Assembly: GCA_009841255.1 (NCBI GenBank)
Contig: VXMD01000078.1
Span: forward strand, 32,464-68,462
Direction of reading: 5' to 3'
Length of the DNA: 35,999 nt
DNA from: Candidatus Poribacteria bacterium
GTDB lineage: Bacteria; Poribacteria; WGA-4E; WGA-3G
Shown here: positions 1-35,999 of the stretch, piece after piece
Layout: each line of letters opens with the position of its first letter
How positions within the stretch are numbered: position 1 is the stretch's first letter
Made by a program: the position numbers and the translations under genes
The notes under the pieces: generated by a model
What the model saw: the letters and a program-made list of their open reading frames with translations, nothing else
Told to the model about the DNA's origin: nothing
Databases searched by the model: none

Positions 1-186
1 GTTGCAGGCTACGTTCTTGATTAAAAAGCAGAAATAAAACTTGCACCTATACCGATTTTAATTGTTCCTTGCGGTTCGGTGAGGAGGGTTTGGATGTTGA
101 CGTGCCTCCCCGTGGAGCCGCCTGCGCCGTTGTTGCAGGCTACGTTCTTGATTAAAAAGCAGAAATAAAACTTGCACCTATACCGA
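1..186. repeat. Intergenic block with a 55-bp direct repeat pair
   Basis: A 55-nt sequence beginning GTTGCAGGCTACG occurs at 1-55 and again, identical, at 132-186. Between the copies lies one member of a dispersed repeat that runs from CCTTGCGG (67) to GCAGGCT (141). A short open frame crosses this block on the minus strand, but the two repeat copies are read in different frames there, so I do not call it a gene. The rest of 1-278 shows nothing recognisable. Confidence 0.8.
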
Positions 187-278
187 AAACCCGCTTGTTG
201 TTGGCGAGGTTTGTAACCCCACTTTACCTGGCCTAAATTGATATCCATAGATTCACTCTGCTCAACCCAACTGACTTC

Positions 279-1088
279 CTACACGGCATCCAGGGTCGGT
301 GTGTTGTCCTGACAGTGAACGGGTCGGAAGAGCGTCTGGCGTTTGAAGGGCATCTCTTCAACGTGTTTCGGATGCGGTTCCCATTTATGCCATTTATTTC
401 CAACCGTGTTGTAGCAGTGGAAAAGCGCGACCCGATCGATTTCTTCATCTGTCCATCTTGCACCGGTGTGTGTGATTGCCTCTGTGAAGATAAGCACGGA
501 ACCAGCGGGACAGGTATAATCCTCCCACAGCGGTGAATTGCGATCTGCCGTTGACTTGGGGGCAGGAAATGCCCCTTTATGACTTCCCGTGAGGAACATC
601 GTGCCACCACCGCCTTCCTGAACGGGATTGAGTTCCCAGACGACCCGCGTCAGTCCACTGTGTGCGCTGTCGTGGTGTAGATGATAGGTATGTGAGTTAC
701 CGGGGAAGTTGAGCATCCCACGCCCGCCGTGTGGACTGAAGTTGTCGTGTCCGTTCGGACGAATCGTTAGGAACGTGCCTTCCAATCGGAATCCATAACA
801 GTTCTCGTTCGCATAACCCGATGTAAGGAATTCGTTCATGAATCCGTGCACGACTGGATGGTCGGTGAGGGTCTCAAGGGGACCGCCGATGGGAGAGCGG
901 TGGTGTTCAGGAATTATTGATTCGGGTTCCTGTTTGAGTTGATAACAGAACTCGCGCATCTCTTTAACTTCGGTTTCGCTGAGTACACCTGGGAACAGAA
1001 GCCAACCGCGGGTATCAAACAGAAAACGCTGTTCTTCCGTGAGTGGGATCGGTGGTAGATTGTCAGCATTCGTCGTAGGATTCGGCAT
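279..1088 (-). CDS. Phytanoyl-CoA dioxygenase family protein (PhyH)
   Basis: A predicted Fe(II)/2-oxoglutarate-dependent oxygenase of 269 residues, acting in the cytoplasm. The jelly-roll metal site is visible: HxD at His138-Asp140 (context HLHHDSAH) and the distal His207 in ITHTGARW, with Arg211 as the likely 2-oxoglutarate ligand. I start at ATG 1088 because GGAGAGGA lies just upstream on the minus strand; a longer frame from 1127 adds 13 residues without a ribosome site. The substrate cannot be deduced. PhyH paralogues are very numerous in Poribacteria-like genomes and need not act on phytanoyl-CoA. The gene ends in TAG and appears to stand alone, followed by repeats. Family assignment is confident; substrate is unknown. 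Confidence 0.9.
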   Translation of the reverse strand: MPNPTTNADNLPPIPLTEEQRFLFDTRGWLLFPGVLSETEVKEMREFCYQLKQEPESIIPEHHRSPIGGPLETLTDHPVVHGFMNEFLTSGYANENCYGFRLEGTFLTIRPNGHDNFSPHGGRGMLNFPGNSHTYHLHHDSAHSGLTRVVWELNPVQEGGGGTMFLTGSHKGAFPAPKSTADRNSPLWEDYTCPAGSVLIFTEAITHTGARWTDEEIDRVALFHCYNTVGNKWHKWEPHPKHVEEMPFKRQTLFRPVHCQDNTPTLDAV

Positions 1089-1135
1089 AGTTTTGTCCTC
1101 TCCAGAGCGAGAGAGCGATGCCCGCATTGTCTGAA

Positions 1136-1172
1136 TCGCGGATTCTCGCGGATTTTACAGATTTCGCGGATT
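1136..1172. repeat. Short iterated CGCGGATT repeat
   Basis: Three copies of CGCGGATT with AT-rich spacers lie between the PhyH and Gfo/Idh genes. No gene is seen in 1089-1328. The motif resembles the iterated CGCAGAAA array at 28618-28706 in style but not in sequence. Confidence 0.6.
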
Positions 1173-1328
1173 TTAGGTTTCCTGTATGTCTAACGTCTTT
1201 AGCATGGTGTTGGGGTTCATTGGGACTTATGTTTACCAACAGTTCATCTCAAAAGTGCGTGTATAGTTATTGGTATAGCCAGTTGTTGATTCCGTTCGAC
1301 CCAACCTACCTTAACTGATAACTGACAA

Positions 1329-2486
1329 CTATTCATACAAACGCTCGTCTTCTAACGATAGCCAGGTGCCGTAATCACGAGGCATATCCCTTATTTCACC
1401 CAAACCGGCTTCAGCACGCCATCGTAGGAGTGGATGCTCTCGGTTTTTCTGGGGCAACTCCACACGTGTGCCGTAGACGGCGGACTCAAAGATTCCCATG
1501 AGAATCTCAATGACATGGCGACCCTCTTCGCCGTTGGATTCGTGTTCGCGATTTTCGTCCAAGGCGTTCACATATTCGTCAACGAAGCAGTAGTCGTCGG
1601 CATTCGCGCCCTTGTCTGGATCAAAATGGTCTGGATAGATAGACGCGAGGGCTTCCCACTGGTCGTGCGTACCGTCAGGGACGAAATGCGGCGTAGGGAG
1701 CCACCACGAACCTTTGAGTTCCGACCAGAAGAGTCTCCCTTCAGTGCCGTAGAGTTCCATGACGTACGCATCGGTGTCTACCTTCGGGAATCGGTGCTGG
1801 ATGAGCGTGCCGGTGACGTTTCCGTCGAATTGGAGCGTCGCGGTGGTGTATTCGCCTGCGACTGTTCCCATGCCAGCGGGTGAGGGGAGAACGTCGTCGT
1901 GTGTGATGGCGCGTCCACCTGTCGTCGCCTGTGTCACGACACTTCGGCAACGCCCACCGAAACGCATCATGTTATTGACGACATGTGTTCCGATGTTCAT
2001 TAACCCGTAACCGGCGTAGTAGCCTTTTCCAGAGGCGTAGATGTAGCGGAGGTCGCCGATTTTTCCTGCGTCTAAGACTTTGGCAACTGCCTGCATCGAC
2101 GGGCTCGTGCGGCGTTGATGATGGACGGCGACGCGAGCGTTTTTCGCTTTCGCCTTTGCCAATACCTCATCTGCTTGAACAAGATCGATGCAGAGTGGCT
2201 TCTCTACCTCGATGTTCACGCCGTGTTCAAGAACACGCATACAGAGCGGATAATGTGCCTCTGTTGCTGTGGGGATTGCGACAATATCGGGGGCTGTCTG
2301 TTGGATCATCTCGTCTAAGTCGGTGAAATGTGCAGAGACGTTCACGATGTCGCCGAGCGTCTCTAACCGCTCTTGGACGAGGTCGCAGAGTGCCACGATT
2401 TCGGTGCGTGGATGTGCGTGATACGCTTTTGCTGCCGAGGTGCCGCGACTCCGACACCCTAATATGGCAACACGATAAGTTTTCAT
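1329..2486 (-). CDS. Gfo/Idh/MocA family oxidoreductase
   Basis: An NAD(P)-dependent oxidoreductase of 385 residues, the usual length for the family. The N-terminal Rossmann segment carries a variant dinucleotide loop (ILGCRSRG, residues 8-15) ending in Asp35, and the family EKP motif is at residues 95-97. The C-terminal half has the substrate domain with a central His-rich segment (IGTHVVNN). The likely role is sugar or inositol oxidation, but the substrate is not readable. The ATG at 2486 is preceded by TATAAT seven bases upstream and by CCGCAAGG further up, an arrangement shared with other genes here and possibly giving a leaderless mRNA. The stop is TAG. It faces no obvious operon partner. 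Confidence 0.92.
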   Translation of the reverse strand: MKTYRVAILGCRSRGTSAAKAYHAHPRTEIVALCDLVQERLETLGDIVNVSAHFTDLDEMIQQTAPDIVAIPTATEAHYPLCMRVLEHGVNIEVEKPLCIDLVQADEVLAKAKAKNARVAVHHQRRTSPSMQAVAKVLDAGKIGDLRYIYASGKGYYAGYGLMNIGTHVVNNMMRFGGRCRSVVTQATTGGRAITHDDVLPSPAGMGTVAGEYTTATLQFDGNVTGTLIQHRFPKVDTDAYVMELYGTEGRLFWSELKGSWWLPTPHFVPDGTHDQWEALASIYPDHFDPDKGANADDYCFVDEYVNALDENREHESNGEEGRHVIEILMGIFESAVYGTRVELPQKNREHPLLRWRAEAGLGEIRDMPRDYGTWLSLEDERLYE

Positions 2487-2499
2487 GTTTTTAATTATA

Positions 2500-2619
2500 C
2501 CTTGCGGTTCGGTCAGCTGGGTTCGTAATCTTACGTGCCTTTCCGTATATCCGCCTGCGTGTTTTTGCGAACGCTGAAATCCAATGCGAAGAAAGTGTTT
2601 CTGCGTATTGTTGCAGGCT
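2500..2619. repeat. Dispersed CCTTGCGG...GCAGGCT repeat carrying a 49-nt insert
   Basis: A second copy of the repeat seen at 67-141 and 30029-30103. It starts 13 bases upstream of the Gfo/Idh start codon. After CCGCCTGCG it is interrupted by a 49-nt insert (2560-2608), then resumes with TGTTGCAGGCT. The insert matches 28693-28741 in inverted orientation at 48 of 49 positions. No gene lies in 2487-2743. Confidence 0.8.
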
Positions 2620-2743
2620 ATCTGTTTGATTTTAAAAAAACCTCTTTACTGACTGCCAGTTGTCAGTTGTAGTATCTGTGATGTGGTAATGTTAACTGAT
2701 TCAGGATTTGCTGTCAAGTTTTTTATGAGGGATCTAAGATCGC

Positions 2744-3787
2744 CTATTCTACATTCCACTGCTTGGCGCGTTTCATGAATACCAACGGATCCTGTAGCCA
2801 TTCTCCATAACCGATGTTCTTGTTATCTGTCAGATAGTCAAGTTTTTCATCAATGCAGGCGGCGAGATCGGCATCTTCGAGGGCGAGCGTAAATCCGCCA
2901 TACTCTATCTGTTCATCAAAGGCGGTGACGACAAGTTTGCCGTGTGAGGCGTGCGCGGCCTCCTGACTACCAACCTCGCCCCGCGCAATCGCATCGATAT
3001 GACCCGCGACGAGTGCCTCAAGCAGCTCGGACTCTCCTAAGACTTCACCGAGATAGATTATCTGCGGCAAGGTTTCCGTAGGTGGATAGAGATGTTGCCT
3101 ATCCGATAGGTTCGGAGAGGCACCGGCGGCTGTAATCGTGTAAACTGCTGTGCCATCAGCAACGACAGTCCTATCACGAGTCTCAACCTGGGTGCCCGAT
3201 AGAAGGACACCGTCAGCATCAACGAACCCGGTAAGCTGAAGTAAACGCGCCTCGCCCGTCGTGCCGGGAAGTACACCAACGCGAACTTCACTGTTGAGGG
3301 CTGCATGTGTGGAGAGACGCTCCGCGTCTTCAGCACGAACCAAAAGCGTTTGCCGAAACTTGATATGTCCGGATGTAAAGGTGACGACGGGCATACCTGT
3401 GGCATCTTGCCTCCGAGATTCCAGAATGGTGATGCCGCCTCCGATAATATCATACGTGGGTTCAGCTGACTTTAGCCAGATACCGTCCCATTCGGCGATA
3501 GCCGTTCGAGAGAACGTCAAACCCGCTCCTTCCATCGCTTCAAGGGCAGTCAATAGATCCGCTTCGTAACCGAGGTGTGTATTGAACGCAGCCGAAACAG
3601 GATCTTTGTTAGCACTGTAACTAATAGGGGCAAAATGGGCATAAAAGCCAACCTTCAACACTCGGGTTCCGTCCGTACAAGTGCCTGTGGCTGTTCCTTT
3701 TTGTGGGGTGGTGATTTGTCGCGCCTTCTCGCAACCTGAAAGGATCGCTGTAATGCATATGAGTAAGATAAAAAGTCGGAAACGCAT
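2744..3787 (-). CDS. Periplasmic solute-binding lipoprotein (SBP_bac_3-like)
   Basis: A predicted lipoprotein of 347 residues. A hydrophobic N-terminus (RLFILLICITAIL) ends in the lipobox LSGC, so Cys19 would be lipid-anchored. The rest resembles amino-acid-type extracellular solute-binding proteins: an early VGFYAHFAPISY strand, a GYEADLLTALEAM segment like the GFdvDLa motif, and a late segment in which helices alternate with short strands. The start is supported by AGGAGG eight bases upstream. No permease or ATPase is adjacent, so the transport partner is elsewhere or the protein acts as a sensor. Ends in TAG. The ligand is unknown. Confidence 0.75.
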   Translation of the reverse strand: MRFRLFILLICITAILSGCEKARQITTPQKGTATGTCTDGTRVLKVGFYAHFAPISYSANKDPVSAAFNTHLGYEADLLTALEAMEGAGLTFSRTAIAEWDGIWLKSAEPTYDIIGGGITILESRRQDATGMPVVTFTSGHIKFRQTLLVRAEDAERLSTHAALNSEVRVGVLPGTTGEARLLQLTGFVDADGVLLSGTQVETRDRTVVADGTAVYTITAAGASPNLSDRQHLYPPTETLPQIIYLGEVLGESELLEALVAGHIDAIARGEVGSQEAAHASHGKLVVTAFDEQIEYGGFTLALEDADLAACIDEKLDYLTDNKNIGYGEWLQDPLVFMKRAKQWNVE

Positions 3788-3941
3788 TGAAATCCTCCTA
3801 CTTTGACTTTCACGGAGGCTTCACGGAGATTTTTACGGACGTAGGTGGGCTGTGGGTTGCTAAGATGCCATAAACTATATCTCCATGAAAAAACGAATGT
3901 GAAAATAGAATTAAAGTGGGTCCTGTAGCATGATGCACGTC

Positions 3942-4050
3942 GCATGAATCAGAATCAACGGTATGAATGCCTTAATGGCATTCCCCGGGTATTCATGCCT
4001 TGAATCAACGGTATGAAGCCCATATGCGCTTCCCCGGACATGAACCGGGG
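3942..4050. repeat. Direct repeat with associated hairpins, possible mobile-element relic
   Basis: GAATCAACGGTATGAA occurs at 3952-3967 and again at 4002-4017. Each copy is followed by a CCCCGG-containing segment. The first copy sits inside an inverted repeat GCATGAAT (3942-3949) / ATTCATGC (3991-3998). This could be the end of a transposable element, but no transposase frame is intact. The rest of 3788-4260 shows no gene. Confidence 0.5.
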
Positions 4051-4260
4051 CGAGTACGCCGCAAAACTGTTGGTTTGGGTTTCCTTGTGGGAGGCGTGCT
4101 TTGCTTGGGTGTTTCTGCAAAGAAACCGTCCTGACTTTGGTGAGGAGGTGATGATAGGATTGTGAAATTTGCATTAACCTTTAGAAACCCAGTCACAGTA
4201 TGGGTTTATCGGGTATCGGTGGCGTGAGTGAATTTTGGGTTTACTGTGAAACTATCGATA

Positions 4261-4475
4261 TGTTGAAATATGTATAACAGAATACGTAATATTTTCTTTC
4301 TGAAGGCGCGGTTAACCCTTTAAAAATGTTACACTGGTGTAACATTTGGTGTACAAATAGGATCGGCAGAGAACCCAGTAACCGTAAGGGTTCAGGGGCG
4401 TTTTTTTTCTCAGTTTCGGATGTAAAAAAAATAATTTGGTGGAAAGTGTAACATTTTTATTTTATGCGAAGATGA
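4261..4475. repeat. About 214-bp direct repeat, copy A
   Basis: This block recurs at 5720-5933 with high similarity, so the two copies bracket the Rpn-like cluster. Inside is a 133-bp unit (4324-4456) bounded by 11-bp inverted ends AAATGTTACAC and GTGTAACATTT. The left end is itself half of a 24-bp palindrome (4324-4347). A hairpin GAACCC/GGGTTC (4371-4393) is followed by eight T residues at 4401-4408, resembling an intrinsic terminator on the plus strand. It could be a MITE or a small-RNA cassette. Confidence 0.75.
4371..4408 (+). terminator. Terminator-like hairpin with T tract in repeat copy A
   Basis: A 6-bp stem GAACCC/GGGTTC with an 11-nt loop is followed, after GC-rich AGGGGCG, by an eight-T run. 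The homologous hairpin in copy B (5830-5852) keeps the stem while the loop differs. No plus-strand gene lies upstream, so it may end a small RNA or be part of the repeat's own structure. Confidence 0.35.
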
Positions 4476-4500
4476 GTTTTTTCGGTAATTGGGCATATGT
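4470..4500 (-). pseudogene. Remnant of the 5' end of a DUF1156 methyltransferase gene
   Basis: Read on the minus strand this stretch gives ATGCCCAATTACCG followed by six A and CTCATC. It matches the first codons of the methyltransferase at 13926 (MPNYRKKLI) except for one missing A in the A run. The match stops at CTCATC and the sequence then passes into repeat copy A. It appears to be a fragment carried along when the Rpn-methyltransferase junction was copied. Confidence 0.75.
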
Positions 4501-4725
4501 TTATTGAATCAGTTTTTGTGCGAAGGCTTGGATGCTACGTGCGTGAATTGACTGGATATAAAGATCCTTGAGTCGTTCCAGATCGTCTATATTTTCAAGT
4601 GCAGGCCTTAAGGCATCCACAAGCTCTGTCGAGAACTTCGTTTTAAGAACGACCGAGATGTGTCTAATAGTCGTTTCTTTGGTAATCCTCTCGTGTAGAT
4701 GTTGGTAACCCTTAGATTCTTGCAT
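4501..4725 (-). pseudogene. Duplicated C-terminal module (B) of an Rpn-like protein
   Basis: A 74-residue frame starting MQESKGYQ and containing ALENIDDLERLKDL and AFAQKLIQ. It is a diverged second copy of the C-terminal module of the gene immediately upstream (4744-5595). It lies in the same reading frame as that gene, separated only by a TGA and six codons that resemble RIPEEL before the first module. It probably arose by tandem duplication of the last ~75 codons. It may be translated on its own, be read through to, or be dead. Ends in TAA. Confidence 0.6.
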
Positions 4726-4743
4726 GTGTCCCTCGGGTATGCG

Positions 4744-5595
4744 TCAGTCAATCAGTTTTTGTGCGAAATTTTCGATGTTCGGCACTCGAGGTGCTGCCAG
4801 AAGGAGTTCCTTAAGCCGTTCCAAATCATCAATGTTTTGGAGCATAGGCGTTAAGGCACGCACCGCCTCTGTGTGAAATTGCTGTTCAAGCAGGGCGATG
4901 ATGTGCTCGATAGTATTCTCTCTCAGCATGAGTTGGTAAAATTTAGATTCTTGCATGAGTTCCTCCGGTATACGTCTTTTGAAAAGTTGAGGGTCATACA
5001 CTATACTTCCAAAAAGGGAAATTGCGTAAAGTAAATCGGCCTGTGTTTGCTGATCGACAGGCGCTGTGCGCGTTGCATCAATACACGCTTGCACCCAGTG
5101 CTCTGGGTCCATGCCCGTGGGCGGTTTCATGAGCGGTGTGAAGGGCAGTATACCCGGGGTCTGTATCTCTAAAACCGCCTGCCCTTCTATTTCAATGAGC
5201 CGGATGACTTTATAGCGATTAGTGTGTTCGTAGCCGTTCCACTCGTAAGTGTATCCGCCTGGATCATTCCTGCCCGCGTTGGGGTGAAAGTAGATAACGT
5301 TGGAATAGACGGGTATCTGATGTTCACCGACAAGGTATCCTTGATATTGCGCGTTCCGTGCTCACATCGGTTTGCGAGTGCTATCGCGGAGCTGCAATTC
5401 GACGTGTAGGATTACCTCTTGCTTGTTGACGCGGACGCGTTTTGTGATATCGGTCTGCCGAGCGATAACGGTCTGTTGCTCGGTGTCAAGGTCTTCGATG
5501 ACTTCGACATCTTCCTCGCCAAGTACAAATCTCGAAAGGTCGACGGCGTGATCTGCCCATAAACTTTTCCCCAAATTGTCGTAGTCTTGTGCCAT
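4744..5595 (-). pseudogene. Rpn-type PD-(D/E)XK nuclease-like protein, interrupted by one in-frame TGA
   Basis: The frame from ATG 5595 (MAQDYDNLGKSLW) to TGA 4744 spans 284 codons with a single internal TGA at 5364-5362, after STRKPM. Codons after it continue in the same frame (ARNAQYQGYLVGEHQIPVYS) without a shift. From what I recall of the family, the residue there is Trp (PMWAR). The N-terminal part has the VILHVELQLRDS strand expected of the Rpn/YhgA-like nuclease fold (ExQ variant); the C-terminal part has the helical MQESK...FAQKLID module. Rpn proteins are linked to recombination and transposase-like nuclease activity. The start is preceded by TTGACA-18-TACACT directly abutting the ATG. 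A homologous broken copy lies at 13930-14681. Family call is moderate. Confidence 0.6.
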
Positions 5596-5601
5596 GGATA
5601 T

Positions 5602-5631
5602 AGTGTACCTCAACACGTGAAGGAATGTCAA
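5602..5631 (-). promoter_or_regulatory. Promoter of Rpn-like locus 1 (weak -10)
   Basis: On the minus strand TTGACA (5631-5626) is followed by an 18-base spacer and TACACT (5607-5602), then six bases and ATG 5595. The arrangement matches the locus 2 promoter at 14688-14717, where the -10 is a perfect TATAAT, so this copy seems to have decayed. Confidence 0.55.
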
Positions 5632-5719
5632 GCAAATGTCGGCAGAATCATCAAGTGAGCGATCGAGTGTGTAAAGTTTTTAACGTGCGCTTATCAGGAG
5701 TGAGTCCTGTAGCATAAAC

Positions 5720-5933
5720 TGTTAGAATGTATATAACATAACGCGTAATATTTTCTGTCTGAAGGAGCGGTTAACCCTCTGAAAATGTTACACTGGTGTA
5801 ACATTTGGTGTACAAAGGAGATCGGAAGAGAACCCAGTGCCTGTAAGGGTTCAGGGGCTTTCTTTTTCTTATCTTCGGATGTGAAAAAAATAATTTAGTG
5901 GAAAGTGTAACATTTTCTCCTACGCGAAAATGA
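5720..5933. repeat. About 214-bp direct repeat, copy B
   Basis: Second copy of the block at 4261-4475. It contains the 24-bp palindrome AAATGTTACAC-TG-GTGTAACATTT (5783-5806), the hairpin GAACCC/GGGTTC (5830-5852) and a third GTGTAACATTT at 5905-5915. The distance from palindrome start to the last arm is 133 bp in both copies. No gene is seen in 5632-6079. Confidence 0.75.
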
Positions 5934-6079
5934 ATCGTTTGAACAGTGCTAACCTTGACTAAAAATTATCTAAATGTTATTTTTTTTGAACTATCCGACC
6001 TCTACACTTTTAGGCGTGAGATCTGGTGATTTCGTGAACGTTCCATGAATCGTCATGAACAGTAGCAAAGTGTTCAAGG

Positions 6080-9000
6080 TCAATCCTCTAGATCGGGTAA
6101 AACAAATCTACCCGAATTGAGCAGGTTTTCACGGATGAGTTTTGTCTTCGAACGGACACTTTCGTCCTTGCTTTCACGTCCCGCTTTCAGAATTGCGTTT
6201 GCTACCTCTTTCTGGATGTAGATATTGTCTTTTTTGGTTCCCTCGGTTAACTTAAAGAAGCACTCAACTACCATCTCGGTATGATTTGGAAGCATTTCAC
6301 ACAATGTTTTAACATGAATCCCCCAATCCTCTACTTTACATATATCCAAGACTTTAGAATATGTCTTCAATCGCCATTCAGTGCTTAGACACTCGGCTTG
6401 CAACCATGTAGTAAAATATCGAAGTTCAGTCGGTTCTTCAAATCTGAGACGCCAGTCACAGAATTTTCTTGCTCTATCTTCTGTATTTTGGTTTAGGTCT
6501 TTTCCAGTATTCCACAGACGATGACCTATATAGTTGAACAAATTAGCCCAATGCTTTTTACCTGTTTGTTGGTAAAATCGTTCAAGCAAGCTTTCTTGAC
6601 CTTCAAGTGGAAACATATCCAACAGGTAATAGTGGAACAGGCGTTCACCCAGGACCGTAATCGGTTCGCGACCCCCTTGATTGCGATTTTTAATGTCTCT
6701 TAGATGTTGCAGCGCAAAATTGAAGTCGTCTTTAAGAATCTTAAAGATAGGCTTGGATGCTCCATTGCCGAGCACGAAACTACTAAATGCCGCCGCCCAC
6801 TCGGGGAGTTTACTCTGTGGGAAAAAGTCTGATTTGTGCTCGATTGCCCATGTCTCATTGAGACTGCAAATCCAAGGATAATTTTTCCCCAGAATGGCAT
6901 ACTCTGGCAGCGTTAAAGGGTAATTGGTCTCCGGCGAAAAGCGTTTTTCGAGAATTGTTGTCACTTCGGGAATATTGGGGTCTGAATCGTGATCCCGCAG
7001 CCAGAAACCGAATGTGATCAGATTCTCCAGTGCTCGGCTTCGGGTATTATTGATACCTTCGGTAAGTGGATCGTATTGATTCATGACTTTCAGGTGGTTC
7101 TCATCTAATCGCCGATCATGTTGTGTGCAGATCGTTTCTAAAAGTTTGGCTAATTGTTCTCGGGCAACAATAGGGACATCTACCTCCTTTTCAAAGCAGA
7201 CACCGATAAAGTCGCCGACTGCGCGTCGCGAATTAGACCACTGTGGGTTCTCTCTGGATTCATCGCCGAGTTTGTAGTCTGCATTATGCTCTCGGTCAGG
7301 ATGTGAAAGTACCCACTCATAGAAGGTCAACCATTCATTCAGTTGATTGAAGTTCTTTTCCTTTACGTGTGCTTGCATTGCATAAATCATCATCCGCACG
7401 TAAATGGGACGTTCAATTCTTTCACCATTTTCCATCCAGAATCGGAGTCTGTTGGTGTCAGGAATGATCGACTCTTTGAAAAGAGTCTGAAAAGTGTTGG
7501 CAAGTGCTTCAATATTTATTTTTACAAATGAGTCGTGTTCGGCGATCTCATCTTCTGTTTCCCATTCGTTTATGCGTGCAAGCAACTGCTCATCCGTGAG
7601 ATTGGCGAGGTCTTCGAGCAAGTATGGACTACGATTAGACACGGCTCCAACCTTTACTCCAAATGGTGGGTAGTTTTCATCGGAAATCCGATCGTCTGCT
7701 TTACTTTCCAACTCTTGGAAGTAAGTTTTATATTCGTCAAATAGCACAGAGGCAAAGGGTGTAAGTTGCTGTCGATGGAAATAATGTTGGCGTTTCTGAA
7801 AAAGTTCCTCGGTGAATTTCTCTCCCAGCCATTCTCGGAAATCATCTTTTGGTGGACCACTGCGGATAGCATCAAAGATTCGTGTTCGTTCCTCTTTAGT
7901 GAGTAACGTTTCCTTGAAGTGATCACAGGCCTGTCGTATCATCTGTTGGAATTCGTAAGAGTGTTCTGACTGATGATAATCTTTACGCTCCAAAATCAAT
8001 TCTCGTATCCACGGTTTTGTGCTTTCATTTGGATATTGCGAGTAAAGATGCTGGCGTAAGCGTTTGAAAATTTTCCATTTCTGCTTTCGCAACAACTTGT
8101 CCAAATCTGTAATTGCGTCATGTGATTTTTCAAAGACCTTCTCACAAGCAAAAGTCAATGTATGAACAAGCGTTTCATCCGGATTGCCATAATCTTTTTC
8201 TGGTATATGTAAGCGTGCAAACCAGATATTAGAAAAATCTTGTGCTTTATCAAACTCATCCTGATGTATTCGCAAACTCAACATATTTGATGTGGCATAA
8301 ATAAGGAGGCGTGCCACTTCACAGGGGTCCATTTGGGCAAGAGGACAAACTCCCTTAGTCATTATCTCGGAGTATTCCCAATGGTTGAATCGGGCAGATG
8401 GATGAAGTAGAGTACCCCAACTCATAGGATTTTCTTTTCGCCGCTTTTGCTTTTCCTTTAATCTTGGATCAGGAACAAACGCAACGAGAATTTTTGATAG
8501 TTCTAATGCGTCCGATATTTGATTTTCCTTTGTCCAATGTGCCAATAAGTCCGCATATCTATAGGTTCGAGATGGGTACTCCATACCTATAGGTTCAAGT
8601 ATTTTAGGCTTAAGTTTCGCAGACTGTTCTCCATGGAGCTGCAACGCGATGTCCAAAACCCCATCATAAACTCTTGGGTTATCAATTTTGGGAAGTTGTA
8701 ACACAATTTCAATGGCAGCATCCGGTACTTGACTGGAAATTTTCGCCAGATAACGTATTGGCCACCACAGAGGAAAAATCACTTGACCGTCACCGATTGG
8801 CTCCACGCTTGATGGATGTTTGAAATAGTCCCTTTTTTCGAGTTCAGGTAACCAACTGACATCTGTGATTTCGGCTATTTGCTGGAAAAAGAAAACCGAG
8901 TTTGCACCTCTACGCTCAATTAGTGAGAACATACGTTCAACATCGTTCTCAGATCTGTCAGGGGACCTTAAAATCGTTTGAATTTCTTCTTGATCTTGTG

Positions 9001-9622
9001 CGGTTATGGGAGCAAGAAGATCAAATATTGTGTTTTCCAGTTCTTTCAAGCAGTTGCTAAACTCTACAATGTCCGTGTTGCTATTGTGATGGGTAAAACG
9101 TTCAAAACTCTGCCATAAACGAAGTAACTGATTTCGTTTCCTTTCTTGAATCTCACTGTCCAATGAATTAGCCATCGGATCAATAGTTGCTACTGCCTGT
9201 TGTATTCGTTCTCCCCGAGTTGGCTGCTGGTTACGCTCAAAATAATCTACGACTTTTCTGAGAGTTTTATCCAAATGTGTATTAATTTCTTTATCTTTCC
9301 AGCCTTCAGGATAGCGTTTTTTGTCTTTTAAAATACGATCGTTTATACTACGTCGCATTCCCTTGAAATCAATTGTGCCTATTTGAATATCACTTTCTTG
9401 AACGACTTGCGTGAGTTTTTCGAGAAGTTCGCGTAGTGAGTGGGCTGCCTGGGCGATACGATCAGGGTTATAATGGTTATCCAACGCGTAGAGCGCGCCA
9501 AGGTACCAGTCGCTTAGTGGATATTCGTCTGTTTGCTTGTTTTGTAATGCTTCCAAAACATTCCGTTGTTGATCGGTTAGCACCATAGGTGTGGAAATGT
9601 TAGGACTCTCAAGTGATTGCAT
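6080..9622 (-). CDS. Large helical protein of unknown function (1180 aa), defence-island neighbour
   Basis: I do not recognise a characterised family. The sequence is rich in charged helices with many Trp residues and lacks a signal peptide, a membrane segment or a Walker A motif. Residues about 240-330 contain a recognisable block (SVFFFQQIAEITDVSWLPEL, then FPLWWPIRYLAKISSQVPDA) that I associate with large hypothetical proteins in other bacteria, suggesting a helical-repeat scaffold. The ATG at 9622 has GGAGAA seven bases upstream. It ends in TGA followed one codon later by another TGA. It lies between a GIY-YIG gene and an Rpn-like relic in the accessory island. It could be a sensor or scaffold in defence, but that is inference from position only. 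Confidence 0.85.
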   Translation of the reverse strand: MQSLESPNISTPMVLTDQQRNVLEALQNKQTDEYPLSDWYLGALYALDNHYNPDRIAQAAHSLRELLEKLTQVVQESDIQIGTIDFKGMRRSINDRILKDKKRYPEGWKDKEINTHLDKTLRKVVDYFERNQQPTRGERIQQAVATIDPMANSLDSEIQERKRNQLLRLWQSFERFTHHNSNTDIVEFSNCLKELENTIFDLLAPITAQDQEEIQTILRSPDRSENDVERMFSLIERRGANSVFFFQQIAEITDVSWLPELEKRDYFKHPSSVEPIGDGQVIFPLWWPIRYLAKISSQVPDAAIEIVLQLPKIDNPRVYDGVLDIALQLHGEQSAKLKPKILEPIGMEYPSRTYRYADLLAHWTKENQISDALELSKILVAFVPDPRLKEKQKRRKENPMSWGTLLHPSARFNHWEYSEIMTKGVCPLAQMDPCEVARLLIYATSNMLSLRIHQDEFDKAQDFSNIWFARLHIPEKDYGNPDETLVHTLTFACEKVFEKSHDAITDLDKLLRKQKWKIFKRLRQHLYSQYPNESTKPWIRELILERKDYHQSEHSYEFQQMIRQACDHFKETLLTKEERTRIFDAIRSGPPKDDFREWLGEKFTEELFQKRQHYFHRQQLTPFASVLFDEYKTYFQELESKADDRISDENYPPFGVKVGAVSNRSPYLLEDLANLTDEQLLARINEWETEDEIAEHDSFVKINIEALANTFQTLFKESIIPDTNRLRFWMENGERIERPIYVRMMIYAMQAHVKEKNFNQLNEWLTFYEWVLSHPDREHNADYKLGDESRENPQWSNSRRAVGDFIGVCFEKEVDVPIVAREQLAKLLETICTQHDRRLDENHLKVMNQYDPLTEGINNTRSRALENLITFGFWLRDHDSDPNIPEVTTILEKRFSPETNYPLTLPEYAILGKNYPWICSLNETWAIEHKSDFFPQSKLPEWAAAFSSFVLGNGASKPIFKILKDDFNFALQHLRDIKNRNQGGREPITVLGERLFHYYLLDMFPLEGQESLLERFYQQTGKKHWANLFNYIGHRLWNTGKDLNQNTEDRARKFCDWRLRFEEPTELRYFTTWLQAECLSTEWRLKTYSKVLDICKVEDWGIHVKTLCEMLPNHTEMVVECFFKLTEGTKKDNIYIQKEVANAILKAGRESKDESVRSKTKLIRENLLNSGRFVLPDLED

Positions 9623-10046
9623 TACAATTCTCCATAGTTCGGTAATATTGCCCTAATTCCTTTTGTAAACATAACATATTTTAAGGGTATCATGCATCAG
9701 ACCGAGAGTCAAGTGAATATTCGGTTTTTAGTCGATCCGCTTACGTTTTATTTTTGGACTTATGTTCGTTGTCTAGCTAAATAGATATGTAGTGCCTTCG
9801 GAGATCGCTCCTATAAGTGTTATTCATGGTCAGTGGACGGTGACTGGGAATAGGTACAGGACGTATAGAATGAAAAGAAAAGGCGGAATTGGAAAACCTC
9901 ACTAACAGAGGAGGAATAAGGCCCCGGAAATTCACCCAACATTGCTTATCGGATCGAAGTTGGGAAGAATTGTGTGTAGGCTCTTCAAGAACTCTCGCGA
10001 GCGAAGAATCTTTGAGATAACAATGGTACAGTTGGGAAAAGGCGTG
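9623..10046. other. Intergenic region without a supported gene
   Basis: This 424-base stretch has no convincing coding frame. It contains a half-hairpin remnant of the stem-loop family (GGAGATCGCTCCTA near 9798-9812) and a weak promoter-like TTGACT with TACCCT 17 bases later on the minus strand, about 60 bases upstream of the 9622 start. Otherwise I see nothing recognisable. Confidence 0.4.
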
Positions 10047-10424
10047 TTAAGATTTGTCAGGGTTCATTTTCAGGTTGGTCTTGGGCTTCCACTCACGGAT
10101 GAGTTCGGTTTCTAAAAATACTGTCTCCTCCGCGTTCTCTGTGAATTCTACAGAAAATTGGACGATTGACCTGAACATTCGGAGTTGTGAGTGGAGTCCG
10201 TCATTTTGTGCGTTTGAATAGTGCTGCAACAATCGCCTTCGCACGCAAGTTGTGGATTCACCAACGTAGAGGCACTCGTTCCGTCCCTGGGTGCCGGTTT
10301 TCCGCCATAACACGTATACCCCGCTGCGTCCGGTCGGTAATTGCTGGATATCTTCGCGCGTGAAGGGACGGAGGTTGCGCTTGAGTTGATATTGGAGGAC
10401 GTAGAGGGTAACAGGGTCGGACAT
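10047..10424 (-). CDS. GIY-YIG nuclease family protein
   Basis: A 125-residue single-domain protein with the GIY-YIG fold. The two signature strands are GVY (residues 35-37) and LYVG (52-55), followed by the catalytic-helix Arg cluster (CVRRRLLQH, 61-68), a conserved Glu near 105-107 (FLETELIREWKPKTN) and a final Asn. Small stand-alone members of this family are nucleases of varied roles, from mobile elements to repair; the specific role is not readable. It follows the coiled-coil gene at 10539 and may share its transcript, though a hairpin repeat lies between. The start at 10424 has only a weak ribosome site. Ends in TAA. Confidence 0.8.
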   Translation of the reverse strand: MSDPVTLYVLQYQLKRNLRPFTREDIQQLPTGRSGVYVLWRKTGTQGRNECLYVGESTTCVRRRLLQHYSNAQNDGLHSQLRMFRSIVQFSVEFTENAEETVFLETELIREWKPKTNLKMNPDKS

Positions 10425-10471
10425 AGGATGTTTTCCATTGTCTGAATGGGATGAAGTAATCCAAGAAAGAC

Positions 10472-10495
10472 GGGCGAGGAGACCTCGCCCCTACG
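10472..10495. repeat. Stem-loop repeat, GGGCGAGG/CCTCGCCC
   Basis: A perfect 8-bp stem with an AGA loop, followed by CTACG. It belongs to a family of intergenic hairpins whose stems differ in sequence but keep the loop and the CTAC tail (also near 11026, 20135, 20183, 20285, 24335 and 28870). Confidence 0.75.
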
Positions 10496-10538
10496 AAGTC
10501 TCTCTATTCCCTTGCTTGGGTGGGCAAAAGGAGCAGCG

Positions 10539-11000
10539 TTAGGGACTGACAATCTGCCGTTGCTTGAGTGTTTCGATTTCCTGTGTGAGCGTTTCAATCT
10601 GTTTTTCGAGAGTGTCCTCTTTTCTGCTTCGCTTGTGTGCTAAGATGCCCCACACGGTCGCGCCTATCGCCAGAATCGCCAACGGAATACCGATGCAGGC
10701 AATGATGATGTTGTTGAGTCTGTCAAAGTTTTTTTCGAGACCTTCGAAGCGTCTGTCGAGACTCTCAAAACGTTTGTCAAAGTTTTTTTCGAGGCTCTCG
10801 AAGCGTGCGTCAAAGTTTTTTTCGAGGCTCTCGAAGCGTGCGTTAACGTTTTTTTCGAAGGTGTCAATTTTTTCGTTTAGATTCCGGATATCCGTTTTCA
10901 TCACGGCAATATCGGTTTCAAGAGTGCTCGTAGCGGTTTCGGCGCGTAAGGGGGACGCGATTGTGCAGAAGAGTATTGAGAGGACAAGGATGGTTTTCAT
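10539..11000 (-). CDS. Exported coiled-coil protein with one membrane segment
   Basis: A 153-residue protein with a signal peptide (MKTILVLSILFCTIASPLRA, cleavage likely after residue 20). Residues 30-95 form a coiled coil built from 11-residue repeats of the type FESLEKNFDAR. A single hydrophobic segment (IIIACIGIPLAILAIGATVWGIL) follows, then a second charged coiled coil. The topology suggests a membrane-anchored protein with its long coiled coil outside the cytoplasm. The repeats are also tandem at DNA level: 33-bp units at 10725-10757, 10779-10811 and 10812-10844, so copy number may vary between strains. Function unknown. AGG lies about 11 bases upstream of the ATG. Confidence 0.75.
   Translation of the reverse strand: MKTILVLSILFCTIASPLRAETATSTLETDIAVMKTDIRNLNEKIDTFEKNVNARFESLEKNFDARFESLEKNFDKRFESLDRRFEGLEKNFDRLNNIIIACIGIPLAILAIGATVWGILAHKRSRKEDTLEKQIETLTQEIETLKQRQIVSP
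10725..10844. repeat. 33-bp coding tandem repeats
   Basis: Units beginning AAAGTTTTTTTCGAG and 33 bp long occur at 10725, 10779 and 10812, with a 21-bp variant between the first two. Each unit encodes one 11-residue hendecad of the coiled coil. The seven-T run in each unit is a likely slippage site. Confidence 0.85.
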
Positions 11001-11025
11001 GGGAATTACCTATACATTGCAGAGA

Positions 11026-11106
11026 GGCGAGGTTAGAAACCTTGCCAGCGGGCGCGCAGATTTTCTTTCCTGAGGACTCTCCATGTATTTTCAGATTTTG
11101 CTATAA
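11026..11106. repeat. 81-bp two-ended repeat, copy 1
   Basis: Begins with the hairpin GGCGAGGTT-AGA-AACCTTGCC and ends with CTCTCCATGTATTTTCAG...CTATA. The copy at 20183-20263 has the same length, the same ends and an unrelated middle. One G-T wobble pair occurs in this stem. Confidence 0.75.
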
Positions 11107-11136
11107 TTCAATTATACTACATTCTCACAGATTATG

Positions 11137-13926
11137 CTACAACATTAATTGCTCGGGTGATCCCATGGATTGCGAAATGTATTGCCACTGGGTTACGAGG
11201 TTGTTATAGTGTGCTGCGCTTTGGGCATCGCCGCGGGATTCATAGTAGGCGTATAGGAGACGTGCCAGACGTTTTGCGGATTCGTAGTCGTTCATGGAAC
11301 GGGCAACGGTAGTGCATCCAGAGACACCGCCGCTTCTTTCTACACCTGAGAGATGCCACACCATCCGCGAGCACCCCTCCCATGCCTTCATCTCTTCACT
11401 ATTTTCACGATCGGCGTATTCTTCGCCTCTCAGTAACCGAACCTGACCACGGCCTCTGAGCAATACTTTGTTGTGCATGGTGTTGATGTCCACATCTTTC
11501 GCTGTTGCTAACACCAGGGCATCGCCGAAATTGCCTTCCGTGTAGCCGTGCTGCTGGAGCCATGTTAAGCAAAACTGGCTCTCTGAATCCAATTCGCCGG
11601 TCTCTTTTTCATGGTAAGCCGTAATTTCCCTATTGATTTCCTTGAGTACCTCACGTATCGGCACAATCTCACCGCTGATTCGTGTTACCTTGTTATAACG
11701 GGAGTAGATCTCCATGCCCGGTCCGATGGCGGCTTGTGCAAGGTCTACAGGTCTAATGTTGGCGATGCGTGTGAGTTTGTCAAGTGCCGGGGGCATCTCC
11801 TTTTTCAGTTCTTGTAGGAAATCGTCGCGTACAATAATTGGCGCGTTCTCAGAACGCGGGCGACATACCAATACAATAGAAGATGCCAGTGCGTTTTTAT
11901 TTGTCTTAAGTGCTTTGGGTTGTTCTGTGCGCATCGGCCAAGTGCCAACGATTTGAAAACCTGCATTGACAATTGCTGTGAGCATTGTTTCCCATCCAGT
12001 AGAGGTTTTTCCATCCTGGTCTTCTTCTTGTTGTCTATAGGCGTAAAAGATGGAAGTAGGAAACTCGTTGGAGCAGTATTCGCGCAGTCGCAGTAGTGTC
12101 TTGCTCAGTAATTCTTCAAAGTGTCGCGTGGGATCTTCAAACCGCGGCGCGGCAACTATTTCTTCCTCCTTTGGGGTCATCATGCCTCCAAACAATTCTG
12201 GGTAGGTATCCCGTAGCATGGGCCTCAGCCAAACATAGAAAAAATCGGACAAATCGGCGTAGCCGATGTTGTCGTAGTAGGGCGGATCGGTAACGATAAC
12301 GGGGCTATGGGTAGCATGCAATGTGGCAACAGCATCTGCCTGATACACCTCTCCCATGTTTGCGGAAGTAGTCAAGTTTTCAATCACCTTTGCAATCCAT
12401 TCCACTTGTGCCATCCAATTCTGTGTTGTCTTAGAGAATGGATTTGTTTCGGCAAAACTCCAACTCATGTTAATTACTTGACGCGTAAAAATAGTCCTAA
12501 CTACCTCATCTGTATCTTGCCACCAAGCAAAGGAACATCCGCTCTCAGCCAACCTTCCAATAGCAAGAGACAGGTAGATACAAATTGCAGAGGCATAGTC
12601 GGAAGAAGCACCATCCTGCATCATTTGATTATGAGTTTCACCTAGGGCATCGCCAAAGAGCTTCAGGGCAGTTAACTGACGTTCGCTGAAAAGTTGATGC
12701 CATTGTGTGATTCCATACCCCTGGACCCTGAATCCCAAGGCTTGATGTGGCAGTTTACCCTTCGGTCGCCAAGGGGATTCGACAGACTGTGTTGCTTGAA
12801 TATCCTCATCCGTGGGCGGCAAGAACAGTTTTCTGCGATTACCCTCGGCGACCACTGTTGTCATTATTGTTTTCATTTTCCCTGCTTTCGCCCGTTCACG
12901 TACATAAGGCAATTTGACTGCACTGCCACAAGCGATGCAGGAAGTGCCGTTTTTGTTTACTGTACCGGTCTTCGGAACTCCTTCATCATTGGTTTGCACA
13001 ACCCATGAAATTGTGTTTGATTCTCTATTAACAACGGGTTTAACCCAATGCTCGTTGCCTTTCTTTTTCGATAGTTGAAACGTTTTTATCAGGGGCATCT
13101 GGAGACCGCAAGCAGGATTGGCACACGGCACCGAGCGTGCCCACAACCACGCCACCACGGTTGCAGAGGTGCCATCGGGAAGTTGCGCTTTCGGGTAGAG
13201 GTGCCCAATCCGCTTGTATGTCTCCTCGCGCATCCAAGCACCGTAGTAGCGGATATCATCTGCCAAGCCTGCAGTACCTTTCCATGGAACGCGCTGTTTC
13301 CTTCTGCCTGTGCCGGTGAATATTCCCATTGGATCTGCATCAGGGTTGACGGGTTTCTGGTTGTGGAACTTCGGGGGCAGTTCAATCATCGCTTTGTTGA
13401 GCAGGACGGGGAGCGGATTGAGATCGGAGGCGCGGGCGCGTAATCCTAAACGTTGTGCTTCAAGGGGGATGGAGCCGCCGCCACAAAACGGGTCGTAGAC
13501 AGCGGGGCAGTGGTCGCGGAGGTATTCAAGGATAGCTTTGGGATCGTTTTCAAATTTCATCCGAAAGTCAGTTAGATTTTCACCGTTATTGCGTGCAACA
13601 GAATATGCGATTTCATAGCGTGCCTCTGCCAAGAGGTTTTCGTCGTTGCAAGTTTTCCATATCACGAGTCGCTTCATGAGGTTGTGGAGTCGGGTGCGTT
13701 CTGCGTTCTGTTCGGGTTCGGTTGGGAATTCGTCTTTGCATTCGGAGGGATCGTCTACCATACTCGCGAAAATGACTGCCCGGCATGCTGCGAGAGGACG
13801 GCGTGCCCAATAGCGGTGGAGTGTGGATGGGTGACCATGTGTGAGGGAAGCGTCTTTTGCGGACTCTACGTTGATGGCTTGGAGAGGGATGTTAACCTCG
13901 ATGAGTTTTTTTCGGTAATTGGGCAT
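11137..13926 (-). CDS. DUF1156 DNA methyltransferase
   Basis: A 929-residue predicted adenine-specific DNA methyltransferase. The N-terminal DUF1156 block is clear (KKLIEVNIPLQAIN, then HPSTLHRYWARRPLAACRAV). The AdoMet site is DPFCGGGS at 145-152 and the catalytic motif IV is DPPYYDN at 547-553; motif I precedes motif IV. Two Cys pairs (C268/C273 and C330/C333) probably form an inserted zinc ribbon. DUF1156 enzymes occur with DUF499 ATPases, and usually a helicase, in predicted phage-defence clusters. Here the ATPase is upstream at 14839, with an Rpn-like relic between. The preceding frame ends TGA-CGT-ATG, so the start is three bases after, and in frame with, the relic's stop. Ends in TAG. 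Confidence 0.92.
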   Translation of the reverse strand: MPNYRKKLIEVNIPLQAINVESAKDASLTHGHPSTLHRYWARRPLAACRAVIFASMVDDPSECKDEFPTEPEQNAERTRLHNLMKRLVIWKTCNDENLLAEARYEIAYSVARNNGENLTDFRMKFENDPKAILEYLRDHCPAVYDPFCGGGSIPLEAQRLGLRARASDLNPLPVLLNKAMIELPPKFHNQKPVNPDADPMGIFTGTGRRKQRVPWKGTAGLADDIRYYGAWMREETYKRIGHLYPKAQLPDGTSATVVAWLWARSVPCANPACGLQMPLIKTFQLSKKKGNEHWVKPVVNRESNTISWVVQTNDEGVPKTGTVNKNGTSCIACGSAVKLPYVRERAKAGKMKTIMTTVVAEGNRRKLFLPPTDEDIQATQSVESPWRPKGKLPHQALGFRVQGYGITQWHQLFSERQLTALKLFGDALGETHNQMMQDGASSDYASAICIYLSLAIGRLAESGCSFAWWQDTDEVVRTIFTRQVINMSWSFAETNPFSKTTQNWMAQVEWIAKVIENLTTSANMGEVYQADAVATLHATHSPVIVTDPPYYDNIGYADLSDFFYVWLRPMLRDTYPELFGGMMTPKEEEIVAAPRFEDPTRHFEELLSKTLLRLREYCSNEFPTSIFYAYRQQEEDQDGKTSTGWETMLTAIVNAGFQIVGTWPMRTEQPKALKTNKNALASSIVLVCRPRSENAPIIVRDDFLQELKKEMPPALDKLTRIANIRPVDLAQAAIGPGMEIYSRYNKVTRISGEIVPIREVLKEINREITAYHEKETGELDSESQFCLTWLQQHGYTEGNFGDALVLATAKDVDINTMHNKVLLRGRGQVRLLRGEEYADRENSEEMKAWEGCSRMVWHLSGVERSGGVSGCTTVARSMNDYESAKRLARLLYAYYESRGDAQSAAHYNNLVTQWQYISQSMGSPEQLML

Positions 13927-13929
13927 ACG

Positions 13930-14142
13930 TCAGTCAATTAGTTTTTGTGCGAAATTTTCGATACTCGGCACTCGAGCTGCTGCGAGATGAAGTTCCTTAA
14001 GTCGTTCCAAATCATCAATGTTTTGGAGCATGGGTGTTAAGGCACGCACCGCTTCTGTGTGAAATTGCAGTTCAAGCAGAGCGATGATGTGCTCGATAGT
14101 ATTCTCTCTCAGCATGAGTTGGTAAAATTTAGATTCTTGCAT
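13930..14142 (-). pseudogene. Duplicated C-terminal module (B') of Rpn-like locus 2
   Basis: A 70-residue frame from MQESKFYQ to FAQKLID. It is the same at 66 of 70 positions as the C-terminal module A of locus 1 (within 4744-5595), but is clearly different from the module just upstream at 14162. Its TGA stop is followed by CGT and then the methyltransferase ATG, all in one frame. It may act as a short leader for the methyltransferase or be a relic. Confidence 0.65.
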
Positions 14143-14161
14143 GAGTTCCTATTGCATGCTT

Positions 14162-14681
14162 CTATTCGTGTAACATCTGTGCAAAGGCTTCAAGGCTTTG
14201 CATATCGGGTACTGCGACTAACAATTGTTTGAGGCGTTCCAAATCATTAATATTCTGGAGTGCAGGTGTTAAGGCACTCACCTCCTCTGTATGGAACCGC
14301 TTTTTAAGCAAAGCCAGAGTATTTTCGATGGTAGTTTGTCTGGCAGCTCTTTCCATTTGGCGTTGGTAGGTTTTAGATTCTTGCATAAGTTCCTCCGGTA
14401 TGAGTCGGTCTAACAATTCAGCGTTATAGACGATCCCACCAAAGACAGAGATTCGGTTTGCGAGTGCTGTCGCGGAGTTGCAATTCGACGTGTAGGATTG
14501 CAACTTGATTGTTGACGCGGACGCGTTTTACAATGTCGGTCTGCCGAGAAATAACCGTCTGTTGTCCGGTGTCAAGGTCTGCGATGACTTCGACATTTTC
14601 CTGACCGAGTACGAATCTGGAGAGGTCGAGGGCGTGGTCTGTCCATAAACTTTTTCCGATGTTGTCGTAGTCTTGTGCCAT
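14162..14681 (-). pseudogene. Rpn-type nuclease-like gene with an internal deletion and frameshift
   Basis: The N-terminal part starts at ATG 14681 (MAQDYDNIGKSLW) and runs in frame to STRKP, then continues out of frame to a stop near 14424. The C-terminal part (ISVFGGIVYNAELLDRLIPEEL, then the MQESK module) is in another frame up to TAG 14162. Compared with the homologue at 4744-5595, about 345 bases between STRKP and the SLFGSIVY segment are missing, and the join shifts the frame. The nuclease core is therefore incomplete. It sits between the DUF499 ATPase and the DUF1156 methyltransferase, as if inserted into their operon. Confidence 0.65.
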
Positions 14682-14687
14682 GGTTGT

Positions 14688-14717
14688 ATTATACCGTGAA
14701 GCGGTGGAAAATGTCAA
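14688..14717 (-). promoter_or_regulatory. Strong promoter abutting the Rpn-like locus 2 start
   Basis: On the minus strand TTGACA (14717-14712), an 18-base spacer and a perfect TATAAT (14693-14688) are followed by only six bases before ATG 14681. Transcription would begin at or next to the start codon, giving a leaderless message. This promoter could also drive the downstream methyltransferase. Confidence 0.7.
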
Positions 14718-14838
14718 GCGGATTTGAAATGGCACAGGCTCACAAGTCTATGCTACGAAGCGACCCAAACTAAAAGTTTGTGCTACAAAGAGGATGCACA
14801 GGAGACTCATAGCCTTATGCTACAAAAACTATAGACTT

Positions 14839-17800
14839 TTAGTTGCTCTCGAATTCGGCGTTGAGGTGTTCGCTGTTTTGCTTTACGGCGCGGGTGGTGT
14901 TTTCGGAAAAGCCGTCCGATTTATTGGCAGTAACGGTAATTTCGATTTTCACATTTCCGCCATCGGCTTGGAGGGTGCGAGCGATTTCGTCCTGTAAGGT
15001 TTCTATTTCGTCCATGAAGGGCAATTCTAACTGCAAGGCTTTGGTAACAACGACATGGGTAGGTCCCTGTGATGGTGGCGGTTCGACGACAATATCGGTT
15101 GAGTCGTCTGTCGCTTGTTTTTTTGTGGTTGAGGCTGATTCGGAGGGGTCCGGTTTGTGCTCTTTTTCTTTTTCCTCTTTGATCAGTTTTGCCATCTCAG
15201 GGTTTATGAGGACGGCTGTGCTACCTTCAGCCACTCGGAGCCCACCAATCTGTTCTTCAAAACGGAAGTTGCGATAGTCGTTCCCCTCATAAGCACTGGC
15301 GTATCCGAAGGTGCCTGCTGTGATTCCTTCTCTAATGCACGTTGCTAAAACACTTCGGTCTCGCAGCCGTGGCATATAGACGTTTTGTGCCATGAGTTCC
15401 CAGAGCGTATCCAAGCCGATGTGCTCTTGATAGGTATCGCTGCTCCAGATGTATTGCTGCAATTGTGTCGAGAAGATTTCAGGCGCTATTTTTGTGATGA
15501 TTGCGTCGTCTTCAACAAATTTGTCGCGGAGCCGACTGATGATTCTACGATCATCAACTTTTGCATCAGCGATAGAGAAGTCGTAGGTGTTCTTCTGCGG
15601 GTCTGCTTGCGTGGGAGCGAGTGTCCATCGGTATGCCTTGAAGATCGCCGTTGTTACCGCATCCTCAGCGGATTCGAGGTTTTCCGTGGTTTGGTCTAAC
15701 CTTGCTCCTTGAAGCGTGGTGAGAGCACTGTTTAGAACATCCCCGTTCATGATAGAGTTCCACGCGAGGTACTTTTTAACAAGATTTATGAGGTCTCGGA
15801 TAGCGTCTCGCCGTGGGGCAATGAAGAGCAGTGTGTTCCTGAAGGTGCGCTGTCGATCATCCTCCGCGCTGTATGTAAGGATGTGGCGTGCTGTATCACT
15901 GGCTATATCCGTCTCCTTTTCGCGGCTCGGAAGGGAGGCCTGGGGATGGAGGATAACGTATTGAATCGTTTCGGAATCTTTGACGGTACTTGGCGAGATT
16001 GGACAAACCTGCACACTCGGATCGCGTCCGATGGCTCTTTCCAACCGTGAAACGATCTCAGCATAGATATCTGTGTCGGTATATTCCGCAGCGCGATCTA
16101 TAGCGACCTTGTTGAGGTTCTCCTGGGTGTGGAAGTAATATCTATCGTCAAGATTATAGAGGAAGTAGAGGTTGCCACTCATTCTGCTGAGGGCATCATT
16201 GTAAACGGCGACCCCTTGTCCGGGTTCAACAACCCCGAGGTGAATTTGACGATTCGTGATGCCTTTGACCGCGCCCCCTGTGGCACTTCCAAGGAAGATG
16301 GTGCGTGCGGTTCTGCGTGCTGCGTTGCCTATCTCAATGAAACTTTGAGAGCTCCTATCGATCTGTTCAGTGCGGGAACCGTGGCTGTCTATCTCTTGGA
16401 CAATGGGATCCCAATGTCCACCGGATCTTGCGAGCAGTCTCGTGAATTCATCGGCGAGTGCCGGATCATCAAGTGTAAGGTTCGCGGGCATTATCAGCAG
16501 AGAGGGGTCCTGTTCTTGGTAGAGTCGGGAGATACAGGTTGCCATCATCCGCAGCACGCCGCGGGTGCGTTGAAATCCAGGAATTACTGCCCAGTCTTGG
16601 GAAAGCCTGTCAAATACCTCCGGGTGTATCGGGTAGCAGTCTTTCATACGCTGTAAGTAGCGTTGATCATTGACACCTTCGGGGTATTCGTTGCGCGAGT
16701 TCTGGTACATCCTTCTAAACGCTTCACAAGTTAGGTCTCGCTCTGTCTCATCAATTACACTCCCGAACAATCGCCTCCGCACAACCTCATAAGCGTTGTC
16801 CATTTCTAAAGGTATTGAGACAGCGTCAACTCTTTCAAGGATAGATTCGAGTGCTTCAAGGACACTTAACCCGCCTTCTCCGCCTGCGTGCGTTTGTCCT
16901 TCTGGTAAGGTAGCGATGAGCGTAACGTTTTCAGATCTCTTGACGGACTCCGTAACGGCTTGAAAGAAGGTGTAGATACTTTCTCGTGTGACACCTTGGA
17001 CGTTGCGGACGTAAGCAACAAGTTCATCTATTAAGATGACAGAGGGCCCGACGTATTCAAAGAGGGCGTCCAATTGATTTCCGCCGGGGGCTGTGCCTTC
17101 GCGTGCGGCTTTTCTGATAAGATTATACCCATCTTGCCCACCGAGTTGATCCGCCATCATGCCCCAAAGGGTATTGAGCGGGTCTCCCTGTTTGGTCTCG
17201 TCTGCATCGGTGGTGGAGAGGTAGGTGCCGACGAGGACAGAAATGTTAGTATTAAGGGGTGTATCGGTATCCCATTCTGCTTCCGCCAGGATGTCCTCTA
17301 TTTCTTTCCGCAGTCGCGCATATGGACCGTCTGCTGGAAGTTCTCTCAGGATGTTAATTCCAGTAACAAGGTGATAAAGAGCGATGAGGCTATGGGTTTT
17401 GCCACCTCCGAAACCTGTTTTGAGTTGGATAACTGGGTTACCGCCTTTGCCACCAAGTCTTCTGAGCGTATTTACCAACAATTCTCGGAGTCCGGGGGTG
17501 ATGTAGGTCTGATTGAAGAAGATTTCGGTTTCGCCGTATTCTGGTGTTTTTGCTTTTCCTTCAAAAACCTCTTGGAGGTCGGCGGCGAATTCGGATTTTC
17601 GAAAGGTGCCTTCGATAACATCTGTGTTGGGGCGTATGACATCACGCCATGATTTGAGGTCGGATGCCTTTCTACGCGGTAGTTTCGGTTTCGGGTCTAC
17701 AGTTGGTGCCGCGCGGGTGAGTAATGTGTCGCGAATGGCTTCAACTTCTCGCTTCTGGTCGGGGGCATTGATTTGCCCAAGTACATCTGCAATGTCGTGG

Positions 17801-18120
17801 AGCCGTGAAAGGGCGTAGCTGAGATCGATGTCTTCCGTTCCAGGGTGCGAAACCTGATTTCGCGCTTCCGTTACAATGCCTACAGCACTGCGAACATCGC
17901 GATCGGGATCGAAACGTCGTTCAAAGGCATTGTGCCAATATCTTCTGAAGAGGTGTGGGAAGTCGCCAATATCTATATCTGCTTCGTTTTGGAAACGCTC
18001 TTCCGGGGATAAGCCTTGCCCTGTTTTCAGGTTTCTGAGAATGAAGGGACGCATGGCATCGCGGTAGATGTTGAGTGCTTGGTAGAGTGCGTCTTGATTT
18101 GGGCGTTTGGGCGAATTCAC
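14839..18120 (-). CDS. Swt1-HEPN/DUF499 family ATPase
   Basis: A 1093-residue ATPase. The first ~135 residues resemble the Swt1-type HEPN domain, with the RxxxxH motif at Arg87-His92 (RNQVSH). The DUF499 ATPase follows: Walker A GFGGGKT at 236-242 and Walker B VILIDEL around Asp365-Glu366. The C-terminus is charged and low in complexity. DUF499 proteins are found with DUF1156 methyltransferases in predicted phage-defence clusters; the partner is at 11137-13926 downstream. HEPN motifs often mark RNases, which would fit a toxic effector, though this is inference. The start is GTG at 18120, with GGAG about 14 bases upstream and a good promoter at 18155-18183. Ends in TAA. Confidence 0.88.
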   Translation of the reverse strand: MNSPKRPNQDALYQALNIYRDAMRPFILRNLKTGQGLSPEERFQNEADIDIGDFPHLFRRYWHNAFERRFDPDRDVRSAVGIVTEARNQVSHPGTEDIDLSYALSRLHDIADVLGQINAPDQKREVEAIRDTLLTRAAPTVDPKPKLPRRKASDLKSWRDVIRPNTDVIEGTFRKSEFAADLQEVFEGKAKTPEYGETEIFFNQTYITPGLRELLVNTLRRLGGKGGNPVIQLKTGFGGGKTHSLIALYHLVTGINILRELPADGPYARLRKEIEDILAEAEWDTDTPLNTNISVLVGTYLSTTDADETKQGDPLNTLWGMMADQLGGQDGYNLIRKAAREGTAPGGNQLDALFEYVGPSVILIDELVAYVRNVQGVTRESIYTFFQAVTESVKRSENVTLIATLPEGQTHAGGEGGLSVLEALESILERVDAVSIPLEMDNAYEVVRRRLFGSVIDETERDLTCEAFRRMYQNSRNEYPEGVNDQRYLQRMKDCYPIHPEVFDRLSQDWAVIPGFQRTRGVLRMMATCISRLYQEQDPSLLIMPANLTLDDPALADEFTRLLARSGGHWDPIVQEIDSHGSRTEQIDRSSQSFIEIGNAARRTARTIFLGSATGGAVKGITNRQIHLGVVEPGQGVAVYNDALSRMSGNLYFLYNLDDRYYFHTQENLNKVAIDRAAEYTDTDIYAEIVSRLERAIGRDPSVQVCPISPSTVKDSETIQYVILHPQASLPSREKETDIASDTARHILTYSAEDDRQRTFRNTLLFIAPRRDAIRDLINLVKKYLAWNSIMNGDVLNSALTTLQGARLDQTTENLESAEDAVTTAIFKAYRWTLAPTQADPQKNTYDFSIADAKVDDRRIISRLRDKFVEDDAIITKIAPEIFSTQLQQYIWSSDTYQEHIGLDTLWELMAQNVYMPRLRDRSVLATCIREGITAGTFGYASAYEGNDYRNFRFEEQIGGLRVAEGSTAVLINPEMAKLIKEEKEKEHKPDPSESASTTKKQATDDSTDIVVEPPPSQGPTHVVVTKALQLELPFMDEIETLQDEIARTLQADGGNVKIEITVTANKSDGFSENTTRAVKQNSEHLNAEFESN

Positions 18121-18154
18121 GGGGTTGAGGCTCCGTCTCTGTAATTTTTTCAGG

Positions 18155-18183
18155 AGTATAGCAGGTTTTCAGTTTTCGGTCAA
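18155..18183 (-). promoter_or_regulatory. Promoter of the DUF499 ATPase gene
   Basis: On the minus strand TTGACC (18183-18178) is separated by 17 bases from TATACT (18160-18155), with the GTG start about 35 bases downstream of the -10. The site lies just after the stop of the DUF4411 gene, so the ATPase is likely transcribed separately from the toxin-antitoxin pair. Confidence 0.65.
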
Positions 18184-18202
18184 GCGCGGGATTGCTCCTT
18201 GT

Positions 18203-18703
18203 CTATTCAAAAATCCAGTTTTCTCTTTTTATTAGATCGACTACCTTGATACATTGAAGGTTAAAATGGGCACAGGCATCGGGAATTTTTGGTCTATTTT
18301 CGCTATTTGTAGGGTTTTCCTCCGTTACAACGATACAGTTTTGGGTAATCATCGCTAGGGCAATAACCCACGGGTCAGCCCCTGATCTTCCAGTTCGGTT
18401 GTCCACCAACCTTGGGAATTCCGATAGAACTTCGCTGACTTTGTCCTGCACTGATTCATCAATTGCTACTTGGAAATCTGGCTTTAATTGATACTCATCA
18501 CACCATTGTTTTATATCTGTATCTCTCATTGCTTCATCGAAAACAATTTGTGACATTTTCAGTCGATCGTTTTTTATCAATTCCTCAATCTTACGTCACA
18601 AAGAAGGGAAGTTTTCGATTGGGTATCGTTCATGAAAGGCGGCAATTAACGCGCTCGTGTCAAGACTGTAAATTATCTGATCATGATTAAGAAATGAATT
18701 CAT
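18203..18703 (-). pseudogene. DUF4411 PIN-like protein, interrupted by one in-frame TGA
   Basis: From ATG 18703 the frame reads MNSFLNHDQIIYSLDTSALI, a PIN-type start with catalytic Asp15, and continues to FPSL before TGA at 18598-18596 (codon 36). The same frame continues without shift through RKIEELIKNDRLKMSQIVF, the Asp-rich SGADPWVIALAM segment and CIVVTEE, ending at TAG 18203. The total of 166 codons is a normal DUF4411 length. The interrupted codon is expected to be Trp (FPSLWRKIEEL). The ATG overlaps the stop of the XRE-ImmA gene (ATGA), typical of a coupled toxin-antitoxin pair. A shorter product could start at an internal ATG (18580) but would lack the catalytic N-terminus. PIN proteins are RNases. 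Confidence 0.75.
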
Positions 18704-19872
18704 GCGAAGATAGTACCCTCAATTTTAGCAAGGTGTTTTGTGTCACAATTGGAAAGAACGGAAGCTAACTCGGCACGTGTGATTTTCTGCTCGTAGTAAG
18801 CCGTGAAAGCAGTTCGTGCGAAATACTCACCGGAGGTATTGAGAAGCCGATTATGATAAGGGACGGCTCCACCTGTTCGCGCTGGGGTGTCCTTGTACTT
18901 TGCCAATTGGCGATTTCTGTACGTTCGATAGTCATGTCGTGAGATTTTTCCAAGGGTCAATAATCTACGCATAATGACTTCAGAACTTACATGGAAGAAT
19001 TTGGAGGTTCCGGATAGCTCCTCTTCCAACATCTCCAAATTTACTATCTTTAACAATTCATCTTCTGGAACTAAAACCTCGGCAGCTACCTGATTGCAGA
19101 AAACCTCAATTGGATCCAAATTGGAGGGGAGAGTTGCTTCAAAATCTGTATTCTGGATAACACTTTCACCGAGTGCAATATGCACCAATTCGTGAATAAG
19201 GGTAAAAATACGACCGTAAGGACTGTCTTTGGGATTTACCACAATCACCGGAAACGGTCTTTGTGCAATGCAAAATCCACGTACTGTTTCCAGTTTAACA
19301 GAGAGATGTGTGTTCACGGAGGTTTGACAGACCAGAATACCTTTTGCTTCGACAGTCTGTTTCCAAAATTTCAGAGCGGCGTGTGGATTATTTGCTTTTT
19401 GTAACTCTGCTCTACTAAATCCGAGAAATTGTGTTATTTTTTGTGCTGCTCGTTTCTTACTTGTCTGTCTATCAAACTTCAGCGTAACCTCAAGCGGTGG
19501 TTCTTCCAACAATTCGTACAATTCGATGAGGGTCTCTCGCCTTTCAAACGCCTCGATGATATTGGCATTTAATCTGTATACCTGTTCTTCATCAATCGCG
19601 AAGTGCTCAGGCAATACCCGATAATCTGTGAGTGGTTGAAAATTAATGGGCGGTTCAGGCAGATAGAAAATAGAGATATGGGTTTTATAGAGTTTCGCGA
19701 TCTTCTTTACCTGTGCAAAGGTGGGTTGCTCCGTACCGCGTTCCCATGCCTCAAGGCGTTCCGGATCTATCTTCAATTTTTTTGCCGCATGGTCGATCTC
19801 TAACTTGATGCGTTTTTCACGCGCCCACTTGAGAACTTCCGGCGTGATGAGTGCTTTGACAGATTTAGCCAT
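18700..19872 (-). CDS. XRE-family HTH with ImmA/IrrE peptidase domain
   Basis: A 390-residue protein. Residues about 10-70 form an XRE-like helix-turn-helix (AAKKLKIDPERLEAWERGTEQPTFAQVKKIAKLY), and the rest is a COG2856-type ImmA/IrrE metallopeptidase with the zinc motif HELVH at 227-231 and a downstream Glu in VAAEVLVPE. Such proteins pair with DUF4411 PIN toxins; here the PIN gene overlaps the stop by ATGA. I start at ATG 19872 rather than 19887 because MAKSVKALITPEVL is the usual family start. A 7+2+7 palindrome just upstream is a candidate self-operator, and a good promoter lies at 20030-20058. It is likely an antitoxin and repressor, possibly degrading or being cleaved on a signal. Confidence 0.88.
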   Translation of the reverse strand: MAKSVKALITPEVLKWAREKRIKLEIDHAAKKLKIDPERLEAWERGTEQPTFAQVKKIAKLYKTHISIFYLPEPPINFQPLTDYRVLPEHFAIDEEQVYRLNANIIEAFERRETLIELYELLEEPPLEVTLKFDRQTSKKRAAQKITQFLGFSRAELQKANNPHAALKFWKQTVEAKGILVCQTSVNTHLSVKLETVRGFCIAQRPFPVIVVNPKDSPYGRIFTLIHELVHIALGESVIQNTDFEATLPSNLDPIEVFCNQVAAEVLVPEDELLKIVNLEMLEEELSGTSKFFHVSSEVIMRRLLTLGKISRHDYRTYRNRQLAKYKDTPARTGGAVPYHNRLLNTSGEYFARTAFTAYYEQKITRAELASVLSNCDTKHLAKIEGTIFA

Positions 19873-19888
19873 GATCTGTATCCCCACG

Positions 19889-19904
19889 AACCGGTTGACC
19901 GGTT
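19889..19904. promoter_or_regulatory. Palindromic operator candidate before XRE-ImmA
   Basis: AACCGGT-TG-ACCGGTT is a perfect inverted repeat with a 2-base centre, located 17 bases upstream of the XRE-ImmA start codon and inside the predicted 5' leader. Binding by the product would give autorepression by blocking elongation or initiation. Confidence 0.55.
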
Positions 19905-20029
19905 TGTCGTAAAATCATCAAGTGAGATGTTTTCAAATTGTGGGATGTTAAACTCCGATAATTTGCAGACGAATAAATTGCGGTGACAGCGAAATATACT
20001 TAACGCATCCTACTCAAAAAGGGAATTAA

Positions 20030-20058
20030 AGTATACCACAAAAGAAGTAAATTGTCAA
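20030..20058 (-). promoter_or_regulatory. Promoter of the XRE-ImmA/DUF4411 operon
   Basis: On the minus strand TTGACA (20058-20053), a 17-base spacer and TATACT (20035-20030). The leader to ATG 19872 would be about 150 bases and contains the palindrome at 19889-19904. Confidence 0.65.
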
Positions 20059-20134
20059 AAAACGGCTTATGATAGTGTGATATCAAAGAATGGATTGAGA
20101 TATTTATCAGTAGGAAGTGAAGGCCTTTTGGTCC

Positions 20135-20160
20135 GGTGCAGTTAGAAACCGCACCTACCG
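20135..20160. repeat. Stem-loop repeat, GGTGC.GTT/AAC.GCACC
   Basis: A 9-position stem with one A-C mismatch and an AGA loop, followed by TACCG and preceded by GGTCC. It is closely related to 24335-24356, where the T-A pair in the stem is replaced by A-T. Confidence 0.65.
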
Positions 20161-20182
20161 CGTCTGGAGAGAAGTGAGAGAA

Positions 20183-20263
20183 GGCGAGGTTAGAAACCTC
20201 GCCAGCGACGGTATGGCATTGTTTGCTGACTAACTCTCCACATATTTTCGGATTTTACTATAG
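20183..20263. repeat. 81-bp two-ended repeat, copy 2
   Basis: Begins with a perfect 9-bp hairpin GGCGAGGTT-AGA-AACCTCGCC and ends with CTCTCCACATATTTTCGG...CTATA. It has the same length and ends as 11026-11106. A further short hairpin (GCGAT/ATCGC, 20285-20300, then TCCTAC) lies just beyond. No gene is seen in 19905-20341. Confidence 0.75.
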
Positions 20264-20341
20264 TTTTCGGGTTTTAAGGGAGTCGCGATTCGGAGATCGC
20301 TCCTACAAGAAGAAAGGCGAGGAAATTATTTCTGTAAGATG

Positions 20342-21316
20342 TTAGTCTTGTGTTTTAAGTTTCCCCCACGTTGTCGTCAAAAGAGACGGCTGAGGTGAGA
20401 CTGACAAAGCAAACGCTGGATCGAACCAATCGGCGTGGAAGTTAGCACCCCGGTGTGTAAGTTGTTCTGAGACACCGCTATCCAAAGTAACTTTGAAAAG
20501 TTCTATACCATTATCAACCAGTTTGTTGTAAATGAGCGCATTCCCGTGCGGTGCCCAGGCAGGGTAGGCTGCATTTCCATTAGCAATCTTCTTAAGTCCG
20601 CTACTATCTCGGTTCACAACATAGATACCCATAGCGTCCCCTATCCGGTTCACTTCGTCTTGCCTACCGCTCCAACCGAAGGCTATCTGCGCACTATCGG
20701 GTGCCCAGGCAGGAAAACGCAGCCAAATCTCCCCCGGAAGAAGTTTCTCTTGTACATGCGTTTGTAGATTGATCATCTGGACACTGACCTTCGGTAATCT
20801 GAGATTTCCGTTGTCGTCCCGAAAAAACTTGCTTGCCATAAAGGCGATCTCAGAACCATCAGGGGACCACGCAGGCCATAAGCCATCGGAAACCAGTTTT
20901 GCCTCATTTTTTCCGTCAATTGAGGCGGTGTAGATAGAGAATGTATGAAATCGGTGATAAGCCACTGCTTTTCCGTCGGGCGACCAGGTGGGGTGTTCTC
21001 TGCCTATTGATTTTCGGAATACTTGGCGCGCATTCGTTCCATCTGAATCCATCAGGTAGAGATCCTCTATCCCGTCTCGATCCGAGGTAAAAAGAATCTG
21101 TTCACCGGTCGGCGACCAGACAGGTGAGGTATCCTTGGCACGGTGCTGGGTTAAGTTTATCTGATCAGAACCATCTGGGTTCATGCTATAAATCTCAAAA
21201 TTGCCATCGCGCCGTGATGTAAATACGATTTTGGAGGTTTCTGGGGCTTTCGCGAGAACAGCGGAGAGCGGAGCAAAGATAAGGAATGTGCTAAGCACAT
21301 AACGTAAGACTTTCAT
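20342..21316 (-). CDS. Exported TolB-like beta-propeller protein (PD40 repeats)
   Basis: A 324-residue exported protein. The start at ATG 21316 follows GGAGG nine bases upstream and yields a clean signal peptide (VLRYVLSTFLIFAPLSAVLA). The mature part consists of TolB/PD40-type blades, seen as repeated segments such as IVFTSRRDGNFEIYSMNPDG, ILFTSDRDGIEDLYLMDSDG and PTWSPDGKAVAYH. TolB-like propellers of this kind are usually periplasmic binding scaffolds; no Tol-Pal genes are nearby, so it is not the TolB of that system. The C-terminal tail TTTWGKLKTQD is nearly the same as the tail of the unrelated protein at 24379. Ends in TAA. Confidence 0.85.
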   Translation of the reverse strand: MKVLRYVLSTFLIFAPLSAVLAKAPETSKIVFTSRRDGNFEIYSMNPDGSDQINLTQHRAKDTSPVWSPTGEQILFTSDRDGIEDLYLMDSDGTNARQVFRKSIGREHPTWSPDGKAVAYHRFHTFSIYTASIDGKNEAKLVSDGLWPAWSPDGSEIAFMASKFFRDDNGNLRLPKVSVQMINLQTHVQEKLLPGEIWLRFPAWAPDSAQIAFGWSGRQDEVNRIGDAMGIYVVNRDSSGLKKIANGNAAYPAWAPHGNALIYNKLVDNGIELFKVTLDSGVSEQLTHRGANFHADWFDPAFALSVSPQPSLLTTTWGKLKTQD

Positions 21317-21388
21317 GATGCTTTCCTCCACAAATCCTTCTGTAGAGAGCAAGTGTTTTTGCTTGGGCGTTTCCCTTAGGAAACGTGC

Positions 21389-23128
21389 CTACGGTGTATC
21401 TTCTTTGATGCGAATCTGTTGGTTGGGTGTGACGTTCTTGCGTGTGCTGAGAGCACCGCTGGGCCAGGTTACCTCAATTGTCTCAATGAGAGTATCGTCG
21501 TTTATACCGAAGATTGCGGTCAGTTCGCTCTGTGAGCAGTAACTGGAACCACTCTTGACGGTGTGGGTTTGTGTTCCCAGCGCGGAGGTTATGCGAATCT
21601 GCGCGCCGATGCCGTCACGGTTGCTCGTTTGTCCGATAAGTTGAATCTTAATCCATGCCTTACGGTTAGCCCCGTCGTTTCGGAAGAGGTGTGCGGGTCC
21701 GTTGGAGGTTGTAACGAGCAGATCCCAGTCGCCGTCGTTGTCGATATCGCCGTATGCACCACCTCTGCCAACCATCGGCTTTACCAAGTCTGTGCCGACT
21801 TTGTGTGCCGCATCGGTGAATTTGCCTTGGGAGTCGTTATGAAATAGATGTGGGGATTGGGCGTAGGTGACCTGCGTCTGGATGGCATTGATATCGGTTT
21901 CGACGTGTCCGTTGGCAGTGAAGATGTCGAGGTTGCCATCGAGATCGAAGTCGAAGAAGAAACAGGCGAAGGTGAGCGTCAATAAGGTGGCATTTCCGAT
22001 ATGCGCGGCAGGGGCATCGTCGATGAAAAAGTCGCCTTCGTTGTGATAGAGGTTAAGCATCTCGTTGGAAAAGTTGCCGATGACGAGGCTCTCCTTGCCG
22101 ATGCGATCGTAGTCTGCGGCATCGATACCCATTGCACCGGTTGCGACACCGCTTTCGTTATAGGCGATCCCTGCGAGCATTCCGCTTTCGATGAAGGTGC
22201 CGTCGCCGTTGTTTTGATAGAGTTTATTGGGCTGTGTGTCGTTCGCCTCAAAGATATCCGGTAAGCCATCGGCATTGTAATCGAAGATGCACACACCGAG
22301 TGATTTGCTCGTGTTGTCCTCAATCCGTGCGATACGGGAGACATCGGTAAATGTGCCATCGCCGCGATTCCTGAAGAGTTTGCTGGACTGACCCGTGTAG
22401 GATTCAGGGGTGCAGTAGGATTTGTTGATGCCATCGAGGGTACAAAACAGATCGTTTTCTATACTCCATTCAACGTAGTTTGCGACGTAAAGATCGAGGT
22501 GACCGTCCTTGTTGTAATCGAACCATGCGCAGCTTGTGCCGAAACCGGGATTGTGAATTCCAGCGGCTTCTGTAACGTCAACATAAGTGCCGTCACCGTT
22601 GTTTTGGAAGAGCCGATCGGTTTCGAGGGTGCTGATATAGATGTCTGGATCACCGTCGTTATCGTAATCGGCGACGGCGACCCCCATCCCGTAAAGCGGT
22701 GTCGCAAGCCCTGCGATTTCGGTGACATCGGTGAAGGTGCCATCCTTGTCATTACGGTAGAGTGCCATTGTTTGCCGCTTCTGGGTCGGATTGCCTTCCC
22801 AATCCTTTCCATTGACGAGGAGGATGTCCTGCCAACCGTCGGTGTTGTAGTCGATGAAGGCGCATCCTGAGCCCATGGTTTCGGGGAGGTATTTCTTGCC
22901 GAAGGCACCGGTATTATGGACGAAGTCGATGCCTGCGGCACGCGTGATGTCGGTAAATTGCGGCAAGTTTTGTGCAAGGGCGTTTAGAGAAGAAAAGATC
23001 AGGAAAGTTGTCAAGTGTGCTAAAATTGCTATGGCATTAACCCAATTTTCTAACTTTACGGATTTGAGTACACCTGCAAACTTTTTTACGTCGTATCGTT
23101 CCTGTTTTATTGTTAGATAGAGATCCAC
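21389..23128 (-). CDS. Exported FG-GAP/VCBS protein with ASPIC/UnbV domain (CRTAC1-like)
   Basis: A repeat protein of about 580 residues. A hydrophobic segment (IAILAHLTTFLIFSSLNALA) serves as signal peptide, preceded by an unusually long charged N-terminus. At least five calcium-loop repeats of the DxDxDG type follow (for example DYDNDGDPD, DYNKDGHLD, DYNADGLPD, DFDLDGNLD, DIDNDGDWD), making an integrin-like propeller. The end is an ASPIC/UnbV domain (KIQLIGQTSNRDGIGAQIRI, then VTWPSGA). I place the start at GTG 23128 because AAGGAGG lies directly before it, though the spacing is short; ATG 23143 is the alternative. Either start overlaps the end of the upstream Gfo/Idh gene, implying coupling. 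Its partner or ligand is unknown. Confidence 0.85.
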   Translation of the reverse strand: MDLYLTIKQERYDVKKFAGVLKSVKLENWVNAIAILAHLTTFLIFSSLNALAQNLPQFTDITRAAGIDFVHNTGAFGKKYLPETMGSGCAFIDYNTDGWQDILLVNGKDWEGNPTQKRQTMALYRNDKDGTFTDVTEIAGLATPLYGMGVAVADYDNDGDPDIYISTLETDRLFQNNGDGTYVDVTEAAGIHNPGFGTSCAWFDYNKDGHLDLYVANYVEWSIENDLFCTLDGINKSYCTPESYTGQSSKLFRNRGDGTFTDVSRIARIEDNTSKSLGVCIFDYNADGLPDIFEANDTQPNKLYQNNGDGTFIESGMLAGIAYNESGVATGAMGIDAADYDRIGKESLVIGNFSNEMLNLYHNEGDFFIDDAPAAHIGNATLLTLTFACFFFDFDLDGNLDIFTANGHVETDINAIQTQVTYAQSPHLFHNDSQGKFTDAAHKVGTDLVKPMVGRGGAYGDIDNDGDWDLLVTTSNGPAHLFRNDGANRKAWIKIQLIGQTSNRDGIGAQIRITSALGTQTHTVKSGSSYCSQSELTAIFGINDDTLIETIEVTWPSGALSTRKNVTPNQQIRIKEDTP

Positions 23129-24273
23129 CGATCCTCCTTCCATGAGGTTTGGATGGCAGTTTGCACGTCGGCGACTGCGGCGGCTTCTCGGAAACTTGGG
23201 TTTCCCTGTTTTCTTGTGTGAATGGCTTGCAAAAACTGATATGCTTCGATTGTCTTCAGGTCGTCGTAGCCTAATCCGACGGCGGGACCGGGATTAAAAT
23301 AACTGTGAAACGGGTGGTTTGGACCGCTTAAGACGCGGATGTATCCATCAGGGTAACCCTCCTCGGAGGGTCGGTACACCTCAAGTTCGTTCATCTGCTC
23401 AAAATTTCATCGCAAGGCACCCTCTGTGCCGTGTACCTCAAACGCCATTTCGCATTTGGGTCCGGTGATAACCCTACACGCTTCGAGTGTGCCTCTGACG
23501 CCGTTTTCAAACCGGACTAATGCCCCGACGTAGTCTTCGTTGGTGACAGCCTCCGTTTCGCCATCGGCACTCAACGTGAAATGTGTGCCAGTTCCTGCCG
23601 TTGCTACGGGACGTTCTGGAATGAACGTCTGCTGTTGTGAGACGACGCTGTCAATCCCACCGACAATGAAATGTGCCATGTCAATGACGTGAGAAAGTAG
23701 GTCCCCCAACGTTCCCAATCCAGCGATTTCTTTCTGAAACCGCCATGAAAGGACTGCATGGGGATGGCTGGCGTAACCCGCGAAAAATCTACCCCGATAG
23801 TGGGTTAAAGTGCCGAGTTTTCCCTCTGAAATCAGTTGATGTGCGTATTGGACGACGGGTGCCCATCTATAGTTATAGCCGACACAGGTGAATACGTCTG
23901 CACGCTGTGCGGCGGCATAGATTGCTTTCGTTTCAGTTGGGTTCCGTCCGACGGGTTTCTCACAGAAGACGTGTTTTCCTGCGGCGGTTGCTGCCTCGAC
24001 GATCTCAAGGTGCATGCTGTTCGGGGCAGCGATGTTGACGATCTGTACGTCTTCGTCTTCAATAACGTGTCGGAAGTCAGTCGTTGTGCGTTCAAATCCG
24101 AAACGTGCTTTCGCCTCGGTTGTGCGTTCGACGACATCATCGGCACAGATGACAAGTCTCGGATGGAGGGGACTGTCGTGGAACCGATCCCGGATCTGTT
24201 GATATGCGCGGGCATGCGTCATCCCCATCCATCCCATGCCGATAATACCGATGCCTATTGTGTTCTTTTCCAT
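23113..24273 (-). pseudogene. Gfo/Idh/MocA oxidoreductase interrupted by one in-frame TGA
   Basis: The frame spans 387 codons, a normal family length, with a single internal TGA at 23409-23407. Before it the dinucleotide loop ([10 protein letters not shown]) and the EKPVGR motif are intact; the codons after it continue in the same frame as NFEQMNELEVYRPSEEGYPDGYI, the expected C-terminal part. The interrupted position follows GTEGALR and is expected to be aromatic (Trp or Phe). The gene would thus be an intact dehydrogenase but for one base. ATG 24273 is preceded by TATAAT six bases upstream. The C-terminal frame overlaps the FG-GAP gene, suggesting an operon. A short version from ATG 23394 is unlikely to be functional. 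Confidence 0.8.
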
Positions 24274-24334
24274 TTTTTAATTATATCTTTTTCTGCTACA
24301 AAAATGACGGCTTGCGTTATTTTATTGGTGGTCC

Positions 24335-24356
24335 GGAGCGGTTAGGAAACCGCTCC
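24335..24356. repeat. Stem-loop repeat, GGAGCGGTT/AACCGCTCC
   Basis: A perfect 9-bp stem with an AGGA loop, followed by TACCGG. Outer bases GGTCCGG and CCGGATCC can extend the pairing. It lies between the LamG-like gene and the interrupted Gfo/Idh gene. Confidence 0.75.
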
Positions 24357-24378
24357 TACCGGATCCGGGGATCATGGT

Positions 24379-25080
24379 CTAATTTCTCTTAAGTTTTCCC
24401 CATGTGGTTGCGAGTTTGGCTTTCGGATTGACAGGACGCGCCTTTCCAGGTCCACCATTGCTGATATTCGGACCTGTGATTTCGACATCATCAAAGTGGG
24501 CTTGCCCGTCTGCGACAACGAGTCCGGCTTGTCCGCCTTTCAAGGGCTCGTCGTCAATAGCGGTGAATACCTCGTCGTTCACTTTAAATTCAAGCGTGCC
24601 GTCTTCGTGAACGGTGGCGGTGAGGTCATACCACGTGTCGATTTCGGCATCAAAGGCAAAGATGACGGGAAACCAGTTGTCTCGGAGTGCTTTGACGATT
24701 CTGGCAGTGCCGAAAACGTAGTCGATAAAAAAGAGGTAACGGGTATCTTCTTCACCTCTGTCGTGAAGTGTCAATCCGATGCTTGGGGGTTCGTTTTTGT
24801 CTTCCACCAACTTTGCGCGACAGGAAAGGGAGTAGTTCTTCCACGTGAGTTCACCTGTAATCCACAGGCTCATGAAACCCGGTAGGAAGATTTCGCCAAC
24901 GGCTTCTCCATCGTCAATCCACCATTTTTCAACCTGTCGGTCGATATTGAAGATTTTCCATTCACGGGTGTCTTTGTCTTCGAAGTCGTCGCGCCACGTT
25001 CCGGCGAAGGTGGGGTTCCAAGTTTGGACTGAAAAACAGATGATTGTAGTGATTGCGAGTATGGGGGTTAATTTTCTCAT
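24379..25080 (-). CDS. Exported LamG/concanavalin-like protein
   Basis: A 233-residue exported protein. The signal peptide covers MRKLTPILAITTIICFSVQT with cleavage near Ala27. The mature part (DDFEDKDTREWKIF, then WKNYSLSCRAKLVED and GGQAGLVVADGQAHFDDVEI) fits the jelly-roll fold of laminin-G/DUF1080-like carbohydrate-binding or hydrolase domains, without visible catalytic residues. It starts one base after the stop of the AddA-like gene, with GGAGG seven bases upstream inside that gene's end. The C-terminal tail is LATTWGKLKRN, shared with the TolB-like protein at 20342. Ends in TAG. A role in polysaccharide binding is plausible but unproven. Confidence 0.75.
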   Translation of the reverse strand: MRKLTPILAITTIICFSVQTWNPTFAGTWRDDFEDKDTREWKIFNIDRQVEKWWIDDGEAVGEIFLPGFMSLWITGELTWKNYSLSCRAKLVEDKNEPPSIGLTLHDRGEEDTRYLFFIDYVFGTARIVKALRDNWFPVIFAFDAEIDTWYDLTATVHEDGTLEFKVNDEVFTAIDDEPLKGGQAGLVVADGQAHFDDVEITGPNISNGGPGKARPVNPKAKLATTWGKLKRN

Positions 25081-25081
25081 T

Positions 25082-28000
25082 TTAAGCCTCCGTGATTATG
25101 CAGTGTCCGTCTGGATCGGCGTAGGGACAGGAGCAGCAGTGTTCAAGGTTCTTCTCATAAACCCCGCGCTGCAATGCTGAGATTTTTTTCTCCCACTGTT
25201 CCTGTATTTCCTGCAATTGTTCTACGCTGAAGTGCCTCTGTTTCCACTGACTGTGCTGAGTAAAGAAGATATTAATTGTCACAGTCGATTGGTTTGGATA
25301 GCACCGATGCACGAGTAGACCGTAAAGTTCCATTTCTGGATGAGATGTATCTAAGTTTAGAGTTTCGTCGGTTTTATAATTGATTATCTGATAGTTTCCT
25401 GTTCCATCTTTAAAGAGTCTGTCGAACGTCCCATCAACGATGTGTCCGTTGATGTCTGCGTGAATGTGCTGATTGGTGCGAATCGTGGATGCAGAGAATG
25501 CCGTTTCGCCGAGTTCGGAATTGATAAAATTGTTAACATGCTGTAGGACAGAACTCCGATTCTCGACTTCCGATTCAGGCGTTATGTCAGTATGATTTTC
25601 AAGTGCCTGGTCAATCGTGGTGTCAAGATTTTCTATATCCGATCGCCGTCGCATTTGTGCGAATGTGTAGCGAAGGGCAGTGTCCATTTGGTTTGCATCC
25701 GAGTCCGATTTTTCTTGTCCGTTTACTGGAATTCGCAGTACATTTTCCAGTTGGTACCGTAGCGGACACCGTGCGTAATTCGCGAGTTCAGGGATAGAAA
25801 AAGCGGCGGAAGCACCGTTTGATTCCAGTTTTCGTGGAAGTTCAGGAAAATCAATAGGTGTTGTTTCGTCAGACGTCGCTTCCGCGGGTATCGTCTCTTC
25901 AAGCGTCTGACGAATCGGAATTTGGAGTGAAAAAGATTGAAGGTTTGTGCGATTATCCGCGAACACTTCCAACGTAACGGGTAGACTCAGTGAATTGTCT
26001 TCTTCACCGATGTTGAGATGTGTGTAGAGCCATTCAAGCATTTGTTGTGGTTTCCCGTTGGCTGAAAGGGTTCCGGATAAGATGAGCCGGTCTTGGGCGC
26101 GTGTCGCGCCTACATAGAACAATCGCTTCTTTTCAGCGGTCTCTTTCGCACTGCCGCGATTTTTGATGTGTGCGACAATTTCCGGTTCTGTTTTCCGATA
26201 TCCATCATCTGGCTTAAGCGGACTAAAACCGATACCCAGTGTCTCGTCAATGAAAGGTTCTCTGTCGATCTGGGCGCCTCGATCAAGTCTTGGAAGTATG
26301 ACGATGGGAAATTGAAGTCCTTTGGCGGCGTGGATCGTCATAATTCTGACGGCATCACTACTTGCCTCGATAGGTGCTTGCCCTTCTTGAGGTTCCTCTG
26401 TTATTAAAATATCCAGAAATTCGATAAAATCTGGAAGTATCTGTTTGTTCTCATCTCCGTCAAAGTTTCTTGCGAGTTCCAAGAGTTTTTGGTAGTTTGA
26501 CCATCGTTGTTGTCCCTGTTTTCCGGTTTTTAGTGTTCCGATCATTCCTGTTTCATTAACGATGGCTACGATGAGTTGGTTTACAGGCATTCGGCGCGCG
26601 AGCTGACAGTGCCTTTTTAAAGTGGCTATCCCCGTGCGAAGTTTATCAGAGTGTATTTGGTATTCCTGGGCTTTGTTCCAGAAATTTTCCGCTTTCTGTA
26701 GTGAAATTTCGTAGAGTTCAGTGTCGGAGATACCGAAAGCGGGACCACGGAGGACAGCGGCAAGAGATGTTTGGTTTTCTGTTGGTGCGTTAAGGAAGTT
26801 GAGATAGTTCCAGATGTCGTAGATTTCCTGTCGTTGATAGAAACCAACACCGCCGGTGGTAAGGTAAGGGATACCTGCTTCAAGGAGAGCGTTCTCTATA
26901 TCGGGGAGATGCCTTCTACTCCGGATGAGGATAGCGATGTCGCGGTAATCAATCGGAGGTTCCGCTTCCTGCCCCCCGCCCTCTTCACTGGCGCCGCGCG
27001 TGTTTGCTGTCAGAGTTTTGATATGCTGTGCGATGAGCGTGTATTCATCTACCGACGCCTCGCCCTGATTTCCAAGCAGAATTTCGACTGTACCCTTTGT
27101 CTGGGACGGGCGCGCTTGGGTCAAGGCTTCATATTCCACCTCAAATTCATTTTCAGTCCCATCACCCATCAAGTGAGCAAAAAAGTAGTTGACGAACCCG
27201 ACGGTATCACGCAAGGATCGGAAATTCTCTGGGAGTTGGATGTTGTTACCTCCGTCATTGACGATTTTTTGTTTTGTCTTGTCAAAGACACGGACATCGG
27301 CGCCGCGGAACGCGTAAATGCTCTGTTTTGGATCACCGACGATAAAGAGGTTCGCGCTTTGGAGTTCGTTTGTAAGTAGCATCACCAATTCGGACTGGAG
27401 TTCATTTGTATCTTGATATTCGTCTACCATGTAGTATTTATGCCGTTTGATTAACGTCTGTCGGATCTTTTTGTTGTGTCGAAGGAGATCGCGAGTTTTC
27501 AGTTGCAAGTCAGTAAAATCGAGTTTACCTTGGGAGAGTTTGGCGGTTCTATACGCTTCCGAGATTCGTTTATAGAGTGTGAGTAGGTCGCGGGTTGTGC
27601 TAAGCAGGAAATCATCGTCAGTTTCGTTTTCATCTGCTGTATTTTTGTTATCTTCAATAGGAGATACGGCTTTAATTTTTTGTGCAGTCGATACGAGAAA
27701 AGTAATTTCAGCCTCAATACCTGCTGTTGTAACGCGGTTCCCCAGAAAGTCTCTTTTCGCGATGTCATTGCGTGCAGTTGTAATTGAATATGCAATCTCT
27801 CTAAGTAAGTTCAACGTTCCAGATGGGTCTGGATTTTGTTGATATAGTATTTCTAATTGTTGGGTCAAGTCTCTAACTGCTTCTGCATTTCTGCCAGTTG
27901 CCACCTGCAAAACAATATTTAAACATCGGGTGGATTCGGGGATGTCAATTGTTGACATCAGTTCTTCGAGAGCCCTCTTTCGTAAGGCTCCACGTATCTC

Positions 28001-28591
28001 TGTGTCGTTTGGATTCCCATAAATTTCCTGCATGAGGTGTTCGAGGACCTCACGTTGATTTATCATGGTGGCAAAGAAGTCCACCAATTTCTGCTGACCT
28101 CCGTAGCGTTGTAACAAGCGTGTAAGTTCGTCGCGGTGTTCATCTCCGTCCTTTGTAGCGATGTTCCTGAGGGTTTCCCGGATGATTTGCTGTAGTAAGA
28201 GTTTCTGATCAATGCCTTGTAGGATGCTGAAGTTGGCTGGGACCCCCGCTTGGAAAGGGAATTCTCGTAGGATACGTGAGCAGAATGCGTGGATCGTTGA
28301 GATGTGTGCCGTGCTCATCTTTTCGCGAAAGCCTTGTAGCGAGTTGTCTTGCTCTGAACCCTCACGTTCTTCTTGAACGGACAGTTCTTCAATAATTCGC
28401 TCCTTCATCTCGGCGGCGGCTTTGTCAGTGAAGGTGATGGCGACAATTTCTTGCGGGTTGACATTCCCTTCACGCAAAATTTTGAGGTAACGCTCGACCA
28501 ATACCGTGGTTTTTCCGGATCCAGCACCGGCGGTTACACAGATGTGTCTGTCTATATCAAGTGCTTGTTGTTGATTCGGTGTGAGTCGCAT
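25082..28591 (-). CDS. UvrD/AddA-like helicase with C-terminal PD-(D/E)XK nuclease domain
   Basis: An 1169-residue superfamily 1A helicase. Visible motifs in order: AGAGSGKT (21-28), ITFTDKAAAEM, VDEYQDTNE, GDPKQSIYAFRGAD, LPENFRS, IMTIHAAKGLQFP and LFYVGATRAQDRL. The C-terminal part looks like the AddA/RecB nuclease fold with GTFDRLF and then INYKTD. In AddA the latter is usually DYKTD, so the Asp of the (D/E)xK element is Asn here; the nuclease may be weak or dead. A Cys-rich end (CCSCPYADPDGHC) could bind zinc or iron-sulfur. It probably processes DNA double-strand breaks, but no AddB-like partner is present. The start codon follows TAAAATTAAAAG with CCGCAAGG upstream. Confidence 0.88.
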   Translation of the reverse strand: MRLTPNQQQALDIDRHICVTAGAGSGKTTVLVERYLKILREGNVNPQEIVAITFTDKAAAEMKERIIEELSVQEEREGSEQDNSLQGFREKMSTAHISTIHAFCSRILREFPFQAGVPANFSILQGIDQKLLLQQIIRETLRNIATKDGDEHRDELTRLLQRYGGQQKLVDFFATMINQREVLEHLMQEIYGNPNDTEIRGALRKRALEELMSTIDIPESTRCLNIVLQVATGRNAEAVRDLTQQLEILYQQNPDPSGTLNLLREIAYSITTARNDIAKRDFLGNRVTTAGIEAEITFLVSTAQKIKAVSPIEDNKNTADENETDDDFLLSTTRDLLTLYKRISEAYRTAKLSQGKLDFTDLQLKTRDLLRHNKKIRQTLIKRHKYYMVDEYQDTNELQSELVMLLTNELQSANLFIVGDPKQSIYAFRGADVRVFDKTKQKIVNDGGNNIQLPENFRSLRDTVGFVNYFFAHLMGDGTENEFEVEYEALTQARPSQTKGTVEILLGNQGEASVDEYTLIAQHIKTLTANTRGASEEGGGQEAEPPIDYRDIAILIRSRRHLPDIENALLEAGIPYLTTGGVGFYQRQEIYDIWNYLNFLNAPTENQTSLAAVLRGPAFGISDTELYEISLQKAENFWNKAQEYQIHSDKLRTGIATLKRHCQLARRMPVNQLIVAIVNETGMIGTLKTGKQGQQRWSNYQKLLELARNFDGDENKQILPDFIEFLDILITEEPQEGQAPIEASSDAVRIMTIHAAKGLQFPIVILPRLDRGAQIDREPFIDETLGIGFSPLKPDDGYRKTEPEIVAHIKNRGSAKETAEKKRLFYVGATRAQDRLILSGTLSANGKPQQMLEWLYTHLNIGEEDNSLSLPVTLEVFADNRTNLQSFSLQIPIRQTLEETIPAEATSDETTPIDFPELPRKLESNGASAAFSIPELANYARCPLRYQLENVLRIPVNGQEKSDSDANQMDTALRYTFAQMRRRSDIENLDTTIDQALENHTDITPESEVENRSSVLQHVNNFINSELGETAFSASTIRTNQHIHADINGHIVDGTFDRLFKDGTGNYQIINYKTDETLNLDTSHPEMELYGLLVHRCYPNQSTVTINIFFTQHSQWKQRHFSVEQLQEIQEQWEKKISALQRGVYEKNLEHCCSCPYADPDGHCIITEA

Positions 28592-28603
28592 CTTTTAATT
28601 TTA

Positions 28604-28741
28604 CCTTGCGGAGGAATCCGCAGAAATCCGCAGAAATACGCAGAAACGCCCAAGCAATACGCAGAAATACCCAAGCAAAAACACCCCAAGCAATACGCAG
28701 AAATACTTTCTTCGCATTGGATTTCAGCGTTCGCAAAAACA
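28604..28741. repeat. Iterated CGCAGAAA / CCCAAGCAA array plus a 49-nt mobile segment
   Basis: The array (28618-28706) alternates CGCAGAAAT or CGCAGAAAC units with CCCAAGCAA units. It starts just after a CCTTGCGG box (28604). From 28693 to 28741 it contains the same 49-nt segment found inverted in the repeat at 2560-2608. It is not a CRISPR: units are about 10 bases and there are no spacers of constant length. Confidence 0.75.
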
Positions 28742-28856
28742 CCCCAAGCAAAACACGTGTGTTTCGACTTTGACGTGTGTCTCTTATATCCGCTCTCCAT
28801 GCGCAAGCCGCGTGTGGACTTGCGGGACAATACGAGCTACAGGTTTAGGGCTAAGG

Positions 28857-28893
28857 AACCCTTCTGTAAGGGTTGGGTGACCCAACCCCTACG
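28857..28893. repeat. Two overlapping, mutually exclusive hairpins
   Basis: AACCCTT (28857-28863) can pair with AAGGGTT (28868-28874), while GGGTTGGG (28870-28877) can pair with CCCAACCC (28881-28888) around a TGA loop. Both need bases 28870-28874. The second hairpin, with its CTACG tail, belongs to the dispersed stem-loop family. Confidence 0.65.
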
Positions 28894-28911
28894 AAAACTG
28901 ACAGCCGATAA

Positions 28912-29994
28912 CTATTCGGGGAGTGGAATGACTGCTTCTGTTGATATTGCAAGTTGCACGGTGTCTCCGGGTTTTTTTGTTTCTGTACCGGGATTGTAGT
29001 GAACGGCTTTGAGGGGAATGTCTTCAGAGACCCTGAGTTGATATTCTTCTATCCTGCCCAAATAGTTGACCGCAGTCACTTCCGCTGTTATCCTATTTTC
29101 GATGGGGTTTCCGCTATTCTGGTTATTGTTGATAATGAGTGCCTCGGGTCGAATTGAACATTGCACAGGTGTCCCTTGTGTGAGTTCGTGATACACGGTT
29201 GTGGAGTGAAGCGTTCCGGCGGGCGTTTCTATAGTCGCACTGCCGTTCGATGTTTGCTCGACTTTGCCTGCAATGAAGTTGGTTTCCCCGACGAAGCTTG
29301 CAACAAAGGCGTTCTTTGGGAACTGGTATACTTCGCGCGGCGTACCGACTTGGATGATGACCCCGTCCTGCATAATTGCCATCCGATCCGCCATAGAGAG
29401 AGCATCTACTTGATCGTGTGTAACGTAGAACATTGTAATGTTGGTACGGTCGTGGATCTGCTTTATTTCGTCGCGCATTTGTTGTCGGAGTGCGGCATCG
29501 AGATTGCTAATCGGTTCGTCAAGGAGTAGGACGCTCGGTTCGATAACGAGGGCACGGGCGAGTGCGATTCGCTGCTGTTGTCCGCCGGAAAGTGTGTTAA
29601 CGGCGCGATCGTGGTAGCCTTCCATTTGTACCATCTCGAGTGCACGCGCGATTTTTTCGTTGCGTTCCGTTTTTTCGAGTTTCCGAAGCGTGAGTCCGTA
29701 TTCAATGTTTTCGGCGACGGACATGTGTGGCCAGAGGGCGTAGTTCTGGAACACCATCCCTGTGTTCCGTTGGTGGGGTGGGACATCGTTCATGACGGTA
29801 TCATCGAATCGGAGTTCGCCGGTATCGGGTTTATAAAACCCGGCGACGATCCGGAGAAACGTCGATTTGCCGCATCCAGATGGACCGAGGAGGAAAAAGA
29901 ATTCGCCCTCTTCGATTTTCAAGCTCACATCGTTGACCGCGAGCGTCGTGTCGAATGCTTTTGTGACATGGGTTAATTCAACTGCAACTGCCAT
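28912..29994 (-). CDS. ABC transporter ATP-binding protein (PotA/UgpC/MalK type)
   Basis: A 360-residue importer ATPase. Walker A is GPSGCGKST (37-45), the Q-loop VFQNYALWPHMSV, the signature LSGGQQQRIALARAL near residue 137 and Walker B LLLDEP. The C-terminal third carries the TOBE-type regulatory barrel found in carbohydrate, spermidine/putrescine and iron importers (KVEQTSNGSATIETPAG, then CSIRPEAL). No permease or binding protein is adjacent, so the substrate is unknown; the solute-binding lipoprotein at 2744 is a different importer class. The start codon follows AAGGAAAC. Ends in TAG. Confidence 0.93.
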   Translation of the reverse strand: MAVAVELTHVTKAFDTTLAVNDVSLKIEEGEFFFLLGPSGCGKSTFLRIVAGFYKPDTGELRFDDTVMNDVPPHQRNTGMVFQNYALWPHMSVAENIEYGLTLRKLEKTERNEKIARALEMVQMEGYHDRAVNTLSGGQQQRIALARALVIEPSVLLLDEPISNLDAALRQQMRDEIKQIHDRTNITMFYVTHDQVDALSMADRMAIMQDGVIIQVGTPREVYQFPKNAFVASFVGETNFIAGKVEQTSNGSATIETPAGTLHSTTVYHELTQGTPVQCSIRPEALIINNNQNSGNPIENRITAEVTAVNYLGRIEEYQLRVSEDIPLKAVHYNPGTETKKPGDTVQLAISTEAVIPLPE

Positions 29995-30006
29995 ATTTTT
30001 AAGTTT

Positions 30007-30103
30007 CCTTGCGGGTTTTTTAAATTTACCTTGCGGAGAAACAACGCGGTTTTCAAATGTGACGTGCCTTCCTATAGAGTCGCCTGCGCCGTTGTTGCAG
30101 GCT
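30007..30103. repeat. Dispersed CCTTGCGG...GCAGGCT repeat, third copy
   Basis: A half box CCTTGCGG at 30007 lies 12 bases upstream of the ABC gene start, and a full copy (30029-30103) follows with GACGTGCCT, CGCCTGCGCCG and TTGTTGCAGGCT. It matches 67-141 and the interrupted copy at 2500-2619. Confidence 0.8.
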
Positions 30104-30187
30104 TGGGTTTCGGTTCAAGTTTTTGATTCCGTTGCGAAGTCGCTCAAAACCTGCACGTAAGCGGAGCGCAGTCCAGGATCCCATAAA

Positions 30188-30982
30188 TTAAAAATCTTTC
30201 ACGCATCGAAATCCGATAGTGCTTCCAGATGTGAGGTGATACCATCGATCTGCGACACGGAGGTTTTCAGGACTCCCGCCCCAACCGCCACCGCGTAGGA
30301 TGCGAAAGTTTTCGGTATCTGGGGCAATGTCTCTGCCGAAGCGTGGGTTATTTTCTGGACTGATGCTATAGAATTCACTGTTATATTCGTCGAAGCACCA
30401 CTCCCACACGTTGCCTGCCATATCGTAGAGATTATAGCCGTTGGGAGGGAAGCTGCCAACGGGGGCTGTCCACTTCCATCTATCCGCTCCACCTATATTG
30501 CCGAAGTTGGCATCTGCGTAAGTTATTATATCACCATTCGGGTATCGTTTGCCAGTCAGACCGCCGCGTGCGGCGTATTCCCACTCTGCTTCGGTAGGCA
30601 ATCGTTTCTTTGCCCATGCGGCGTAGGCAGCCGCATCGCGCCAGTTTATCCGGACAACAGGAGCATCGGGGGCATTGAACCTTGGGTTATGCGACAGTGG
30701 TGGCTGAGGATAACCTGTACTCTGGACGAATTTCTGATAGCGTGCGTTCGTTACTTCGTGTATATCCATGTAGAAGGCATTGAGGGTGACGGTATGTACG
30801 GGTCGTTCGTCGCTATCCCCGTTAGTGGAGCCCATCTGGAATGTGCCTGCCGGAATCAGCACCATTCTCACACCATCGACTTCGGAGACGATTTCTGGGG
30901 TTGGTTCAATGGGTGAACCGTCCTCGCTTTGCGTGCAGGCGTACATCCCAATGCTGACAAGAAGGATGCCTACAATTCTCAT
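30188..30982 (-). CDS. SUMF1/formylglycine-generating-enzyme-like lipoprotein
   Basis: A 264-residue protein. The start at ATG 30982 overlaps the SelA stop (ATGA) and gives a lipoprotein signal (MRIVGILLVSIGMYAC) with Cys16 as the lipid site. A FGE-sulfatase (SUMF1) domain follows: VLIPAGTFQMGSTNGDSDERPVH, then FYMDIHEVTNARY, RLPTEAEWEYAARGG, NVWEWCFDEY and RILRGGGWGGS. The paired cysteines that define true formylglycine generators are not evident, so it is more likely a SUMF1-fold protein of another function. Coupling to selA suggests a shared role or only a shared promoter. Ends in TAA. Confidence 0.88.
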   Translation of the reverse strand: MRIVGILLVSIGMYACTQSEDGSPIEPTPEIVSEVDGVRMVLIPAGTFQMGSTNGDSDERPVHTVTLNAFYMDIHEVTNARYQKFVQSTGYPQPPLSHNPRFNAPDAPVVRINWRDAAAYAAWAKKRLPTEAEWEYAARGGLTGKRYPNGDIITYADANFGNIGGADRWKWTAPVGSFPPNGYNLYDMAGNVWEWCFDEYNSEFYSISPENNPRFGRDIAPDTENFRILRGGGWGGSPENLRVADRWYHLTSGSTIGFRCVKDF

Positions 30983-32385
30983 AAATCTCGCGCGACGTGT
31001 GTGGCGGTTTCGACGATCCAAGCCTGCTCTCTTTCATAAACTGTTCGCAGATCCAGCCAAAAAAGGCCGTCTTTGATTCTACCAATGACAGGAATTGTGG
31101 CGTTTCGGAACTGTGCGGCGAGTATCTCAGCGGAAGACTCCAAAGGCTCGAGGACGAGTGCGATGCTCGGTAACGTCTCGACAGGAAGTGCACCGCTCCC
31201 GATTTGTCCGTATGTTTCCGAGACCTGAATATCCACCTTTTCACTGAAGAGGGGTTCTAACTGTGCTTTGAGCTCCGTTGCAAGGGTGTGGAGTGCTTCT
31301 ATTGACCGGGTATAGCGATTGAGCATCGGAAACCGTTCCGTTAGGGTGGTGTCCTCTGTGAGGTAGAGTTGCAATGTCGCTGATAGACCGGCAATGATGA
31401 GTTTGTCGACCCGGAGTGCCCGCATCATCGGATTTTTACGCATCTTTTCGATCCATTCGGCTTTACCGACGATAATGCCGGCTTGGGGGCCACCGAGTAG
31501 TTTGTCACCGCTGAAGGTCACGATGTCGACACCGCTGGCGATTCGTTCTCCGACGAGGGGTTCGTGCGGGAGTCCATAAGTCGTCATGTCAATGAGGGCA
31601 CCGCTCCCAAGGTCTTCCATCGTTGGGATGCCGCGCTGTGCCCCGAGTTCTGTCAGTTCCTCCATCGTGGGCGTTGACGTGAAACCGAGAATTTTGTAGT
31701 TGCTCGGATGCACTTTGAGCAACAGTCCTGTATTTTCATTGATGGCATCTGCGTAATCTCGGAGATGGGTTCGGTTGGTGGTGCCGACTTCTCGGAGGAT
31801 TGCACCGCTTGCCGCCATCACGTCCGGAATTCGGAACGCGCCCCCGATTTCGATGAGTTCCCCGCGTGAGACGATGACTTCTTTGTCGCGTGCCATCGTC
31901 TGGAGTGCGAGTAAAACCGCTGCGGCGTTGTTGTTGACGATTGTAGATGCCTCGCAGCCGGTCAATTGCTGTAAAAGGGGTTCGGTGATCCTATCTCGAT
32001 GTCCTCGGCTTCCAGTTGCGATGTCGTATTCAAGGTTGACGTAGTTTTGCGCGGCTTGCTGGATGGCATCGCAGGCAGTAGGACTGAGCAACGACCTACC
32101 TAAGTTGGTGTGTGTGACCGTGCCTGTTGCATTGACGACGGGACGCATGCGCGCACCTATCTTTTCCAGGATTTTCTGATGTGTCCGTTCGGCGTATTCG
32201 GCGTGTTCTGGTAATTGTGTGTGGTTTCCGCTCAGAATATCGTTTCGGATGTCGGCGACGACAGCACGCAATGCCTCCGTCACAAGGGAACGGGCGTAGG
32301 TGGTTTGCAAGTCGAGCAGTTCCTGTGTGTTCAGGAGTTTTTCAATGGCGGGCAAATGTCGTAGGAGGTTTGTGTTATCTGTCAC
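30979..32385 (-). CDS. selA: L-seryl-tRNA(Sec) selenium transferase
   Basis: A 468-residue PLP enzyme that converts Ser-tRNA(Sec) to Sec-tRNA(Sec) in the cytoplasm. Length and motifs fit SelA: an N-terminal helical domain, VVNATGTVTHTNLGRSLL (83-100), EYDIATGSRGHR (119-130), and the PLP lysine Lys295 in FSGDKLLGGPQAG. The start is GTG 32385, one base after the TAG of the retropepsin-like gene, with GGAG about 11 bases upstream. It ends in TGA inside an ATGA overlap with the next gene, and an in-frame TAG follows two codons later. The presence of selA implies this organism can insert selenocysteine at UGA; selB, selC and selD are not in the window. Confidence 0.95.
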   Translation of the reverse strand: MTDNTNLLRHLPAIEKLLNTQELLDLQTTYARSLVTEALRAVVADIRNDILSGNHTQLPEHAEYAERTHQKILEKIGARMRPVVNATGTVTHTNLGRSLLSPTACDAIQQAAQNYVNLEYDIATGSRGHRDRITEPLLQQLTGCEASTIVNNNAAAVLLALQTMARDKEVIVSRGELIEIGGAFRIPDVMAASGAILREVGTTNRTHLRDYADAINENTGLLLKVHPSNYKILGFTSTPTMEELTELGAQRGIPTMEDLGSGALIDMTTYGLPHEPLVGERIASGVDIVTFSGDKLLGGPQAGIIVGKAEWIEKMRKNPMMRALRVDKLIIAGLSATLQLYLTEDTTLTERFPMLNRYTRSIEALHTLATELKAQLEPLFSEKVDIQVSETYGQIGSGALPVETLPSIALVLEPLESSAEILAAQFRNATIPVIGRIKDGLFWLDLRTVYEREQAWIVETATHVARDL

Positions 32386-32386
32386 C

Positions 32387-32827
32387 CTATTGCTCCGTTG
32401 CTGTCGGGGTATTCGAGAGGATTTTTATCATCCATTCACCGTCGTGTGCGGGATTGTAAATCAATCCGTTTTGTATGTCAACGCAGAGGTCGAGTGCTTC
32501 CAAGATCATGTGTCCTACGAGAACGGGTGCGTCCTCAGGAAGGTCTGTTACTGTGATGAAGTCGCTTCGTTCCAACACCGTATATTTGACCTGTGAATAA
32601 ACAGTCCGCTTTATGGTGTCGTTTGCGGTCTGTGCCCGGATGTTTCGGAGCGGGGTAAGTCCGAGTTGGTGAATCAGTGATGTAGGTAAACAAAGTCCTG
32701 TTGCGCCGGTATCGACGAGAGCGTTTTCTATGGTAATTCTGCGGACATCTTCGGAGGTGATCGCACCTAATTCTATGGCATATAGGTCTTTTAGGTTTTC
32801 GAGTTCAATTCGGGTGGTATGTTCCAT
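32387..32827 (-). CDS. Retropepsin-like aspartic protease family protein
   Basis: A 146-residue protein of the clan AA aspartic-protease fold. The active-site motif is DTGAT with Asp39, in ALVDTGATGLCLP, followed by the flap-like VLVGHMILEALDL typical of single-domain retropepsin-like proteins that act as dimers. There is no signal peptide, so it is cytoplasmic. It is the first gene of an operon with selA and the SUMF1-type lipoprotein. AGGAG lies eight bases before ATG 32827, and a strong promoter lies about 40 bases upstream. Its target is unknown; the linkage to selA is unusual and may be fortuitous. Confidence 0.8.
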   Translation of the reverse strand: MEHTTRIELENLKDLYAIELGAITSEDVRRITIENALVDTGATGLCLPTSLIHQLGLTPLRNIRAQTANDTIKRTVYSQVKYTVLERSDFITVTDLPEDAPVLVGHMILEALDLCVDIQNGLIYNPAHDGEWMIKILSNTPTATEQ

Positions 32828-32863
32828 TTCAATTTCTCCTATAGGTCTCTGGATTTCCTGATT

Positions 32864-32892
32864 AGTATAGCATATTGTGCCGGTGCTGTCAA
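32864..32892 (-). promoter_or_regulatory. Strong promoter of the retropepsin-selA-SUMF1 operon
   Basis: On the minus strand TTGACA (32892-32887), exactly 17 bases, TATACT (32869-32864). The leader to ATG 32827 would be about 30 bases, including the AGGAG site. Confidence 0.8.
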
Positions 32893-32938
32893 ATGCATTT
32901 TGGAGGGTTTTCAGTCATTGAGACATTGAGAAATAAAT

Positions 32939-32967
32939 TTGACATTCACTATTTCTTGTGTTATCAT
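32939..32967 (+). promoter_or_regulatory. Divergent promoter for the plus-strand gene pair
   Basis: TTGACA (32939-32944), a 17-base spacer and TATCAT (32962-32967). The leader to ATG 33133 would be about 160 bases. It lies 46 bases from the opposite-facing promoter at 32864-32892. No gene is seen in 32828-33132. Confidence 0.6.
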
Positions 32968-33132
32968 TAAATCGGTAATGTAAAATTCAACCTCGTCGCT
33001 TTGAATGCAGTTTGCATCTCCTCCGGTCCTGGTCTTCTTTCGCCGGGAATCCTACGGGTTGGTAATCTGAAGTGTGTTCGGATTTTTTATAGGATATAAC
33101 TTTGTTTCCTTTTACGGAAAAAGGAGCCTGTC

Positions 33133-34902
33133 ATGAGCAAAGTTGAAAATTGCCCATTAGGGCTTGTTGACCCTTTAGACGATTTTTCTACAGAAATATC
33201 GCTTGTAAAGCAGTGCCTTCAGGACTTCGGTTTTTCTGAAAAGGAGCGAGCGTGGCTCGTTGCTATTTTTAAACGCCCAGACTGCTTTGGTGATCCGACG
33301 GGTGAATATCTATTCAGACATGAATTGGGTACACCTGATGTAGTGGAGGGTCTGAACAGTTTAAAGGAACGGGTTCAAGTCAAAAAGGAGAATCAAAATG
33401 TCTTGGCACTTCTGTTTAGTTTGATACTTGACTTTGGACCTGGATCCAACACCTGGCTTCTCCCTAATGATAAATTCGAAAAATCAGACAGTTCAGGGAA
33501 TATACCGCAATGGGTTATCGAATTTCAGCAGCGTGCGGCATTTTGTGCGAAACGTTTAGACTTGCACGAATTCCGTCAGATGAGTAAAAACGCGGGTTTC
33601 CAATTTGAATGCCTACTACCCTTTCTCTTTCCAAACGGTGTGCCTCTATATCAGATAGTCGATCTGAATCTGTTGGCCCCGACGCAACGATTTCAACGCA
33701 GCAACACGTATCTCGAAAAGTTTGAGACCCTGGAACAACTTGAATTCTGGTTAACTTGGCGGTTTCACGCGAATGCAGAACGCTGTGACAAAGTGAGATT
33801 GGATACGTTATTACAAAGTTTTTCTGATTTTCCAGACGATGTTCTCGGCGACAAGATACTTGGCTTGCTGAATGTTATTGACTATGCTATGTGGAATGCA
33901 ACATATACATCTTCGTCTCGGGTAAAACGTTTGGACCCATTGAATGATGGATGGCGGGTTGTTGCCCGTGAACTCATTCCGTTTTTGGAACTTCTCAACG
34001 ACAGAAAACCGGAGGCAATTCAGGAACGTTCCTCTTTACTCAAGGCGTGGTGGCATTTATCTAAGCACGTCTACAGTTGGAGCATGGGCGGACTGGAATC
34101 GGAACTATCGGACGATCTGAAAAATAGACTCGTTGAGAGTGCATCACGGCATATAGGCATTTTGCGGTCTGTGCTGAGGGATACGCCTGAAGTCTTTGAA
34201 GATGAGGATGTTTACGATTTTTACGGCAAGGCTTTTTATGTATTGCTGAGTTTCGCGTCCCCGTGGAAACGTTTGAAACCGCTATTGCTCGCTTTTACAG
34301 GGATGACCGAACAAGCCGTTGCACGAGACCTACGCACGTGGCCTGAGCATGACAGCACAGACAACCCGCCACCTATATATTCGCGTGTCCCGCACTGGAT
34401 AGAGGTGGCGATGTATTCTCAAAATCTAAAAAGCGAACTGGAGAAAGACCCACATCTCCAGGAATTACGGGAAGAATTTGCTAAGTTTTGTCTCGGACGA
34501 CTTAAGACGAAGGTAAAAAACAAGAATTCAGGTTACGGCAATGAAGATTTTGTAGAACCGCGTCCTGTATGGCGTGGGTGTTATATTCAGGCGTTGAAAG
34601 TGCTGGGTGTCAATCCAGGGGGACGGGCACATCGGACGCTGTTCTGGCTCTTGAACAACGATCCAGATAAAGGGGTTCGGGACTATGCGAAGCGTGTGCA
34701 TAAACAGGTTCGGCATCTTGACCGGAACAAACCGAATTTAGAAAAGGGCGCGTCGCCGCGTAGACCACTGTTCGAGGCGTTTTGGTGGCTTCGGCAGGCG
34801 CATCTGATAACGTTGGGTGTAGAAGTCGATCAAGCGGGTGCGATGCGGACCCGCCGCAAAGAGTTACACCGGACGCGCGAGAAAGAGGATCGTTATATTT
34901 GA
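33133..34902 (+). CDS. Large protein of unknown function (589 aa)
   Basis: I do not recognise this family. It is a soluble, mainly helical protein with many Trp and aromatic residues (WLVAIFKRPDCF, FWLTWRFHANAERC, AWWHLSKHVYSW, PHWIEVAMYSQ) and a strongly basic C-terminus (RRKELHRTREKEDR) that could bind nucleic acid. No signal peptide, membrane segment or nucleotide-binding motif is visible. ATG 33133 has AAGGAG seven bases upstream and a divergent promoter further up. It is the first of the two plus-strand genes; the metzincin-type protease follows after 42 bases and may share its transcript. Ends in TGA, with the next in-frame stop (TAA) nine codons later. Confidence 0.85.
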   Translation: MSKVENCPLGLVDPLDDFSTEISLVKQCLQDFGFSEKERAWLVAIFKRPDCFGDPTGEYLFRHELGTPDVVEGLNSLKERVQVKKENQNVLALLFSLILDFGPGSNTWLLPNDKFEKSDSSGNIPQWVIEFQQRAAFCAKRLDLHEFRQMSKNAGFQFECLLPFLFPNGVPLYQIVDLNLLAPTQRFQRSNTYLEKFETLEQLEFWLTWRFHANAERCDKVRLDTLLQSFSDFPDDVLGDKILGLLNVIDYAMWNATYTSSSRVKRLDPLNDGWRVVARELIPFLELLNDRKPEAIQERSSLLKAWWHLSKHVYSWSMGGLESELSDDLKNRLVESASRHIGILRSVLRDTPEVFEDEDVYDFYGKAFYVLLSFASPWKRLKPLLLAFTGMTEQAVARDLRTWPEHDSTDNPPPIYSRVPHWIEVAMYSQNLKSELEKDPHLQELREEFAKFCLGRLKTKVKNKNSGYGNEDFVEPRPVWRGCYIQALKVLGVNPGGRAHRTLFWLLNNDPDKGVRDYAKRVHKQVRHLDRNKPNLEKGASPRRPLFEAFWWLRQAHLITLGVEVDQAGAMRTRRKELHRTREKEDRYI

Positions 34903-34944
34903 TCTTGCATAACTACGCAAAAAAACGCATAAAGGAAACCAAAA

Positions 34945-35967
34945 ATGAGGCTCAAACTTAATTGGCTTACAGCAATTCTGTTTTTACTGTGCGCGCCTTA
35001 CACACAAGCCGAATTTATTACAAAAGTTGTTTACTTCAAGTCTGCCGACGTAAAAACAAATTTAACTCTAAAAATACAAGAAATAGTCGAAAATACTCAA
35101 AGAACGTATGCAGACGAAATGCAACGAAACGGCTTTGAAAGAAAAACATTTAGTGTCGAAACACATCTCGGCAAACCCAAAATTCACATAGTTAACGGTA
35201 GAAAGAACGCAGCATCGTATCTTCGCAATACGTATGAGAACACGAGAAACGAGTTGCCGAATTTTCTAAGACAAGATACACCGCCATTTGATAAACAAGA
35301 CATGATTATCGTTACTATCGTAGGCGGTATAGATTGCATAAACGGACGCGATGCTAGCGCATTCTGTGCTTGGGGTGTAGGATACCCACATCACAGTCTT
35401 AGATATGGCGGAAACGTTCTTATTGCTGCCGATAGTGGGAATCTAAACGAAGATGTTCTGTTTCACGAAATGGGTCATGCTTTTGGACTCTATCATAAGC
35501 CCTCGAATTTCCTACCAAGCACACTTGAAATGTATGAGGCGCGTTGGCTCGATAAACACTACCAGTTTAATAAACGTCAAAACAATTTTTCACTACCCGA
35601 GTTTGTAAACGATCACAAAATAATCGCTCTGGAAAACGGTAAAGTTAAACTTAAAATAAATGCGATCGCTAATAACGTGCTACATCAAGCGATGCTTGTT
35701 AACAGCGATTTGTTAGTAGTATCTTCGCACTTCATGCAAGGTAAAAACGAAGACACTATTTCGTTTGAATTTCGCCGTTCTGAAGTATCTAATAATATGT
35801 TTGCAGAACTTATGGATACTAATGGAAATTACATCGCTAAAGATTTTACGATTAAATTACCAAACCGTCTACAAACTGAATTCGATCCGCTAATTGCTAA
35901 TGATCATAATTCGGTATATTTAACGCTTATAGGCGGAGGTCAACCTGAAGTGCATACGCTTATTTAG
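34945..35967 (+). CDS. Secreted metzincin-type zinc metallopeptidase
   Basis: A 340-residue exported protein. The signal peptide MRLKLNWLTAILFLLCAPYT is cleaved near Ala22. The zinc motif HEMGHAFGLYH (residues 174-184) fits the metzincin consensus HExxHxxGxxH, with Glu175 catalytic, and Met196 a few residues later may be the Met-turn. A Cys pair (131 and 141) may form a disulfide. The C-terminal ~120 residues form a strand-rich domain of unknown fold. GGAAA lies before ATG 34945. Base composition is more AT-rich and A-rich than the neighbouring genes (many AAA, GAA and AAC codons), which suggests recent acquisition. Ends in TAG at the right edge of the window. Confidence 0.85.
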   Translation: MRLKLNWLTAILFLLCAPYTQAEFITKVVYFKSADVKTNLTLKIQEIVENTQRTYADEMQRNGFERKTFSVETHLGKPKIHIVNGRKNAASYLRNTYENTRNELPNFLRQDTPPFDKQDMIIVTIVGGIDCINGRDASAFCAWGVGYPHHSLRYGGNVLIAADSGNLNEDVLFHEMGHAFGLYHKPSNFLPSTLEMYEARWLDKHYQFNKRQNNFSLPEFVNDHKIIALENGKVKLKINAIANNVLHQAMLVNSDLLVVSSHFMQGKNEDTISFEFRRSEVSNNMFAELMDTNGNYIAKDFTIKLPNRLQTEFDPLIANDHNSVYLTLIGGGQPEVHTLI

Positions 35968-35999
35968 ACCACAATTTCGCAAAGTTAAGATAAGGTTTT

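Follow-up and report, generated by a model that had tools for sequence, protein, structure and literature searches.

Small bacterial repeats are usually viewed as junk that is tolerated near gene ends. Several described families nevertheless resemble the repeat unit analysed here, beginning with the BOX elements of Streptococcus pneumoniae, which like it are modular, dispersed and intergenic, with inverted ends and predicted stem-loops and without an autonomous copy, and for which effects on downstream genes have been reported (PMC3049150). Correia/NEMIS elements of Neisseria and ERIC/RU-1 elements of enterobacteria are likewise intergenic sequences of 100-160 bp with terminal inverted ends; they are co-transcribed with their neighbours, and Correia elements can carry promoters (PMC2229807). 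REP/REPIN sequences with their TnpAREP share the palindromic, high-copy and extragenic character (PMC3116915; PMC8266576).

The unit considered here lies in a 35,999-nt stretch of a Candidatus Poribacteria genome (contig VXMD01000078.1), referred to below as the window, and its family is a variant of these known small repeats, unusual in how strongly its members are oriented toward genes. The likeness to BOX concerns the modular layout only, as judged from descriptions rather than sequence comparison; BOX elements are enriched between convergent genes and leave target duplications (PMC3049150), whereas the Poribacteria unit is rare at convergent sites, nearly fixed in orientation and often has a consensus promoter as part of the repeat. 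The target duplications and TA ends of Correia/NEMIS and ERIC/RU-1 (PMC2229807) are both unseen in the Poribacteria unit, whose three-arm layout also differs from theirs. Unlike REP/REPIN, it is longer, has three arms, shows no link to Y1 genes and is locked to the 5' side of genes. No earlier description of the repeat in Poribacteria was found in the open-access literature searched; in PMC3909097, the repeat passages located deal with repeat proteins and the word 'intergenic' is absent.

A dispersed three-arm repeat family

The window contains two direct repeats of about 214 bp (4261-4475 and 5720-5933; about 86% identity overall, 87% across 197 nt ungapped), each holding a 133-bp unit with 11-bp inverted ends, as a preliminary description had proposed and as the sequence and copy alignment bear out. 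Copy A (4323-4458) and copy B (5782-5917), both of type 1, lie on the minus strand; this is their sense strand, pointing to the downstream gene. Both follow the layout AAATGTTACAC-NN-GTGTAACATTT...GTGTAACATTT with outer ends 133 bp apart (4324-4456 and 5783-5915). The palindrome AAATGTTACAC-TG-GTGTAACATTT spans 4324-4347 in copy A (arms 4324-4334 and 4337-4347) and 5783-5806 in copy B (arms 5783-5793 and 5796-5806), and the third arm GTGTAACATTT falls at 4446-4456 and 5905-5915, coordinates that confirm the common palindrome and the equal spacing claimed earlier. On the sense-downstream side, both copies continue on the minus strand into the same extension (4261-4322 and 5720-5781), which also accompanies the single copies of the relatives G030 and G017. 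Two occurrences of GTTACACNNGTGTAAC are present in the window, where 0.00 would be expected. An AACCC-N10-GGGTT hairpin is found in the units at the locus, in keeping with the hairpin of the preliminary description; its likening to a terminator was not upheld, as a scan of 4100-6100 for intrinsic terminators (a G+C-rich stem followed by a T run) called none. Rfam covariance models yielded no match in the window at the gathering threshold.

The genome-wide search called for at the outset places the 133-bp unit throughout the genome and the genus, rather than only at this locus with flanks that extend in homology. This genome (G000) holds 28 copies, G031 49, G010 20, G005 19 and G022 16; 35 of the 38 genomes of the genus carry the unit, and none was found in G001, G007 and G018. 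Most genomes of the sister genus g20 also have it, largely as weaker matches, and one further member of the taxonomic family has a single weak match. No unit was found outside that family among the genomes searched, and no exact match occurred in viral contigs. The repeat is a dispersed family confined to one Poribacteria family of sponge-associated genomes, and its dispersal makes the earlier term MITE-like a fair description. Members are non-coding, intergenic and 133-136 bp long with inverted ends of 11-12 bp (about 135-bp repeats). Across 101 copies the arms are 93-100% conserved per position, apart from one outer T at 87%, and the middle drifts. In this genome about 78 of 84 AAATGTTACAC sites lie inside units (control count 5), with two contig ends left over.

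Comparison with other elements places the unit as one type within a larger, modular superfamily whose members differ in their arms and have an AACCC-N-GGGTT core in common. Elements with this core but different arms include TTTCACAGTAA, TTTCAGAGTAA and AAAAGTTACCA; the first of these arm types also occurs in the window on the minus strand at 4155-4260, adjoining copy A, with an AAACCC-N-GGGTTT core. In the sister genus, left arms in G079 are all AAAAGGTTACCG and right arms GGTAACTTT, and G070 combines AATGTTACCA/TGGTAACATT or AATGTTTTCA/TGAAAACATT and has two mosaics. Over 12 distinct arm pairs, 128 cells are paired against 114.7 after shuffling, above all 20,000 shuffles, a result that is suggestive of selection on the hairpin, in RNA or in single-stranded DNA, and is taken no further because the arms were picked by hand. 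Folding z-scores of the sense strand range from -2.3 to -3.6. Within type 1 the arms are invariant, which precludes an RNA covariation or pairing test, and the hairpin pairing there is accompanied by no covariation.

Occupancy varies between genomes. At nuoE, compared in 30 genomes, 14 carry a complete, identically oriented unit and 14 have none; in G002 a unit is about 1.25 kb away, and in G032 only a 20-bp palindrome remnant persists, in which arm 1 meets arm 3. At locus L036, about 0.4 kb with promoter and unit in this genome corresponds to some 17-110 bp in G030, G010, G016 and G023. In a tree of copies, G031 takes 5 label changes against 30.5 after shuffling, this genome contributes a nine-copy cluster, and orthologous pairs are few (e.g., L046/L066 and L031/L062). 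The unit is mobile, or at least gained and lost, and the combination of polymorphic sites and lineage-wise amplification means that the repeat spreads. The search for empty sites and target duplications suggested earlier had a divided outcome: unit-free sites exist, but the orthologous intergenic regions are too divergent for a clean empty site, and no target duplication is visible in the aligned copies. Separately, the units L101 and L102 of G031, which lie on different contigs, have flanks that are identical over 900 bp to either side, representing either segmental duplication of recent date or duplication in the assembly.

Orientation toward genes and its possible explanations

The strongest signal, which the preliminary description had not foreseen, is the orientation lock relative to genes. 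Among 94 units with genes on both sides, as judged from mechanical gene calls, same-direction neighbours run with the minus (sense) strand of the unit in 55 cases and against it in 3 (p = 2e-13), the remaining units lying between divergent (29) or convergent (7) neighbours. Units with a unique downstream flank give 23 with and 0 against.

Promoter-like sequences accompany this orientation. A zero-mismatch TTGACA-N16-18-TATAAT lies sense-upstream of 29 of 97 copies and once on the other strand, and a sigma-70 promoter with at most two mismatches is present in 50 of the 97 regions lying sense-upstream, compared with 13 on the antisense side and 9 after shuffling. Most zero-mismatch promoters come from G031, where the copies are embedded in a shared repeat some 350 bp long, promoter included; outside G031 a clear promoter precedes only about 18 of 58 copies. 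As regards the small RNA suggested in the preliminary description, a strong promoter often stands before the sense strand, but no terminator is called. The distance to the gene is 200-500 bp for many units. Past the unit, some downstream genes (L040 and the broken gene of the window) possess their own promoter, so the effect of the unit need not be uniform. By sequence inspection, the downstream genes are functionally mixed, including nuoE, tatC, xylulokinase, peroxiredoxin and pectate lyase. At the nuoE loci L157, L169 and L171, the unit adjoins a small open reading frame (GTGTAACATTTTATG) without a gap: its last arm is followed immediately by the ATG, so that the hairpin would abut the start codon.

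With their gene-upstream position, fixed orientation and frequent strong promoter, the repeats look less like parts of a composite transposon than like a leader or promoter cassette that spreads. The best reading of the dispersal, site polymorphism, lineage-wise amplification, orientation lock and promoter-like sequences observed, held with somewhat better than even confidence, is a modular, non-autonomous promoter/leader repeat that is retained at sites where it faces into a gene. The longer form would comprise, in order, a strong sigma-70 promoter, a leader of 45-200 bp and the hairpin-ended unit; placement, orientation and promoters together suggest that transcription from this promoter probably continues across the unit and into the following gene. 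The unit would spread, presumably by transposition, through machinery acting in trans, and insertions would persist mainly where the cassette aims into the 5' side of a gene. As a co-transcribed 5' leader it would most likely supply or tune expression of that gene, possibly through an RNA switch or a bound protein. In RNA the 3' arm can pair with either the adjacent or the distant arm, and these two alternative partners would allow a switch.

The alternative that survives best, although unlikely, is a plain selfish MITE, derived from an insertion sequence and functionless, whose orientation bias would arise from the site or manner of insertion or from the harm done by a promoter facing against a gene. 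Terminal inverted arms, a non-coding length below 200 bp, lineage-wise amplification and polymorphic sites all agree with such an element. It fits less well with the lack of visible target duplication and with the 7 of 94 units between convergent genes, the setting in which pneumococcal BOX, RUP and SPRITE are enriched (PMC3049150). An autonomous insertion sequence with the same ends was also sought and rejected: arm sites fall almost exclusively in units and the rest are near the control count, so that no such partner is evident.

A bolder form of the cassette reading, put forward tentatively and with slightly less confidence than the selfish element, would make the repeat a mobile regulatory RNA leader, in which a self-spreading strong promoter and a three-strand hairpin switch would subject tens of unrelated genes in each genome to a common post-initiation control, new arm types arising by compensatory change. 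More doubtful is an operator array, in which a DNA-binding protein would occupy the palindrome and the third half-site and the units would form a regulon spread by recombination. The near-invariant type-1 arms around a drifting middle, and the near-restriction of arm sites to units, would suit a binding site; the mixed functions of the downstream genes, the unusual operator position of the palindrome 45-200 bp past the promoter, and the sister-genus arms that change with pairing kept all speak against one.

Mobilisation of a REP/REPIN-like element by a Y1 (RAYT) transposase acting on single-strand hairpins is very improbable, despite the palindromic ends, the lack of a visible target duplication, the presence of Y1 genes in all 9 genomes tested and a Y1 gene lying some 0.5 kb away from one unit (L035). 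Y1 presence is unrelated to unit number, with 6 Y1 genes in G018 but no unit there; of some 47 Y1 matches, only about 3 are near a unit, and the unit consists of one hairpin and a half-arm in place of two hairpins. The candidate was rejected as the mobiliser.

The broken gene between the two copies

Between copies A and B, all on the minus strand, lie the 5' piece of a broken gene (5362-5631), with its own sigma-70-like promoter (TTGACA at 5631, TACACT ending at 5602), its 3' piece (4744-5130), a second, truncated copy of its 3' end (4507-4745) and a 25-nt fragment of a methyltransferase start (4472-4496). The fragment, which ends about 14 bp from unit A and may be compared with the gene at 13926-11137, was recognised by comparison with G030. 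The identity 'Rpn-like' given to the broken gene in the preliminary description could not be substantiated, its reading frame being interrupted and its pieces matching no family in Pfam or NCBIfam.

Gene order in relatives clarifies how the bracket may have formed. The window reads large gene, unit B, broken Rpn-like gene, 25 nt of methyltransferase start, unit A, type-4 element and solute-binding protein gene. G030 has the large gene, a unit, two type-4 elements, the Rpn-like gene and the methyltransferase start, with its single unit on one side of the Rpn-like gene only. G017 has a homologue of the gene at 10047-10424 of the window, a unit, a type-4 element and the solute-binding protein gene, so a single unit precedes the same downstream gene and the Rpn-like gene is missing. 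From these orders, A and B appear each to front their own neighbour gene, the Rpn-like gene being bracketed because a rearrangement joined two adjacent loci that each carried a unit. The methyltransferase fragment at 4472-4496 would be the breakpoint of this rearrangement and lies outside unit A. Of the recombination via repeats envisaged earlier, rearrangement near units is plausible because the window segment stops within the first 25 nt of the methyltransferase gene near unit A; the cassette carrying a gene is not.

A composite transposon or recombining cassette with the Rpn-like gene between A and B can be dismissed as scarcely credible, for although the gene is flanked by direct repeats and this genome has another gene with a unit on either side (L033), relatives have the gene with a unit on a single side (G030) or the unit without the gene (G017), the breakpoint within the methyltransferase start falls outside unit A, and no target duplication is seen. 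In the second bracket case (L033:2002-2823), two same-direction units enclose a single VOC-family gene.

Other features of the window and its relatives merit record. At 11137-18120, two adjacent proteins have matches to components of the PADLOC Hma defence system, namely HmaB (a DNA-adenine methylase; E 2e-273) and HmaC (an AAA+ ATPase; E 1e-224), and a Dsr1-like protein is encoded at 6080-9622 (E 4e-14), so that the window looks like a defence island. At 18203-19887, a 395-aa protein has weak RmrA/capP-type matches and adjoins a 125-aa protein without a match. In G017, G008 and G024 (L188, L189 and L190), a tRNA-like gene located upstream of an apparent 23S rRNA start has in front of it two or three promoter-like repeats, AAAATAAATTTGAC...TATACT, that are nearly identical to one another.

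Significance for Poribacteria

A repeat family that is nearly always aimed into genes, often with a consensus promoter, would clearly exemplify the rewiring of expression by a repeat in an uncultured phylum; each genome also provides tens of natural test insertions.
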